Assembly: GCA_014055465.1 (NCBI GenBank)
Contig: WIAF01000004.1
Location: forward strand, 248,001-312,000
DNA length: 64,000 bases
DNA from: Nitrospira sp. CR1.1
Lineage (GTDB): Bacteria; Nitrospirota; Nitrospiria; Nitrospirales; Nitrospiraceae
Direction of reading: 5' to 3'
Shown here: positions 1 through 64,000 of the stretch, one piece after another
Position numbering within the stretch: position 1 is the stretch's first letter
Layout of the letters: every line of letters starts with the position of its first letter
The notes under the pieces: model-generated
What the model was told of the DNA's origin: nothing
The model's input: only the letters and a program-made list of their open reading frames with translations
The model's database searches: none
Position numbers and translations under genes: made by a program

Positions 1-684
1 CAGTTCAAACTGCGACTTCAGTCCGCGATTCGTCGGCCGCCACGTCTTGCCGCCGTCGTCGGTGCGGAACACACCCGCTGCGCTGATCGCAATGTGCATT
101 CGCTGCGCGTTCCCCGGATCCTGCACGATGGTATGCAAACACATCCCGCCGGCGCCCGGCTGCCACAGCTTCCCCTTGGCGTCGCGGAGCCCGGCCAGCT
201 CCTGCCAGGTCTTTCCGCCGTTGGTCGAACGAAAGAGCGCTGCATCCTCCACACCGGCATAGACCGTGTCCGGATCGGTCGTGGACGGTTCCAGATGCCA
301 GACCCGTTTGAACTCCCACGGACGTTGCGTGCCGTCGTAATGTTGATGTGTGGTGAGCGGCTTTCCGGTTTCCGCCGACTGGTCATAGACGAACATGTTG
401 CTCGCGCCATTCGGCATACCGTCCGCTCCCATGAGATCCTCGGGCTTGGTGCCCGGAGGATGCCAGGTCTTCCCTCCGTCATCCGAACGCTGAATGACCT
501 GCCCGAACCAACTGCTGCTCTGCGACGCATAGACGCGGTTGGGATCGGCCGGCGACCCTTTGAGGTGATACAGTTCCCACCCGCCGAAATGCGGACCGGT
601 CACCTCCCACTGTTTCCTGGTTCCATCCGATGTCAGGATGAATGCGCCTTTTCGTGTTCCGACGAGCACTCGTACACTGCTCAT
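1..684 (-). CDS. BNR/Asp-box repeat protein (sialidase-like beta-propeller), 3' end outside window
   Basis: The reading frame starts with ATG at 684 and stays open to base 1, so 228 residues are present and the C-terminus lies beyond the left edge. Asp-box signatures of the form (S/T)-D/N-x-G-G-K-T-W recur at least three times ([27 protein letters not shown]). Such repeats build the blades of sialidase-like or photosystem-II-stability-factor-like propellers. The N-terminus ([15 protein letters not shown]) has no signal peptide. Proteins of this type are usually annotated as exo-alpha-sialidase or glycosyl hydrolase, but nothing here shows hydrolase activity and I would not assign a substrate. 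It may share a transcript with the YCII-domain gene upstream of it (start at 1129). Confidence 0.8.
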
Positions 685-772
685 ATCCAACTCCTTCCTC
701 GATTCGCACCGGCCTGCGGCGCGAGGTGATTTCATGACCGCATGGCAAGCCTTGACTCTCCATCGACGCCTG

Positions 773-1129
773 TCAGGCGCAACCCTGCTCCTTCATGGGT
801 CGAACCTCCACGCTGCCGATGCGTGCGGCAGGAAACTGCGCGGCGATGCGGATGGCATCGTTCAAATCCGGCACATCGAGCAAGAGAAAGCCGCCGAGTT
901 GTTCTTTGGTTTCGGCAAACGGTCCGTCGCTCGTCATGGTTTTGCCATCGCGAACTCTCACGGTGGTCGCCGTCTCGACCGGATGCAGCGGGGACGCCGT
1001 CACCAACTGGCCCAGCTTCTGCAACCGGTCGCAATAGGCCATGGATTCGTCTGAAAGCGTCTGGCGCTCGGCACTTGGCAGGGCGTGCAGAATTTTTTCT
1101 TCGACATACACCAGGCAAAGGTATTTCAT
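773..1129 (-). CDS. YCII-related (DGPF-domain) small protein
   Basis: The 118-aa protein carries the family hallmark [10 protein letters not shown] around residues 68-77, in the ferredoxin-like YCII fold. The start ATG at 1129 follows GAGGAACCC, an acceptable ribosome binding site. Proteins of this family are often encoded beside ECF-like sigma factors with a long C-terminal TPR-like region. Here the intact sigma gene lies about 4.6 kb away (5754-7007) and a decayed copy lies at 3279-3515, so an original pairing may have been split. The family's biochemical role is not established. Confidence 0.85.
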
Positions 1130-1184
1130 AATGGGTTCCTCATGTCATGAATAGACGCGCAATCCCAGCCCACCCGCGATAGCA

Positions 1185-1598
1185 CTACTTAGCCTTGGGA
1201 TTCATTTCCCACAGGGCAAACGTATTGCCTTCCGTGTCCTGACAGACCACGAAATAGCCCATCCCCGGCACAGGCGTTTTAGATTTGCAGACGGTCCCGC
1301 CGAGTTTCTCGACCTTGGCCGCAGCCCGGCTGACCGACGGCACCGCCACATAATTGGTGATGCCCTGCTCCTTATAAATACGCGGCATCAATCCTCCATC
1401 CGGCGACGCATCCTTGCCGGCAGTGTCGATGTGCCAATAGTCATGAATGGCGGCAGGAATTTTCGCGAAAGTCCAACCGAACAGTCCCCCATAAAATTTC
1501 TTGGCCCGCGCGATATCGTCAGCCGGCACCTCAAACCAACAGATACTCGCCGGCATTTTGACCACCTTACTCGTTCGTGCCTGCTTCGTCTTTGCCAT
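1185..1598 (-). CDS. VOC (glyoxalase/bleomycin-resistance fold) protein
   Basis: This 137-aa protein has the typical VOC opening after a short basic tail (ICWFEVPADDIARAKKFYGGLFGW) and ends with the conserved DTEGNTFALWE strand. The start ATG at 1598 has a strong GGAGG five bases upstream. VOC proteins bind a metal at the centre of paired beta-alpha-beta-beta-beta modules. The subgroup with this length and ending is usually described only as a glyoxalase-like or extradiol-dioxygenase-like family protein, with no proven substrate. It reads in the same direction as the YCII gene, 55 bp away. Confidence 0.85.
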   Translation of the reverse strand: MAKTKQARTSKVVKMPASICWFEVPADDIARAKKFYGGLFGWTFAKIPAAIHDYWHIDTAGKDASPDGGLMPRIYKEQGITNYVAVPSVSRAAAKVEKLGGTVCKSKTPVPGMGYFVVCQDTEGNTFALWEMNPKAK

Positions 1599-2037
1599 GG
1601 GATCCTCCCCTCATGATGATCAGATTCTTGTACACGCAAGATAGTCGTTCGAATCGAACAAAATCGACATCAGGTTTGGAGAAGGAACCACCAGCTGCAG
1701 AATATGGGAGGGGCTATCTGCCAAAGGAATGAAATTTCAACGGATTGTATCGGTTGAACCGTTTTCCGATGGGAGTATGATTCCGGGAATAGTGGGTACC
1801 TTAAGGGAACTGCGACTGCGAAAAGTCGTTGAAGAGAAGCACATGTGACGCAGCAAGTATGAATCATCAATTCTCGCCGGCCCACCACAAACAGCGGGTC
1901 GTCACTACGCACTACGGCCAGCTCGCAGAATCAATCACAGTTCGAGGCGACGCCGAGGCTGCCGATGCAGCGATTTCAAGCATTCTTCCGCAAGTGCTCG
2001 GGAAAACTTTCGAGCCATATTTCTTTCTGACCTATGA
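1599..2037. other. Intergenic stretch without a supportable gene
   Basis: Short frames exist on both strands (for example + strand 1829-2104) but none has a convincing ribosome binding site or family signature. The last part of that + frame overlaps the beginning of the decayed gene described at 2038-2798 in a different frame. I see no tRNA, terminator or repeat here. Confidence 0.4.
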
Positions 2038-2798
2038 GATCAGGGTGAGGCGCAAAAACTGTGACGCGAAGCGGTTGCACTGCTCAACGAAGACAAGCCA
2101 CTAGACGCGCTGATCTCCATACGAAAAGCGCTCTTCGTTGAAATCGAGTACGAATATGCGAACAATGGGGGGATGTCGAGGCCAATGAACGTATGGGATT
2201 GCGTGGCCTACTACGCAGAGGTGGGCACAAATCGCCTAACTGGACGCGCAATAAAGAGTGGAGTGATCAACACGTCAACACCCCAATTGATGATGTTCAA
2301 ATCGATCATGAACGCCTTCGTCTTGATGGTGTTGAATGAGGTGTAACCACTGCCGAACTTGAGAATCTACGACGACTCACGCCACAAGTTTTTAGGGCTG
2401 AAAAAGATAGCACATGGCATGTTGGGTACGATAGGGCATTTCCGCCCAATGAGGCCACGACGGCGAATGGACGGTATTGCCTAGACCGTGCAATCTCTAT
2501 GTTGCTAGGCAAACCGCAGCCTGCGCACACCGAAAGGTGGCCTCGGCGCGAAATGCCATTTGCCCTGCCTACAATCTATATTGACGCGGCAGTATTTGGT
2601 CGAGCTAGCCAGCAAGCAACTGTTGTTCACGGGTCACAGCCGGAATATGATTACTCGATCGGCAGAATAGTAACCGGCTTCGATCCCAAGGAGCGCTTTG
2701 ACCATATTTCTGGTTCGAAACGAATTCCAAACAAGAGGTTTGCTTCTGATGGGGTATACGGATATCTCCTGGTACAGGAGCACGTTATCGACTCATAG
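2038..2798 (+). pseudogene. Decayed gene of unknown function (three TGA stops and a frameshift)
   Basis: Three co-linear protein-like segments can be stitched together. From 2038 one frame gives DQGEAQKL, TGA (2062-2064), then REAVALLNEDKPLDALISIRKAL and so on into NVWDCVAYYAEVGT at about 2235. A +1-type shift near 2220-2240 continues as NWTRNKEWSDQHVNTPIDD and DHERLRLDGVE, then TGA (2337-2339), then GVTTAELENLRRLTPQVFR and onward to a stop at 2798. Another TGA (2035-2037) precedes the first segment. The composition looks like a real helical protein rather than random sequence. I do not recognise the family with confidence; the helical ALISIRKALFVEIE stretch is loosely HEPN-like. Sequencing error cannot be excluded, but four lesions argue for true decay. 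Confidence 0.6.
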
Positions 2799-2869
2799 CA
2801 CGCGCTACTCCGCTCCGCGCACACGGCCGGAGTAACCGTGACATCACGGTGCTCAAAGAAAGGATCGAA

Positions 2870-3247
2870 ATGAAAGTCACGGACATTGCATTCACCTGTT
2901 ATCCAGTGACGGACCTCCGACGAGCCCGCCGGTTTTACGAGGGCATATTGGGGTTGAAGGAAGCGCGCTTTTTTGGCTCAGACGACAAGGGATTCGTGGA
3001 ATACGACATCGGAGCGGGCACGCTCGGGATCGGCAACGGCGCACCGGATTGGAATCCGTCTCCGGGCGGCGGGTCGGCGGCATTAGAGGTGGAGGATTTC
3101 GACGCCGCCATTGCGCTACTGAAAACGAATGGATGCCGGTTCCGCCTCGAGCCGTTAGAGACGCCCGTCTGCCATATGGCCATCGTCTCGGACCCGGATG
3201 GAAACTCCATCCTGATACATCGACGAAAGTCCAACAAGACGCCTTAA
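2870..3247 (+). CDS. VOC (glyoxalase-like) protein
   Basis: The 125-aa product starting MKVTDIAFTCYPVTD has the VOC N-terminal module (DLRRARRFYEGILGL) and the closing strand DPDGNSILIHRRK. I chose ATG 2870 because AAGAAAGG lies just upstream and the family begins here; a start at 2849 would add seven non-conserved residues. No substrate can be read from the sequence. It is an isolated gene next to the sigma-factor remnant, and is not closely related to the VOC protein at 1185-1598. Confidence 0.8.
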   Translation: MKVTDIAFTCYPVTDLRRARRFYEGILGLKEARFFGSDDKGFVEYDIGAGTLGIGNGAPDWNPSPGGGSAALEVEDFDAAIALLKTNGCRFRLEPLETPVCHMAIVSDPDGNSILIHRRKSNKTP

Positions 3248-3278
3248 GGGCCGCAGTGTCAGCCGCCCGTCGTCGCAC

Positions 3279-3515
3279 TTAGCTCAGCTCTCTCAATCGT
3301 CCTTCCAGAAACCGCCGCTCCGGTTCCTGCTGCGTGAGTGCCAGCGCGCGTGCATATGACGCTCGGGCTTCCACGGTTCGCCCCAGTCGCCGGCAGAAGT
3401 CGGCTCGCGCGGAATGCGCCAGATGATAATTGGTAAGATCGCCACGCGAGAGAATGGCATCGACCAGCGTAAGACCCGCCGACGGACCGTCACGCATCGC
3501 CACAGCCACCGAAAC
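3279..3515 (-). pseudogene. 3' remnant of an ECF-like sigma factor gene
   Basis: About 78 codons match the C-terminus of the intact sigma factor at 5754-7007: both read VAMRDGPSAGL...LVDAILSRGDL and end TQQEPERRFLE.RL.EL. At DNA level 3403-3511 and 5881-5989 differ at only two of 109 bases, and the similarity stops abruptly at 3511/5989. Upstream of that break (3512-3569) the frame continues with unrelated residues, so the sigma and DNA-binding regions are missing. It is best read as a recombination or duplication scar, not a functional gene. Confidence 0.8.
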
Positions 3516-3646
3516 CACAGGAGGCAGAAACCACCGCCAGCCGCCTGAGACCACCGGTCCAGATGACAATGGGCACGCGCCGAGTTAGCATGAAAGTGTT
3601 CTCTTGGTATGAGTGACAAGTCCAGAGGTACAAAGAGGACGGAAAC

Positions 3647-4459
3647 ATGACCGACCGGATGTTGCAAGCGCAGATCGATGCCGCAACCGCGTATGAGGAG
3701 TTTTTTGTTCCGGCGTTATTCCAAGAATGGGCGCCGCGAGTCGTTGCTGCAGCTCAGCTCAAGCCTGGCCAGCGGGTGTTGGATGTGGCTTGTGGCACTG
3801 GAGTGCTCGCCAGGGAGGCCGCATTATGCGTGGGTGATGCTGGTGCGGTCGTCGGCCTCGATCCTAACCCTGGAATGCTGACAGTGGCCCGACGGCTGGC
3901 TTCTGGAGTTGAGTGGCGGGAAGGAACGGCAGAGGCGCTCCCCTATCCGGATCAGTTCTTTGACGCGGTTCTGAGCCAGTTTGGGCTCATGTTTTTCACC
4001 GATCGGCGCGAGGCGATTCACGAAATGGTGCGGGTCTTAGCTAACGGAGGCTATTTGATCGTTGCTGTCTGGGACTCTCTCGACAACATACCGGCATACG
4101 CACTCGAGGTCGCCTTACTTGAGCGGATTGCCGGCAGGCACGCTGCCGATGCCCTACGTGCACCATTTGCTCTAGGCAATCGGCGCGAGCTTGGATCGTT
4201 ATTCAATGAGGCCGGTATGGGGTCGGTGGAGATCGCGACGCATATCGGCACGGCACACTTCCCGAACGTCCACTCGATGGTAGAGGCAGACTTGAGAGGC
4301 TGGTTGCCGGTCATGAAGGTTGTATTGGCCGAGGAGCAGATCGAACGAATACTGGAGGAAGCTGAACAGGCTCTTAGCCCTTACGTCCGAGACCGGGGAC
4401 ACGTCATGTTCGATTTGCCTGCGCATATCGTCAAAGCAGGTAAGCCGGAGCGTCAGTGA
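3647..4459 (+). CDS. Class I SAM-dependent methyltransferase
   Basis: The 270-aa protein has motif I VLDVACGTGVLAREA (about residues 46-60), the acidic loop GLDPNPGML after strand 2, EALPYPDQFFDAV (motif II) and RVLANGGYLIVAVWDS. This is the UbiE/Methyltransf_11 arrangement. The start ATG has GAGGACGG upstream. It would methylate a small molecule or quinone-like acceptor using S-adenosylmethionine in the cytoplasm, but the substrate is not predictable. The gene stands alone on the + strand between two sigma-factor remnants. Confidence 0.85.
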   Translation: MTDRMLQAQIDAATAYEEFFVPALFQEWAPRVVAAAQLKPGQRVLDVACGTGVLAREAALCVGDAGAVVGLDPNPGMLTVARRLASGVEWREGTAEALPYPDQFFDAVLSQFGLMFFTDRREAIHEMVRVLANGGYLIVAVWDSLDNIPAYALEVALLERIAGRHAADALRAPFALGNRRELGSLFNEAGMGSVEIATHIGTAHFPNVHSMVEADLRGWLPVMKVVLAEEQIERILEEAEQALSPYVRDRGHVMFDLPAHIVKAGKPERQ

Positions 4460-4490
4460 CTGTCCCGATGTGCGGCGCTATGGCGCTACG

Positions 4491-4862
4491 ATGTGTGATA
4501 CCCAGTGTCGCTTTATCCGCCTGCGCCAGCCCAACTTCTCATGGTCTCCACGTAGGCAGCAGTGCACTGTTGCGTCACAGGTGAACGCGGGGACCGTTAC
4601 ATTCTCCGTCAGGAACGACGTGGTGATCCCACACAATTTTTCCATACAAGTCAACGGCGTAGATCAAACGACGCCGATCCTCAAGCCGGGGGAAACTGCT
4701 TCGCTTACGATTGATCTGCAACCGAGAACCTACACATACAAATGCACCGTGCACTTTCACCACTTGCTCGGTATGAAAGGCATACTCACCGTCCTTGACT
4801 CCGAATCGCTTTCACACGAAAAGAAGTATGGTCCACCTGATTCTCAGGCTTCTGCTTCGTAG
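4491..4862 (+). CDS. Cupredoxin-domain protein, apparently N-terminally truncated
   Basis: In the 123-aa frame starting at ATG 4491 residues 33-101 form a plastocyanin-like fold. Type-1 copper ligands are all present with canonical spacing: His48 (PHNF), Cys85, His90 and Met95 in CTVHFHHLLGM. No signal peptide or first beta-strand is visible. The first ~25 residues (MCDTQCRFIRLRQPN) look out of frame with any export signal, and no clear ribosome binding site precedes 4491. Cupredoxins normally work in the periplasm, so this is either a remnant or has an unusual start. The frame runs back into the methyltransferase gene (to 4320) without a better start. Confidence 0.55.
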   Translation: MCDTQCRFIRLRQPNFSWSPRRQQCTVASQVNAGTVTFSVRNDVVIPHNFSIQVNGVDQTTPILKPGETASLTIDLQPRTYTYKCTVHFHHLLGMKGILTVLDSESLSHEKKYGPPDSQASAS

Positions 4863-4905
4863 GGGCTAGCGCCCGTTCATGCGCGGCGCGGCGTCCGCTT
4901 GTTCA

Positions 4906-4920
4906 TTGTCATGATGACAA
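4906..4920. promoter_or_regulatory. Perfect 15-bp palindrome, candidate operator of the toxin-antitoxin pair
   Basis: TTGTCAT-G-ATGACAA is a perfect inverted repeat (7-bp arms around one base) lying 28 bp before the toxin start codon. Ribbon-helix-helix antitoxins commonly autorepress from such sites, so binding by the downstream antitoxin is the likely role. Confidence 0.55.
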
Positions 4921-4948
4921 AAGGCACACGCTCAGTTATGATCACGGC

Positions 4949-5230
4949 GTGAGGACATACCGATGGAACGAACACAAAAACGAGCAGCTGAAGGAGTCGA
5001 GGGGTATTTCATTCGAGGATATTGTTCTAGCTATTGAATCGGGTGGACTTATTGATGTTCTCTCTCATCCAAATCAAGAACAATATCCGAATCAGAAGGT
5101 GCTCGTGGTGGCGGTAATGGAGTATGTCTATCTCGTTCCTCACGTTGAGGAATATGATCATCTATTTCTCAAAACCATCATTCCGAGTCGGAAAGCCACC
5201 CGTGACTATGGAAGAAGAGGTGACAAATGA
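4949..5230 (+). CDS. brnT: BrnT-family ribonuclease toxin
   Basis: The 93-aa protein matches the BrnT layout: an opening YRWNEHKNEQLKESRGISFEDI, a central strand with EQYPNQKVLVVAVM, and the conserved C-terminal IIPSRKATRDYG. BrnT toxins are RelE-like RNases that inhibit translation and are neutralised by a partner antitoxin. The start is GTG at 4949; the stop overlaps the antitoxin start by four bases (ATGA at 5227-5230), the usual translational coupling of such modules. A perfect palindrome lies just upstream. Confidence 0.75.
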   Translation: MRTYRWNEHKNEQLKESRGISFEDIVLAIESGGLIDVLSHPNQEQYPNQKVLVVAVMEYVYLVPHVEEYDHLFLKTIIPSRKATRDYGRRGDK

Positions 5231-5550
5231 ATGGACTCGATCGATATGAAAAACGGATTCTTTCGGCATATGAAAAGGGCAAGCTCGAATCCGTCGTGAC
5301 ATCGGAGGCCTCGCTGCGTCGATACCGCGAATATGCACGGGCCACTCTCACCAAGAACCGGCGTGTCAATATCCGCTTATCCACATTGGATTTGGCGGAT
5401 ATCCAGGCACGAGCGGCGGAGGAAGGCATACCGTATCAAACCCTCATGGCGAGCGTGCTGCATAAATTCGCGACCGGCCGTCTCCACGAGCGACGGTCGA
5501 GTCTCGCGTCGCGTTCAAGACGGACGGCGCGCAAACGCACCGCGGCGTAA
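5227..5550 (+). CDS. Ribbon-helix-helix-type antitoxin of the BrnT module
   Basis: The 107-aa protein contains the segment RRVNIRLSTLDLADIQARAAEEGIPYQTLM (split here at residues 45-74), typical of a CopG/RHH DNA-binding antitoxin: a basic beta-strand followed by two helices. The C-terminal tail is strongly basic (RRSSLASRSRRTARKR). It overlaps the toxin gene by four bases and would both bind the toxin and repress the operon at the palindrome 4906-4920. It resembles antitoxins paired with BrnT but is not a textbook BrnA, so I leave the symbol empty. Confidence 0.7.
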   Translation: MNGLDRYEKRILSAYEKGKLESVVTSEASLRRYREYARATLTKNRRVNIRLSTLDLADIQARAAEEGIPYQTLMASVLHKFATGRLHERRSSLASRSRRTARKRTAA

Positions 5551-5604
5551 TGCGACGTGAGCCTGGCGGTAGGTCTCGATGACAAGATCGAGGTAATCCT
5601 GAAG

Positions 5605-5690
5605 CTATACTTGTCCCCCCTGCCCCAGGTCGCTCAAGCGCCGCTTCAAAAACTGCCGCTCGGGTTCCTGCTGCGTAAATCCTAATGTTT
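5605..5690 (-). pseudogene. Second 3' remnant of the ECF-like sigma factor gene
   Basis: Read on the minus strand, this stretch encodes AQTLGFTQQEPERQFLKRRLSDLG and stops at 5605-5607. It is the last ~24 residues of the same sigma factor family whose intact copy ends 64 bp away (TQQEPERRFLERRLSELQD). No upstream part is present. With 3279-3515 and 5754-7007 this makes three occurrences of the same gene end within 3.7 kb. Confidence 0.65.
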
Positions 5691-5753
5691 GTGCGCGCGG
5701 ATGAACCCTTCGCTATCTTCGCACATCGCCATACATTCCTACGACTCCCCTTC

Positions 5754-7007
5754 TCAATCCTGTAGCTCGCTTAGGCGCCTCTCCAAGAACCGCCGCTCCG
5801 GTTCCTGCTGCGTAAGGCTCAAGGCCTTCTCGTACGAGGCGCAGGCTTCGGCGGTTCGCCCCAACCGGCGGCAGAGATCCGCTCGCGCGGAATGCGCCAG
5901 ATGATAATTGGTAAGATCGCCACGCGAGAGAATGGCATCGACCAGCGCGAGACCCGCCGACGGACCGTCACGCATCGCCACAGCCACCGCCCGGTTCAGC
6001 TCCACCACCGGTGACGACTCAGCCCGCAGCAGCACATCGTACAGTCCCACAATCTGCGCCCAGTCGGTCGCCGCAGCATCGGGAGCCTCCGCATGCACCG
6101 CGGCGATCGCCGCCTGGATCGTATAGGGACCGACCTGTCGTGAAGCCAGCGCCCGTTCGACCAGAGCCGTGCCCTCGGCAATCTGCTCCCGATTCCACAG
6201 CGAGCGATCCTGTTGCTCGAGCAGAATCAAATCTCCCGTCGGCGAGGTGCGGGCGGCGCGACGCGAATCTTGCAGAAGCATGACCGCCAGGAGCCCCAGG
6301 ACATCGGCGCCCGGAAGCAATCCGACCAGCACCCGCCCCAGGCGTATGGCTTCGGCGGACAGATCGTGCCTGGTCAGCGAGTCGCCGGACGACGCACTGT
6401 ACCCCTCGTTGAACACGAGGTAGACGACTCTCAACACCGCATCCAAGCGGTCTGGAAAGTCGGCCTCCGACGGCACGGCATAGGGAATACGGGCATCACG
6501 AATCTTGCCCTTGGCGCGCACGATGCGTTGCGCTATGGTGGTGGGCTTCGTCAGAAAGGCGCGGGCGATCTCATCGGTCGTGAGACCGCAGACCTCCCGC
6601 AGCGTCATGGCGACCTGAGCCTCCGTCGACAACGCGGGATGACAGCAGGTGAAGATCAATCGTAGCCGGTCATCTTCAACCGACTCCTCTCCCTCATCAG
6701 CGGCAGCGTTAGCAGTGACTTCCAGATGCCGGGCCAGGTCAGGCAACGACGCGTCGAATTTGGCTCGCCGCCGCATGCCGTCGATCGCTTTGAATCGCCC
6801 GGTTGACACGAGCCAGGCCCGCGGATTGGCCGGCGCCCCTTCGCGCGCCCACTGATCCACCGCGACGGCAAAAGCTTCATGCAGCGCCTCCTCGGCCGCA
6901 TCGAAATCTCCGAGCAAGCGAATCAAGGTAGCGAGCACCTGACGGGACTGGGTGCGGTAGATCTCCTCCACCAGGGCGCGTACCTGTTGAGGCTGGTTCT
7001 CGCTCAC
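5754..7007 (-). CDS. ECF-like RNA polymerase sigma factor with long C-terminal domain
   Basis: The 417-aa protein has sigma region 2 (residues ~10-75: ATLIRLLGDFDAAEEALHEAF, NPRAWLVSTGRFKAIDGMRR) and region 4 (~125-175: FTCCHPAL, LREVCGLTTDEIARAFL, IAQRIVRAKGKIRDA). A long alpha-helical, TPR-like tail (DUF6596 type) follows, ending TQQEPERRFLERRLSEL. This large ECF group is characteristically associated with YCII/DGPF proteins, one of which lies at 773-1129. The start is GTG at 7007 after GAGAGG. No anti-sigma gene is adjacent, consistent with groups that use the C-terminal extension for regulation. Confidence 0.9.
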   Translation of the reverse strand: MSENQPQQVRALVEEIYRTQSRQVLATLIRLLGDFDAAEEALHEAFAVAVDQWAREGAPANPRAWLVSTGRFKAIDGMRRRAKFDASLPDLARHLEVTANAAADEGEESVEDDRLRLIFTCCHPALSTEAQVAMTLREVCGLTTDEIARAFLTKPTTIAQRIVRAKGKIRDARIPYAVPSEADFPDRLDAVLRVVYLVFNEGYSASSGDSLTRHDLSAEAIRLGRVLVGLLPGADVLGLLAVMLLQDSRRAARTSPTGDLILLEQQDRSLWNREQIAEGTALVERALASRQVGPYTIQAAIAAVHAEAPDAAATDWAQIVGLYDVLLRAESSPVVELNRAVAVAMRDGPSAGLALVDAILSRGDLTNYHLAHSARADLCRRLGRTAEACASYEKALSLTQQEPERRFLERRLSELQD

Positions 7008-7064
7008 GGCCAGAGTCCCTCTCAGGCGGGTACAATTCCACCGCCTCCCTTGTCAGATGGAACC

Positions 7065-7388
7065 TCAAGTCCGACCGAGTTGGACCTTCGCTGCCGGACT
7101 CATCATGTCCGGGGTCCACGGTGGATCCCACACCAGGTCGACCTCCACTGAACGTGCCTCGGACAGCTCACGCAAGATCGCCGAATGCACCATCTCCATC
7201 AGCAGCTCTTCCATCGGGCAGGCCGGCGTCGTCATCGTCATCGTGACATGCACCTGCCCGTCACGCACATCGCCGCCATAGACCAGCCCCAGGTCGACGA
7301 TGTTGATCCCCAACTCAGGATCCACCACTTGACGCAAGGCTTCCATCACTCGCGGATCTGAACCTGCTTCTCGTTTCTCTATCGTCAT
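7065..7388 (-). CDS. DUF59/MIP18-family metal-sulfur cluster assembly protein
   Basis: The 107-aa protein shows the DUF59 pattern: ALRQVVDPELGINIVDLGLVYG near residues 18-39, then TMTTPACPMEELL with the family cysteine, and a PWTPDMMSPAA ending. Such proteins (SufT/PaaD-like) help mature Fe-S proteins in the cytoplasm. It lies downstream of a predicted membrane protein and a hemerythrin on the same strand, a combination seen in nitric-oxide or Fe-S stress clusters. Confidence 0.9.
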   Translation of the reverse strand: MTIEKREAGSDPRVMEALRQVVDPELGINIVDLGLVYGGDVRDGQVHVTMTMTTPACPMEELLMEMVHSAILRELSEARSVEVDLVWDPPWTPDMMSPAAKVQLGRT

Positions 7389-7436
7389 CCCCTGCTCCCG
7401 TTTACTCGCACCCCATCGTCCTCACGAGCACTCGCA

Positions 7437-8537
7437 TCAGGACCGTGCGCGAGCCGTGGCGCCAGACCGCTCCGGCACACTCCTCAAGGCCGTGATCGTA
7501 TTCGCCAGGAACAGAACCAGCGTGACGGCGTTCAGCAAACCACCGACCTGCCGTCCCGGCCCCCACCCGGTCACGTCACCGCCCAGTCGTATCAACAACG
7601 TGATCTGCAACAGCACCACATGCGCGTAGAACAGCGGCCGATAGGTCATCCGTGCACCGAGCACAGCCGGAAAGATAACCGGCGCATGCGCGAAAATCAT
7701 CGCGAACACGAAACCCAGGAAAAAGGCGTGCAAGATCAGGTCGTATTGCGCTCCGACCGGCACGCCGCCATAACCTAATGCCGCCAGTCCGCTCAACCCC
7801 AGCCAGCCATACCCGCTGAGCAAGCAGATCGCCATGAATCGAGTGAGGCCCGTCTGCGTCACGGTTCGTCTGGCGATGTCATGGCGGCTCAACCATACGG
7901 CCAGGCCGGTGAACCCGGCGCCGGTCACGCGAACCCCGGGATCAAACGACCACTCCGACAGGACCAGCCCTGTCAGCAGAATTCCCAGCAGAAACAGAAA
8001 CAGCGCCTGAGCCCTACTGGTGACTTGCTGTAGTCTGGCCAGCTCAAGCCGTTCACCGGCAATCGTTACGAGTAGAAACGCGGCCCACCAGAATACGATG
8101 TGGAAGAGCGGTCGGCCGACGCACCAGAGCACATTGCCTATCAACCAGATGGCGGCCCCGCCGCCCATGGTCAACGTGTAGAGCGCCGGATGCCGGCGAA
8201 TAATCGCCACAAAAATCGCCACCAGACCCGCACTGCCGCCCAGGATCAACAGCTGTGCCGCGATCAGTGGGCCGCCTGCGATCAAGACAAGCGCACCAAG
8301 ACCCGTGAGCAACGGCGCCGCATAGGCCCAGGGTTGACCGAGAGCCACCGCCCGCTCAAGACTGATCAGCGTCCCGAGAAAGCCGGACACCATCAGCGGA
8401 CCATGCAACGATGAAAACCCGGGCCGCGGCACAGAGACATCCCACCCGAGACGCGCGAGGCCGGCCCACAACCCCGTGAGCAAGGCCACCATGCCGAGCG
8501 CAAGCAGCGGAAGCCGTCGCGGATGGCGGATCGTCAT
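7437..8537 (-). CDS. NnrS-like polytopic membrane protein
   Basis: The 366-aa product is almost entirely hydrophobic with about 11-12 predicted membrane helices. An early SSLHGPLMVSGFLG helix and a later LHAFFLGFVFAMIFAHAPVI helix contain histidines that could bind haem or metal, as in NnrS-type proteins. I chose ATG 8537 (MTIRHPRR) because the longer frame would overlap the hemerythrin gene. Together with the adjacent hemerythrin and DUF59 genes, a role in nitric-oxide handling is likely but inferred. NnrS identity is moderate; a generic conserved membrane protein is the alternative. Confidence 0.6.
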   Translation of the reverse strand: MTIRHPRRLPLLALGMVALLTGLWAGLARLGWDVSVPRPGFSSLHGPLMVSGFLGTLISLERAVALGQPWAYAAPLLTGLGALVLIAGGPLIAAQLLILGGSAGLVAIFVAIIRRHPALYTLTMGGGAAIWLIGNVLWCVGRPLFHIVFWWAAFLLVTIAGERLELARLQQVTSRAQALFLFLLGILLTGLVLSEWSFDPGVRVTGAGFTGLAVWLSRHDIARRTVTQTGLTRFMAICLLSGYGWLGLSGLAALGYGGVPVGAQYDLILHAFFLGFVFAMIFAHAPVIFPAVLGARMTYRPLFYAHVVLLQITLLIRLGGDVTGWGPGRQVGGLLNAVTLVLFLANTITALRSVPERSGATARARS

Positions 8538-8562
8538 CGGAACGACCCCTTCGGCGATCTCC

Positions 8563-9108
8563 TCATGACTCGCCCACTGTGGGCGTGGGGATCGGTTCCA
8601 GGCAGTAGCCCGCCCGGCCCAGCGCACCCTCCAGCGTTTTCATCACCGCCGGACTGTCGGAGTGCTGCATGACGCGGACAGAGGGCGCAGCCTGCAGCGC
8701 CTCCAGAAGCGACTCCATCTCCGCAGCCGGCAATCGATCGCAGAGAGCATAGAGCCCCTCAAGACCTTCTTCCAAACGATTGTGATCCGACAAGATGCGG
8801 CGAATGGTCGCCAGGATCTGAACGGTCGGGGTGGGCATGAGCAACGTGGCCAAGGCGCCATGGTCGAGCCGAAGCTTCGCAGCAATTGGCAGGGGCTCTC
8901 CGCCTCGCCACCGCTGCACAGCAGGCAACAAGAGCTTTTCTTCCATGCCGATGTGCCTGAGCAGTCCCGCGCGGAATTGGTCGTACACCGCCTGGTCTAC
9001 GTGATCGGCAGCGGCTGACGCCGAGCGTAACAGCCGGTCCAATCGTCGATGATCCTCCGCCAGCAAGGTCGTGATGGGTCCCGGCCGGTCCTTGTCTCCT
9101 GCTGTCAT
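8563..9108 (-). CDS. Hemerythrin-domain protein
   Basis: The 181-aa protein has the hemerythrin HHE pattern: LLAEDHRRLDRLL near residues 17-29, HIGMEEKLLLPAV (~52-64), LRLDHGALATLL (~79-90) and ILSDHNRLEEGLEGLY (~106-121). These supply the His/Glu ligands for a di-iron centre. Proteins of this type act in oxygen or nitric-oxide sensing or Fe-S repair (YtfE/RIC-like). It is the first gene of the leftward hemerythrin - membrane protein - DUF59 set, with 25 and 48 bp gaps. Confidence 0.85.
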   Translation of the reverse strand: MTAGDKDRPGPITTLLAEDHRRLDRLLRSASAAADHVDQAVYDQFRAGLLRHIGMEEKLLLPAVQRWRGGEPLPIAAKLRLDHGALATLLMPTPTVQILATIRRILSDHNRLEEGLEGLYALCDRLPAAEMESLLEALQAAPSVRVMQHSDSPAVMKTLEGALGRAGYCLEPIPTPTVGES

Positions 9109-9272
9109 CCGATCGCGTCCGTCGTGAGCTCGATCTGGTTCCTTCGACGACTGCTCGACGCTCCCCTCATCAGCGACAGACCCTACTGCCTGGGGAGCAG
9201 ACTGTCAACGTTCCAAAGTCAGGAAACGGGGCGATGATCCAACAGGATGGCCGCGGAGGAAGGCGCGGGCGC

Positions 9273-9320
9273 ATGAAGCGGTCACGATTCTCGGCAGAGC
9301 AGATCGTGGCATTGAGAAAC
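9273..9320 (+). pseudogene. Possible IS3-family transposase orfA 5' remnant
   Basis: From ATG 9273 the frame reads MKRSRFSAEQIVAL, which matches the start of IS3-family OrfA proteins (MKRSRFSEEQI type) and then loses similarity. No helix-turn-helix, orfB or terminal repeat follows. The surrounding 9109-9488 is otherwise without a supportable gene. Confidence 0.35.
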
Positions 9321-9488
9321 AGTCAGGGCAAAGATCGGACAGCCTTGCGTTGGCGCTCGCCGATCCGGATCTTGCGCGCATGCGAGTATGTCTCCACGCG
9401 CACATCGTCCTCCAGCGGCATCGCCCGGCCGCGAACTATCGCGGGCCGAGCGATGGAGCAGGGACAGTATGCAGGATACTTCGAAGGG

Positions 9489-9884
9489 CTAGTGCAGCAA
9501 CTCCTTGGGAATATTTCCTCCGTTTGCAGCCAGCTTCTGGAGCACTGTCTTATGGAGCCATATGTTCATCTGCGCCGAATCGCCCATTTTGTCTGCCGGG
9601 CAGCCGAGTTCGGTCGCGAGATCCTTGCGGGCCTGGAGGCTGCTTTCCAATCCCAGGAGTTTCAACAAATCTACGATGGACGTCTTCCAGTTGAGCTTCT
9701 GTGGAGAGGACGCCGCGAGTTTTTCCAACTTCCCAACCACATCGACTACCGTCGTGGCAGCAGGAGGCGGAGGAGCGGCAGGGGTCGGCGTCGATGGCGC
9801 CTTTTGGGCCGCGGGTGGCGAAGCCGCCTGCGCATGAGACGCACCAAAGCCAAGCTTGTCAAGGATCGAGCTAAAGAGGCCCAT
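9489..9884 (-). CDS. DUF3597-domain protein
   Basis: The 131-aa protein opens with MGLFSSILDKLGFG, then a low-complexity Ala/Pro linker (residues ~18-45), then a C-terminal domain with WKTSIVDLLKLLGLESS, ARKDLATELGCP and SAQMNIWLHKTVL. This order is the DUF3597 family. AAGGAG precedes ATG 9884 at good distance. The function of the family is unknown; the domain resembles small helical LysM-associated or cytoplasmic proteins. The gene is monocistronic. Confidence 0.85.
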   Translation of the reverse strand: MGLFSSILDKLGFGASHAQAASPPAAQKAPSTPTPAAPPPPAATTVVDVVGKLEKLAASSPQKLNWKTSIVDLLKLLGLESSLQARKDLATELGCPADKMGDSAQMNIWLHKTVLQKLAANGGNIPKELLH

Positions 9885-10240
9885 AAGATCTCCTTCCGGC
9901 GAGAAATTGAGGACTGCAGATCACGGGATACACTACGACTGCACTCTATCACCGGTCGCGGCGTAACACTACAGGCTTCCGTGCGTTCTCGAAGGGGTCG
10001 CGGGGTCCGCGCAGTTTGAATTCTCGACACACCACTACGGGGGAGGTCATGCTGTGGCGCCCTATCGGCAATACGGGCATACTGAGCAGACAGTTGCTGC
10101 AGCGATAGAAGAAACATGCCTGCACGACACTGGTCTTCACAGGGCTGCTGGAGCCCTGCGGGCAAGAGGCCAAGTCTCCGCCACAAGCCGGCGGTCTCCG
10201 CCCTCGGGCTTGCCCAGGAATCGGCTTGAGGACCCGCAAG
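9885..10240. other. Intergenic stretch without a supportable gene
   Basis: A 96-codon minus-strand frame (9949-10239) lacks a ribosome binding site and has no recognisable motif, so I do not call it. No hairpin with a T-run and no repeat was seen. Confidence 0.4.
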
Positions 10241-10750
10241 TCACCGATTCAACTCCTCCTCCTTCACCGCCGGCGGCAACGTCGATTCACCGGTTCGTCC
10301 TACTCGACTTCTCGCGCTGAACAGCGCGCCCTTGGCTGCGTGGGCCGGTGCGAACCGCAAGAACCCGATGTCCTGCAGGATGTCGATGTACACCGCCTCC
10401 ATCCCGCCGCGCATGAAGTAGGCCTCGTGCCAAAATCCCGTTCCTCCCGTATCGCGGAGAAACTGCTGCCACCACTGGCGATGGGGATCGGAGCGAGCCC
10501 AGCGTTCCAGCGCATCGAAGTCGCGCCAATATTGCCGCATCCCGATGTGAGGCGGCATCAATGACCAGAGGAGTGTTTCATGGAGCAGCAGCCCTTCCGG
10601 TTGAGCTTCGACTGATTGGGCAATGTGAGGGCCGAACCCGAACAGAGTCTTGAGCCCCGTCCAGCGGTTGACTCGCATCCCGAGGTAGATGACCACGAGG
10701 TCCGGAAACCCGGACAGGTCCACGGTTCTGCGCAGAATAGGCATAGGCAT
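10241..10750 (-). CDS. DUF4188-domain protein
   Basis: The ~169-aa protein reads VDLSGFPDLVVIYLGMRVNR near its start, then WSLMPPHIGMRQYWRDFDALERWA in the middle and GTGFWHEAYFMRGGMEAVY later. These are the landmarks of DUF4188, a family related to monooxygenase/phenylacetaldoxime-dehydratase-like proteins with a dimeric alpha-beta barrel. I chose ATG 10750, three to five bases after GAGG; GTG 10777 is an alternative. No substrate can be predicted and the gene stands alone. Confidence 0.75.
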   Translation of the reverse strand: MPMPILRRTVDLSGFPDLVVIYLGMRVNRWTGLKTLFGFGPHIAQSVEAQPEGLLLHETLLWSLMPPHIGMRQYWRDFDALERWARSDPHRQWWQQFLRDTGGTGFWHEAYFMRGGMEAVYIDILQDIGFLRFAPAHAAKGALFSARSRVGRTGESTLPPAVKEEELNR

Positions 10751-10807
10751 CATCGCCTCAATCTGGATGCGACACACCAGCCTGGCCGACGTGACTTGAA
10801 TCGAACA

Positions 10808-11134
10808 CTACTTGCCGCGCCGGACGATGACCGCAGCCACCTGATCCAATCGCACGGTCGCATCGAAGAACTCCATCCCGGACAGTTCGGTCAAGACTAG
10901 CGCCTGGGCGCCGACTTTCGCCACCTTGCCATCGAGATCCTGCCCGGACAGTAATTTGACCTTTACGCGTTTGCCCGCCTGTGATTCAAGGGTCTGCCGG
11001 ACCGCCTCCTGGCTGTTGACCTCAATCGCCGGCTCTTCAGCCAAGACCGCCGGAACCATGACAGCTTCCCCCGCCAATACACAGACAAGTACGACGATGA
11101 GGCTCCATCCGATTCGTCCGTTGCGATGCACCAT
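10808..11134 (-). CDS. Exported protein of unknown function with Sm-like C-terminal part
   Basis: From ATG 11134, preceded by a perfect AAGGAGG, the 108-aa product has a signal peptide ending AVLAEE around residue 34. The mature part (GKRVKVKLLSGQDLDGKVAKVG ... VRLDQVAAVIVRR) has the strand pattern of a small Sm/LSM-like beta barrel. The upstream in-frame start at 11167 has no ribosome binding site. I do not recognise a named family. Export to the periplasm is the only firm inference. Confidence 0.65.
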   Translation of the reverse strand: MVHRNGRIGWSLIVVLVCVLAGEAVMVPAVLAEEPAIEVNSQEAVRQTLESQAGKRVKVKLLSGQDLDGKVAKVGAQALVLTELSGMEFFDATVRLDQVAAVIVRRGK

Positions 11135-11393
11135 AGGTACCTCCTTGAAATAATGATCAGGCACCATCTGGGAAACCGGGCCTGCCGTTCAAACAGGATT
11201 TCGTCACGAGGAGAATAGCGGGGGAACTCAGGAATGTCACGAGGCCATCGCAACCCCCTACCAGTTGGCAACCGACACCAACCCACGACGACCGCGGCAG
11301 GAACTGCGCGCGCTCCTTTACAGAATCCGAGGGGCAGGCTATCATCCCGGCTGTCCCATACGTACCTTCACCCAATTCCGCAAGGAGACACCG

Positions 11394-11942
11394 ATGGGTT
11401 GGATCATCCTCGCCGTGCTGGTTGCGCTCGTGCTGATCGTCATCGGTATGTACAACTCGCTGGTCCGCCTCCGCGCCGCGTGCGAAAGTGCCTGGGCCGA
11501 CATCGATGTCCAGCTCAAGCGCCGCTACGACCTGATTCCGAACCTCGTCGAAACCGTCAAAGCCTATGCCGCCCATGAGAAGGGAGCCTTGGAGGCCGTA
11601 ATCAATGCACGAGCCAAGGCCATGTCGGCGCAGGGTCCCGAAGCCAAAGCCGCTGCTGAACATCAGCTGAGCCAGTCACTGAAGTCGCTGTTTGCGCTCG
11701 CCGAAGCCTATCCGCAGTTGCGCGCGGTCGAAGCCTTCAATCAGCTTCAGAGCAGCCTGAACCAGATTGAAGAGGCGTTGCAGCAGGCCAGGCGCTATTA
11801 CAACGCCGTCGTCCGCGATTACAATGCCAAGACCCAGGAGATTCCGACCAACGTGATTGCAGGATGGTTCCACTTTGTCGGCCGACAGTTCTTCGAGCTG
11901 ACCGACAACACACAGCGCGAGCCGCCACGGGTGCAGTTTTAG
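11394..11942 (+). CDS. lemA: LemA family protein
   Basis: The 182-aa protein has an N-terminal membrane helix (residues 2-18) followed by the LemA signature VRLRAACESAWADIDVQLKRR and DLIPNLVETVKAYAAHEK. The helical body ends with YNAVVRDYN and FELTDN. ATG 11394 lies seven bases after AAGGAG. LemA proteins are membrane-anchored helical bundles and are habitually encoded beside TPM- or DUF2207-domain proteins, as here, with only one base between its stop and the next start. Confidence 0.95.
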   Translation: MGWIILAVLVALVLIVIGMYNSLVRLRAACESAWADIDVQLKRRYDLIPNLVETVKAYAAHEKGALEAVINARAKAMSAQGPEAKAAAEHQLSQSLKSLFALAEAYPQLRAVEAFNQLQSSLNQIEEALQQARRYYNAVVRDYNAKTQEIPTNVIAGWFHFVGRQFFELTDNTQREPPRVQF

Positions 11943-11943
11943 C

Positions 11944-13716
11944 GTGGATGGTGCCGGCGATCCGACCGTGAGATCGAGACGAGGCCCACACTTCTCTCCC
12001 GCCCTATTCAGCCTGGCCCTTCTGTGCCTTCTTCAATGCGTGAGCCTGCTGCCCGCAGATGCGCGCTCGTTCGTGCTCAGTCGCTTCGACGTGGAGCTAC
12101 ACGTGTTGCCCGGCGGTGCGCTGCTCGTCACGGAAACGGTCAGTCCTCGCTTCGAGGGCGCCTGGAACGGTATCGAACGCCTGATTCCCATCGAGTATCG
12201 CACCCCGCAAGGCTTCAACTACTCCCTGCTGCTCGATCGGGTCTCGGTCACCGACGAGCAGGGAACCCCGCTCACATTTGAAAGCAGCCGGGAACGGCAT
12301 TACCGGAACTTCCGGATCTGGATTCCCGGCGCGACTGACGCCACACGCACCTTCGTGTTGAAATACCTCGTCCGGAACGGTCTGAAATTTTTCGAAGACC
12401 ACGACGAACTGTACTGGAACGTCACCGGAGACGAATGGGATGTGCCCATCGAGCAGGCCTCCGTACGCATCATCCTTCCGCCGCAGACAACCGGGGTCCG
12501 CGCCCAGGCCTTCACCGGAGCCTATGGCGCGCGCGAACAAGCCGCGACCGTCACGATCGCCGGCTCCGGCATCGAGATGACCATGACACGCCCCCTTGGG
12601 TTCCGCGAAGGACTCACCGCCGTCGTCGGTTGGGATACGGGCTTCGTCACCGCCCCGACCGCATTGGACCGGACACGCATGGCACTCGTGAGCAACTGGC
12701 CCTTGGGAATTCCCCTGCTGATCTTCGGCCTGATGTATCGCCTCTGGTCCACGCGTGGAAGGGATCCGCGCCTCCGGCCCATTGCCGTCATGTATGAACC
12801 TCCGGATCGACTGACACCGGCGGAAGTCGGCACGCTCGTGGATGAACGCCCGGACACTCGCGATATCACCGCGACCCTGGTGGACCTGGCTGTGCGAGGG
12901 TACCTGCGGATCACCGAACGGAAGGCAGAGCACCTGTTCGGACTCTGGTCGAGCCTGGACTATCTGTTCCATCGCATCAAGCCTCAGCAGGAGTGGGCGG
13001 CCTTGCCCGCTTTCGAGCGGCTCCTGCTGGAAGCCGTATTCAAGGACAGCGAAGGCGACGAGGTTCTGCTCAGCGCTCTCGAGAACCGCTTCTATCAATC
13101 CCTGCCGGGAATCCACGACGCGGTTTTCAACTCGTTGCAGACCCGTCACTATTACGGGCAGCGGCCAGACCGCGTGAAGCAGGGCTATCTGGCCGGCGGC
13201 ATCACGCTCGGGATAGTGTTGACCATCGGGCTCCTGGCCCTTGCCGACCGCTGGGGCATGGCGCCCCTGACAGCCCTGGCCGCCGGCTTGCTCTCGGGGG
13301 TGATTGTGGTCGGATTCGGCCGCATCATGCCGGCCCGTACACAGCAAGGCACAAAGGCCCTGGAAGGGGTGTTAGGGTTTGAGGAATTTTTGACACGCGT
13401 CGAAGCCGACCGGTTCGATCGCCTCATCAAGACACCAGAACTGTTCGAGAAATTTCTCCCTTATGCCATGGCCCTGGGCGTGGAACAGAATTGGGCGCGC
13501 GCATTCGAGTCGATCGTCATGACCGCTCCCGCCTGGTACCAGGGAAGCGACCTCGCTCAGTTCAACACGAGAGGCTTCACGAGTCGCATGGGCGACATGG
13601 CATCACGAACCGGTTCGACGATGACATCGGCGCCACGCAGCTCTAGCGGCTCAGGCTTCAGCAGCGGTGGCTCGTCTGGCGGCGGATTCGGCGGCGGAGG
13701 CGGCCGCGGCTTCTAG
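11944..13716 (+). CDS. DUF2207-domain membrane protein, LemA partner
   Basis: The 590-aa protein begins with a signal or anchor segment (residues ~15-42), then a DUF2207 beta-rich extracytoplasmic domain (ITVTETVSPRFEGAWNGIER-type strands, ~residues 45-230). A first membrane helix lies near 245-265, a cytoplasmic region at ~275-415, two more helices at ~418-470, and a glycine/serine-rich tail ending GGGGGRGF. This matches the YciQ-like family. The start is GTG at 11944, overlapping no other gene; GTG 11968 is possible. The pair lemA-DUF2207 is a conserved neighbourhood of unproven function, often linked to envelope stress. Confidence 0.85.
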   Translation: MDGAGDPTVRSRRGPHFSPALFSLALLCLLQCVSLLPADARSFVLSRFDVELHVLPGGALLVTETVSPRFEGAWNGIERLIPIEYRTPQGFNYSLLLDRVSVTDEQGTPLTFESSRERHYRNFRIWIPGATDATRTFVLKYLVRNGLKFFEDHDELYWNVTGDEWDVPIEQASVRIILPPQTTGVRAQAFTGAYGAREQAATVTIAGSGIEMTMTRPLGFREGLTAVVGWDTGFVTAPTALDRTRMALVSNWPLGIPLLIFGLMYRLWSTRGRDPRLRPIAVMYEPPDRLTPAEVGTLVDERPDTRDITATLVDLAVRGYLRITERKAEHLFGLWSSLDYLFHRIKPQQEWAALPAFERLLLEAVFKDSEGDEVLLSALENRFYQSLPGIHDAVFNSLQTRHYYGQRPDRVKQGYLAGGITLGIVLTIGLLALADRWGMAPLTALAAGLLSGVIVVGFGRIMPARTQQGTKALEGVLGFEEFLTRVEADRFDRLIKTPELFEKFLPYAMALGVEQNWARAFESIVMTAPAWYQGSDLAQFNTRGFTSRMGDMASRTGSTMTSAPRSSSGSGFSSGGSSGGGFGGGGGRGF

Positions 13717-13782
13717 GCCGCTGCGGCGTCTATTGTGGACGCGAGGCAACCTGGCAGCCACAGAAGCACTGTCGCGTGACTC

Positions 13783-14226
13783 TCACCTGGTGACCTTGTG
13801 TTCCCCGCTCACGTTGGGGACGGGGACGCCGTAGAATTCGTAGATCAGGGTCGTCTGCGCCAGATCGCCGAAGTCGGGCCAATTGTTCTTGTCGAAGCCC
13901 GGCGCGTTTTTCAGATCCCGCGTCGTCGCGTCGATGAGAATCTTCTCTTTATCCGGCGTGACCTGCAGCGCATCCCATGGAATGGCGAAGTACTTGTCCT
14001 TGATGCCCAGAAAGCCGCCGAAGTCCAGGACCGCGTAGTCAATGGCCCCGTCATCGGGATTGATCACCAGATCCTTGATGTCGCCCAGGTTTTTTCCATC
14101 GGTTCCAAACACCTTCATCCCGATTAACTCACTGGCCTTGAACACGCCGCTGAGGTCACGCGCCTCGGCCGGATGGCCAACGGCGAACGACAAGCAGGTC
14201 AGGAGAATGGCGATGGCATACCGCAT
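13783..14226 (-). CDS. Exported PRC-barrel domain protein
   Basis: The 147-aa product has a signal peptide (MRYAIAILLTCLSFAVGHPAEA) and one PRC-barrel: KASELIGMKVFGTDGKNLGDIKDL, DDGAIDYAVLDFGGFLGI and FAIPWDALQV. A strong GGAGG precedes ATG 14226. PRC-barrel proteins of this exported type are common in Nitrospira and in proteobacteria and are presumed to bind partner proteins or ligands. It is convergent with the DUF2207 gene. Confidence 0.85.
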   Translation of the reverse strand: MRYAIAILLTCLSFAVGHPAEARDLSGVFKASELIGMKVFGTDGKNLGDIKDLVINPDDGAIDYAVLDFGGFLGIKDKYFAIPWDALQVTPDKEKILIDATTRDLKNAPGFDKNNWPDFGDLAQTTLIYEFYGVPVPNVSGEHKVTR

Positions 14227-14457
14227 GGGGCCCTCCTTTCAACAACCGCTCATACCCTGCGAGTATTGAATACCGGCGACAGGTGGAAGGCACCTCTCGG
14301 AAACCCTAGTTCCCGGGCGAATCACCCCAAGCTGACAGGATGCCGGTTCACGGGGAATCGTCTATCGAAGAGAATGGCGCCCCAAAGACGAGGCTGCAAC
14401 CAAGGTCCCGACCGGAGCCGGAACGCCGGCGGGCAACGCGCCACCTGACGAGAGGAA

Positions 14458-14901
14458 TCAGGAACCAGCGGGAATCGCTCGCCGTCGTTCATCCATATCG
14501 ATGAGGTCGAAGAGGGGATGCTGCGTGAATTCGACCTGCGTTGCCAACTCGGGGCTCAGTCTGGTCAGGAACCGGGCCAAGGCTCGATCTGGCCGGAGCC
14601 GCTCCAACCCGTCGCTCCACGCTTCGATCTCCTGGGGGTCGTGCGGCGGCGCCGCCTCTGTGACCCAGGCCAGGATGGCCTCATCGTCGTCAATTGAACA
14701 CACCGCCTGGCGAAGAGCCTCCGGCTGGATGCCGGTAAAGGCGAGGAAACGACCATCCAACGGCAAGCCGGGACGAAGCAGAAACGGCACGTACGATTCA
14801 GGCAAGAGCCCCTCCGCATGGAGCCGCACCTTGTCAATGAGTCGCGGCAGGATGACATAGCCGCCCAGCCGCACCCGTGGCGACCGAAGTCTATGCATCA
14901 T
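14458..14901 (-). CDS. DUF5069-domain protein
   Basis: From ATG 14901 the 147-aa protein reads SPRVRLGGYVILPRLIDKVRLH, the opening of DUF5069, and later has FLAFTGIQPEAL and DDDEAILAWVTEAA. The function is unknown. An upstream in-frame extension to 15150 is rejected because it is Arg/Cys-rich and unlike the family. It may follow the O-methyltransferase gene (ends 15017) on the same transcript. Confidence 0.75.
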   Translation of the reverse strand: MMHRLRSPRVRLGGYVILPRLIDKVRLHAEGLLPESYVPFLLRPGLPLDGRFLAFTGIQPEALRQAVCSIDDDEAILAWVTEAAPPHDPQEIEAWSDGLERLRPDRALARFLTRLSPELATQVEFTQHPLFDLIDMDERRRAIPAGS

Positions 14902-15016
14902 GACCAACCGGGACCTGCAGCACGGTGTCCTCCTCTTTCGAGCGTACTCAACTCTCTCGCCGGCTGTCCGTTGTATGAACGGGCACGGCAGCCGGGGTGA
15001 CTGACCGCGTAACAGA

Positions 15017-16039
15017 CTACACCGAGGACACCAGCACCTGCTCGATGGAACCGGCCACAGGGTGACGCTCCGTACTGGAAAATCCCGCGTCAGCAAACAT
15101 CTTCTCATACTCCCGGAACGTATACGCGTCCCCTTCCGGGGTCGTCGCAAGCATGATCAGACTGAACTCCGCCACCGGCGGCGGCGTGACCCGGTCCTCG
15201 TCCGGGACGAACTCCAACGTGATGACCCGGCCGCCGGGCGCAAGCGACCGATGGATCTTGCGCAACAACGATTCGCAGGTCTGTACGGAAAAATGATGGA
15301 GAAAGTTGGTGAGCAGGACGAGATCATAGCCCTCGCCAAATTCCTGTTGGAACGCATCGCCGGCGATGGTCCGATAGCGCGACGCAATGCCGGCCTGTTG
15401 GGCTAATTCCCTGGCCACGGTTAACACATTCGGCCAATCCAGGGCCACGATTTCCGCCTGAGGACAACGACTTCCGATCTCGATTCCAAAGAGACCGTGC
15501 CCCGCTGCAAGGTCCAGCACCTTCTTCACATTCGGCTGCGACTGCCGCACGAAGATGCCAATCTCCTCGGCCGGCTTGGCCATCATTGGAATCATGGAAC
15601 GCGCGAAATCCACCCACAGCGGATGCTCCGGCGTGACCGTACCCGCCTCCCCTGCCACCGTTCCTCCCTTGCGCACCGCCCCGGTCAGATTCTCAAACGC
15701 CGCGATGAACTTCGGCGCATGCAGAAACCCCAATACGGAACCCATGTAGGCCGGCGAGCGCCGGTCCAGGAATATCGCGCTGTCCGGCGTCAGTTTGTAC
15801 CGATCGCCCTCCTTGGTCAGGAACCCTTGGATAGTGAGATAGTCCGCCAGAATGCGCACGCCCCGCTTGGCCGAACCGCAGCGCTCGGCCAACGTCGGCA
15901 CCTGGTCGTGGCCTAATCCAATGGCGGTGAAGAAATCGAGTTCGACCGCGGCCTTCAGCGCCTGCGACCGCTGGTAGGCATTAGCCGTCTGGAAGAACAA
16001 CTGCGGGGTCGGCCCTCCGGCCGGTTCCGGTTTCAACAT
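15017..16039 (-). CDS. SAM-dependent O-methyltransferase (winged-helix plus Rossmann type)
   Basis: The 340-aa protein has an N-terminal dimerisation/winged-helix part (residues ~12-100: AYQRSQALKAAVELDFFTAI, LADYLTIQGFL). The methyltransferase domain follows with VLDLAAGHGLFGIEIG (motif I), IVALDWPNVLTVA, YDLVLLTNFLHHF and LAPGGRVITLEFVPDEDR. This is the O-methyltransferase/acetylserotonin-MT-like family; it may act on a phenolic or polyketide-like acceptor. ATG 16039 is chosen because GAGGAG lies eight bases upstream, rather than GTG 16048. Confidence 0.85.
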   Translation of the reverse strand: MLKPEPAGGPTPQLFFQTANAYQRSQALKAAVELDFFTAIGLGHDQVPTLAERCGSAKRGVRILADYLTIQGFLTKEGDRYKLTPDSAIFLDRRSPAYMGSVLGFLHAPKFIAAFENLTGAVRKGGTVAGEAGTVTPEHPLWVDFARSMIPMMAKPAEEIGIFVRQSQPNVKKVLDLAAGHGLFGIEIGSRCPQAEIVALDWPNVLTVARELAQQAGIASRYRTIAGDAFQQEFGEGYDLVLLTNFLHHFSVQTCESLLRKIHRSLAPGGRVITLEFVPDEDRVTPPPVAEFSLIMLATTPEGDAYTFREYEKMFADAGFSSTERHPVAGSIEQVLVSSV

Positions 16040-16200
16040 CGGCAACACTCCTCGGTTCGATGGTGGTAGCCACGAAACAGATCGGCATCGGCTGGATTGT
16101 AATCCTTCGGACGTATTGATGCGAGGGGAGGAACTCGGGAGCCGGCGACATCATCTCGATGTGGTGCGCGGTCACGACAGGAGCATGGAAAGACGTACCA

Positions 16201-16596
16201 TCAGGGAGTCGCCGGCTTATGCGTGACGGTCAGCCCGGCGCCGGGGGGAAAGGCCGCTCCGAATCGAAACACTTGCGCTGGGCCGCGTAACGTGACGCGC
16301 ATCGCATGCCCATCCCATTGCCAGGTCAGCGCGCTGGCCGCCACGTAGCGGCTCGCTCCCGCGGGGCGCTGCTCGGCATACAACAACAGCGCAAGCACGA
16401 TCGACAGTGAACCCCAGGAATAGGAGTTGGGAATGGGCTGCCAGAACAGCGCCGTAGCGCTGACGAGCCCCATGAAGGCGAAAACCGTCGCATCCGACTT
16501 CCGGCAACCGAGCAACCGGAACAAGACGTAGCGTGTGCCGACCCACAGACCGCCGACCACGCTGCCGACCAAGAGCGCGGTACACAGCCAATCCAT
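16201..16596 (-). CDS. Small membrane protein of unknown function
   Basis: The 131-aa product has three hydrophobic helices: WLCTALLVGSVVGGLWVG (residues 3-20), a segment around 40-56 and one around 60-73. A soluble C-terminal region with a beta pattern (WQWDGHAMRVTLRG) follows. I do not recognise a family. Codon use and GC are like the neighbours, so it is probably a real gene; it may precede the O-methyltransferase, 161 bp further on. Confidence 0.55.
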   Translation of the reverse strand: MDWLCTALLVGSVVGGLWVGTRYVLFRLLGCRKSDATVFAFMGLVSATALFWQPIPNSYSWGSLSIVLALLLYAEQRPAGASRYVAASALTWQWDGHAMRVTLRGPAQVFRFGAAFPPGAGLTVTHKPATP

Positions 16597-16798
16597 TCAA
16601 TCGAGACCCTGAGGGCCGGGGGGCGGCGTATGCGCCGGCAGCTCCGGGGCTTCCAGGCCATGGTCAAGCGTGGCCGTCCTGGCTCAGGACGTGTGTGCGG
16701 AGAATACGTGGCCCGGACCAGATCCGTACCGGCTCAGCGCCCTGGTTCAGAAAAAGACCTCTCCCGTCTGTCTGTGAACGCGAGCGGAGGAAGGAACG

Positions 16799-16996
16799 AT
16801 GTCAACAAAAACGAACAGCAGCGCTCGTAATCGGGCAGGACCTATCGAGGAGACGAAGAGCGATAAGAGTGCATGCGTAGGATGGATTCGATTGAGCAAC
16901 GATGGGAGTAACGGCCGGTCGTTCACAACTAGCGCGCCTGCCAGCCATATTGCGCGATCAACACCTGAGCGACGTCCATTGAATCTCCTTCTATAA
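16799..16996 (+). CDS. Possible small ORF or decayed CsbD-like gene
   Basis: ATG 16799 is preceded by GGAGGAAGGAACG, a strong ribosome binding site, and the product begins MSTKTNSSARNRAGPIEETKSD. The first ~20 residues recall CsbD-like stress proteins (IEETKG-type motif), but the rest does not continue that family and is serine-rich. It may be a broken gene. The rest of 16597-17093 shows nothing else that I can support. Confidence 0.25.
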   Translation: MSTKTNSSARNRAGPIEETKSDKSACVGWIRLSNDGSNGRSFTTSAPASHIARSTPERRPLNLLL

Positions 16997-17093
16997 CACA
17001 GGAGAACTCTTACGTGGGAACGGGAGGAGCGTGAAGACTCAGAGTGACAGCCGACAGTTGTGTCCTGCCCGGTCGATGTGATGAGATCGACCG

Positions 17094-17678
17094 ATGCCCC
17101 CTGTCGTCACCATCCGAACCAAGCGACTCGCGCTCCGGCCATTTCAAATGGGCGACGCCGAGGCTGTGCACCGTTTAGCGGGGGCAAAAGACGTGGCCGC
17201 CGGCACCTTTCTCCCGCATCCGATGGATCGGCAGGCGGCACAAGACTGGATCGCGCAGCGTTTGAAGGACGGGGCGGCAGGAACAAGCGTGACCTGTGCC
17301 ATCACCCTCGCGGGAAGCGGAGAAGTCATCGGCTCCATCGGTATGGAGCTCGTCGTTGAGCATGAACAGGGGCGGCTCAGTTATTGGCTGGGCCATGCCT
17401 ATTGGAACAGAGGCTACGGGACCGAAGCCGTCACCGCACTCGTGGAGTACGGCTTCAACCACCTGAAGCTACACCGCATCTACGCGCCGCATTTTCATAC
17501 CAACCCGGCTTCCGGGCGAGTGCTGCAAAAGGCGGGCATGACTCACGAGGGCCGGCTGCGCGAACACTATCTTCGTTTCGGGCAACGCATCGATGTGGAG
17601 GTGTACGGCATGTTGCGGCAGGAGTATCTCGCCCGTTGTCCGGCGGTCACCGGCGACACCTCGCCAATAGAGCCGTGA
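17094..17678 (+). CDS. GNAT N-acetyltransferase (RimJ/RimL type)
   Basis: The 194-aa protein has TKRLALRPFQMGDAEAVHRL at the start, IGSIGMELVVEHEQGRLSYWLG, the acetyl-CoA-binding turn HAYWNRGYGTEAVTALVEYGF and LHRIYAPHFHTNPASGRVLQKAGM. This order is typical of RimJ/RimL-like acetyltransferases, which acetylate protein N-termini or small molecules. Its last 32 bases overlap the 3' end of the convergent amine oxidase gene. Confidence 0.9.
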   Translation: MPPVVTIRTKRLALRPFQMGDAEAVHRLAGAKDVAAGTFLPHPMDRQAAQDWIAQRLKDGAAGTSVTCAITLAGSGEVIGSIGMELVVEHEQGRLSYWLGHAYWNRGYGTEAVTALVEYGFNHLKLHRIYAPHFHTNPASGRVLQKAGMTHEGRLREHYLRFGQRIDVEVYGMLRQEYLARCPAVTGDTSPIEP

Positions 17679-18999
17679 CTTCCTCCGCAGCCCGCAGCCC
17701 GCTTTCGACCGCCCCGTTCATGTAGCCTTGCCAACGCAAGCTGGTCTGTTCGCCGGCGAATACTATCCGTCCATACGGTTTGGATAGCCAGGCTCGTTGT
17801 TCCGGATCGTATCCGGGCTGAAACACCGCATACCCGCCGCGCACGAATGGATCGTCTTCCCATGACACGTGGCGCGACGCGCGTAACCGGGCCTTCGTCA
17901 CCCCCAACCACTTCAGCCTTGCCGCCACTGCCTCGACCCCACCGTCAGCAAGGAGTTGCTTCGTATCACGACTGGCCGATCCGCCTGCAAGCAACGTCAG
18001 AATACCGCCCCGACCCCGCTGCTCCTCGTTTCCGTCCCAGATCGCGCCGACCGGCAGGTCGGTTCCATACGCCAGGGGCTTGCCCGGACGCCGCCAGAAT
18101 CGCCGATCGAACTGCAGGAGCGTCTTCGTCGCTGGTCCGTATCGCACATTCCGACACGCGTTTCGTTGCGGCACAGGAAGCGGCGGGGTGAAGGCGAGGC
18201 GCCGCACCATGGTGGCAGGCAGCGCCAGCACCAACGCATCCGCGGTGAGGTGGCCCTGTCCGTCCCCCCTGCGAACGGTTACCCGCACCCGGCCTCGATG
18301 CTGCGCAACCGCGCGCACGATGGTCTTGAGTTGAACCGGCTCCTGCAATGTCCCGGCGAGTGCGGTGGCAAGATGATCGTTGCCTCCCCTGATGCGGTAG
18401 AAGTGGTTCATTGCCGACGACTCCGCAGCCAGTTGATCGACAAGCGCGAGCAACGACAGGTTCGCAGGATCGGCCAGGAAAAATCCTCGCATGCCGTTCA
18501 GCCGCGCGCGTAACCGGCGGTTGGCCCTGATCTCGTCGAGCCATTCAGCAACCGACTGGTCGGCCAGCCGCTGTGCAATCGGACCATCCCATCGACGCTC
18601 GTTCAACCGATAGGCTCGCACCCACGGCTCGGCGGCTTGCGCCAATTCGGCCCACAGCCCACAGGCCTCCGAAGCTCGCACGATCACGGGCGCGCGCGCT
18701 GCCTGACGGACAAAGGCAAACCCGCCGCGCAAGATCGGCGACAGGGTCAGCCCCAGCTCATGGGCCAGCCGGCGGATGGCTTCCTGATCAGGATCGATCA
18801 TATCGCCCCCGGCCTCGGCATGTTGCCCATCCGCAAATCCGTCACGTCTCGTCCAGACCCGACCGCCCAGGCGGTCACGGGCCTCCACAACCCTCACTCG
18901 CGCACCGCGCCGTTGCAGCTCACGCGCGGCGGTCAGTCCGGCCAGCCCTGCCCCCGCCACAATCACCGACGCGCCGCGCAATGAGACGATTGTTTCCAT
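17647..18999 (-). CDS. FAD-dependent amine oxidase family protein
   Basis: The ~450-aa protein has the dinucleotide-binding VIVAGAGLAGLTAARELQRRG, then VVEARDRLGGRVWTRR (FAD-binding GGR motif), a substrate-binding middle part, and the C-terminal IVFAGEQTSLRWQGYMNGAVESG of flavin monoamine oxidases. I chose ATG 18999 (METIVSLRGASVIV), which starts just before the Rossmann fold; GTG/ATG further up to 19074 lacks support. The substrate is unknown. It overlaps the convergent GNAT gene by 32 bp at the 3' ends. Confidence 0.88.
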   Translation of the reverse strand: METIVSLRGASVIVAGAGLAGLTAARELQRRGARVRVVEARDRLGGRVWTRRDGFADGQHAEAGGDMIDPDQEAIRRLAHELGLTLSPILRGGFAFVRQAARAPVIVRASEACGLWAELAQAAEPWVRAYRLNERRWDGPIAQRLADQSVAEWLDEIRANRRLRARLNGMRGFFLADPANLSLLALVDQLAAESSAMNHFYRIRGGNDHLATALAGTLQEPVQLKTIVRAVAQHRGRVRVTVRRGDGQGHLTADALVLALPATMVRRLAFTPPLPVPQRNACRNVRYGPATKTLLQFDRRFWRRPGKPLAYGTDLPVGAIWDGNEEQRGRGGILTLLAGGSASRDTKQLLADGGVEAVAARLKWLGVTKARLRASRHVSWEDDPFVRGGYAVFQPGYDPEQRAWLSKPYGRIVFAGEQTSLRWQGYMNGAVESGLRAAEEVTALLARCRR

Positions 19000-19119
19000 G
19001 ACTCTCGACGATACGCGATTCAGCCGCCCGGAGATAGTGTGATTGCAGTGCAGGGAATCCTTGCTTGATCCCACGTACCAGAATCGCTAGGCTACGGCCT
19101 TTACACGAGGAGGATGAGC

Positions 19120-19764
19120 ATGGATGCAGATCGACCGAGCAGCCCTTCCTCCCCTGATAGTCTCGTGCCTGAAACGGCTGCGGATTCCACCGCCGACGAC
19201 GAGCGGAGCTTTCGCCTCAGACTCGCCGTCTTTGTGTGTGTGGTCATCGCCGCGATCATCGGCGCGCTCGTGGGTTATCCGACATGGCAGGACTACGTCT
19301 CGCAGCAAAAAGCCAAACTCGAACTGCGGGCCTACGTCGACGCCCGCGCGGTCGGGCCAACGGCGCTGAAAGAAGGCGTATCGCCTCGGGTCCGGGGGAC
19401 GATCCAGAACATCGGGCGGACCCCGGCTTACAACGATGCCATCCAGGCTTCCATCACTGTTGCCGACTACCCGCTGACCAAGAACTTCGAGCAAGTCACC
19501 TGCCCCGAAAATCAACAGCCGGACAAACCAAAGTGGTTCGTAGGCAAGGTATCCAGACCCGAAACAATCCGCGAAGCGCCATTAACCGCCGAAGAAATCA
19601 CGGCCATACAAACAGCTAAGTCGGCGCTCTACTATCATGGGACGGTCTGCTACCGGGACATCTTTCACGAACCGCACCGCACCGACTTTTGTATGTTTTG
19701 GAAATGGGACGCAGGCCGCGTAAGTCCCGCGATTTCCTGTGATCAAGGGAACAGGACGGACTAG
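19120..19764 (+). CDS. Membrane-anchored protein of unknown function
   Basis: The 214-aa product has a polar N-terminus (~35 residues), one membrane helix (LAVFVCVVIAAIIGALVGY) and a periplasmic domain with a beta-rich pattern (RGTIQNIGRTPAYNDAIQAS) and several cysteines (TCPENQ, TVCYRD, DFCMFW). GAGGAGG stands six bases before ATG 19120. I do not recognise the family. It diverges from the amine oxidase gene and is convergent with the conflict operon at 19805-26421. Confidence 0.6.
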   Translation: MDADRPSSPSSPDSLVPETAADSTADDERSFRLRLAVFVCVVIAAIIGALVGYPTWQDYVSQQKAKLELRAYVDARAVGPTALKEGVSPRVRGTIQNIGRTPAYNDAIQASITVADYPLTKNFEQVTCPENQQPDKPKWFVGKVSRPETIREAPLTAEEITAIQTAKSALYYHGTVCYRDIFHEPHRTDFCMFWKWDAGRVSPAISCDQGNRTD

Positions 19765-19804
19765 GCGGGAATCATCTGTGATTCCGCGCATCGAACGATG
19801 CAGG

Positions 19805-20155
19805 TCACAACACAAACACGTGATCGACGAGGTAGCGCCCCCCCTGCTGCACCAGAACCATCTCCGCGACATATTCGCCTGGCGAGTTGGTAAAATGTTG
19901 TTTCCAGACAATGGCGATGGAGCCGGGCCGGCGGAACACCGCGACCGGCATACGCGCGCCGAACCCGCCCTTTTCGGTTTGATACTGGCGGCACACCCGT
20001 TCGAGATAATCTTTCGTCACAATCGCCTTCAGCCGGTCCGTGAAGTCCCGGACATGGCGCGCATGGTCGATGGCGGTCGACGCCTCCATCAGGTTGTCCA
20101 TGATCGGGTCGGCAACAGCCAGAATCTCGGCGTCGGACTTATTCTCCAAATCCAT
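19805..20155 (-). CDS. 116-aa protein of unknown function, last gene of the SLOG/patatin/caspase operon
   Basis: The product begins MDLENKSDAEILAVADPIMDN, is mostly helical at first and then has strands (MPVAVFRRPGSIAIVWKQ, YVAEMVLVQQGG). This pattern is NTF2-like or cystatin-like, but I cannot name a family. The start ATG 20155 follows GAGAGG. It lies 64 bp after the stop of the caspase gene and in the same direction, so it is probably co-transcribed. It could be an accessory, immunity-like or regulatory subunit of that system. Confidence 0.6.
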   Translation of the reverse strand: MDLENKSDAEILAVADPIMDNLMEASTAIDHARHVRDFTDRLKAIVTKDYLERVCRQYQTEKGGFGARMPVAVFRRPGSIAIVWKQHFTNSPGEYVAEMVLVQQGGRYLVDHVFVL

Positions 20156-20219
20156 CAAATCCTCTCGACAGTGTTTGAGACCAGTTCGCGTCAAGGCACA
20201 GATACGCAGAGCAACCGAT

Positions 20220-23111
20220 CTATTTCTTGAGTGGCTCCGGAACCGCAACAGCAAAGGGCTCGCCGGGAGTATCTTGCATCGGCACTTGCCGGTGTTTGAA
20301 CTTCTGCTCAGTAATGGCCGGAACATGCTTGCGCACATGGGTGGCGATGTCGGTGACGTCCACACGGCCGTTGTCATCGTAGTCGGCGTGAAGCAACGCG
20401 TCGAGCACGGCCCAGGAGAACACCCCATGCCCTTCGTGGCCTTCTAGGGCGATCCGGTCGGCGCTCGTGGCGACGATCACATTGCGTTGGCTGAGACGGA
20501 TCATCTTCGCGAGGGCATTCTTGTCCTCCCCGGCGCGAGAGGCAAGCTGCAGCACGGTCCCTGCACGGCAGGTATCCAACAGAAACAGCGAACGGGCTGG
20601 CAGCCGGCTTTGCCACTCACGCAAGCGTGTCTGGCTGATGGCCTGGCGACGCAACGCCGCATCGTTCTCATAGTCCAAGTCCCACGGCATGAAGTAGTAT
20701 TCGTCGTCCAGAGTCGTGCCGTGGCCGGCCATGAACAGCACAAACACATCCTCCGGTCGTGCCTTTGCCGCCATCATCTTCAGCGTCGCATCGATCTGCT
20801 CCACGGTCACCTGCTGATCCACCAGCGTCTTCGTGACCACTCTTTCATGGAACGTCGGCAAGAGCGCACCGCGTTCCTTCAATCGCCCGGCAATAGCCAC
20901 AGCATCACTCGCGGCAAAGGCCACACCACGACGCAGATCGCCATCCCGGTAATTCGTCACGCCCACCGCGAGGACATGGAGCGTCGCCGGTTCGGCGTTC
21001 GCTTGCCCCCGCACCTGGATGCGCGCCGTGACCGGCTTCGACCCGATGCCCCGGCCATCGATCAACTCCGCCGTCACCTCGCGCGTCCCTTCGGCCAATT
21101 CCAACGGCAACTCCACTACCCCGCCCGGCGTGAGTGCCGGCGCCTGGTAGCGCCCTGCTAATTCCTGCCCGTCGACCCGCAGCACCACCCGCCCCGTGCC
21201 CTGCCCCAGGTGGGTGATCCGGAGTTTGACCCGATACGTCCCGTCACTCTCCCCCGTCGCCGGAGAGAGCAATTCCAGCACCGGCGGCGCCACGGTGAGC
21301 AGCTGCCGAATGTCGCCACGCTGCCGCACCATCTCGGCGACCCGCTGGTCCCCATCGGCATCCAACCGGTGGGCGATGAGGCCCGGCTGATAAAAGGTCT
21401 CCCAGAGTTGGCGTACCGGCACGAAGTCACCCGCCTGGTCGCGGCCCCGGTTGAGGTGGTAGCCGATCAGGTCCTCCGCGCCGGGGCTCGCATCGAAGTA
21501 GCCTTCGGGCGTCCAGGCGATCCAGCGTTGGCGGTCGTTATGGGGAAAGAGCGCCAGAAGTTCCTTGCCGTCAGTAGCCCGATGCCAGCGGATCGTCCCG
21601 TCGCCATACCCCGCCACCACGTAACGGCCATTGGCGCTGAGGTTCACCGCCCAGGCCACGCCGGGCACTGGGATCTGCCAGCGTTCCTGGCCGGTGCGGT
21701 CATAGAACCGGAGACTCCAATCGGCACCCAGGACGAAATGCTGGACGTCGGCGGCGATGGCGAAGCTGCGCGACGTTTCGTAGGGCTTGAGTTCCACGGC
21801 CTGGCCATTCAGGCGGGGAGTCCTGGTGTTCTTCCAGTCCTCGATCGTGAGGCCCGGGGCCTCGATGCGGACGGCGAGGAGACTCGGATCATCCGCTCCC
21901 AGGCTGCGACTGGAGAAATCGAAGGTCGCGGCCTCTCTGCCCCCATGCTCATAGCCAAATCGCACGCGGCGGCCGTCGGCAGACAGGCGCAGTTCATTAC
22001 CATGTCCCCGAAAATCCGCCAGCACACTGTCCTGGCGGCGGTCCACCCAGCCCTCGCGGCTCAGCACCCCCCAAGTCGGATCTGCGGCCGCAAAGAGCAG
22101 CCCGCCGTCCGGCAGCGGCGCGAGGTCTAGCACGGTATCGTTCGCTAAGGGGACGTCCTTGAACTCCGTCCACTGGCCTACCGTCCAGCTACGGACGGGG
22201 GATTTACCCCCTACATCCCAGGTTCCACTCGCAAACAGGAACCGGCCGTCGGCGCTCCAGGCCACGCTATTCAGGCGGCCATTGTTGATGCCGGTGGTTG
22301 CCGGACGGGCCACCTCCGCCAAGGTCTCGGCATCGAGCACCTGCACAATCGTGCTATCGTCAAATCCCACCGCGAGGGAACGGCCATCGGGGGAGAAGCT
22401 GGCAGAAAACGGACGCGCGCCGCCGGTCAGCTTGGCCGATTTCAGAAGCTGCAGGCGGCCGGCCTCCACCGTATAGAGACGAATCTGACCATCCCAGCTG
22501 GTGGTCACGAGGCGCCGGCTGTCGGCCCGGAAGCGGGCGCTGTAGGAGTCTGCCCCGTAGTCGGCATCGCGGCCAGCCTCGGCCCCGCTGGCTGCCTCAA
22601 AGAGGCGGACGCCGGCGTCGCCAAGACTCGCGACGAGCCAACGGCCATCGGAGGAATAGCCCAGGTGGTTCACCACACTGGGCAAGCCGGCGATGCGGCG
22701 CAGCAGGCGGCCGCTCTCACGATCGACGAGGTAAATCGAGAACCCATCTGGTGCGAGGGTGTTCTGACCATCATGGAACTGGGTCCATCCTCCCAGCGCC
22801 ATGGTCGTCCCGTCCGGCGTCATGGCCACCGCATAGAGTTTCCCTTCGTTGCCGTCCCCTTGCGGGGGGCGCCAAACTTGAACGAGGCGCCCGCTCGCCA
22901 CCTCCCACACCCGTGCCGTTTTGTCCTCCGACGCGGTGACCACCCAGCGGCCCTCCCGGTCGGTGGCGATGCGTTTAATCGGCGCCGTATGCATGCCGGT
23001 TTCGAGTCGCAGCAACGGCTCCGTGGGCGGCTCGGCCGCCCGGGTCAAGGCCACCAGGCAGAGCCCAAGCAAGATGGCGATACCGCTCCACCTCCACCAG
23101 CCTCGGTTCAT
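20220..23111 (-). CDS. WD40 repeat - caspase (peptidase C14) fusion with EF-hand-like loop
   Basis: From ATG 23111, seven bases after GAGGAG, the 963-aa protein has a signal or anchor helix (residues ~6-24). A WD40-type propeller follows (~35-510: VTASEDKTARVWEV, SFSPDGRSLAVGFDD, YVVAGYGDGTIRWHRATDG), then a beta-sandwich linker (~540-670) and a C-terminal caspase-like peptidase. The catalytic dyad is visible: His797 in FMAGHGTT and Cys848 in LLDTCRAG. After the cysteine a loop DYDDNGRVDVTD (910-921) matches an EF-hand calcium site, and an earlier LDADGDQR segment is similar. Metacaspase-like enzymes cleave after Arg/Lys and often need calcium. It lies 90-110 bp after the patatin gene. Confidence 0.88.
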   Translation of the reverse strand: MNRGWWRWSGIAILLGLCLVALTRAAEPPTEPLLRLETGMHTAPIKRIATDREGRWVVTASEDKTARVWEVASGRLVQVWRPPQGDGNEGKLYAVAMTPDGTTMALGGWTQFHDGQNTLAPDGFSIYLVDRESGRLLRRIAGLPSVVNHLGYSSDGRWLVASLGDAGVRLFEAASGAEAGRDADYGADSYSARFRADSRRLVTTSWDGQIRLYTVEAGRLQLLKSAKLTGGARPFSASFSPDGRSLAVGFDDSTIVQVLDAETLAEVARPATTGINNGRLNSVAWSADGRFLFASGTWDVGGKSPVRSWTVGQWTEFKDVPLANDTVLDLAPLPDGGLLFAAADPTWGVLSREGWVDRRQDSVLADFRGHGNELRLSADGRRVRFGYEHGGREAATFDFSSRSLGADDPSLLAVRIEAPGLTIEDWKNTRTPRLNGQAVELKPYETSRSFAIAADVQHFVLGADWSLRFYDRTGQERWQIPVPGVAWAVNLSANGRYVVAGYGDGTIRWHRATDGKELLALFPHNDRQRWIAWTPEGYFDASPGAEDLIGYHLNRGRDQAGDFVPVRQLWETFYQPGLIAHRLDADGDQRVAEMVRQRGDIRQLLTVAPPVLELLSPATGESDGTYRVKLRITHLGQGTGRVVLRVDGQELAGRYQAPALTPGGVVELPLELAEGTREVTAELIDGRGIGSKPVTARIQVRGQANAEPATLHVLAVGVTNYRDGDLRRGVAFAASDAVAIAGRLKERGALLPTFHERVVTKTLVDQQVTVEQIDATLKMMAAKARPEDVFVLFMAGHGTTLDDEYYFMPWDLDYENDAALRRQAISQTRLREWQSRLPARSLFLLDTCRAGTVLQLASRAGEDKNALAKMIRLSQRNVIVATSADRIALEGHEGHGVFSWAVLDALLHADYDDNGRVDVTDIATHVRKHVPAITEQKFKHRQVPMQDTPGEPFAVAVPEPLKK

Positions 23112-23219
23112 GGTCATGCTCCTCGTCACTTGCGCGATCTCCCCTCGTTTGCTCGATCAGCAGCCGCGCAGCACTTCAGTCCACTCAGATTGCCCTCTCA
23201 AAATTCTCTCCAACACCGT

Positions 23220-24380
23220 TCACACGAACCCTGCGAAATGTTCTGCCGACACTTTGTGTGTCGCGACGGCCAGGCCGATTTTCTGCAAACTATCGATGTG
23301 GTCCGTTGAGTCCAGCTGCTGAACCTCTTCCGGTTTGATCTGGCTCAATCCCAGTGCAGCGAGGCCCTTCTCGCTCAATTCCGCGTTGTAGCGCAGGTAG
23401 GTGAACAGCTTGGGGGACACCGGTCCCTGCTTGCCGATGAGATCTCCCACTTCACGATCCAGTGGATCCCCGGCCAGACATTTTCCGAAGACGCGACAGA
23501 GAAGATCCTGTTCATTGAGCGCAGCAAACATGAGCGCCGACGGCACCGAGGTGGCGTGATACATGAGATTCATCTCGTCTGGGCCGAGATCCTTATTCGC
23601 ATTGGGATTGGTACCGGTCCCGATCGACACGAGCAACATCTTGTCTTCCCCGGTGGGCCAGTTGACCTGATAGGGCTCGGTGGTGGCCATGATGAAGGCT
23701 TGAAACGCAGGATTGTTGTAGGTGGTGATGCCTCCGTCGACAAAGATGAACCGATATTCATCCGGCGTTCCCTGAGCAAACGTGACGACCTCCGGCGGAA
23801 AGAAGGTGGGAGCCGCAGTGCTGGCCCGCACCAATTGCCACAACGGAATATCGAGATTGCAGTCATTCCGTGGTGAGCCATCCTCGCGCACCCGCCGATT
23901 GAACTTCGCTTTGGGATTGTTCCAGATGGGCCAATGGGAGTCGGTCGAGGCATTACGCATGACCATCATCAAGATGGTCCGCAATCTGTCGCTGCCCAAC
24001 GTGGTGTCGGCTCCGAGTTCCTGCTTGAGTTTGTTGGCGAGGCCTCCATCGTTGTACTGGTATTTCCATTTCTTGAGGAGCGACGCCTTGTCGAACATAT
24101 CGGCCCCGCTCTGCAGGTAAAACTCTCGGATCTTGCTGGTCGACATACCCATGGCAATGCAGGCCGCCAAAATGGCACCGGTGCTGGTGCCTGCAACAAA
24201 GTCAAAATAATCGGCCAAGACAAACGCGTCCCGTGTCGTCGGCGGCTGCTTGTCACGCAAGAGCCCCTCAATGGCTGCCAAGATTTCGACCGTCATCATG
24301 CCGCGAATGCCGCCGCCATCAAGCGCCAAGATTTTCTTGGGCCCTTTAGCCGCCATGCGTGCGTTTAGGTGCGTGCTCAT
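23220..24380 (-). CDS. Patatin-like phospholipase
   Basis: The 386-aa protein has the oxyanion-hole glycine loop DGGGIRG (residues 21-27), the nucleophile elbow GTSTG (Ser66) and the catalytic aspartate in VDGG (Asp215). GGAGG lies five bases before ATG 24380. Patatins hydrolyse membrane lipids; bacterial versions such as CapV act as suicide effectors in antiphage systems. Position between a SLOG/TIR-like protein and a caspase points to an effector role, but no CD-NTase is encoded nearby, so classical CBASS is not indicated. The C-terminal ~140 residues are a helical extension. Confidence 0.9.
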   Translation of the reverse strand: MSTHLNARMAAKGPKKILALDGGGIRGMMTVEILAAIEGLLRDKQPPTTRDAFVLADYFDFVAGTSTGAILAACIAMGMSTSKIREFYLQSGADMFDKASLLKKWKYQYNDGGLANKLKQELGADTTLGSDRLRTILMMVMRNASTDSHWPIWNNPKAKFNRRVREDGSPRNDCNLDIPLWQLVRASTAAPTFFPPEVVTFAQGTPDEYRFIFVDGGITTYNNPAFQAFIMATTEPYQVNWPTGEDKMLLVSIGTGTNPNANKDLGPDEMNLMYHATSVPSALMFAALNEQDLLCRVFGKCLAGDPLDREVGDLIGKQGPVSPKLFTYLRYNAELSEKGLAALGLSQIKPEEVQQLDSTDHIDSLQKIGLAVATHKVSAEHFAGFV

Positions 24381-24438
24381 TTTGCCTCCGGCTACACGTG
24401 GGTGTGATGGGAATAGAGTTGCCTCATCGAATCGGCTC

Positions 24439-26421
24439 CTACAACGTTCGGCTGTCGATCCACGTGACGTGGCCGGTTCGGCGCTTCACTTCCTCATACA
24501 TGTGCGCGGTGCCGCCGGGGCCGTCGCCGCCCTCACCATTCCACACGCACATGAACTGAACGTTGGCAATGCCATACGACAACGCCGTATAGAGAAGCCA
24601 CAGATTGCACCGTTGATAGGGATCGGTGCCTTTCGGCGGAGGGCCAAGTGCTTCCGGAGCCGAACGGATAGCTCTGGTGAGCTTGGCTTTCGCCGCCAGA
24701 TAGCTGGCGCGCCAGCTCTCACCTCTGGATACCACTGACTTTTCGATAAATTCCGGCTCAGGAAAGGGCTGCAGCCACTGGACGTCCACGCCCCGCTCCT
24801 GACAGGCTTCAGTGAACAACAAATCGCCGCCGCAAGCGCCTTGTGTGAGCGCGAGGTCATCCGGGCCGGCATCGAGGTTTGCCAAGGCATCGGCAATCCT
24901 TCGCGCAGCGGCTGTCAACGTTTCTGGTTTGTCAGGGAAGCGCGGCGGCTGTCGGTCAGGCGCATCGACCATATGTCCGCTAAAGAGAAACACCTTCCGC
25001 GGCTGCCAGCGGCTTTCTGGCTTCTTGAGATTTTCCACTGCACGATTGAACGTCGCCAGCCCAGCATCGACGGTTTCCAGGTGGAAGCCCAGATCATGGA
25101 GGAGTTGCAGCTGCGCACGGCAGGAGTTCAAATCAAACCAGTCCTGGTCATTCTTTGCGATGGCCTCTTTGTAAGCCGCCCGAACCGTCTCTGCGGTCCC
25201 TACCAAGACTTCCAGATCACCAAGCGTCGCCTTGGACCAGAATGCTTGCGAGTTATCAGACTCGCACTCAGCGGCAAAGCGTACCGCCCCAGTCATGGAG
25301 GACATCTCTTTCTCATATCGCAAATCCTTGGTGAGATACGTATACACATGCATCAGCGTCAACGCGTTGATGCCGGGATAATAGCGTGCAGGATTGCGGC
25401 GATATCCGGTGGCATAGCTCTCGATCGCCGCTCGCAGCAGGGCATCCTCATAGGCTGCGTCATCCCGCATCTGGGCCGGAGAGCGCGAGGCCTGACGCCA
25501 GGACGCCACCCACGCATCTTTATCCACGCGGCCCAGCAAGGCCCAGGTTTCAGAGTCGTTCGGGAAAGAGTCCAGCACCGTGCGATAGTGCTCCCGTGTG
25601 CGGCCCAACGAATGACCCGGCTTTTCCGCCAACGCCAACCGCTGAAGACAGATCCCTTTCTCCCGCAAGCCGCGGAGATTATCCGGCTCGATGGCAAGCC
25701 CCTTGTCCAGTTGTTCCAAACCCAGATTGAAGTGTTCGGCCTTGCGCAACGCCTCGCCCGCTTTGATCCAGGCCTCTGCTCGAAATGCCGCGATGGGCGC
25801 TTCCTCCGCCAACACCAAGACATCTCCCATATGGCCGGCTTTTCTCGCCAGCGTCAGGCGTGACTCCCACGCCTCATGTTGCGCCCAGAATTCCCGGACG
25901 GTGCCGATGCGAAGCGACTTCCAGTCCGGCTCTCGTAGATGCGGCATCAGGTGGTAGACGGGACTGACCTTGCGGCCATGCCATGACTCCATGGTGGCCT
26001 TGACCATGGCGGTGAGACTCGCCTTCTCCTGTTCGATGGTCGAGAGGTCCGGCCCACGATCCTTGATCGAGTAGCGCAGTTTACGATCCGTGTAGAGATC
26101 GAAGGCCGTCGTTACCCGCCCTCCGCAGATAAGCACCACCCCACGAGCACGAAGCGCATGTCGAACTCCAAGTTCGTACCAGACGTTGGGATTGTCGATG
26201 GTCAGATCAGCGACCACAAGGTCAGCCACCAACAATTCCTGAAACATGTCGGGCAAGATGCCTCCTGCCCGCTGCTCCTCATCCGCTCGGAAGACCTCCA
26301 GCCCCGCCGCCTCCAATGCAGGCTTGATCAGCTCACGATAGACTCGATTAAAATCGATCTCATTTCCTTGGCTATCCTGTTTCACACCAAAGGGCATCGC
26401 AACAAAGGTGTGCGGTTTCAC
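24439..26421 (-). CDS. TIR-like/deoxyribosyltransferase-like - TPR (MAP3K-TRAF-binding type) - SLOG-like protein
   Basis: The ~660-aa protein starts at GTG 26421 (GAGAGG six bases upstream); a farther GTG 26469 lacks a ribosome binding site. The N-terminal ~120 residues have HTFVAMPFG, DLVVADLT and NVWYELGVRHAL with a candidate catalytic Glu83, the layout of TIR-like/nucleoside-2-deoxyribosyltransferase-like NAD- or nucleotide-cleaving domains. The helical TPR-like middle (~150-460) resembles the MAP3K TRAFs-binding (DUF4071) family. The C-terminal ~185 residues have a Rossmann-like VFLFSGHMVD and LTQGACGGDLLFTEACQERG, matching SLOG nucleotide-sensing domains. It begins the leftward operon with patatin and caspase. 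Confidence 0.75.
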   Translation of the reverse strand: MKPHTFVAMPFGVKQDSQGNEIDFNRVYRELIKPALEAAGLEVFRADEEQRAGGILPDMFQELLVADLVVADLTIDNPNVWYELGVRHALRARGVVLICGGRVTTAFDLYTDRKLRYSIKDRGPDLSTIEQEKASLTAMVKATMESWHGRKVSPVYHLMPHLREPDWKSLRIGTVREFWAQHEAWESRLTLARKAGHMGDVLVLAEEAPIAAFRAEAWIKAGEALRKAEHFNLGLEQLDKGLAIEPDNLRGLREKGICLQRLALAEKPGHSLGRTREHYRTVLDSFPNDSETWALLGRVDKDAWVASWRQASRSPAQMRDDAAYEDALLRAAIESYATGYRRNPARYYPGINALTLMHVYTYLTKDLRYEKEMSSMTGAVRFAAECESDNSQAFWSKATLGDLEVLVGTAETVRAAYKEAIAKNDQDWFDLNSCRAQLQLLHDLGFHLETVDAGLATFNRAVENLKKPESRWQPRKVFLFSGHMVDAPDRQPPRFPDKPETLTAAARRIADALANLDAGPDDLALTQGACGGDLLFTEACQERGVDVQWLQPFPEPEFIEKSVVSRGESWRASYLAAKAKLTRAIRSAPEALGPPPKGTDPYQRCNLWLLYTALSYGIANVQFMCVWNGEGGDGPGGTAHMYEEVKRRTGHVTWIDSRTL

Positions 26422-26644
26422 GAAAGACCTCTCAAACAGTTGCCCGAGGCAGTACCGAACATGAGCCACAACGTGGTGTGGCGATCTGTGGGAACCACGG
26501 GTTCAAGGCGCATTCCCGATTGATGAACAGTTCAAACACCTCGTCCAACCCAGTAGAAGTTGCCTGCTTGAATTACTTGCCTAGGTACCACTCCCGTGAG
26601 CGCCGCGAGGGAGGCTACTGCCAATCAAACTCGCTGTCAACAGC

Positions 26645-27008
26645 ATGTCGCGAGTAACGACCGGCATAGATAAACATATCTACGGGCCAATAAAAATGGT
26701 TCCATTTCATACACACAGGATTCGGGTGACGGTTTCGGCAAACGAGTGGGAAAACGGCTATCTCATGAAGCAACTGACGACCGAACATGGCTATGAGCGG
26801 TTCGCCATTCTACGGCAACCCTTAAAAAATGGTGGGGTGGACGGAACAATACTGTCCTCAGCGTGAACGGGATTTTAAGGAGCGGCCGATCAAGGAAGCA
26901 CTCTTGGGAGAAGATCTCGCAGCCGCACATCGGTTGGTAAATGATGGTGCGCATGGCTTAGAACGGTTCCGTGAGGCTTACACGACCGGACTCCAACCGA
27001 TTTCCTGA
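26645..27008 (+). pseudogene. Possible broken small gene of unknown function
   Basis: Two co-linear frames look protein-like: 26645-26850 reads MVPFHTHRIRVTVSANEWE and TTEHGYERFAILRQPL, and after a frame change near 26830 a second frame reads WTEQYCPQRERDF and EDLAAAHRLVNDGAHGLERF up to a stop at 27006-27008. I cannot assign a family. The rest of 26422-27225 has no supportable gene except the likely promoter region of the operon at 24439-26421. Confidence 0.3.
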
Positions 27009-27225
27009 TTGGGAAGTCTCAGAACAATAGCTTTGTGTGCTCCCGGCATTAGCAATCCTTCCGGGACAACACCTAACCAGAGCATCGGCTGCGGTGGCGA
27101 CCCGTCCCACACGCCTACACGACAAACTCGCCCCTCGTTTCCTCAACATATATAGGCTAGCCCCAGCGGTTTTGGCTTAGCGCCCTGTGTTATCCTGACC
27201 TGGTCAAGACACGGGAGGTTTCACC

Positions 27226-28521
27226 ATGTGCCTCTCACGCAGGTTGCTGACGTCCGCCGCGATTCTCTCCTTCTGGTTCTCCGGTTCCGCAGTGCTGACT
27301 TCCCCGACCCTCGCAGCCACCACCATCTACAGTTACACCACTGACGAGGGTGTCCCGACCTTCACCAATGAACTCGAATCAGTCCCGGAAAAGTACCGCG
27401 ACCAACTCACGCAGCAGGACCTCGACCAGCAGGTAGCGCGGAACACACCACCACCTGCTCCGGCAGCCGATCCTCAGATGCGCTCGGCCGATACGCGCAC
27501 GATCACCGCCAGCGGCGAATACCGCATGGGTGATCACGACAGTCGCGCCGATGCGGTTCGCCTGGCGACAGAAGCCGCGAAGCAGGACGCGCTGGAACAG
27601 GTCGCGACCTCTGTCGAACGCATCACCGCGGTGCGGGATTTCACCGTCACGCGCGATGAGATCCGCAGCTTCACCGCCGGAATTGTGAAGGTGATCGATC
27701 AGACGGTCACGACGAGGCTGGAACAGGACCAGCTCATCATTCGCGTGGATCTGACAGCGGAGATCGACCCGCATGACGTGATGCAGGCGATTGCCGCGCT
27801 TCGGGAAAACGACCAGGCCCGTCAGGAACTGCTCGCGCTCCGGACCGAGACCGATCGATTACAAGAACAGGTCGATGCCACCAATCGCGCGCTGGCCGCA
27901 GCTTCTACTCCAAGCAACGTCCAGCTCTACCAGGATCAACGTCAGGACATGCTCGACCAGTTGCAGGCCAACGCGCTCCTGTCACAGGCCTGGACGAGTT
28001 GGACCTATCCTACGTTGGGCTTCGCCTCCTCTCCCTGGTTCGGAGCGGCGGGCATCAACGGCCTGTTGCTCCAGGCGCAGCGCCTCTCCCCGCATCATCG
28101 CCATCTCCCGTTGGCGCAACGGGCGATCACGGCGTACAACAACCACACTCCCCCGGCACAATCGCCGGCCTCTGCGCCACCGCGCCCTTCGCTGTTGGTT
28201 CCACCTCCGCCTCAAATGCACCAGCATCAGGCCCCACTACTCCTCAACAGCCAGGGCCAGCAGGCCAAGGTGGGCGACGTGGTCGTCATCCCCACACCAC
28301 GATCGATTCCTCCGGTCGCGCGCCAATCCGTTCCGCAGCCGCCGCCATATCAGGTCCACCCCAACCATTTCTGGCGCCCCAGTCCGCCGAACATTCAGAA
28401 TCTTCCATCAATTCCGCAGCATAGCCCGTCGGTCAGCATGACGCCGCGATCATCCGGCAGCCACGGCGGGCATAGTGGAGGCGGTCATTCTCACAGCGGT
28501 GGCGGCCACCACGGGCGGTAG
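27226..28521 (+). CDS. Exported DUF4124-like protein with His/Pro/Gly-rich tail
   Basis: The 431-aa product has a signal peptide (~residues 1-30), then TTIYSYTTDEGVPTFTNELES, typical of DUF4124-like N-termini. A domain resembling LPP20-type exported proteins follows (~88-190: TITASGEYRMGDHDSRADAVRLA), then a coiled-coil stretch (~190-235: LRTETDRLQEQVDATNRAL). The Pro-rich tail ends in repeated GGHSGGGHSHSGGGHH, which could bind metal. GGGAGG precedes ATG 27226. Function is unknown; the histidine/glycine tail suggests nickel, zinc or copper binding. Confidence 0.7.
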   Translation: MCLSRRLLTSAAILSFWFSGSAVLTSPTLAATTIYSYTTDEGVPTFTNELESVPEKYRDQLTQQDLDQQVARNTPPPAPAADPQMRSADTRTITASGEYRMGDHDSRADAVRLATEAAKQDALEQVATSVERITAVRDFTVTRDEIRSFTAGIVKVIDQTVTTRLEQDQLIIRVDLTAEIDPHDVMQAIAALRENDQARQELLALRTETDRLQEQVDATNRALAAASTPSNVQLYQDQRQDMLDQLQANALLSQAWTSWTYPTLGFASSPWFGAAGINGLLLQAQRLSPHHRHLPLAQRAITAYNNHTPPAQSPASAPPRPSLLVPPPPQMHQHQAPLLLNSQGQQAKVGDVVVIPTPRSIPPVARQSVPQPPPYQVHPNHFWRPSPPNIQNLPSIPQHSPSVSMTPRSSGSHGGHSGGGHSHSGGGHHGR

Positions 28522-28634
28522 CGCCATCCGGCAGCCACAGCTCTCTGCGCTGAGGCGCCAATCGACAAGCGATCGCCACCTATCCTCGATCATAACTACG
28601 CGGCTCGCGCATCCATTTCGGGTATAGTGAAGCT

Positions 28635-29534
28635 ATGGCGACTAGAGTGACTCATCGTGCCGGAACCTCGCCCCGCCGCAGAAGTCGCTCCCCCCGCCGG
28701 CTCACGCTCTCCGCACTCTGGCGATTTGCCGGCCGCCGCTGGCGCGATCTTCGGGCGTTCCTGCGCGCGCTGGGAACCACCCATCCGCTCCCGCGCCTTC
28801 TCATCGGCGTCATTCTCCTCGTCTCTCTCTGGTTGACCCTGAACTGGACCTATCACGCGATCAACAAACCGGCCGAAGTGTTGTTTCCCCTGGAAGAGGC
28901 GCTGGACAAGAACCCTGCGGCGACGTGGCGGGAATACGGCTCGCTCTTCCGCGAACATTCGACGGCGATCATCACGCCGGAGCTTCTCGCGGCGCTGGCT
29001 CAAGTGGAAGGAGCGGGAAACCCTGTGGCACGAACCTATTGGCGCTGGCGATTCTCCTGGAATCCGTTCGACTGGTATCGGCCGGCCTCAAGCGCGGTGG
29101 GAATGTTTCAGTTGACCGACGGCACATTTCACGACGCGAAACGCTATTGCATCCAGAACCATATGGTGGTCGAGGACGGCCCGTGGAACGATGTTCGTAC
29201 CTGCTGGTTCAACAGCCTCTACACCCGCGTTCTGCCGAGCCATGCCATCGAGCTGACTGCGGCCCTGCTCGATCGCCAGGTCGCCATGGTGACCGGTTCC
29301 CGGCGAAGCGCCTCCGTCAGCAGGCAGCAGAAGCAAGACCTCGCCGCGCTGATCCACCTCTGCGGTGCGGGCGCCGGGCACGCCTTCGCCGTTCGCGGGT
29401 TCCGCCTCAGTCCCCACCAGAAATGCGGCGATCACCATGCCGCCAGTTACCTCGCCAGGGTGAACGCGTTGAAGCTGCAGTTCGCGCGCCTTGCTACCGG
29501 CGGCAGCCTCCAACGACTGGTGAAGCCCCGCTGA
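28635..29534 (+). CDS. Membrane-anchored lytic transglycosylase (SLT-like)
   Basis: The 299-aa product has a basic N-terminus, a membrane helix (~residues 53-71) and a lysozyme-like domain with LLAALAQVEGAGNP (Glu125 is the candidate catalytic acid), SSAVGMFQLTDGTFHDAKRY and RVLPSHAIELTAALLDR. These are the SLT motifs ES, GxxQ and AYN-equivalent in an unusual variant. It would cleave peptidoglycan in the periplasm. Neighbours on both sides are exported proteins but without operon-like overlap. Confidence 0.85.
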   Translation: MATRVTHRAGTSPRRRSRSPRRLTLSALWRFAGRRWRDLRAFLRALGTTHPLPRLLIGVILLVSLWLTLNWTYHAINKPAEVLFPLEEALDKNPAATWREYGSLFREHSTAIITPELLAALAQVEGAGNPVARTYWRWRFSWNPFDWYRPASSAVGMFQLTDGTFHDAKRYCIQNHMVVEDGPWNDVRTCWFNSLYTRVLPSHAIELTAALLDRQVAMVTGSRRSASVSRQQKQDLAALIHLCGAGAGHAFAVRGFRLSPHQKCGDHHAASYLARVNALKLQFARLATGGSLQRLVKPR

Positions 29535-29645
29535 AACGAACCCATCCGCCTGACCAACCATGATCCGTGAGGAGCTAGGGGTTCCCCGAGTACCCCGGCG
29601 CAGACCGATGGGCTCAACTCAGGGTGAAAGGTCTCGCACGGCATC

Positions 29646-31154
29646 ATGTCGTTCCTGCGCCACAGTCAGGTTGTCCGAATCCTCCCGTTGATATCGGCGC
29701 TGGTCTTGATGTTGCCGGGCACGGGCCTAACTCGGGATGAGGCCCCTCAGTCAGCCGAGGAAACCGGCGAACGCAACCTGATCGGGCCGGTGAATCACGC
29801 CGATCCGGCAGAGGCTTCGGCACAACAGTCAGACCGTTCCTCAACGCTCAATTGGGAGACGGGAGCGGGCCGTAGTTATCTGATTCCGGCCGCGGAGATT
29901 CTCACGTATCTCTTTCTGCTGAACCAATTCGACCGGCACTTCACAGAACCGATGGAAGAGTACCGTACGACCGGCGCCACCATTCGGCAGCACCTCACCG
30001 ATTCAAAATGGGTGCTCGACAACGATCAGTTTTCCGTCAACCAGTTCCTGCATCCCTACAGCGGCAGCGTCTACCATGGACTGGCCCGCTCATCGGGGCT
30101 GAACTTCTGGGAATCGTCGCTGTATAGCGTCGCCGGGAGTTTCCTCTGGGAAATCGGCGGCGAAAAAACGAATCCTTCGATCAATGACATGATTGCGACG
30201 CCCATCGGCGGAACATTCCTGGGTGAGCCCCTATTCAGGATGGCAAATCTGCTCCTCGAAACCGACGATGGCCGCCCCGGTTTCTGGCGCGAACTCGGCG
30301 CCGCCATCATTTCGCCGCCCACCGGATTCAATCGGTTGATGTTCGGTGATCGCTTCGACGCCGTCTATCCGAGCCATCGCCCCGCCACGTTCATCCGTCT
30401 GGCCGGCGGAGGCACGCTGACCTCGAGCAGCCACAACGTCTCGTCGAACGTGAGTCAGCACGGCGCGGTGGGGGAATTCACGTTGACCTACGGACTTCCC
30501 GGCAAGGAAGGCTACGGCTACGCACGCCCCTTCGACTATTTCGATTTTCATGTCTCCGCGGCCACGGCCAATACGCTGGAGACCATCACCACGCGCGGAT
30601 TGCTCGCAGGTCGAAGTTACGCATCCGGCGACACGACCCGTGGAATCTGGGGGCTTTTCGGGAGCTACGATTATATTTCGCCGCAGGTATTCCGGGTCTC
30701 CAGCACCGCTCTCTCGCTGGGAACCGTGTGGCAGTCATGGTTGTCGGACCAGCTTGCGCTGCAAGGCACGCTGCTGGGCGGGGCAGGCTATGGGGCAGCC
30801 GGAAGCATCCAGCGCACGGAAGCACGGGATTACCACTACGGGACGACGCCGCAGGCCTTGATCGCGCTCCGGCTCATTTATGCCAATCGCGCCATGTTGG
30901 ACATCACGGGACGGGAATATTATGTCAGTGACTTTCTCTCGCCCGAACGGCACGGGCAGGAAAATATCATCCGCGCGGAGTCTTCCCTTACGCTTCGGGT
31001 CTTCGACCGGCACGGCGTGGCGCTTCGCTACACCGTCTCCCACCGGGATGCCCAGTATCCGAGCGTAGAATTCCGCAACCAGACGGTCTCCGCCGTCAGC
31101 CTGATGTATGTCATCTTAGGTGATTCCGGCTTCGGCGCAGTCGAGTGGCGTTGA
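29646..31154 (+). CDS. Exported DUF3943-domain protein
   Basis: The 502-aa product has a signal peptide (~residues 6-29). It then has the DUF3943 landmarks NQFLHPYSGSVYHGLARSSG, FWESSLYSVAGSFLWE and INDMIATPIGGTFLGEPLFRM, followed by a C-terminal half of alternating amphipathic strands. A beta-barrel or outer-membrane-associated protein is likely. The function of the family is unknown. The 124 bp to the next feature contain only a repeat element start. Confidence 0.8.
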   Translation: MSFLRHSQVVRILPLISALVLMLPGTGLTRDEAPQSAEETGERNLIGPVNHADPAEASAQQSDRSSTLNWETGAGRSYLIPAAEILTYLFLLNQFDRHFTEPMEEYRTTGATIRQHLTDSKWVLDNDQFSVNQFLHPYSGSVYHGLARSSGLNFWESSLYSVAGSFLWEIGGEKTNPSINDMIATPIGGTFLGEPLFRMANLLLETDDGRPGFWRELGAAIISPPTGFNRLMFGDRFDAVYPSHRPATFIRLAGGGTLTSSSHNVSSNVSQHGAVGEFTLTYGLPGKEGYGYARPFDYFDFHVSAATANTLETITTRGLLAGRSYASGDTTRGIWGLFGSYDYISPQVFRVSSTALSLGTVWQSWLSDQLALQGTLLGGAGYGAAGSIQRTEARDYHYGTTPQALIALRLIYANRAMLDITGREYYVSDFLSPERHGQENIIRAESSLTLRVFDRHGVALRYTVSHRDAQYPSVEFRNQTVSAVSLMYVILGDSGFGAVEWR

Positions 31155-31277
31155 GAGGCGAACGATGACGCGCCTCTCCAGATCTGCGACCGGGAACGCC
31201 GCCGGCGTGAGCGAAGAGATTTGTGACGGCATCCTGTTGGAGTAGCCCTACGAGTACAGCAACAACCTGAATACCAC

Positions 31278-31483
31278 GCAGGCTGTTCAGAAAGGCCGTC
31301 CAGCAAGGCCGCAGGAAGCACGCTGACTGAGGAGGTACATACCAAACTTTGTTTGACCCGTTCGCCCTCACAGATACTCTTGGCGAACGGATACACCCAC
31401 AAGTAGTTCTGTTTTACCCATCTGTACGTCGCAAGGAGGCGTGCGACCGAGAACGCCGCGGGCGGCCTTTCTCAACAGCCTGC
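31278..31483 (+). repeat. 206-bp element with 18-bp terminal inverted repeats (copy 1)
   Basis: The left end GCAGGCTGTTCAGAAAGG (31278-31295) and the right end CCTTTCTCAACAGCCTGC (31466-31483) are inverted repeats with one mismatch. Inside are blocks shared with the copy at 37022-37229 in the same order and orientation: a CCAGCAAGGCCGCAG block near the left end and a GTACGT ... CGAGAACGCCGC block near the right end. No ORF is encoded. It resembles non-coding repeats that I recall as frequent in Nitrospira genomes. Its right end touches the stop codon of the aldo/keto reductase gene. Confidence 0.7.
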
Positions 31484-32544
31484 TACGAGATGCCGTGCTG
31501 TTCGCGGCCGATGCGCCCGTCGTAGCGATTCGTGGATTTGAACAGTTCGTACCGCCCGTCCATTGCGAACATGGCTACTCTGGCGCGCAGGCCTTCCATT
31601 TCAGCCACAGTCATGGGCGTGAAGCGGCGCGCGATGTCGAGATTCTGTTTCAGGACCTGCGGCGAGTCGATCCCGCTCACTAACGAGGCGATCGGCAAAC
31701 TCAGCACATACCGGATCGCTTCCTCGGGCCGGACAATGCCCTGCTTGATCGGCTCGGCATTGCCGGTCAGACTCTTCATCCCCAACGGGGCGATCCCGCG
31801 TTGGTTCAGCACCGGCAGCACCTCCCGCTCGAAACTGCGATAGGTCCCGTCGAAGACGTTCAACGGCATCTGGCACGTGTCGAACGGAAAGTCGCGCGAC
31901 AGCATCTTGAGATGGATACCGGGATGTTTGTGCCCGGTGAATCCGATAAACCGCACCTTTCCCTGCCGCTTCGCCTCCAACAAGGCTTCCGCTCCGCCGT
32001 TCGGGGCAAAGTGCCGATCGGGATCGTCATCGTAGACCACTTCGTGGATCTGCCAGAGATCGAGATAATCGGTTTTTAATCGGCGGAGCGAGTCGTCCAG
32101 CTGCTGAAGCGCCACCTTCTTGTCGCGCCCATGCGAGCAGACCTTCGTCATGAGCGCCACCTGCTGCCGTTTTCCCTGCAGCGCCTTGCCCATCAGCTCT
32201 TCGGATCGCCCGCCGTTGTACTCCCAGGCATTGTCGAAAAAATTCATCCCCGCATCGATGGCCGCGTGTACCAAGCGAATGGCTTCCCCATCATCCGGGA
32301 TGCGGCCCCAATGCGCGCCGCCGAAACAGAGGACCGACACCTGCAAGCCGGTTTTTCCCAACGCGCGCCGGGGGAGCTCGCCAGATGAGTTGCCCGTGAC
32401 GGGAACGTCTGCCGCAAGCGCTTCGACCACACGCCCCGGCCCCCCGAGCGCCATAAGCGATCCGGCGACACTCAGTCCTTTCAAGAGCTGCCGGCGATCG
32501 AGCGGGAGGGACCAGATTCTGTTCACGGGGATTTTTGGTGTCAT
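31483..32544 (-). CDS. Tat-exported aldo/keto reductase
   Basis: The 353-aa protein opens with a twin-arginine signal (DRRQLLKGLSVAGSLMALGG, residues 16-35). A (beta/alpha)8 aldo/keto reductase with the catalytic tetrad follows: Asp and Tyr in FFDNAWEYNGG, Lys in MTKVCS, His in QIHEV; the C-terminal part is SLPIASLVSGIDSPQVLKQN. Export of an NAD(P)H-dependent fold is unusual but known for Tat aldo/keto reductases. It is the last gene of a leftward ackA-xfp-HAD-AKR set, 53 bp after the HAD gene. Its TAG stop lies at the edge of the repeat element 31278-31483. Confidence 0.9.
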   Translation of the reverse strand: MTPKIPVNRIWSLPLDRRQLLKGLSVAGSLMALGGPGRVVEALAADVPVTGNSSGELPRRALGKTGLQVSVLCFGGAHWGRIPDDGEAIRLVHAAIDAGMNFFDNAWEYNGGRSEELMGKALQGKRQQVALMTKVCSHGRDKKVALQQLDDSLRRLKTDYLDLWQIHEVVYDDDPDRHFAPNGGAEALLEAKRQGKVRFIGFTGHKHPGIHLKMLSRDFPFDTCQMPLNVFDGTYRSFEREVLPVLNQRGIAPLGMKSLTGNAEPIKQGIVRPEEAIRYVLSLPIASLVSGIDSPQVLKQNLDIARRFTPMTVAEMEGLRARVAMFAMDGRYELFKSTNRYDGRIGREQHGIS

Positions 32545-32597
32545 GGATCACCTGCCTGGTGAGGGTGAATTCGCGGCGACAAATTTTTGATACCTCA

Positions 32598-33284
32598 TCA
32601 TGTGCGGGCCCTGGCAGCGGCGACAAGCGAACCCCGATCGAAGGTGAGCAAGTCGCCAATGCGATCGATGCTCAGATCGGCGGCAGGAAATGTCCGTATC
32701 ACCTCGGGATCATTTGCATAATGCCCCTGGCGAGGAAAGACCGTCGTCACCCGCCGGCCCCAATACGCCTTCACGGCCGTGAGAATACGCAACTTGTCAT
32801 CGATCAACACATAGTGATCGGCGGGATACCGCTGCTCGACGTCGTCCAGTTCTCGCTCTTTGTGAATATAGACGAGGACATGCCCCTCGACGGCTTCAAA
32901 GAGGCCTGAGCGGTCGATCTTGCGCGGCTGGAACACCACATCACCATCGGAAAGGATCACGGCCTGCGCCCACTGCGACATCTGGCGAATCACGTCATGG
33001 GCCTGCGGAAACACCCGCTCGGCAAAGGGATAATTCAGCAGAAAGCGGGAAAGGGTCAACAGATGGGGATCGCGGGGATACTCCTGGCGATAGCGCTGCA
33101 GCGCGCCCAGATAATCCACATAGCCCAGCGTTTCCCGCAATTCTTCAAAAATCGCCCAGTACTGCCGCTCTCCCCTGGCGCCGATTTCTTCATCCAGGTG
33201 TTGCGTGAGGTCGGTCGTAATCCGGTCGTTGTCTACCAAGGTATTATCGACATCGAACAACGCGACCACTGTAGGATCTGCCAT
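32598..33284 (-). CDS. HAD-superfamily hydrolase
   Basis: The 228-aa protein has HAD motif I FDVDNTLVDND (nucleophile and acid/base Asp), motif II VILSDGD and a late LIDDKL (motif IV). A helical cap lies between I and II. It would hydrolyse a phosphoester or phosphoanhydride; sugar phosphates are plausible because only three bases separate it from the phosphoketolase gene. The start ATG lies at 33284, inside the tight operon. Confidence 0.88.
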   Translation of the reverse strand: MADPTVVALFDVDNTLVDNDRITTDLTQHLDEEIGARGERQYWAIFEELRETLGYVDYLGALQRYRQEYPRDPHLLTLSRFLLNYPFAERVFPQAHDVIRQMSQWAQAVILSDGDVVFQPRKIDRSGLFEAVEGHVLVYIHKERELDDVEQRYPADHYVLIDDKLRILTAVKAYWGRRVTTVFPRQGHYANDPEVIRTFPAADLSIDRIGDLLTFDRGSLVAAARART

Positions 33285-33287
33285 GTC

Positions 33288-35663
33288 TTATCGCTTTCCG
33301 CTCCACTTCCAGGTGCTGATCTCGGGCATGTCGGTGCCATGGAGCTTGACGTATTGCTTGTGTTGCATGCGTTTATCCCGCATCTCCTGCTTGAGATACG
33401 CAGCCCGCGCGCCGAGTTGCGGGACGCGGTCCACGACGTCGGCCACGAGATGGAACCGGTCCAGGTCATTGAGAACGACCATATCAAATGGCGTCGTCGT
33501 CGTGCCTTCTTCTTTGTAGCCTCGCACGTGCAAGTTGTGATGATTCGTCCGACGATACGTCAGGCGGTGGATTAACCAGGGATACCCGTGAAAGGCAAAC
33601 ATGATCGGCTTATCAGTGGTGAACAACGCGTCGAACTCCTTGTCGGACATCCCGTGCGGATGCTCACTCGCCGGCTGCAGCTTCATGAGATCGACCACAT
33701 TGATGACACGCACCTTTAAATCGGGTTGAGCCACGCGCAGAATTTCCACCGCCGCCAAGGTCTCCATGGTTGGCACATCGCCGCAACAGGCCATCACGAC
33801 ATCGGGTTCGCTGCCGCGGTCGTTACTGGCCCATTCCCAGATGCCGATGCCGGCGGTGCAATGGAGGATGGCGGACTCCATGTCGAGCCATTGCGGCGCC
33901 GGTTGTTTGCCCGCGATGACTACATTCACGTAGTTGCGGCTGCGCAGGCAGTGATCGGTCACCGACAACAGCGTGTTGGCATCGGGCGGCAGGTACACGC
34001 GAATCACTTCCGCCTTCTTATTGACCACATGGTCGATGAACCCGGGGTCCTGGTGGCTGAACCCGTTGTGGTCTTGCCGCCACACGTGGGATGTCAGCAG
34101 ATAATTGAGCGAGGCAATCGGCCGCCGCCAGGCAATCTCGCGCGAGGCCTTCAACCACTTGGCATGCTGGTTGAACATGGAATCGACGATGTGAATAAAC
34201 GCCTCGTAGCAGTTCATGAACCCGTGACGTCCGGTCAGCAGATACCCTTCGAGCCAGCCCTGACAGAGGTGCTCGCTTAAGATCTCCATGACGCGTCCGT
34301 CATGGGCCACATGTTCGTCGGTCGGGAGCACTTCCTCCGTCGAACACCGGTCGGTGACTTCGAACACGGCGCCCCACCGGTTGGATGCCGTCTCGTCCGG
34401 CCCGAAGACCCGGAAGTTGTGTGTATTCGTTTTCAACACATCGCGAAGAAACAGGCCCTGCACCCTCGTGGCTTCGGCTATGTCTCCCCCCGGTTTGACC
34501 ACCGGCACGGCGTACTGACGGAAATCAGGCATGTGCAAATCGCGCAGGAGGCTGCCGCCATTCGCGCAGGCAATGGCGCCCATGCGCCGCTCACCGGCCG
34601 GCGCCAGCGAAGCAAGCTCGGGCACAAGTCTCCCTGCGTCGTCAAACAGTTCTTCGGGCTTGTAACTCTTCAGCCAGCCCTCCAACAACTCGACATGCCC
34701 GGGCTTATCCATCTCGGCCATCGGCACCTGGTGGGAACGGAAGGTTCCTTCCGTCAACTTGCCGTCCACCTCTTTCGGGCCGGTCCAGCCCTTCGGCGAG
34801 CGCAACACGATCATGGGCCAGCGCGGCCGCGTCGTGAATCCCTTCGTGCGCGCATCGTGTTGTATGCGCCGGATCATAACCACGATTTCGTCCAGCGTGG
34901 AGGCCATCAATTGATGCATGGTTTCAGGATCATCGCCTTCGACAAAAAACGGCTGATGGCCATACCCGATCAGCAGCGATTCGAGTTCATCCGGCGGCAT
35001 GCGGGCGAGCACGGTCGGGCCGGCAATCTTGTAGCCGTTCAGATGCAAAATCGGCAGCACGGCTCCGTCCCGCACGGGGTTCAAAAACTTATTGCCATGC
35101 CAACTGCCCGCCAGCGGACCGGTTTCCGCTTCTCCGTCGCCGATGACACAGGCCACCAGCAGCTCAGGATGGTCGAAGGCCGCCCCATAGGCATGGGCCA
35201 GAGAATAGCCCAACTCCCCCCCCTCGTGGATGGAGCCGGGGGTTTCCGGCGCCACATGGCTCGGAATGCCGCCGGGAAAAGAAAACTGCTTGAACAGACG
35301 CTGCAGCCCCGCCTCATCCTGGGAGATGTTTGGATAGACTTCGCTGTAGGTCCCTTCGAGGTACACATTCGCGACCAGCCCGGGACCGCCGTGACCAGGT
35401 CCGGCGACGTAGAGCACCGGGAGATCCTGCGCCTTGATGATGCGGTTGAGATGGGCGTAGATAAAATTCAACCCCGGCGTCGTTCCCCAATGGCCAAGCA
35501 GGCGCGGCTTGATATGTTCCCGCCTCAGTGGCTGCTTGAGCAGCGGGTTGGCATACAAATAGATCTGCCCGACGGAAAGATAATTGGCCGCTCGCCAGTA
35601 GGCGTGGATCCGTTGAAGCATCTCGGGGCTCAGCGGCTGATTCGCACGGGTCGTCTCTTTCAT
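33288..35663 (-). CDS. xfp: Xylulose-5-phosphate/fructose-6-phosphate phosphoketolase
   Basis: The 791-aa length and sequence match phosphoketolase throughout: [73 protein letters not shown] and the thiamine-diphosphate region [20 protein letters not shown]. It splits sugar phosphates with inorganic phosphate to acetyl phosphate plus glyceraldehyde-3-phosphate or erythrose-4-phosphate in the cytoplasm. GAGGG lies before ATG 35663. The upstream acetate kinase would use its acetyl phosphate to make ATP. Confidence 0.97.
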
Positions 35664-35727
35664 GAAGTCCCTCTTTCAGATGTACGCGTCCCTTGCCGCC
35701 TCCTGCCGAAACGATGACGCGACGGGT

Positions 35728-36948
35728 TCATTTCGTTCCACGGTTGACGGGCAGGGCCAATAGCCGACAGACCGATTGCGCGATGTGGCGCTCTTCATCC
35801 GTCTGGATCACGCGCACCGTCACCCGGCTGCCCGGCCGGGAGATGACCGCGTCATGGGCCTCGTTGCGCGCCTGATCCAACTCAATGCCGAGAAATGCCA
35901 GGCCGTCACACATCCGCGCCCGCACGACGGATGAATGTTCGCCGATGCCGCCGCTGAAGACCAGCTGATCGACGCCACCGAGGGCCGCCGCGTAGGCGCC
36001 GATCCACTTTTTCCCCTGATAACAAAATACCGCTACCGCCTCTGCGGCGCGCGTATCGCGGCCTTCCTGCGCGAGCAAGTCCCGTAAGTCGGAACTGAGC
36101 TCGGATAATCCCAGCAGGCCCGACTGCGCATGGACCATATGATGAAACTGATCCGCCGTCATGCCCTCGGTTTGAGCGAGGTAGGACACCAGACCAGGGT
36201 CCAGGTCGCCGGATCTCGTGCTCATGGGCAGCCCGGAGGCCGGGGTGAAACCCATCGTCGTATCAATGCTCACGCCCTCTCGCACTGCGGCGAGACTGGC
36301 CCCGTTTCCCAAATGGGCCAGGATCACCTTGCCGCGCGCGGCCTCACGGCCGGCCACCCGTTCCAGCTCTTCTAACAAGTAGGCGTAGGACAGGCCATGA
36401 AATCCATATCGCCTGATGCCCTGTTTTTCGTACCGGCGGGGAATCGCCATGAGACGAGCGACCGGCGGCAGATGTTGATGGAATCCGGTATCAAAACAGG
36501 CGACTTGCGGGATGGCCGGGTATTGAATGTCCAGGGCGTCGATCAGGGTGAGTTCCGCCGGAAGATGCTCGGGATCGTAGGGACTGAGCCGATGCAACTC
36601 TTCTCTCACTGCCTTCGAGATCACCTCCGGATTCGTATAGCGGCTGCCTCCATGGACGACTCGATGGCCGATGGCTTGTAGTGACAATCCCCGGCCGCTC
36701 TGCCCGAGTTGATCAATGAGGACCTGCACGGCTGCCGCATGGTTCGGGATCTGCGCGACACGCCGTTGGTCCTGCCCGGTCTCGCCATCGGTGAACGTCA
36801 CGATGCCGTCCGGAAGCCCGATGCGCTCGATCCGCCCCGCTGCCGCCCGGACGGGCGAACCTCCCACATGAAACAACGCCCATTTGACGCTCGACGATCC
36901 GGCGTTCGCGACCAGCACGGCTGGGACTTCACGATCGGCTTGGGGCAT
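35728..36948 (-). CDS. ackA: Acetate kinase
   Basis: The 406-aa protein has the ASKHA-fold phosphate loop VLVANAGSSSVKWALF, the substrate loop AIGHRVVHGGSRYTNPEVI, CFDTGFHQHLP and RYGFHGLSYAYL, and late LGNGASLAAVREG and SGGIGEHSS motifs. It interconverts acetyl phosphate plus ADP with acetate plus ATP. AAGGA precedes ATG 36948. It is the first gene of the leftward operon with phosphoketolase, HAD hydrolase and aldo/keto reductase, with gaps of 64, 3 and 53 bp. Confidence 0.97.
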   Translation of the reverse strand: MPQADREVPAVLVANAGSSSVKWALFHVGGSPVRAAAGRIERIGLPDGIVTFTDGETGQDQRRVAQIPNHAAAVQVLIDQLGQSGRGLSLQAIGHRVVHGGSRYTNPEVISKAVREELHRLSPYDPEHLPAELTLIDALDIQYPAIPQVACFDTGFHQHLPPVARLMAIPRRYEKQGIRRYGFHGLSYAYLLEELERVAGREAARGKVILAHLGNGASLAAVREGVSIDTTMGFTPASGLPMSTRSGDLDPGLVSYLAQTEGMTADQFHHMVHAQSGLLGLSELSSDLRDLLAQEGRDTRAAEAVAVFCYQGKKWIGAYAAALGGVDQLVFSGGIGEHSSVVRARMCDGLAFLGIELDQARNEAHDAVISRPGSRVTVRVIQTDEERHIAQSVCRLLALPVNRGTK

Positions 36949-37021
36949 GACGTCCTTTCTCTGCTCTCACCATAAATCGCCCGTACGATCAGCGCAACCG
37001 GAAAATCCCTCAACCGCCGCT

Positions 37022-37229
37022 CTAGCAGGCTGCGGAAAACCTCATTTTTTGCACGCTACGCCGCGATCAGCTCACGTGGCATGTTGGTATCAGGATAGTC
37101 GGCAGGATGCGCAACAAGGCCATCCAGCAAGGCCGCAGCGAGTGAAGCGGCGAATCGTACTCGTGTCGTACGTTGAGCCGCTGAACGAGGCGAGAACGCC
37201 GCTGGTGGACTTTTTCCGCATCCTGCTAG
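37022..37229 (+). repeat. 208-bp element with 18-bp terminal inverted repeats (copy 2)
   Basis: The ends CTAGCAGGCTGCGGAAAA (37022-37039) and TTTTCCGCATCCTGCTAG (37212-37229) are inverted repeats with one mismatch. The interior shares with the copy at 31278-31483 the block CCAGCAAGGCCGCAG and the block GTACGT..GAGAACGCCGC..GG before the right end. The two copies flank the ackA-xfp-HAD-AKR operon in the same orientation. No ORF is present; with flanks this covers most of the gap 36949-37299. Confidence 0.7.
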
Positions 37230-37299
37230 GTCTACTGCGCGGAGCCGCTTTAGGGGAAATGCTAGTTCCGCGCGAATCGGGTATGCGTTATGGTATCGG

Positions 37300-37593
37300 A
37301 TGATTTTGCTGGTACTGCGGTTCATCCTGCTCGTCCTTCCCTGCACCACGGCGTGCTTTGTGGCTGCGGCCCCACCCGCCGAGTCTGCCCTGCTGGGCGG
37401 CACGATTGTATCCATCGACCAGGAGGCCCTGACGCTTACCATTCTCCTTCCCACGGGAGAATCACGCGCCCTCCCCGTTCGCGACGTTCGCCTGCTGCAT
37501 GGCCTCAGCGTTGGCGACCATGTCACATTTGAACTCAATGACGAGCATACGTTGATCAAGATCGCCAAGCTGCCGACAGACCCCGCCAACTGA
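37300..37593 (+). CDS. Small exported protein of unknown function
   Basis: The 97-aa product has a signal peptide (MILLVLRFILLVLPCTTACFVAAA) and a small mature part with strands (GGTIVSIDQEALTLTILLPTGESR, SVGDHVTFELNDEHTLIKI). It looks like a compact beta barrel such as an OB/DUF5666-type protein, but I cannot assign a family. The ribosome binding site is weak. It precedes the DsbA-like gene in the same direction by 85 bp. Confidence 0.6.
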   Translation: MILLVLRFILLVLPCTTACFVAAAPPAESALLGGTIVSIDQEALTLTILLPTGESRALPVRDVRLLHGLSVGDHVTFELNDEHTLIKIAKLPTDPAN

Positions 37594-37678
37594 CCTCGCC
37601 GCCCGCGATTCTTGTATAATGCCCGCCTGCAGCACCGTGTTCCACGACGTGCTCCACACTGACTCAACGGGAGGCCGC

Positions 37679-38440
37679 ATGACACCGGGCACCAATCGCA
37701 TGGTCGTTCTGACGATGTTTTCCTTCGCTTCATGGTGGGCTTCTGTTCCCTTAAACGCCTGGCCTGCTGAACCGACGGGAGACCCTGGCACAGGACTCGC
37801 CCTGGAACAGATCATCGAACGCTACATCCGTACCCATCCTGAAGTCATCGAACAATCCTTGCAGGCATTGGAAAACACACGGGCGGCCGAGGAGCAACAA
37901 CGGCAGAAAGCCGCCATCGCCACCCACCAGCAGGAGTTACTCAACGATCCGGACTCCCCGATCAGCGGAAACCGGACTGGTGACATCACCGTCGTGGAGT
38001 TTTTCGATTATCGCTGCGGGTATTGCAAACGAGCGGCGTCCGCGCTGACCGAGCTACAACAACGGGATACCGGCATCCGTGTCGTGTATAAAGACTTTCC
38101 GATTCTCGGCGAGACGTCCGAACTGGCCGCCAAAGCCGCGTTGGCCTCACATCGACAGGGGAAACACCAGGCTTTTCATGAGGCACTGCTGGCAATGAAG
38201 GATGATCTCACGAAAGAACACCTGTTTCGGATTGCCCAGACGGTAGGCCTGGATGTGAGTCGGCTCGAGGCGGATATCAACAGGCCGGAGTGGCAAACGG
38301 TGATCGATCGCAACCGCAGCCTCGCAAAGACCCTCGGCATCACCGGCACCCCAGCGTTTATCGTCGGCACCGAGTTGGTACCAGGGGCCATGGATTTGAA
38401 GATGCTGCAGAGCCTGGTGGCCCAGGTACGCGGGAGATAA
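37679..38440 (+). CDS. DsbA-family exported thiol:disulfide oxidoreductase
   Basis: From ATG 37679 (GGGAGG upstream) the 253-aa protein has a signal peptide (~residues 8-30), a helical/charged N-terminal linker (~40-90) and a thioredoxin-like domain. The active site is Cys113-Gly-Tyr-Cys116 in FFDYRCGYCK, with cis-Pro loop TGTPAFIVG. This layout (N-terminal extension then DsbA fold) is that of ScsC/BdbD/DsbA-like proteins. It would oxidise or isomerise disulfides in the periplasm, possibly of the adjacent copper proteins; that link is inference from position only. Confidence 0.9.
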   Translation: MTPGTNRMVVLTMFSFASWWASVPLNAWPAEPTGDPGTGLALEQIIERYIRTHPEVIEQSLQALENTRAAEEQQRQKAAIATHQQELLNDPDSPISGNRTGDITVVEFFDYRCGYCKRAASALTELQQRDTGIRVVYKDFPILGETSELAAKAALASHRQGKHQAFHEALLAMKDDLTKEHLFRIAQTVGLDVSRLEADINRPEWQTVIDRNRSLAKTLGITGTPAFIVGTELVPGAMDLKMLQSLVAQVRGR

Positions 38441-38536
38441 CGGACCACCGTTCACGCACGGCCCGACAGCATGGCTGCCGCAATGCTCTCAGCCCGTGGG
38501 CACAGGACTCCGACATTCCATTTGTGCAAAAACACA

Positions 38537-38570
38537 ACTGCGGGAGAGCCCCCGTGGGCTCTCCCGCAGT
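38537..38570 (-). terminator. Strong hairpin terminator between dsbA-like gene and multicopper oxidase
   Basis: A 15-bp perfect stem ACTGCGGGAGAGCCC / GGGCTCTCCCGCAGT with a four-base loop. On the minus strand it is followed by GTTGTGTTTTTG, so it best fits the end of the leftward multicopper oxidase transcript; it may also serve the convergent DsbA-like gene. A second GC-rich hairpin (CGGCGGCC/GGCCGCCG, 38601-38629) precedes it. Confidence 0.7.
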
Positions 38571-38637
38571 CTGGTGATTAGGACCGGCACTGCATCCATA
38601 CGGCGGCCCCCCGTGAAGAGAGGCCGCCGCCCTCACC

Positions 38638-41600
38638 CTATTGGATGGGGTTCGACATGCGGGAGACAATGGGATCTCCCGCCTCTGACCCCGCCCGCTT
38701 GATCGAAGGCGCCTGCTGGCTCAACGGGAGGATTCGCTGGTCATCGGTGGGCAACACCTTCAACAGACCCCATTGACCCGATTGGGCATAGGGCAATCGC
38801 TGATTGCTCCAGACATAATCACCCGGCAGACGGAAACTTCCACCTGCGGCAGGGATAAAGGCATCCAGCGTTTCCGACGCTGAGAACTCCACGACGCTGA
38901 TTTGGTCGGCGCCGCGCATGAAGGGCTCAATCGGCCATTCATGTTTCTCCACACTGAACATGCCGTTCTGCTCATTGCTCGCGCCGAACACATGGATGCG
39001 CACGGGATCTCCCGCATGCGCTTCGATGAGCGGCGTGGCGATGCTCTCCGGCTTGTCCACCGAACAGGGCTGGAACACCCTGCCGAGAGTACAACCGGTC
39101 GATTCACGGAATTTATAGGGCTCCGAACGGTAATTGACGGCCGTCAGTCCCGCCGTGTTTTGCACGTAGGGCATGAAGCTCGTCCCAATGATGTTGTCTT
39201 CGTCTTGGAAGAACAGGGCCACATCGCGGTAGTTCTGGCGATGTTCATAGCCCTGAATCGTCCGATCCACAATCACATCGGCGACCCAGCTGTTCTTCGT
39301 GGAAATATCCGCACCGGTCTTCGGATCGCGATAGGTCGCCCCCTTGGGCCCGATCACAATACCGCCGTACAGTCCGTTGCGGGGATTGGTCATGACATTC
39401 CCCCAATCCCACACCAGGGACGCGGTCTCTCCAATGAACGGATCGGCATAGTAGGTATAGACGCGGCTCTCACCCGGAGCGACGGTCTGCTCGCCAGGAT
39501 TGTGACCGACGTTCGCGCCCAGGGAATCCTTCGGGTCAAACGCCAGGCCCAGCGCCGAGAACGACGCCCGGCCCTGCTTCATCTTATTGCTCAGCTTCAC
39601 CTTCAAACAGTCCCCGACGTTCGCGCGCAACGTCAGCGGCATCGGCTGGAGGCCGGATGCCACCGTCGCGACATCCTCATCCAAGACGTAAATCTTGGCC
39701 TCGGGGTTGACCATCTGGATGGTCCGCTCGAAATCGACCTCGATGGAATCCGGGGCCTTCGGGTTCAACTTCATCGACGGGAAATCGATCGCCGACACAT
39801 TGAAACTCTTCACCGGCGCATCGGCAGGACACACCGCCGGGGCCTTCGGAATTTCGTTCCGGCCGCTATACCCGGCAGGCAACTTCTGCAGATCCGCCAC
39901 GTCCTTATCGAGGACGCGCAAGATACCCCAGGCGCCTTCCGAGAATTTTGACGAACGACCGTTGAAATGGATGTAGTCGCCCGCCTGCAGTCGCGGTCCA
40001 CCGGCTTGCGGAACGACGAGGTCGTATCGTTCTGCAATACCGACATGGATGGAATTCTTCCGGTTCGCATCGCCGGCATACCGCTCTGTCAGATAGGTAT
40101 GACCGGACAGCGTCCAGACCATGCTTTCATTGGTCATGGTCTGCAGCAACCGGAACACGACCGTGTCACCCAGGTAGGCTCGCACCATCGGGGTGTACGG
40201 ATCGCCGTGCACGGTGCTGCTGAAGAGCTTCGAGGGATCCGGATTCGCCTTCAGGCGTCCGCTGATCGGCTCCGCCCTGAAGTTGAGACTGCCGCCCGTC
40301 GTATGGGTACCGCCGTTCAGGAACGGCATCGGCGTCATCTTGATATGGTCAGGAATCGGGAATGAAATGGTCTTCCCCGCTTCCAGGGCAACTTCCACCG
40401 GCTGGCCGGGAGGATTGCCCGCCGTCACTATGTTGATCGTGTGCGGCACACTGTCATTCAACTGCACCAGCAATTCACGGAAGCTGCCGTTCACCCCGTA
40501 GCCCACAGGCTCGGCGGTGCGGATGTCGGCCAACGGACCGCTCCGGATCGGCGCTCCGGTCTTCGGATTGTGATACGTCGATCCGACCGGCTCAACGATC
40601 ATCGTCCCGAATCCACCGTGGCCCCAGGTGATCCGGCCCAACGCATGGTCGTGCCAGAACACCGTGCCCACATCGGAATCCACCCAGAAACGCTGCCGGA
40701 CAAATTCCACCGTCACGATATCCTTCACAGGATGATCGTGTTTCAACGGCCGCACGAGGGTGATCTCGTTGCCCTTGATCGACTGGATCCGCCCGACTTC
40801 GTTCCCGCCGACGTTATCCGCGCCGATCAGGATCTCAATGCCCGGATGGTATTGCGCGGCGTTCTTGAGCGTGATCACCCGATCGCCCTTCTTCCCCGCC
40901 TTCGTGAAGATCGTGTTCAACGGCAACGGCAATCCCTTGTCTGTCTTTTTTTCCAGCATGGTGAACGGGCGCACCGACTGTTCGTTCGAGAACCCGGTGA
41001 TCACGCCGTCGGACGACTGGTTGTCGAACTGCAGGAAGTGCCAATGGGTGTTGACCTTCGAGGCGTGGAAATTCCCGAAGTCATCGTCATCCCACTCGCT
41101 GGTCAACATCCAATCGACGCAGTCATAAATGTTCGACCGCACGACCAACGGGAATCGCAGGTCGTTATTCTTCCGAATGGCTGCTTCCTCTTCATGCAAG
41201 ACATAGATCAACCCGCCTTCATCCATGATGGCCGGCGTGTCGCCTTGTTTGTCGGCGAGCATCATCGGCGTATGGATAAAGTGCACGTTGTATTTCTTCG
41301 AGCCGGCATTCTCCGGACACAGGCTCCAACGTCCGTTCTCACCCGGCTTGGCCGGATAGGAACTCGGCTGGCCGTCCTCATCGAGGTGAATCATCTCCAG
41401 CCAGGGAGACGGATTGTGCCCCTTCGAGAACGGCACGCGGCGGCCGAAGTGCGGCTTCAAGTGCGGCCAGGAGACCTTCCCGGTCAACGGCTCGAACACG
41501 ATCGGCAGCCGCTCGCCCGGATGAGTCGATTGATACCGCGGATTCGGCACCGTATTCTCAGGCTCGGTCATGGCGCGATTGCCCTGCCAGTTCCAATTCA

Positions 41601-43521
41601 GCACGGTCGCGTCATAGGACCTGGTCTGATCGCGCTCATCCTTCTTGTGGCCCGGAAGACCCTGCGGCGGGAACTGCATATCGACCCAGTCCTTGATGGT
41701 GACGATGGCCGGATCGGCCTTCCAATCGGTCTTGCCCTTCTCCACGATCTTGAATTGCTTACCGAACCAATCGACGGTCTTGCCGATCAACTCGTCGGAC
41801 GTGACACCCACCTTGATGCGGCCCTTGCGGTCCGGCAACTCCAGCAGGTCCGGCATCACGTCATTGTGATTCGCACCCTGCTGAATCGTGTTGTACACGC
41901 GCCAGTATCCCCACATGCCCGCAATGTAGTGATGGGCCACGTGGCAGTGGAAGAGGAAGTCTCCGGCCAACTGCTGACAGAGACCGGAGCCGCACTCGGT
42001 CTCCAGGTCCATGGTCTCGGACGGCCCGATGACTTCCACGTCGACCCGGTCGGACTTCGTCCGGATCACGGGATATTTCACGGGACCGTTCTTCGCCGCA
42101 TGCCACAAGGGCATTTCGTCGATGGCTCGCGGGCTCCGCGGCCAACGAATCGCTCCGCCGTGCGGATGGTGCGAGTGGAACACTTCTGAGCCACCGTGCA
42201 CCAGCCGGAACTTGGCCGGGTCGCCGAGGTAGCTGCGTGGAATGGTCGTGGCCGGGTCGCCGAACGTGTAGGCGCTGTAGGCCATCGACTCATCCTCGAA
42301 GCCGAAGTATTCGTGCTGCGTCTGCATATTGTCCACGCCAAACGGCTCGCTCCGGTAGTTCAGCGCGCGAGCCACGGGACGATACACGTCGGTGAGCGGA
42401 TCGCGCTGCGGGATGAAGTCGCCCTTCTTGTTTAGCGGACGAAAGGCTTCGTCGCCGACTTCATGATAGAACAACACGAATTCCCGGAAGTCCGGGCCGC
42501 TGCCGTTCTTGATGATCGCCTGCCAGCCGCTCTTGGTCGGCTGAGGATCACCGGTGCCCAGCGGCTCGAGGTATTCAGACCCCTTCGGCTCGATCACGAA
42601 AGATCCGAAGAGGCCCATCACGGTCAACTCGCGATCATTGCTGTAGGAATGGAACTGGCGGCTGCCCTCCTGCTGAGTGGGCGGGATATACCATTCCATC
42701 TCCACGACCTTGCCCTTGGCGGCAATGCTGTCGGGATTGGTGGTCGTGGCCGGCTGTCCCGTAGCCGACATGACCATGCTGGACCCATGGATGTTCAGGC
42801 TGACTTCCTCATCACCCTCCAGCTGATTGCGGAGGGTCACCTTCACGCAATCGCCCTGATTGCCGCGAAGAACGAGTGGCTGAATGAATTGGTTCTGCAA
42901 CCCGTTTATGACGCCGCCCGGATCGTAGCCATCCTTGTCCCGGGCCTCTTTATTTTTGGCCTCTTCGGCACGGACCTTGTCGATATTTTCGGTCAGCGTG
43001 TACATGTAGCCCGGATAGAAATCGAGCCACATGTTCAAGGTGATTTCCACATTGATCGCCGACACGTCGTAGCTGCGGACCGGCGCACTCAGGGGACACT
43101 TCCCGCCCCTTGACGAGACCGGCTCAGCGGCGCTGTTCGACATCAACAATAAATCCTGGTTCCCGGCGCCGTACTGATGCAACATGTTGACGTTGTTGTA
43201 CTGGCCGCCTGTGCGCTGCACCTCGGCATCATGGGCCAACTGCTCGTTGATCTTCTCCATAATGCGCTGGTGCTGACGCTCCATCATCGCGGTCCGCTCG
43301 ACATGACCTTCCTGCGCATCCTCGATGATCGTCTGGCCCTTCAACTGCTCAGCCCATGCCGGCTGATTGTGCACAGCCGTATGCACTTCCGGGGGCGCTG
43401 CCGAAGCCACTTGGAACGCCCCGACGCAGACCGATGGAAGCATGACCCCTAACAGGAGCTTCCAGGCCGCTTGGGACCTGCGACGACTGAGTTTCCTAGG
43501 CCCGCTACGTACCGATCTCAT
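38638..43521 (-). CDS. Giant exported multicopper oxidase with permuted copper motifs
   Basis: From ATG 43521 (AGGAGG eight bases upstream) the product has 1627 aa with a signal-like N-terminal segment (~residues 18-40). All four multicopper oxidase motifs are present but in the order 3-4-1-2: HSHHPH (His449, 452, 454), HCHVAHHYIAGM (His525, Cys526, His527, His531, Met536), HWH (826-828) and WHDH (957-959). The last ~600 residues add further cupredoxin-like domains without trinuclear ligands. Size and domain number resemble six-domain oxidases such as MnxG-type manganese oxidases. The substrate (Mn, Fe, Cu or organic) is not determinable. A sigma-54 promoter at 43748-43763 drives it. Confidence 0.9.
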   Translation of the reverse strand: MRSVRSGPRKLSRRRSQAAWKLLLGVMLPSVCVGAFQVASAAPPEVHTAVHNQPAWAEQLKGQTIIEDAQEGHVERTAMMERQHQRIMEKINEQLAHDAEVQRTGGQYNNVNMLHQYGAGNQDLLLMSNSAAEPVSSRGGKCPLSAPVRSYDVSAINVEITLNMWLDFYPGYMYTLTENIDKVRAEEAKNKEARDKDGYDPGGVINGLQNQFIQPLVLRGNQGDCVKVTLRNQLEGDEEVSLNIHGSSMVMSATGQPATTTNPDSIAAKGKVVEMEWYIPPTQQEGSRQFHSYSNDRELTVMGLFGSFVIEPKGSEYLEPLGTGDPQPTKSGWQAIIKNGSGPDFREFVLFYHEVGDEAFRPLNKKGDFIPQRDPLTDVYRPVARALNYRSEPFGVDNMQTQHEYFGFEDESMAYSAYTFGDPATTIPRSYLGDPAKFRLVHGGSEVFHSHHPHGGAIRWPRSPRAIDEMPLWHAAKNGPVKYPVIRTKSDRVDVEVIGPSETMDLETECGSGLCQQLAGDFLFHCHVAHHYIAGMWGYWRVYNTIQQGANHNDVMPDLLELPDRKGRIKVGVTSDELIGKTVDWFGKQFKIVEKGKTDWKADPAIVTIKDWVDMQFPPQGLPGHKKDERDQTRSYDATVLNWNWQGNRAMTEPENTVPNPRYQSTHPGERLPIVFEPLTGKVSWPHLKPHFGRRVPFSKGHNPSPWLEMIHLDEDGQPSSYPAKPGENGRWSLCPENAGSKKYNVHFIHTPMMLADKQGDTPAIMDEGGLIYVLHEEEAAIRKNNDLRFPLVVRSNIYDCVDWMLTSEWDDDDFGNFHASKVNTHWHFLQFDNQSSDGVITGFSNEQSVRPFTMLEKKTDKGLPLPLNTIFTKAGKKGDRVITLKNAAQYHPGIEILIGADNVGGNEVGRIQSIKGNEITLVRPLKHDHPVKDIVTVEFVRQRFWVDSDVGTVFWHDHALGRITWGHGGFGTMIVEPVGSTYHNPKTGAPIRSGPLADIRTAEPVGYGVNGSFRELLVQLNDSVPHTINIVTAGNPPGQPVEVALEAGKTISFPIPDHIKMTPMPFLNGGTHTTGGSLNFRAEPISGRLKANPDPSKLFSSTVHGDPYTPMVRAYLGDTVVFRLLQTMTNESMVWTLSGHTYLTERYAGDANRKNSIHVGIAERYDLVVPQAGGPRLQAGDYIHFNGRSSKFSEGAWGILRVLDKDVADLQKLPAGYSGRNEIPKAPAVCPADAPVKSFNVSAIDFPSMKLNPKAPDSIEVDFERTIQMVNPEAKIYVLDEDVATVASGLQPMPLTLRANVGDCLKVKLSNKMKQGRASFSALGLAFDPKDSLGANVGHNPGEQTVAPGESRVYTYYADPFIGETASLVWDWGNVMTNPRNGLYGGIVIGPKGATYRDPKTGADISTKNSWVADVIVDRTIQGYEHRQNYRDVALFFQDEDNIIGTSFMPYVQNTAGLTAVNYRSEPYKFRESTGCTLGRVFQPCSVDKPESIATPLIEAHAGDPVRIHVFGASNEQNGMFSVEKHEWPIEPFMRGADQISVVEFSASETLDAFIPAAGGSFRLPGDYVWSNQRLPYAQSGQWGLLKVLPTDDQRILPLSQQAPSIKRAGSEAGDPIVSRMSNPIQ

Positions 43522-43747
43522 GAGACCCACCTCCTATTGAAACCATACAACCTCCGCATCCTCACCCTCTGCCATCGAATGATCGCCGCGCGCGGTGCAA
43601 GCCCGTGAAGGCCTGCACCTCATGGAGTGGAAACATCAGGAGGCCGGTCCTTCGGTTTCCACACCCTTGATTCGCGACAAGGAGACGATGGCGCACTCAT
43701 CACTGCGCATGAAAAAGCAATGCGCACAAAAAGACGGTCGACACTAG

Positions 43748-43763
43748 AGCAACTCTCGTTCCA
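43748..43763 (-). promoter_or_regulatory. Sigma-54 (-24/-12) promoter of the multicopper oxidase gene
   Basis: On the minus strand CTGGAACG-N4-TTGCT matches the sigma-54 consensus YTGGCACG-N4-TTGCW at all but one position, with correct GG/GC spacing. Transcription would start near 43736, giving a ~215-nt leader before ATG 43521. The only gene downstream in that direction is the multicopper oxidase, and an NtrC-type activator is encoded next door. Confidence 0.7.
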
Positions 43764-43833
43764 GATCGACCGAGACCGGAAACTTAGACTTTGTGGGAAA
43801 TTTTCGACTGCAGCAGGGAGAGGAGAAATAAAA

Positions 43834-43853
43834 ATGGGGCGACGACGCCCCAT
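43834..43853 (-). terminator. Intrinsic terminator after the sigma-54 response regulator gene
   Basis: ATGGGGCG-ACGA-CGCCCCAT is an 8-bp stem with a four-base loop. Read leftward it is followed by TTTTATTT, so it ends the regulator/kinase transcript coming from 44014-47441 and separates it from the sigma-54 promoter of the multicopper oxidase. Confidence 0.7.
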
Positions 43854-43917
43854 CAAAAAACGGAGATCATCACAACGACATCGAATTCAAAGGCGATAGA
43901 GGAGTGTCTGAAACATT

Positions 43918-43932
43918 TGTCCCAATGGGACA
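43918..43932. promoter_or_regulatory. 15-bp palindrome, candidate enhancer site for the NtrC-type regulator
   Basis: TGTCCCA-A-TGGGACA is a perfect inverted repeat located about 160 bp upstream of the sigma-54 promoter core (43748-43763). This is the usual distance for upstream activator sites of NtrC-family proteins. It lies 82 bp beyond the stop codon of the regulator gene itself. Confidence 0.55.
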
Positions 43933-44013
43933 TCGACGCCCCATCTGGAAGTCGAGGGAACGGCCCGAATCAGGCATCGTGAATACACACGGTGAGTCGT
44001 GACAGGAACCGGA

Positions 44014-45432
44014 TTAGGAACGTTCGCGCAGCCCATGCTTCTTGACCATCCGCTCGATGGTCTTCCGATCCACTCCGGCTTCCCGGGCGGCTCGCCCCAT
44101 GTGACCGTCGTTTCGTTTGAGGAGTTCGCTGAGAAAACTCCGCTCGAATGTCGTGACCGCCGCCTGCTTCGCATGTTTGAAGGAGCCCGCCTCCCCAAAC
44201 CCCGTGTCGTCAACCACAGCCTGGCGCAGGCGTTCGGGCAAATGCGCGCGTGTAATCAGCGGGCCATCAGCCAGCACGGCAGCCCGCTCGATGACGTTTT
44301 GCAACTCGCGCACATTCCCCGGCCAGGCATATCCACACAGCAACTCCGTGGCCGAGGAGTCCAGGTTCGGCACGAATCCAAGGGCCCCACCCTGCTGCTT
44401 CATGAATCGCCGCAAAAATTCTCGCGCCAGAATGGGAATATCCCCTTCCCTGCTCCGCAACGGCGGCAACACGATCGGAATGACATTCAGGCGGTAATAG
44501 AGGTCCTCGCGGAATTCTCCCCGCCGGCAGGCGGCTTCGAGATCCTGGTTCGACGCCGCGATCACCCGCACATCAACATCCAAAAACCGGATGCCGCCGA
44601 CCCGGCGCATCTGCCGCTCTTGCAGGACTCGCAGCAGACGCGACTGCAGGGTCTGGCTCATCCCGCTGACTTCGTCCAGAAAGACCGTCCCGCCCGCCGC
44701 CACTTCGAACAATCCCGGCTTCGAGACATGCGCACCGGTAAAGGCGCCCTTCTCATGGCCGAACAGTTCCGATTCCAGGAGCGTATCAGGCAACGAGACG
44801 CAATCCACCGGGATGAAGGGGCGCTCCGCCCGTAGACTGGCATCGTGAATCGCCCGCGCGACGAGTTCCTTCCCCGTTCCGCTTTCCCCATAGACCAGCA
44901 CGTTAGAATGTGTGGGGGCCACCTTTTCGATCAAGCTGAAGACCGATTCCATGGCCGGACTTTCCCCGATCACTCGAGACAATCCAGCCCGCTTCTCTGA
45001 ACGCACTTGCTCGACAGGAGGCGGCACTTCGATGCCCCCGGATTGCCTCGCAGCCGCCGAGCCATTCTCACCGAACGCGCGACGAGCAACTTGCACAAGG
45101 TCGGAGCTGGTAAAGGGTTTGGTAATGTAATCGAAGGCGCCATAGCGCATCGACGTCACCGCGGTCTGCACGGTGGCATGCGCCGTCAACAGCACCACGT
45201 GGACAGAGGGATCCATCCGTTTGGCTGCAGCCAACACTTCAAGACCGTCCAGCTGCGGCATACGCAAATCCGTCAGAATCAATCCCGGCCGCTCGCGCTG
45301 AATGAGATCCAATGCTCGAGCCGGATCACATTCGGTCAGACAGTCATAGGGCACGCGACTCAAAATCCTTCGGCAATTGTCCAAGGCATCCTGCTCGTCA
45401 TCGACGATCAGAATTTTTCCTGCAATCCCCAT
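44014..45432 (-). CDS. NtrC-family sigma-54-dependent response regulator
   Basis: The 472-aa protein has a receiver domain (acidic pair Asp11-Asp12, phospho-acceptor Asp55 in LILTDLRMPQ, TAHA and KPF motifs). An AAA+ activator domain follows with Walker A GESGTGKE, GAFTGA (contact with sigma-54), Walker B TVFLDEVSG and the R-finger region. A Fis-like helix-turn-helix ends it (GRAAREAGVDRKTIERMVKKHG). AAGGAG precedes ATG 45432. It overlaps its kinase gene by 25 bp. A sigma-54 promoter and a palindrome between this gene and the multicopper oxidase make that oxidase its most likely target. Confidence 0.97.
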   Translation of the reverse strand: MGIAGKILIVDDEQDALDNCRRILSRVPYDCLTECDPARALDLIQRERPGLILTDLRMPQLDGLEVLAAAKRMDPSVHVVLLTAHATVQTAVTSMRYGAFDYITKPFTSSDLVQVARRAFGENGSAAARQSGGIEVPPPVEQVRSEKRAGLSRVIGESPAMESVFSLIEKVAPTHSNVLVYGESGTGKELVARAIHDASLRAERPFIPVDCVSLPDTLLESELFGHEKGAFTGAHVSKPGLFEVAAGGTVFLDEVSGMSQTLQSRLLRVLQERQMRRVGGIRFLDVDVRVIAASNQDLEAACRRGEFREDLYYRLNVIPIVLPPLRSREGDIPILAREFLRRFMKQQGGALGFVPNLDSSATELLCGYAWPGNVRELQNVIERAAVLADGPLITRAHLPERLRQAVVDDTGFGEAGSFKHAKQAAVTTFERSFLSELLKRNDGHMGRAAREAGVDRKTIERMVKKHGLRERS

Positions 45433-47441
45433 GGTGCTCCTTCATGCACGCTCTCACCCAGGCTCACCGCAGGCAGATAGATCTCAAAGACCGCGCCCAC
45501 GTTGTTATTTCGCACCTCGATTCGGCCGCGATGGTCCGAGACAATGCCATAACTCAAAAATAATCCCAGCCCCGTCCCCTGGCCTGCCGGCTTGGTCGTA
45601 AAGAACGGATCAAAAATCCGATCCACAATCGCCGGCGGCACACCGGGCCCATTGTCCGATATGCTGATCTGTACCCACTCTTCTCCAGTGATCTGCACAC
45701 AGGCCGTACGAACCGTGACGACTCCCTGATCGCCACACGCCGTCACCGCGTCGATGGCGTTATTGATCACGTTTAGCAGCACGGTCTCCAATCGATCCCG
45801 ATCACCCATCACAGGGGACAACCCAGGCGCAAGATCCATGTCGATCCGCACAGAGAGCCCCGTCATCCGCTCACCTGCCATGGCCACACACGTACGTGCC
45901 ACGCAGTTGAGATCGAGCGGCTTTAGCATGGATACCGTCCCACGGGAAAACGTGAGGATGCTGCGCGTCACCCGGGAGATCCGTTCCGCTTGGGCGCGAA
46001 TGGTCACCAGATCGCGGGCGACCTCATCCGGCACGTTCGACTGCGCGGCATCGGCCTCCATGCATTCAATACGATTCAGAATGATGCCGAGCGGATTGTT
46101 GATTTCATGCGCGATTCCACTCGCCACCTTGCCCAATGTCGCCAATCGTTCGGACAACTCCAGCTTCCGCATCTGCCGCGTGATCTCCGCCGTTTTGTCC
46201 TCGACACGATGCGTCAGTTCGGTATTCAGCGATTCCAATTCTTGCCGCGACGCTCGCAACCGGTCAGCCATGCGGTGCACCGCCACGGCCAGTTCTTCAA
46301 ATTCATCGCCGGTGTGAAGATCGAGCGGCCCGTCGTAGGTGCCACGGCTGATCGCTTCTACACCGGTCTTGAGCACCTGAATGGGCCTGGCGATCCTCGT
46401 GGCAACGTAGCGGCCCATCGCCCAAAGCAAAGCCAACATCACCACCCCGATCAACGCGAGATTGCGTATCTGGTCGCGAATGGGGGCATAGGTTTCCTCC
46501 GGTTGTTGCCGCACGAAGACGTGCCAGGAATTGTCAGGCAGGCGCAGGCCCGTGACCGGCGCGTATCCCACCACCGTATCGGTCGCTCCATGGCCGTCGT
46601 CCTCGGCGATGCCCCAACCCGGGTTCGACGAAACGATCATCGCCATCAACTGGCCAGGTATCCGATGGGCGCGACGCGGCAGAATGGGACAGACCAGAGG
46701 TTGCCCGGCGGCGTCGAACAACATGGCATGACCTGTCTGCCCGATGCGAATCTCTTTGATCATCGCGAAGAGAGAATCGAACCGGTAGGATGCCTTAATG
46801 GCGCCGATGACCGCGTGCTGATGGTCGTCCAGGATGGGAACCGCAATATCGATGGTCTCTTCCGGCGAGCGAAACGATCCTTCCTGGCCAGGGATTAACC
46901 CGCTGACGTAGACGCGGTCGAGGCCTCCGGCTTGTAAGGCCTCCCACCAGGGTTCATGGCTGAGGAAGTAGTGATCAGGTTCCGAACTGGCCGCGACCAA
47001 TGCCCCATACCGGTCGGTGATCAGCAGCCCGACCATCTTGTCGCCGTCGCGGACTTTCGTCTCCAGAAGAAAACGCGACAATTCTGAATTCAACAGGCCG
47101 GCAGCGTTGTCGCGTCCTTTCTCCCATTCCGTCGCGCGGGCCTGAATCAGCCGCTGCGTGTCGGACCACTCGCCGGTGTAAGACAGATTGGCGGCTTCGA
47201 CCGGCTGACGAACCCGTAACGGCGCGGATGCAAGCAACCGTACCCCCTGCACTTCGCTCTGAACGAGCATGGTTAGACGATCGGCGGCCTGCTCGGCAAT
47301 CGCCTGAAAATTTCCGCCGATCACATCGCGAAGGGAACGCATGCCGGACATGTAGGCGAGAATGAGTCCGATCAGGAGCGGAATACAGCCCACCAGCACA
47401 ATGGCGAGAACAATGCGGCCCTTGATGGTACGAATCGTCAT
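45408..47441 (-). CDS. Membrane sensor histidine kinase with double-Cache sensor
   Basis: From ATG 47441 (GAGGTGGGG upstream) the ~677-aa protein has a first membrane helix ([20 protein letters not shown]), a ~290-residue periplasmic dCache-like sensor ([36 protein letters not shown]), a second helix and a HAMP domain. A coiled-coil, HisKA ([15 protein letters not shown]) and HATPase ([20 protein letters not shown]) end it. It would sense a periplasmic ligand and phosphorylate the overlapping response regulator. The ligand may be a metal or organic acid; the TonB/PepSY/multicopper oxidase context suggests metal, as inference. Confidence 0.95.
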
Positions 47442-47513
47442 TCCCCACCTCAGAGCGCACATTCTAAACAACCGGCGGAAGAAAACGCCACCTACCGTCA
47501 ATCCGGCCGATGA

Positions 47514-48320
47514 TCAAGACAGGGGTGGAACCTCTTTTGGTTCGGCCGTCGAACGGGCTAGGAGAGGCGGCTGTTCAGGGGCGAACGCGGCCACGCGCGA
47601 CCGGCGGGCCCGGGCACGATGAAAAAGCCATAAGGCGCCCCCGGAGAGACTCATCAGGAGAATCGGCACGCCAGGAATGTTCAGCAGAGTTTTCTCAAAC
47701 CCGAAGAAATTCAACTGGTGCAGCTGCATGACGGCAAAATGCACCCGCCGCCAGCGACCTTCGTCTTCGAGGATGTCCCCCGTCTGCCGGTCCAGCACAA
47801 TTTCGGTGGCATCGGCATTGTCGAAACGAACACGCACGGCATCCTGTGCGCGTTTCTTTTTGCGTGGTGTATACCGCTCGATGTCGACACCGATGACGGT
47901 CGCCGGCGCACGCACATATTGCTGTGCAATCACCGGCGCCAGCTCCCGCGAAATCGGCGACAGGCGATCACCGGTCATGGCGTCGAGCAAGAGTGTGGTG
48001 GACACTCCCTCGACGCGCAATTTGAGTTCGTAAAACAGGCGGCCGAAATCCGACCGCAGTACCACCTGCTCAATCAACGCCCGTCCGCCCACGGCCTCCT
48101 CGGCCATCCGTATTGCGCGATCGACCGGCAGCATGGCTGTTTCCAGCGGCGGGCCAGCCAGTGGCCGAAGCTTCTCCTTATAGTGGTCATCCCAATAGAG
48201 AAACTTCGCGTCCGTCCACAACAGGCCTGTCACGACGGAGAGTAATAGAAAACCCACGGCCCCCATACCCAACCAGCGATGCGTCAATCTCACAATTCGT
48301 TCAGATCCGCCGCGACTCAT
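47514..48320 (-). CDS. PepSY-domain membrane protein
   Basis: The 268-aa protein has an N-terminal membrane helix (MGAVGFLLLSVVTGLLW), a periplasmic PepSY-type part (ELKLRVEGVSTTLLLDAMTGDRLSPIS and the repeat VLDRQTGDILEDEGRWRRVHFAV) and a C-terminal helix (PGVPILLMSLSGGALWLF). PepSY-TM proteins often accompany TonB receptors and act in ferric reduction or siderophore handling at the inner membrane. It starts right after the DUF4198 gene stop and is 72 bp before the kinase gene, so the cluster is probably one transcription unit. Confidence 0.85.
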   Translation of the reverse strand: MSRGGSERIVRLTHRWLGMGAVGFLLLSVVTGLLWTDAKFLYWDDHYKEKLRPLAGPPLETAMLPVDRAIRMAEEAVGGRALIEQVVLRSDFGRLFYELKLRVEGVSTTLLLDAMTGDRLSPISRELAPVIAQQYVRAPATVIGVDIERYTPRKKKRAQDAVRVRFDNADATEIVLDRQTGDILEDEGRWRRVHFAVMQLHQLNFFGFEKTLLNIPGVPILLMSLSGGALWLFHRARARRSRVAAFAPEQPPLLARSTAEPKEVPPLS

Positions 48321-48321
48321 G

Positions 48322-49131
48322 CTATCGCTCCCCGGGGCGCTCGGCCCTCACCTGCAGTGCCAAGGTGCTGCGATGGCGCAACGCCTCATAGGCCGTCCCC
48401 TCGAACTCCCCGGGGGTCTTCTCGACGTGAATCATCTCCAGCACATAACGGCCTGGCCACAGCGGAGTGAAGGACACGATGCCATCGGCATCCGTTTTGA
48501 GCTCCTTGTCCCAGCCATTGGGCGCATGCACCAGCACCTGCGTCCCCGGGAGGCGTTGCCCATTAAAGAGGGCTTTCACCACGATCTCGCCACCCGGCCC
48601 TGGGGTCACGCGGCCCATCGCAAGATTCAACCCTGTGGTGAGCGGAATCAGGTCCAACGCCAACGGCGTCGAGTGGTCCCGCTCATGTTCATTAACCCGG
48701 CTCTCTTCCAGGCAAACGAAGTAGGTCCGGGCATAGAACATTGGCTTGACGATACCCAGATCATGCTTGCGTAGATCCTGAACCGGAGCTTTGGTTTGCT
48801 CGGCGACCACCGCATTCCGTCCCGGAACACAGGACGAGACGGAACCGGCAAAGTGGTTGACCTGCTTGGTCAGCGGCACGTCGGTCTTCCCGCGCTTCGG
48901 ATCCTGCACGCGCAAGGCGACGCCGTCGATCGAATCCAGCCGGCCGCCACGTTCCTCTCGCAGGAATTCGGCATACTCACCGAAATACACCTTCACTCCC
49001 TGGCCCACATCAGCCGGAGCCGTGGCGTCCATCTCCACCCAGACAAAATGGGCCTGTACAGGAGTAGGTTCCAACAGCCCTGCGATCAATACGATCCCCC
49101 ACAATCCACAATTGAAGATATTCTTATTCAT
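48322..49131 (-). CDS. Exported DUF4198-domain protein
   Basis: From ATG 49131 the 269-aa product has a signal peptide ending around VQAHFVW. The mature part begins with HFVWVEMDATAPADVGQGVKVYFGEYAEF, the DUF4198 opening, and ends with an Ig-like/SpaA-like domain (VVKALFNGQRLPGTQVLVHAPNG, KTDADGIVSFTPLWPGRYVLE). The family is found beside TonB receptors in metal or cobalt/nickel uptake loci. It lies 46 bp downstream of the TonB receptor stop and one base before the PepSY gene. Confidence 0.85.
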   Translation of the reverse strand: MNKNIFNCGLWGIVLIAGLLEPTPVQAHFVWVEMDATAPADVGQGVKVYFGEYAEFLREERGGRLDSIDGVALRVQDPKRGKTDVPLTKQVNHFAGSVSSCVPGRNAVVAEQTKAPVQDLRKHDLGIVKPMFYARTYFVCLEESRVNEHERDHSTPLALDLIPLTTGLNLAMGRVTPGPGGEIVVKALFNGQRLPGTQVLVHAPNGWDKELKTDADGIVSFTPLWPGRYVLEMIHVEKTPGEFEGTAYEALRHRSTLALQVRAERPGER

Positions 49132-49177
49132 AGGTGTCATTCCTTTCTCAATTCCGGCCAAAAGGCGCAGCGTCCCG

Positions 49178-51364
49178 TTAAAATCTCCAGGAGACCCCGC
49201 CGTAGAAATTCCGGATCTCACCCGGCTGGATGCCGAGGAAACTACCGGTGGTGCGTTGTGCAATGAATGATTCATCTGTGAGGTTGCGGACACCGGCAAA
49301 AATGGCCCACTTTGCCTTCGGCGGCGCATAATTGAGCCGCAGGTTCCAAATCGTATAGGAAGGGATGGCGCCGTTCGTGCCCAGCGCATTTTCCGTCTGG
49401 GTATTCGCGCCGTCGGTAAATTGCTGCGCGACATACATGGCATCGGCTTCGATCGACGCACCGGTCGGGTGGTAATACCCCACCAATCCGTAGAACGTCA
49501 TGCGCGGGGCATACGGCAGATCTTTCCCATCCGTCGTTCCAAACAGCGACTTCGGCCGCAACAGTGTGATGCTGCCCCTGGTGACGAAGCCTTGCAGCGG
49601 ACGGACGATTTCGCCCCAATCGAGGCTGACCGTACTCTCGATTCCCTCCATCAATGTCTTGCCGGCGTTGACGAACCGGCTGCCTTGCTGGACGATCTGA
49701 TTGCTGAATTCGGTGCGAAACAGCGCGACTTCCGCGCTCACACCGGGCACAAGGATCGACCGAATTCCGACATCCGAACTCAACGCACGTTCCGCAGAGA
49801 GGTCTTGTGTCGTTCCGCTCGTTGGATCCACCGCATTGGCGAAGGTCGGCGGCCGGAAGGTCGTATGGACATGGCCGAACAGCATGCTGTCCGGAGTGAG
49901 TTGATACTTGACCCCGGTCCCGTAGATCAGTCCTTGCGTCGTCTTATAGCCCTTGAAATTCCCTCCCGCAGGGGGAACGGCATGCATCGTCTCGCGGCTT
50001 TGATTGACCTGCTCCCACCGTATGCCGGGAGAAATGGTGAGGGCTTCGGTCAGCCGAATCGCCGTCTCCGTATACGCCGCGTAGGCCACCGACTCCAGAT
50101 CGGCATTGTTGGTCGTGCGGCTGATCTTCGAGCCCGCTGTACCGATGCCGGTGATGTCGGTCAGGCGCTCGGCGTGATACCGGACGCCGGAGGTGATCTG
50201 CTGCTCCAATCCAAACAGGGAAAATTTGAACTGATGTTGCGGCATGACGCCGAAGACATTGAACTTGCGCAAAAAGTTCGTGCTGGTCGAGAGCAAGGCG
50301 CCGTTGGCGGCCTGGTCCTGGATATACCAATTCCGTTCGAACACATTGCCATATACGATGATCTTGGCTGTGTTGTGGGCGTCGATCTCCCGGCTTGCCG
50401 TCACATCGATGGCTCCACGCTGCCCTTTGAATTCATCGTTCGGCTTGCCGGCCAGCGTGCGGTCGTTCCGGTATTGAGTGGGTGTAATACTTCCAGGCGT
50501 CTGCGTCGTTTCGTCGTACCAGGAGATGTTGGTCGTAATGCGGGTCCGATCGTCGGGGTTGGCTTCAAATCGCATCGTGAAATCATCCAACTGCGATTTA
50601 CTATGGTCTCGGAAACCGTCCGACTGGCGCCGGAGATACCCGAGTTGCGCGCCAAAATTCCCCCAATAGCCCCCGTACTGCGTGTCTGACTGAAACAAGT
50701 TAAAACTGCCGAACGTATTCGTGGTGGAAAACGTCGGCGTCGTGGGAATGCGTTTCTGAATGAAATTAATCAGCCCCCCCTGGGTATTGGGTGAATAGAG
50801 GACCGAGGCGCCTCCTTTGATCACTTCGATATGGTCGATCCGTTCGATCGGGACCATGTAATACGTCGAGGCATCGCCAAAGAGTGCCGGTTGTATGGGG
50901 ATATCGTCCAACATCAACAGAATATTTTTGCTGCGCCGGGGATCCATGCCACGGATGCCGATGTTGGGCCGCAACCCCTGGCCGTATTCGTCGAGCACGT
51001 TGACTCCGGGCACGCGCCGCAACATCTCGTCTGCGTTTTTCGGCCGGGCGCGCTGAATTTCCTCGCGAGTGACGACATTCACCGAGCCCGCAATATCCTT
51101 CACCGACTCCTGATCCGGCTCGTTTCGTTCATGCACGTCTTTCACCACCACTTCGGGAATCTTCACCGGCTTCGCCTTCGGCGATTCCTTCGGCTCGGCA
51201 GCCGCGTTCTTTTCCTCTACGCTGGCCCCTTCATCGGATACATGCTGGTCTGGAACAGACGTCTCAATCCCTTGAGCCTGCACAAGGGTACTCCAGCTAC
51301 AACCAAGTCCTATCGCCAACACCCACACAGCCCCTCCACCCATGCCCCAGATACGTCCCGCCAT
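49178..51364 (-). CDS. TonB-dependent outer-membrane receptor
   Basis: The 728-aa protein has a signal peptide (~residues 1-31), a TonB-box-like acidic linker, a plug domain (DEMLRRVPGVNVLDEYGQ, IGIRGMDPRRSKNILLMLDDIP, YMVPIERIDHIEVIKGGASVLYSPNTQGG) and a 22-strand barrel ending with aromatic Phe (GGVSWRF). The profile resembles FecA/ferric-citrate-type receptors, so a ferric chelate or another metal complex is the probable substrate. Its gene follows a structured leader (51423-51480) and a Com-like zinc-finger gene, and precedes DUF4198 and PepSY genes. Confidence 0.95.
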   Translation of the reverse strand: MAGRIWGMGGGAVWVLAIGLGCSWSTLVQAQGIETSVPDQHVSDEGASVEEKNAAAEPKESPKAKPVKIPEVVVKDVHERNEPDQESVKDIAGSVNVVTREEIQRARPKNADEMLRRVPGVNVLDEYGQGLRPNIGIRGMDPRRSKNILLMLDDIPIQPALFGDASTYYMVPIERIDHIEVIKGGASVLYSPNTQGGLINFIQKRIPTTPTFSTTNTFGSFNLFQSDTQYGGYWGNFGAQLGYLRRQSDGFRDHSKSQLDDFTMRFEANPDDRTRITTNISWYDETTQTPGSITPTQYRNDRTLAGKPNDEFKGQRGAIDVTASREIDAHNTAKIIVYGNVFERNWYIQDQAANGALLSTSTNFLRKFNVFGVMPQHQFKFSLFGLEQQITSGVRYHAERLTDITGIGTAGSKISRTTNNADLESVAYAAYTETAIRLTEALTISPGIRWEQVNQSRETMHAVPPAGGNFKGYKTTQGLIYGTGVKYQLTPDSMLFGHVHTTFRPPTFANAVDPTSGTTQDLSAERALSSDVGIRSILVPGVSAEVALFRTEFSNQIVQQGSRFVNAGKTLMEGIESTVSLDWGEIVRPLQGFVTRGSITLLRPKSLFGTTDGKDLPYAPRMTFYGLVGYYHPTGASIEADAMYVAQQFTDGANTQTENALGTNGAIPSYTIWNLRLNYAPPKAKWAIFAGVRNLTDESFIAQRTTGSFLGIQPGEIRNFYGGVSWRF

Positions 51365-51422
51365 GATTCTGTGTTCTCCCCATTCATTGACGCACGCTGA
51401 TCAGATAGACACACCACACAGT

Positions 51423-51480
51423 AAAAAGCCCAAGACCCTGTTCAGGGTCTTGGGCTCCGGACACCCGCGGTCCTCTGGCC
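51423..51480 (-). terminator. Structured leader with intrinsic terminator before the TonB receptor gene
   Basis: On the minus strand a GGCC-A-GAGGACC...GTCC-GGAGCCC module (51457-51480) runs straight into a 13-bp hairpin AGCCCAAGACCCTG/CAGGGTCTTGGGCT (51427-51456) and a TTTTT tract. It sits 59 bases upstream of the receptor start. The same arrangement occurs at 53338-53395 before tonB. It either ends the Com-like gene transcript or acts as an attenuator of the receptor. Confidence 0.7.
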
Positions 51481-51508
51481 TCTACACAATGGCTTGCTCA
51501 GGAATGAA

Positions 51509-51697
51509 TTAGTTGACGACTATCGCCGGCGGCCTCCCCGCGATCGCATCGAAAGCAATGGTGACGAGACGCCGGCAGCGCTTGCACTTGATTTCAATCC
51601 CCTGTTCGGCCCATCGAGCCATCAGCTGTCCACACCGGCAACGCACATCGTCGCAAGTCAGAATCCGTGTAGTTTCCCGCTTCATGCTGTTCGTCAT
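51509..51697 (-). CDS. Com-like zinc-finger small protein
   Basis: From ATG 51697 (GGAGG seven bases upstream) the 62-aa product has a four-cysteine zinc ribbon in two knuckles, CRCGQL and CKRCRR, spaced by ~18 residues. It resembles the phage Mu Com translational regulator and its chromosomal relatives. Small Com-like genes are frequently found immediately upstream of TonB-dependent receptors, exactly as here. A regulatory role on RNA is plausible but unproven. An upstream in-frame extension to 51805 has no ribosome binding site. Confidence 0.75.
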   Translation of the reverse strand: MTNSMKRETTRILTCDDVRCRCGQLMARWAEQGIEIKCKRCRRLVTIAFDAIAGRPPAIVVN

Positions 51698-51752
51698 GCC
51701 AGTTCCTCCGCCGACGGGTTTCTCTGCCGTCGTTCTCGATGACCTGCCGAGT

Positions 51753-52211
51753 TTATTTAAAGGCGATTCGTTTGAGTTCAACCGCCGGTAATTCGACCTC
51801 GCCAAAATCCGACTGCCCCTTAAAACTCCCGGCTATTGCCAGGGTGAACTCTCCGGCCTTGCCGTCGTTCAACGTAATCGACACAGCCGGCGGCGTCCCG
51901 TTACCGGACGGTTTCACATCGATCGTCTTAATGACATCGAACTTGATTTTGACTGTCGCGGTTCCGCGTTTGACCGGCACTTCTTTGAGCTCGTGCGGCA
52001 CGAACGCGGTCTCGCTTATTTTCTCTTCCCAGTAGAAGATGACACCGTGCACCTCGGTCTCCACACCTTTTGCATCCGTCGCGACCGCCTGAAAGGCCTT
52101 GTCGCCTTTTGGCTGAGCCAGGGCCGTCCCCGCCCCCAACCACAAGAGGCACGCGCTGCACAGTACCGCCTCCACCAATCTCTTTCGCACATGCTGCATG
52201 ACATCATTCAT
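51753..52211 (-). CDS. Exported protein of unknown function in the TonB cluster
   Basis: The 152-aa product has a signal peptide ending near GAGTALAQPK (residues ~1-33) and a mature beta-rich domain (VHGVIFYWEEK, TATVKIKFDVIKTIDV, FTLAIAGSFKGQSDFGEVELP). AAAGGAG precedes ATG 52211. I do not recognise the family. It stands between tonB and the Com-like gene, 40 and 55 bp from them, so it is probably co-transcribed and periplasmic. Confidence 0.65.
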   Translation of the reverse strand: MNDVMQHVRKRLVEAVLCSACLLWLGAGTALAQPKGDKAFQAVATDAKGVETEVHGVIFYWEEKISETAFVPHELKEVPVKRGTATVKIKFDVIKTIDVKPSGNGTPPAVSITLNDGKAGEFTLAIAGSFKGQSDFGEVELPAVELKRIAFK

Positions 52212-52251
52212 GACGAAACTCCTTTGATCGCGTGAGATGACTTGCCGCTCC

Positions 52252-53286
52252 TTAACCCTCGAGCCGATAGGCGATCGGCACCAGAATAGTGATTTGGTCT
52301 TTCCCCAGCGGGTGTTTCAGGGCAAGCGGTGAGGCCTTCCGCAACACGGAGATGGCGTCTTGATCCAGCAAGCCGTGGCCGGAGCTTTCAGCGACCAAAC
52401 ATTCCAGAATCGTTCCGTCATGGCGGATCACCGCTTCCAGCACCACTTTGCCTTCCCACCGGCGCGCCCGCGCCTGCCTGGGGTACCGCTTCAATTGTTC
52501 GATCCGTGTCCACAACGATTCCGCTAACCAACCAAGATCCGCCGGCGCCGTCTCTCTCACCTCACGATGCGCGACTGCGCTCCGATGCGCCACCGCCAGC
52601 GCCGACACGACCGTATCCTGCGTCTCACTCAGGGAAGCCTTTGAGGTCACGACAGATGCCTCGGTCTCAACGACCGCCTGTGCGACGATAGCAGGCCAGT
52701 CCACTGCGGTCGCCAGAGCTTCAACAGGAACCGCCGACTCCTGAATCCCCCCTTCAGGCGACTGCGCCGTCGCCATCTCCGCCTCGACGGCGTGAACAGC
52801 ATCGTGACGTTCCTGCCGCACGACCTCTTGCGCATGAGCCACTTGGGCTTCATGAACCGGCTGCGCGGTGACAGGCTGTACCTCTGTCACGACCGCCTGG
52901 CGTTCCAGAGGGGCGGATCGTTCAGTGGCCCGCGGGGTGACTTGCGCGGACTGAACCGTTTGAACGACTGCCGTCCGCTCCACGGCCTGAGGAATCGGGG
53001 CCCGTGAAGCACGCGATGCCGGGCGAGTCGCAGGTTGTGCCTGTGTCGGCTTCGGAACTGACTCTTGCGGGGGGAGCGAATCGGCAGCGACAGGACTCGG
53101 CGCAGGCAACTGGTGCAATGCCACATCCCACCGGAAGGTGGCCGGTTGCAGATGCGGTTTGACATCCATCACGACCTGCATCGCGATAGCCACAAGGCCG
53201 CCATGCAGCACCAATGAGATCAACCACCCACCGTTGCGAGATCCCCGCACGTGCGCGATATCTCCTCTGAGCGCGACCCCCGACAT
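52252..53286 (-). CDS. tonB: Energy transducer TonB
   Basis: The 344-aa protein has an N-terminal membrane anchor (WLISLVLHGGLVAIAMQVVM, residues ~20-39) that includes the S-H-type helix of TonB. A long Pro/Ala/Gln/Val-rich periplasmic spacer (~60-240) follows, then a C-terminal TonB domain (LKRYPRQARARRWEGKVVLEAVIRHDG and SVLRKASPL). It transmits proton-motive force to the TonB-dependent receptor encoded downstream. No exbB/exbD is in this window. A leader terminator at 53338-53395 lies just upstream. Confidence 0.9.
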   Translation of the reverse strand: MSGVALRGDIAHVRGSRNGGWLISLVLHGGLVAIAMQVVMDVKPHLQPATFRWDVALHQLPAPSPVAADSLPPQESVPKPTQAQPATRPASRASRAPIPQAVERTAVVQTVQSAQVTPRATERSAPLERQAVVTEVQPVTAQPVHEAQVAHAQEVVRQERHDAVHAVEAEMATAQSPEGGIQESAVPVEALATAVDWPAIVAQAVVETEASVVTSKASLSETQDTVVSALAVAHRSAVAHREVRETAPADLGWLAESLWTRIEQLKRYPRQARARRWEGKVVLEAVIRHDGTILECLVAESSGHGLLDQDAISVLRKASPLALKHPLGKDQITILVPIAYRLEG

Positions 53287-53337
53287 TCACCCACTCCCCT
53301 CTCCCCGACAAACAACCAGGCCGCGGGGACCACAAAT

Positions 53338-53395
53338 AAAAAGCCCAAAGCTGTCGTGATACAGCTTTGGGCTCTGACCGCAGGGGTCGTTGGCC
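53338..53395 (-). terminator. Structured leader with intrinsic terminator before tonB
   Basis: On the minus strand GGCCAACGACCCCTGCGGTC-AGAGCCC (53371-53395) precedes a 13-bp hairpin AGCCCAAAGCTGT/ACAGCTTTGGGCT (53342-53373) and a TTTTT tract, about 50 bases before the tonB start. The upstream module GGCCA..GACC..GGTC.GAGCCC is shared with the leader of the TonB receptor gene at 51423-51480. Confidence 0.7.
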
Positions 53396-53570
53396 TTATT
53401 CGAATGTTAAGCGAACCAGACGCATGATCCGCCTCATTGGCCAAGACTTCTTCCAGTTTTTCTGCCAGAAAGTCTTGATAGCAATTCTCAATATCATGTT
53501 CGAGGACTGTTGTCAATGCGACTGTCTTCGCTCTTCCGACGGCGCACACCCCTTCAAACCATACGAGTGT

Positions 53571-56500
53571 TTATGCGGCGGGATGCGGAGAGGCCTCTCT
53601 GGCGCGGACCCATCGAAGGCGCAGACGGTCGAGAAGCAGATACATCACAGGTGTCGTGTAGAGCGTGAGAACCTGACTCACCAGCAAACCGCCGACGATG
53701 GCGATACCGAGCGGCCGCCGCAGCTCCGATCCGACCCCCATGCCCACGGCCAAGGGTAACGCACCCAGCAGGGCGGCTGCCGTGGTCATCATGATCGGAC
53801 GAAACCGCAGCAGGCAGGCTTCGTAAATCGCCGCCAGGGGAGTTTTTCCTTCTCCCATTCGTTCACTCTGCAAGGCAAAATCGATCATCATGATGGCATT
53901 TTTTTTCACAATGCCGATCAGGAGCATGATCCCGATCAAGGCGATCATGCTCAGCTCCGACTTAAACAGCAGCAACGCCAGCAAGGCACCCACGCCGGCG
54001 GAAGGCAAGGTCGAAAGGATCGTCAGAGGATGAATATAACTCTCGTAGAGAATCCCCAGCACGATATACACCGTGACCAACGCCGCCAGAATCAACCAGG
54101 GCTGATTCTCAACAGACGATTGAAAGGCTTTGGCTGTTCCCTGAAATGTCCCGCGCACACTCGCCGGCAAGCCAATGTCGCGCATTGCCAGATCGACAGC
54201 CGGCACCGCCTCACCCAACGACACGCCAGGAGCCATATTGAACGAGAGCGTCACTGAAGGAAATTGGCCCTGATGATTGACGGACAGGATGGTATTGGCC
54301 GGCTCATACCGCGTCACTGCGCTCAACGGCACTTGAGCACCGCCAGGAGAACGGACATAAATTTCATGGAGCGCGGAGGGGTCCTGCCAGTACTGCGGAG
54401 CGACCTCCATCACCACATGGTACTGATTAAGTGGCGTATACATGATCGACACCTGGCGCTGGCCGAAGGCATCGTACAACGTATCGTCGATGAGTTGGGA
54501 GCTTAACCCCAGCCGGGATGCGGTCACTCGATCGAATACCACTAGTGATTGCTGACCGCGATCCTGCTGATCGCTGTTGACATCGACGATTTCCGGCAAC
54601 GTGCGCAACTTGCTCTCGACCTTCGGCGCCCAGGTGTTGAGTTCCGCAAGATCCATGCTCTGCAGCGTATATTGATATTGCGCACTGCTGGCCCGCCCTC
54701 CGATCCGCAGGTCCTGAATGGCCTGCAGATACGTGGGAGCGCCCGGCACCTTCGCCAGCTTTGGACGCAACCGGCCGATCACCTCGTCGGAACTGAGGCC
54801 GCGCTCTTCGAGTGGCTTCAGCGCAATAAACATCCTCCCCGTATTGGTCGTGCCGGCATGGCCCCCCCCGCCTGTGAAACCCGTGATACTCGCAACGGCC
54901 GGATCGCTCCGGATGATCTCCACCACTTCCGTGAGTTTCTGCCGCATCGCCTGAAAGGAAATATCCTGCGCCGCCTGAATATTTCCGAACAACCGGCCGG
55001 TATCCTGCTGAGGGAAAAACCCCTTGGGCACGAGGATGTACAGATACACGGTCAGCGCCATGGTACCGACCGTCACCGCCAGCATAATCCGCGGGTGCCG
55101 GAGGACCCAGGTTAAGCTGGTGGCATACCCATCCAGCATGACGTTGAATCCCCGCTCACTCATGCGATACCACCAGCCATGAACACGGATTGGTTCCGAC
55201 TTCAGCACGCGCGCACACAGCATAGGAATCGTCGTGAGGGAGACAACCAGGGACACCAGAATCGCCACCGACAGCGTGACGGCAAACTCTCGAAACAGCC
55301 GGCCCAGCATCCCGCCCATCAGAAAGATCGGGATGAACACTGCGACCAGTGAGAGGGTCATCGAGACGACCGTAAAAGCAATATCCTTGGCGCCCCGCAA
55401 GGCCGCCTCCATTGCCGCCACCCCCTGCTCTCGGTATCGCGTAATATTTTCCAGCACCACGATCGCGTCGTCCACCACGAACCCCGTCGCAATCGTAAGC
55501 GCCATGAGTGACAGATTGTCGAGGCTGTACCCAAGCACGTACATGGCACCAAACGTGGAAATCAGCGACACGGGAACGGCCACCGCCGGGATCAGAGTGG
55601 CGCGCAGATCGCGGAGGAACGCAAACACCACCAGAATCACCAGAGCCACAGAAATGGCCAGAGTCCGTTCGACGTCGTGCAACGAGGCCCGAATGACGGG
55701 CGTGCGATCCATCACGATCGACAGGGCCATGCTACCCGGCAGGGACGCGTCCAATTGAGGCAGGCGTGCCCGGAGACGATCCACGGTGTCGATGATATTC
55801 GCGCCGGCCTGCCGATAGATGATCACCAGGACTGCTGGCGTCCCGTTCGTGACACCCATGGTCCGTAGATCTTCTACCGAGGACTCCACCGCCGCCACAT
55901 CGGACAGCTGCACGGCGCGCCCGTTTCGATAGGCGACGATCACCGGCAGATACTCCTCAGCCTTGTGCAGCTGATCGTTGGTCCTGATCTCCCAGGTGTG
56001 ATCATCGGCCGTCAGCTGCCCTTTCGGACGATTCACATTGGTGCTATTGAGCACCTGACGCACCTCTCCCAGCCCGATGCCATATTTATTCAACGCGGTG
56101 GGATTGAGATCCACCCGAATCGCCGGCAACGATCCTCCGCCCACGGCCACCTGTCCCACGCCTTCCACCTGTGACAGTTTCTGCTGCAAGATGCTCGACG
56201 CCGCATCGTACATTTGCCCACGGGTGACGAGGTCGGACGTGATGGCCAAAATGAGAATGGGTCCGTCGGCAGGATTGACCTTGCTGTACCTGGGCGCATT
56301 CGGCAGATTTGGCGGGAGATCGGCCCGGGCGGCATTGATCGCCGCTTGCACATCCCGCGCGGCGCCGTCGATATCACGGTTGAGCTCAAATTGGAGGGTC
56401 ACGTTAGTTCCGCCGATTGTGCTGGTGGACGTCATCTCCGTGACACCGGCAATACGAGTGAACTGGCGCTCCAACGGAGCGGCCACGGAAGAGGCCATCG

Positions 56501-56672
56501 TCTCGGGACTGGCTCCCGGTAACGATGCCGACACGTTGATTGTCGGAAACTCGACCTGCGGAAGCGAGGCCACCGGCAGAAAGGGAAAGGCCACCATCCC
56601 GACCAACGTCGCGCCGATCGTGAGGAGTGTGGTCCCCACGGGGCGCCGGACAAACGGAGCCGACAGGTTCAT
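53571..56672 (-). CDS. mdtC: RND multidrug efflux permease, MdtC-like
   Basis: The 1033-aa inner-membrane transporter starts with [23 protein letters not shown] (first membrane helix) and has the duplicated 6+6 helix arrangement with two large periplasmic domains (porter domains, e.g. [17 protein letters not shown] and [14 protein letters not shown]). The proton-relay helix [14 protein letters not shown] is complete with its Asp-Asp pair. It pairs with the neighbouring permease as an MdtB-MdtC heteromeric pump, exporting hydrophobic compounds with an outer-membrane channel that is not encoded here. It overlaps the mdtB-like gene by four bases. Confidence 0.92.
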
Positions 56673-59600
56673 GGCGGACCTATCGGCACAGCGTTCCCCA
56701 CCGTGGCCTGCCCCGGGGTGCGGCGGAAACGGGCCGCCAGCCGATCCAGGGCGAGATACACGACCGGTGTGGTGTACAGCGTCAGCAGCTGGCTCAAAAC
56801 CAGTCCGCCGACGATCGCGATGCCCAGGGGACGCCGCAGCTCCGAGCCGACCCCTGCCCCCATCGCCAGCGGTAACGCTCCGAAGAGCGCCGCCATGGTC
56901 GTCATCATGATGGGACGAAAACGCAGGAGTCCGGCTTCATAAATGGCCTGTTCCGGCGGCTTCCCCTCCGTGCGCTCGGCGTCCAGCGCAAAATCAATCA
57001 TCATGATGGCGTTCTTCTTCACGATCCCAATCAGCAAAATAATGCCGATCAATGCGATGATGCTGAATTCCATCCGGAACAGCATGAGGGCCAGCAGCGC
57101 GCCCACGCCGGCGGAAGGCAGGGTCGAAAGAATCGTGAGCGGATGGATGTAGCTCTCGTACAAGATACCGAGCACGAGATACACCGTGATCAAGGCAGCC
57201 AGGATCAGCAGCGGTTCATGTTCCAGCGAATTCTGAAACGCTTGCGCCGCGCCCTGAAAACTCCCGCGGATACTGGCGGGAAGGCCCAACTCCTGAGTGA
57301 CATGACGAATCGCCTCCACCGCCTCGCCAAGAGAGCCGTTGGGCGCAAGGTTGAAGGAGATCGTCACCGCTGGAAACTGACCTTGCCGGCTGATGACGAG
57401 GGGCACGGTGGTATCCGTGACTCGGGTGAAGACGTTCAACGGCACGGATCCGCCTGTTCCACGCACCTGCAACGCCTGCAGCGCTTCCGGTCCCTTCTGA
57501 AATTCCGGCATCACCTCCAGAATGACGCGATACTGATTCAACTGCGTAAAGATGGTCGACACCTGGCGCTGGCCGAACGCATCGTACAGGGTATCCGTGA
57601 TGAGTTGCGGCGTGATCCCCATGCGCGAGGCCGTATTGCGGTCGATTTCCACGAGAGAGGCCAGTCCAAAATTCTGCTGATCGCTGCTGACATCGCGCAG
57701 TTCAGGTCGAAGCTGCAGACTCTCCAGCAGCTTCGGGGCCCAGCGCTTCAACTCCTCCGGGTCGGCATCTTCCAGCGTATATTGAAATTGCGTCCGGCTC
57801 ACCCGATCCTCCACCATCAGGTCCTGCACCGGCTGCATGTGCAAGGTCATGCCGTTGACCGCAGCCACGCGTGATTCCAGCCGTCTGATGATGTCGCCGG
57901 CGCCGGCCAAGCGCTCCCCCAGCGGCTTCAAATTGATGTAGATGCGCCCGCTATTGAGTGTCGTGTTCGTTCCGTCTACCCCGATGAAGGACGTGAGGCT
58001 TTCCACGGCCGGCTCCTCCAGAATAACGCGAGCCAGGGCCTGCTGCCGTTCCGCCATGGCGCCAAACGACACCGTTTGCGGCCCCTCCGTGATGCCGAGA
58101 ATGACGCCCGTGTCCTGGAGCGGGAAGAACCCCTTGGGAATCAGAACATACAGCGCGACCGTCACCACCAATGTAGCGCCCGTGACGGCCAGCGTCGCCG
58201 GCTGACGCCGCAGCACCCACTGCAGACTTGTTCCATAACCCGTGATAATGCGATCCAGCACCCGCTGCGAGGCCCGCGACAAGGGCCCGGGCCGTTCCTC
58301 TCGCCGCTCGCGCAGGAGCCTGGCGCACATCATCGGCGTCAGGGTGAGAGACACCACCGCCGAAATGAGAATGGTGATACTCAGCGTCACGGCAAATTCC
58401 CGAAACAACCGCCCGACCACATCACCCATGAACAACAAGGGAATCAGCACCGCGATCAGGGAGACCGTCAACGACAGGATGGTGAACGCAATCTGCTTCG
58501 ATCCCTTCAGCGCGGCCTGGAGTGGCGACTCTCCCCGTTCGATATAGCGCGCAATGTTTTCAATCATGACGATGGCATCGTCCACCACGAAGCCCGTGGA
58601 GATCGTCAGCGCCATCAAGGTCAGATTGTTCAGGCTGAACTCCATGAGGTACATGACGCCGAAGGTTCCGATCAGGGACAGAGGCACCGCCACCGCCGGA
58701 ATCAGCGTGGCGGGCAATGTGCGGAGGAACAAAAAAATCACCAGGATCACGAGGGCCACCGCCAGCGCCAGTTCAACCTGCACATCGCGGACGGTCGCGC
58801 GAATCGAGGTCGTGCGGTCAGTCAACACCGAGACCTGGACCGAGGAGGGCAAGGTTCCCTGCAGTTGCGGCAGCAACTTCTTCACCCGGTCGACCACTTC
58901 AATGACATTCGTCCCCGGCTGACGCTGAATGTTGACGATCACCGCCGGCGTCTCGTTCATCCAAGCCGCCTGCTTGGTATTCTCGACATCGTCGATCACC
59001 TCGGCGACTTCCGACAGCCGAACGGGAGCGCCATTGCGATAGGCGACGATCAACGCCTTGTAGTCCTTACCGGCAAATAACTGGTCCGTCGCATTGATGA
59101 TCGATGCGCGGCGTGGTCCGTCAAAACCGCCCTTCGCCTGGTTGACATTGGCGGCCGCCACCACGTCGCGGAGATCCTCCAGCGTCAAGCCGTAAGCGGC
59201 TAATGCGCGAGGATTCGCCTGAATGCGCACAGCGGGACGCTGTCCCCCGCTGATGCTCACCAGGCCGACACCGGACAATTGCGACACCTTCTGCGCAAAG
59301 CGGGTTTCCGCGAAATCCCGCACTTGCGACAGGGGCAAGGTCGCTGAGGTTAAAGCCACGGTGAGGATCGGCGCGTCGGCGGGATTGACCTTGCTATAGA
59401 TAGGCGGCGCGGGAAGATCCCGGGGCAAAAACGTGGCCGCCGAATTCATGGCCGCCTGCACTTCCTGCTCGGCCACATCCAAATCGATGTCGAGACTGAA
59501 TTGGAGGGTCACGACCGAACTGCCTCCGGAACTGGTTGAAGTCATCTGGTTGAGTCCGGGCATTTGCCCGAGCTGCCGTTCCAGCGGAGCTGTAATGGAG

Positions 59601-59782
59601 GAGGTCATCACGTCCGGCCCGGCGCCGGGATAAAACGTCAGCACCTGAATGGTGGGGTAATCAACTTGAGGAAGCGCGGAAACCGGCAGGTGGCGATACG
59701 CCAGCGCTCCGGCCATCAGAATCGCGATCATCGTCAGAACCGTGGCCACCGGCCGCACGATGAACAACCGCGAGGGATTCAC
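56669..59782 (-). CDS. mdtB: RND multidrug efflux permease, MdtB-like
   Basis: The 1037-aa transporter begins [27 protein letters not shown] and has the RND helix arrangement including the proton-relay [17 protein letters not shown] and porter motifs ([36 protein letters not shown]-type strands). It is the middle gene of an mdtA-mdtB-mdtC order with ATGA four-base overlaps on both sides. Substrate specificity cannot be read; the closest well-known relatives export bile salts, novobiocin and other hydrophobic compounds. Confidence 0.92.
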
Positions 59783-61017
59783 GTGCGCGTCCCTTGTTTT
59801 TTCCGCTCCCCTCCGGTCGGCGGATTCTCCTGGCTGGTCGGAACCGCCCCGCCCGCTGGCCGCATCTCAACCTTGCTGCCCTCGCGCAACTTTTCCGTTC
59901 CATCCACCACGACGGTTTCGCCTGATGCCAGTCCGGTGTCGATGGAGGTGTCTTCGCCCTGCGCCACACCCACAGTTACCGGGCGCACGCTGACCGTCTG
60001 TTCCGCCTCGTTGACTACATACACAAATGTTCCCTTGGGGCCGCGTTGAATCGCTGCGGACGGCACTATAGTCGCACCGTGCTTGATGTCGAGCAGCAGA
60101 CGGGCATTGACGAACTGATTGGGAAAGAGCGCACTGTCGTCGTTCGGAAACACCGCCTTCAGGCGGACGGTCCCGGTGGTCGGATCGATTTGATTGTCGA
60201 CGGTGAGCAGCGTCCCCGTAGCCAATTTGCGTTTGTGCTCGCGGTCGAATGCCTCCACGACGAGTGGCTCCCCCCCCTTGAGCCGCTCAAACACGGCAGG
60301 CAGGTGATCTTCCGCCAACGCGAACACGACGGTAATCGGTTGCAATTGGGTAATCACCAACAACCCATTGGGATCGTTCGCATGCACAATATTGCCCGCA
60401 TCCACGAGGCGCAACCCGACCCGCCCATCGATCGGCGCGGTAATACTCGAATAGGTCAACTGCAATCTGGCATTGTCGATCTGGCCTTGATCAGCTTTGA
60501 CGATGCCCTCGTACTGACGGACCAGCGCCTCCTGGGTATCGAGCTGCTGCTTGGGAATGAAGTTTTGCTTGTACAGGTCGCGATACCGCTCGAAATCCAA
60601 TTGCGCATTTTTCAACTGCGCCTGATCGCGCGCCATTTGTCCCTGGGCCTGGACCAACTGCACTTCAAACGGGCGTGGGTCGATTTGCGCCAGCAATTCC
60701 CCGTTATGCACGAGCTGCCCTTCCTTGAAGAGCACGCGCATCAATTGACCGTCCACCCGACTTTTGACCGTGACCGTATTCATCGGAATGACGGAACCCA
60801 AGCCATTCAAATAAATATTGATCTCGCCGGTTTTTGCCGCCGCCGCCACGACCGGCGTATTCCGCGCGGCCACGGCTGGGCGCTTTTCCGATCGGCCTGG
60901 TTGCGCTTCGCCGGACCGGGTCATCAGGACGTACGCTCCCACCGCCAACAGGCAGGCTGCGGAGAGCCCGATCATCCACCGTTTCAGGAGCGTCGAAAAT
61001 CTCATCGACTCTGCCAT
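59779..61017 (-). CDS. mdtA: RND efflux periplasmic adaptor, MdtA-like
   Basis: From ATG 61017 (AAGGA upstream) the ~412-aa protein has a membrane anchor ([18 protein letters not shown]), a lipoyl/barrel-sandwich domain in two parts ([28 protein letters not shown] and [23 protein letters not shown]), a coiled-coil hairpin between them (~110-180) and a beta-barrel ([19 protein letters not shown]). This is the membrane-fusion protein that joins the RND permeases to an outer-membrane channel. It overlaps mdtB by four bases. Confidence 0.93.
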
Positions 61018-61046
61018 CGCCGCTATTCCTTCCGTCCCCCGGCATC

Positions 61047-61244
61047 CTACGCCTGCCGAACATACTCGCAGGTCATACGCCAGGGCTGCTGAAGCTGCGC
61101 ATGGAGCCCGGCGTAAGCCCGGACAAGCACGCCATCTGGAACCTCTGGCACACGCTCCGCCTGCACATGCACCGAGACAATCTTCAGCGCATGGTGCTGA
61201 TGCCGGGCAATCCATTCACTGAAGCGATCGATGTCACCGCACAA
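61047..61244 (-). CDS. Possible small ORF ahead of mdtA
   Basis: A minus-strand frame of at least 65 codons reads [40 protein letters not shown] and ends [12 protein letters not shown], 29 bp before mdtA. The residue mix looks like a real protein rather than noise, but the only starts are TTG 61244 or upstream CTG codons and no family is recognised. The remaining stretch 61245-61485 shows nothing further. Confidence 0.35.
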
Positions 61245-61485
61245 GACTCGGTCGATACATTCGGCGTGATCGGACAGGAGTGCCTACACTCCTTGAAAGC
61301 GGGCCGTCCCCTCCACCGCAGTCTCGCCTTTAGCATCATACCTCATCCGCCCTCCGGACCACAGGCGTGGCCTCATATGATTCAAGTCGTGGGCAAACCG
61401 GCAGGGGTTACAAGCGTTTTGAAAAAAAATCGGTCACGATCGGTTCCCGAGTCTAGTCCGTTCACGAGCGACTCTTATCTTTGCG

Positions 61486-62394
61486 TCACCGGTCTCTCTT
61501 CCGTCTCCAGCGCTTGTTGACGACGATACGCACCTGATCGGCCAAGGCCTGGGCCGCCCCGCTCCGGTACCCGCCTTTTTTCCATAACAGCCCGAGGCTC
61601 CGCCGAGGTGTCGGATGTTTGAGCGGAATGCCGCGAAGCCCGTCGTTCCCCTCCAAGCCCAGAGACAGTCGCGGGAGCACGGTCGCCAGCTTGCTGGTCT
61701 TCACCGTCGCGAGGATTCCTTCAATCGAATTCATTTCAACAGCCACCTTCGGCACAATGCCCGCCTGCTCGAAACTCGCGTTCAGCAAACGGCGCGTACA
61801 AAAGATGTCCGACAGAAGCACCAAGGGTTCGTCAGCCAGGGATGCCAATCGCAGGTGGCGACGGGTGGCGAAGTGATGCCGGGGCGAGGCGATCAAGACA
61901 AAATCCTCCTCAAACAGCGGCTGGCTCTCGATCCGGTCGGATCCCGCTGGAACGAACCCGATACCCAGTTCCAACAATCCGCTCTTCACGCCTGCTTCGA
62001 TCTCCGGCCCGGACAGCTCATCAAGTTTGAGGGAGACCTGCGGATGCAGGGTCGAGAACCGGCCGACAATGTCAGGGACCAGATAGGCATTGACCGTTTG
62101 CACCACCCCGACGGCAAGGGCGCCTCGCTGCAGGCCTTCCTCTTCCGCAATGGCGACTTGAGCCAGCTCCATTTCCCGTAAGGCCCGCCGTGCATGTTCG
62201 CGAAAGATCGATCCGGCCCGCGTCAGTTGAACCGATCGTCCCACGCGGTCGAAGAGCGGCACCCCGACTTCCTGCTCCAGCTGTTTGATCTGCGCGGACA
62301 AGGCCGGTTGAGACACCGGAAGTCCCTCCGCCGCCTTGGTAAAATGCAAGGCGTCGGCGACCGCGAGAAAATAGCGAAGATGGCGAAATTCCAT
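61486..62394 (-). CDS. LysR-family transcriptional regulator
   Basis: The 302-aa protein has an N-terminal winged helix-turn-helix (MEFRHLRYFLAVADALHFTKAAEGL, SQPALSAQIKQLEQEVGVPLFDR) and a two-lobed effector-binding domain typical of CynR/CysB-like regulators (SGPEIEAGVKSGLLELGIGFV, ILATVKTSKLATVLPR). Such proteins are usually divergent from or adjacent to their targets; here the RND efflux operon follows 469 bp downstream in the same direction and the MOSC gene is divergent, so either may be the target. The effector is unknown. Confidence 0.92.
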   Translation of the reverse strand: MEFRHLRYFLAVADALHFTKAAEGLPVSQPALSAQIKQLEQEVGVPLFDRVGRSVQLTRAGSIFREHARRALREMELAQVAIAEEEGLQRGALAVGVVQTVNAYLVPDIVGRFSTLHPQVSLKLDELSGPEIEAGVKSGLLELGIGFVPAGSDRIESQPLFEEDFVLIASPRHHFATRRHLRLASLADEPLVLLSDIFCTRRLLNASFEQAGIVPKVAVEMNSIEGILATVKTSKLATVLPRLSLGLEGNDGLRGIPLKHPTPRRSLGLLWKKGGYRSGAAQALADQVRIVVNKRWRRKRDR

Positions 62395-62524
62395 GCCACG
62401 TCATATCATAAGTGAAAGTGATTGATCTAATCAGAACAAACACTTTGACGCCTCAACCGGACAGGCACTAGGGTGAGACCGTTCACCCGAACGGCAGCCT
62501 CCCACGAGAGCGGAAGCGAACCAC

Positions 62525-63244
62525 GTGCAGCAAATCATTGGCTTGATACGATCCATCCAGGTGGGGCTTCCTGAGCACGGCCACCCGGAATGCCTTGAAG
62601 ATCGGCCGCCACAACCGTGGACGACCGGTATCTTCAAGCATCCTGTTCGCGGGCCAATCCGCCTGCAGCCGCATAACCTGGACGGTGATGGCCAGGCAGA
62701 TCTGGTTCACCATGGAGGCCTCGACAAGGCCGTATGCGTGTATCCATCCGAACACTGGTTTCACTGGGGCAGTATTCTGCCGCAGCAACAACTGATCGGC
62801 GGCGAGTTCGGTGAAAATTTCACGCTCGAAGGACTCACGGAAGCGGACGTCTGCATTGGAGACATTTTTTCAGTCGGGTCTGCCGTCGTCCAACTCTCTC
62901 AACCACGCCAGCCCTGCTGGAAGCTGGCCCGGCGCTGGCAGATCAAGGATCTGGCGGTGCAGGTTGAGCAGACCGGATTCACCGGGTGGTATTTTCGAGT
63001 CCTCCAAGAAGGACTCGTCGAATCAACTATCCCGCTGCGCCTGATAGATCGCCCATATCCTGAATGGACAGTCACCACGGCCAATCGGATCATGCATCAT
63101 GAACGGGGAAATCAGAAGGCAGCTGAACATTTGAGCCTCTGCCCCCTCCTCTCCTCAAGTTGGCAACACACGTTGCGACAACGTAGCCTGCAGCAGAACA
63201 GTCCGGACCCGCAGCGCCGACAATTCGGCGATCCACACTCTTAA
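62525..63244 (+). CDS. MOSC-domain protein (YiiM-like)
   Basis: The 239-aa protein has the MOSC core: DGDGQADLVHHGGLDKAVCVYPSEHW, GEFGENFTLEGL and the cysteine of SQPRQPCWKLARRW that holds a molybdenum or sulfur ligand. The C-terminal part is a 3-alpha domain. The family includes YiiM-type 6-hydroxylaminopurine reductases and Mo-cofactor sulfurases. The start is GTG at 62525. It is divergent from the LysR gene, 130 bp apart. Confidence 0.88.
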   Translation: MQQIIGLIRSIQVGLPEHGHPECLEDRPPQPWTTGIFKHPVRGPIRLQPHNLDGDGQADLVHHGGLDKAVCVYPSEHWFHWGSILPQQQLIGGEFGENFTLEGLTEADVCIGDIFSVGSAVVQLSQPRQPCWKLARRWQIKDLAVQVEQTGFTGWYFRVLQEGLVESTIPLRLIDRPYPEWTVTTANRIMHHERGNQKAAEHLSLCPLLSSSWQHTLRQRSLQQNSPDPQRRQFGDPHS

Positions 63245-63268
63245 CCATCATTCTTCCCGGGAGGTGTT

Positions 63269-63607
63269 ATGACACGTCTGATCCTAGTTGCCTGCAGCCT
63301 GACCCTTGGCGCAACACTGACCATGAGTTCCTGGTGCGCCGCCGAAAATCCGACCACCATCACTATCCTTTCTCCGCGCAACGGGGACTCCGTGCCGGAG
63401 ACCTTTGACATCAAGTATGAAATTGTGAATGCACCGGAGGGCAACCACGCCCATGTATATCTTGACGGCGCCTACCAGAAGGGATTCAAGGGCACGTTCA
63501 CGAAAATGCCCAAAGGGGAACACACGATTACGGTCAAAATCGCCGATCACGATCACAAAGATGCGGGAACGGCGACAGACAGCGTTAAGGTGAAGGTCGG
63601 AGAATAA
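63269..63607 (+). CDS. Small exported beta-sandwich protein
   Basis: The 112-aa product has a signal peptide (residues ~1-24) and a mature part with an Ig-like strand pattern (ITILSPRNGDSVPETFDIKYEIV, HAHVYLDGAYQKGFKGTF, MPKGEHTITVKIADHDHKD). GGGAGG precedes ATG 63269. The NHAHVYLDG and DHDH stretches could bind a metal. It resembles DUF4399-type secreted proteins but I am not sure of the family. It follows the MOSC gene by 24 bp. Confidence 0.65.
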   Translation: MTRLILVACSLTLGATLTMSSWCAAENPTTITILSPRNGDSVPETFDIKYEIVNAPEGNHAHVYLDGAYQKGFKGTFTKMPKGEHTITVKIADHDHKDAGTATDSVKVKVGE

Positions 63608-63672
63608 GCAGAGGGGTCGGCGGGTGACGAATCCTGCCCGACCCGACGACGTGTCGAAACATCGCACCGGCC

Positions 63673-63699
63673 GGGAGGGGCCGGACCCGGCCTCCTCCC
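63673..63699. terminator. Possible hairpin between convergent genes
   Basis: GGGAGGGGCCGG...CCGGCCTCCTCCC forms an ~11-bp stem with one bulged base between the + gene ending at 63607 and the minus gene ending at 63716. There is no T-run on either side, so it is only a weak terminator candidate. Confidence 0.3.
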
Positions 63700-63715
63700 C
63701 GCCACGACGCAGTGC

Positions 63716-64000
63716 CTATTGTCCGCCCTGTGTCGACGCACGGCTGGCCGAGCCTTGCAGATCCATTTCAAACATGACCGGACTGTCTGGGTTTTTCGGG
63801 TCGATCCGCATCGGCATTCGGTCGGCCGCCAGTTTCACCAGCGGGACCGCCACAATGTGGGGAGCCTTCTCCGATGGATTCGAATGGAGCGCAATACGAA
63901 CACTCTTCGGCCGCTGGCTGGGAGCCACCTGGGCGAGGACGTCCTTGCCCATGAATCCGACCAGCATGCCGCTTCCATCCGCCAGCTTGTGAACTTCATA
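63716..64000 (-). CDS. Protein of unknown function, 5' part outside window
   Basis: The minus-strand frame is open to base 64000 (YEVHKLADGSGMLVGFMGKDVLAQV at the edge) and ends after SASRASTQGGQ at 63716, so 94 C-terminal residues are visible. They include strands (SVRIALHSNPSEKAPHIVAVPLVKL) and a DPKNPDSP turn. I do not recognise the family and cannot judge the length of the whole gene. It is convergent with the small exported-protein gene at 63269-63607. Confidence 0.6.
   Translation of the reverse strand, partial: YEVHKLADGSGMLVGFMGKDVLAQVAPSQRPKSVRIALHSNPSEKAPHIVAVPLVKLAADRMPMRIDPKNPDSPVMFEMDLQGSASRASTQGGQ

Follow-up and report, generated by a model that had tools for sequence, protein, structure and literature searches.

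How is the gene for a giant multicopper oxidase controlled in Nitrospira, a group of dominant nitrite oxidisers? The question is raised by a 64,000-nucleotide stretch of the genome of Nitrospira sp. CR1.1 (contig WIAF01000004.1, positions 248,001 to 312,000), here called the window, in which such a gene lies next to the genes of a sensor kinase and a sigma-54 activator. The original prediction was that these genes and the DNA between them form a complete sigma-54 control region through which a periplasmic signal switches on a copper oxidase.

The oxidase and the adjacent regulatory genes

The oxidase gene (38638 to 43521, minus strand) was confirmed as an open reading frame of 1627 aa, encoding a Cu-oxidase_3 protein. 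The protein matches solved MnxG (9bxa) over five stretches (E=5.9e-81) and its cupredoxin stretches place it in the MnxG-related superfamily, whereas it scores 129.1 bits against the MnxG equivalog model NCBIfam NF041487, which has a curated cut-off of 3100. It is homologous to MnxG but not an equivalog, and only distantly MnxG-like. Given this relationship by sequence, copper is no more likely to be the substrate than manganese or some other metal. One C-type relative (G021:C12:138455-143308, minus strand; 59% identity) contains six in-frame stops, all TGA, and is either a decaying gene or an assembly problem. Convergent with the window oxidase is a gene (37619-38440, plus strand) for a DsbA-like thioredoxin with a weak match to ScsC_N (copper resistance).

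Upstream of the oxidase, on the same strand, lies an NtrC-type response regulator gene (44014 to 45432), which is overlapped by the gene of a dCache sensor histidine kinase (45408 to 47501). Domains and sequence bear out both assignments: the regulator combines a receiver, a sigma-54 AAA+ domain carrying the GAFTGA motif of an enhancer-binding protein and a Fis-type HTH (the HTH match being slightly below cut-off), and the kinase combines dCache_1, HAMP, HisKA and HATPase domains. An ortholog of the regulator (83-92% identity) occurs in 13 of the 15 same-genus genomes that possess an ortholog of the oxidase and in none of the four that lack it. In the same-genus ortholog search, no close regulator ortholog was recovered from G003, the genome of locus L018, and in this locus and L017, when compared to the window sequence, a PepSY gene is located directly upstream of the oxidase region. 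The dCache domain makes a periplasmic or extracytoplasmic signal for the kinase plausible. Genes for a TonB-dependent receptor (under every NCBIfam cut-off shown), a DUF4198 protein and a PepSY_TM protein (47514-51364, minus strand) run into the kinase-regulator pair, an arrangement which suggests a metal-uptake operon coupled to the oxidase.

The predicted sigma-54 promoter and its upstream sites

The predicted -24/-12 promoter TGGAACGAGAGTTGCT is located at 43748 to 43763 on the minus strand, 227 nt 5' of the oxidase ATG at 43521. It reads TGGAACG-N4-TTGCT and shows both the GG-N10-GC spacing and a TGGCAC-N5-TTGCW-like sequence. The pattern TGGMACG-N4-TTGCT is matched once in the window, against 0.02 matches expected from shuffles. 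For the analysis of conservation, the oxidase and its upstream DNA were compared among 19 same-genus genomes, the window included; the promoter core GGAAC-N5-TTGCTC is present in all 19 orthologous loci, at a distance to the ATG of 101 to 313 nt. From the position of the promoter, transcription is predicted to start at about 43737. A sigma-54-like match elsewhere in the window, TGGCCGAGCCTTGCA (63745-63759, plus strand), has a spacing one base under consensus.

Two copies of an inverted repeat with the consensus ATGGGRC-N6-GYCCCAT, 90-92 bp apart, were found upstream of the promoter in 19 of 19 loci, and the only exact matches to this consensus in the 4.44-Mb genome are the two window copies. 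These are putative activator site 1 (ATGGGGCGTCGATGTCCCAT, 43925 to 43944, minus strand) and putative activator site 2 (ATGGGGCGTCGTCGCCCCAT, 43834 to 43853, minus strand). Their arrangement is largely fixed, the repeats starting 180-184 and 90-93 bp before the GG of the -24 element in 16 of the 19 genomes, the exceptions being L005, where they are 9 bp closer, and L017 and L018, where they are 33 bp closer. The original prediction had instead singled out the 15-bp perfect palindrome TGTCCCA-N-TGGGACA (TGTCCCAATGGGACA, 43918 to 43932, a strandless element) as the regulator's site. The palindrome is indeed there, as the sole match in the window at up to three mismatches, and half of it is made up by one arm of repeat copy 1. 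However, it is exact in only seven of the 19 loci (the window being one of them), is one position off in a few more and decays in close relatives, as opposed to the repeats with their full conservation, and it was rejected as a conserved regulator site. The comparison supports the two repeats as the conserved sites.

A terminator scan identified a hairpin at 43833-43854 (minus strand), which had been taken for the terminator of the regulator gene. This hairpin coincides with repeat copy 2, and the T-run that follows it in the window is absent in L008 and L010-L015, while the repeat is retained there. As loss of the T-run leaves the repeat in place, the hairpin cannot be a terminator alone, and a terminator role, if any, would be secondary. 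The remainder of the prediction fared better: with an invariant promoter core and a co-occurring regulator, control of the oxidase by sigma-54 and the adjacent NtrC-type protein is supported at the level of comparative sequence data. What the “complete” control region had overlooked is a conserved structured RNA in the leader.

A structured RNA in the oxidase leader

The promoter position and the ATG at 43521 together predict a 217-nt 5' leader for the oxidase mRNA (43522 to 43737, minus strand). No upstream ORF within it is kept across relatives. From promoter to ATG, the relatives share two successive hairpins, the first of which has the loop region AGGACCGGCCUCCU, and two such units occur in tandem in L011, L012, L015 and L140. 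In the window the element, here referred to as A-type, extends from 43579 to 43681 on the minus strand. It comprises a hairpin P2 (GUGGAAAC..GUUUCCAC, 43627 to 43662), which carries a 12-nt core, GGACCGGCCUCC (43639 to 43650), and a hairpin P3 (GGUGCAGGC..GCUUGCACC, 43594 to 43619), in which 100% of cells are paired and three of nine pairs show compensatory changes. Across the A-type element as a whole, compensatory (two-sided) changes are seen at seven of 21 pairs. The A-type covariance model, R2, gives one match in the genome at E<=1, namely this element with 111.7 bits, the window sequence being part of the model.

The identical core is also found in the leaders of paralogous oxidases, both that of this genome's own paralog C and those of giant oxidases in other genera, where it sits inside a three-stem junction. 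A covariance model of this C-type form, R1, has matches in 129 of 147 Nitrospiraceae genomes, and in a phylum-wide sample it has matches in 114 of 396 genomes, all within two families of one order, Nitrospirales. A giant oxidase lies downstream of the element in all 30 loci checked. An alignment of 58 copies shows two-sided changes at 19 of 22 pairs, and 95.6% of cells are paired, compared to 85.5% in shuffled and 38.7-54.0% in slid controls. A covarying, conserved structure in the 5' leaders of a single gene family is what is expected of a cis-regulatory leader RNA. No Rfam 15 family matched, neither at the gathering score nor at relaxed thresholds, and no description of a Nitrospira oxidase leader RNA was found in a search of the open literature; the family appears to be new. 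The 12-mer GGACCGGCC was also considered as a genome-wide repeat or DNA operator and rejected, the examined non-oxidase matches being within or overlapping coding sequence and devoid of flanking stems.

The C-type model gives only 19 bits (E=0.057) on the window element, and what assigns the A-type to the family is the core it shares, the paralogy of its gene and the search run the other way, in which R2 finds D-type elements (L195, E=7e-6; L106, E=2e-5). The A and C types are therefore likely, though not proven, to share an ancestor. The RNA is dispensable in L017 and L018, which keep the promoter and both upstream sites but have lost the leader RNA.

A sigma-54 box is located upstream of 55 of 56 elements, against 0.95 expected from shuffles, and in 48 of the 56 aligned elements the distance from the GC of the -12 box to the first base of the stem P1 is 13-15 nt. 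Sigma-54 transcripts begin about 12 nt after this GC, so that the mRNAs should begin with the element. Sigma-54 control would in this way generalize to most giant oxidases of the Nitrospiraceae. Upstream of the oxidases of paralog C, G057 and G050 there are TGTCCAA..TTGGACA-like inverted repeats, which are probably the sites of other NtrC-type regulators. The nine nt 3' of P1 in 58 elements are 48% T, 27% C and 4% G, a pyrimidine-rich stretch such as might belong to a weak terminator or to a small RNA made by processing.

Predicted core pairing, alternative explanations and the proposed circuit

The core is complementary to the ribosome-binding sites of the oxidases' own genes. It includes CGGCCUCC, the complement of an unusual Shine-Dalgarno sequence, GGAGGCCG, found just 5' of the start codon in most C-type and f3 oxidase genes checked, and in A-type genes the site AGGAGGURGGUC pairs with GACC..CCUCCU of the core region. 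In the window the ribosome-binding site AGGAGGUGGGUCUC (43522 to 43535, minus strand) is partly complementary to the core, with a predicted duplex of -22.9 kcal/mol, whereas 29 other start regions of the window average -8.7. Five other A loci with the element give -16 to -21 kcal/mol, which brings six of the seven tested A loci having the element into the range of -16 to -23; the exception, L015, has two elements yet a weak match (-12.1 kcal/mol). In two loci that have lost the element the duplex reaches -12.9 kcal/mol. The D-type genes L190, L192, L194 and L195 possess the core and no extended complementary ribosome-binding site. About 100 nt downstream of its core, the leader of paralog C (L062, upstream of G000:C1:303752-308635) contains CGGAGGCCGGTC, which is perfectly complementary to this core over 12 bp. 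Taken as a sequence feature, the complementarity suggests translational control. Nested folding of whole leaders leaves the core in its own hairpin in seven of eight cases with little pairing to the ribosome-binding site. Folding of this kind does not predict a switch, and for the open state to form, some trigger, pseudoknot or protein would accordingly be required.

One alternative explanation is that the RNA binds a regulatory protein or acts as a 5' stabilizer of the mRNA, the complementarity being a by-product of a CCUCC core facing a GGAGG Shine-Dalgarno sequence. The location of P1, predicted to begin no more than a few nt from the mRNA start in 48 of 56 elements, would fit such a function, as would the closed core hairpin in nested folds and the near invariance of all 12 core nucleotides, which goes beyond the needs of anti-Shine-Dalgarno pairing. 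A by-product is, however, argued against by the extension of the Shine-Dalgarno sequence by CCG past GGAGG, which most C-type and f3 genes retain in an otherwise variable spacer, and we regard this explanation as possible though clearly the less probable one. Transcription attenuation, with P1 and the pyrimidine tail as a conditional terminator, would be in line with the T-rich, G-poor composition 3' of P1, but the tail is a mixture of C, T and A, P1 closes a large branched loop and the A-type element of the window has no such tail, making an attenuator quite unlikely. Least probable is that the sigma-54 layer alone is functional, with the palindrome as the regulator's site and the rest as background. 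The palindrome is perfect in the window and in seven of the 19 loci altogether, but other relatives lack it or have it in broken form while both repeats are kept in 19 of 19, and the strong covariation in the RNA is difficult to reconcile with background.

A further possibility is that the leader element is also a trans-acting RNA, the core GGACCGGCCUCC pairing with the ribosome-binding site of the B-type giant oxidase, a paralog. The core is exactly complementary to this site, AAGGAGGCCGGUCC-AUG, with a duplex of -29.4 kcal/mol, and the site itself, AAGGAGGCCGGTCC-ATG, is extremely conserved (G000:C4:63956-63971, minus strand, L061 and others); AGGAGGCCNGTCCATG occurs in 76 of 147 family genomes, whereas its reversed control occurs in none. 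In ten B leaders, the upstream 250 nt contain no cis partner of more than 6 nt for the B site. The promoter of paralog B is an exception to the sigma-54 boxes, having a sigma-70-like TTGACA-N17-TAATCT-like box, and its leader is without the element. On the other hand, co-variation of site and core, which was sought as proof of trans pairing, was not found: among g2 and g20 genomes, variants of the B site do not track those of the core. The B site is also retained in G044, where no element was detected, and both results count against pairing in trans. This additional role seems rather unlikely; if true, switching on the sigma-54 oxidases would switch off the housekeeping B oxidase, an RNA-driven oxidase swap.

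The explanation considered probable is a two-layer control of the MnxG-related giant oxidase of Nitrospira by sigma-54 and a folded leader RNA. In the first layer, the dCache kinase would phosphorylate the adjacent NtrC-type regulator, which, bound to the two ATGGGRC-N6-GYCCCAT sites at about 105 and 196 bp before the start, would activate sigma-54 polymerase at 43748-43763; conservation supports this layer well. In the second, the transcript would open with the leader, whose folded RNA hairpin presents the core GGACCGGCCUCC. Whether this core is enclosed by its own hairpin or pairs with the ribosome-binding site would be decided by a signal, which could be a metal, a metabolite, a protein or temperature. 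As the core is complementary to the ribosome-binding site of the oxidase, gating of translation by such mutually exclusive pairing is the most likely, as yet unproven, function of the RNA.

Sigma-54 control of such oxidases is not new in kind, as in Pseudomonas putida GB-1 IHF/sigma-54 promoters are predicted for the mnxG and mcoA genes, which require Mn and the MnxS1/S2-MnxR pathway (PMC11930936, PMC8218464). The two systems have in common large multicopper oxidases, predicted sigma-54 promoters and a two-component pathway, whereas Nitrospira has the regulator genes immediately 5' of the oxidase, an inverted repeat of another kind for activator sites, a structured RNA in the leader and an oxidase that is only distantly MnxG-like. 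The regulator resembles NtrC/AtoC-type activators in its Receiver-AAA+-Fis architecture, its GAFTGA motif and its two dyad sites upstream of GG-N10-GC, and differs from other such systems in that exact ATGGGRC-N6-GYCCCAT sites are confined to this one promoter in the genome. Similarly, the RNA is like orphan riboswitch candidates and leaders that sequester ribosome-binding sites in its covarying stems, invariant core, single gene family and complementarity to the ribosome-binding site, and unlike them in having no Rfam 15 match and in being limited to Nitrospirales in the phylum-wide sample.

MnxG-like genes in Nitrospira MAGs have been proposed as candidates for removing manganese in sand filters, Mn oxidation in Nitrospira being a hypothesis (PMC12070406), and the Ca. 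Manganitrophaceae encode two novel multicopper oxidases each (PMC9040806). For the giant oxidases, the locus offers a concrete, testable circuit consisting of kinase, regulator, two sites, promoter and start, together with an apparently new family of structured RNA that combines high coverage of the Nitrospiraceae with a single enzyme family. Should this RNA turn out to sense a metal or redox metabolite, it would show what the giant oxidases are for.
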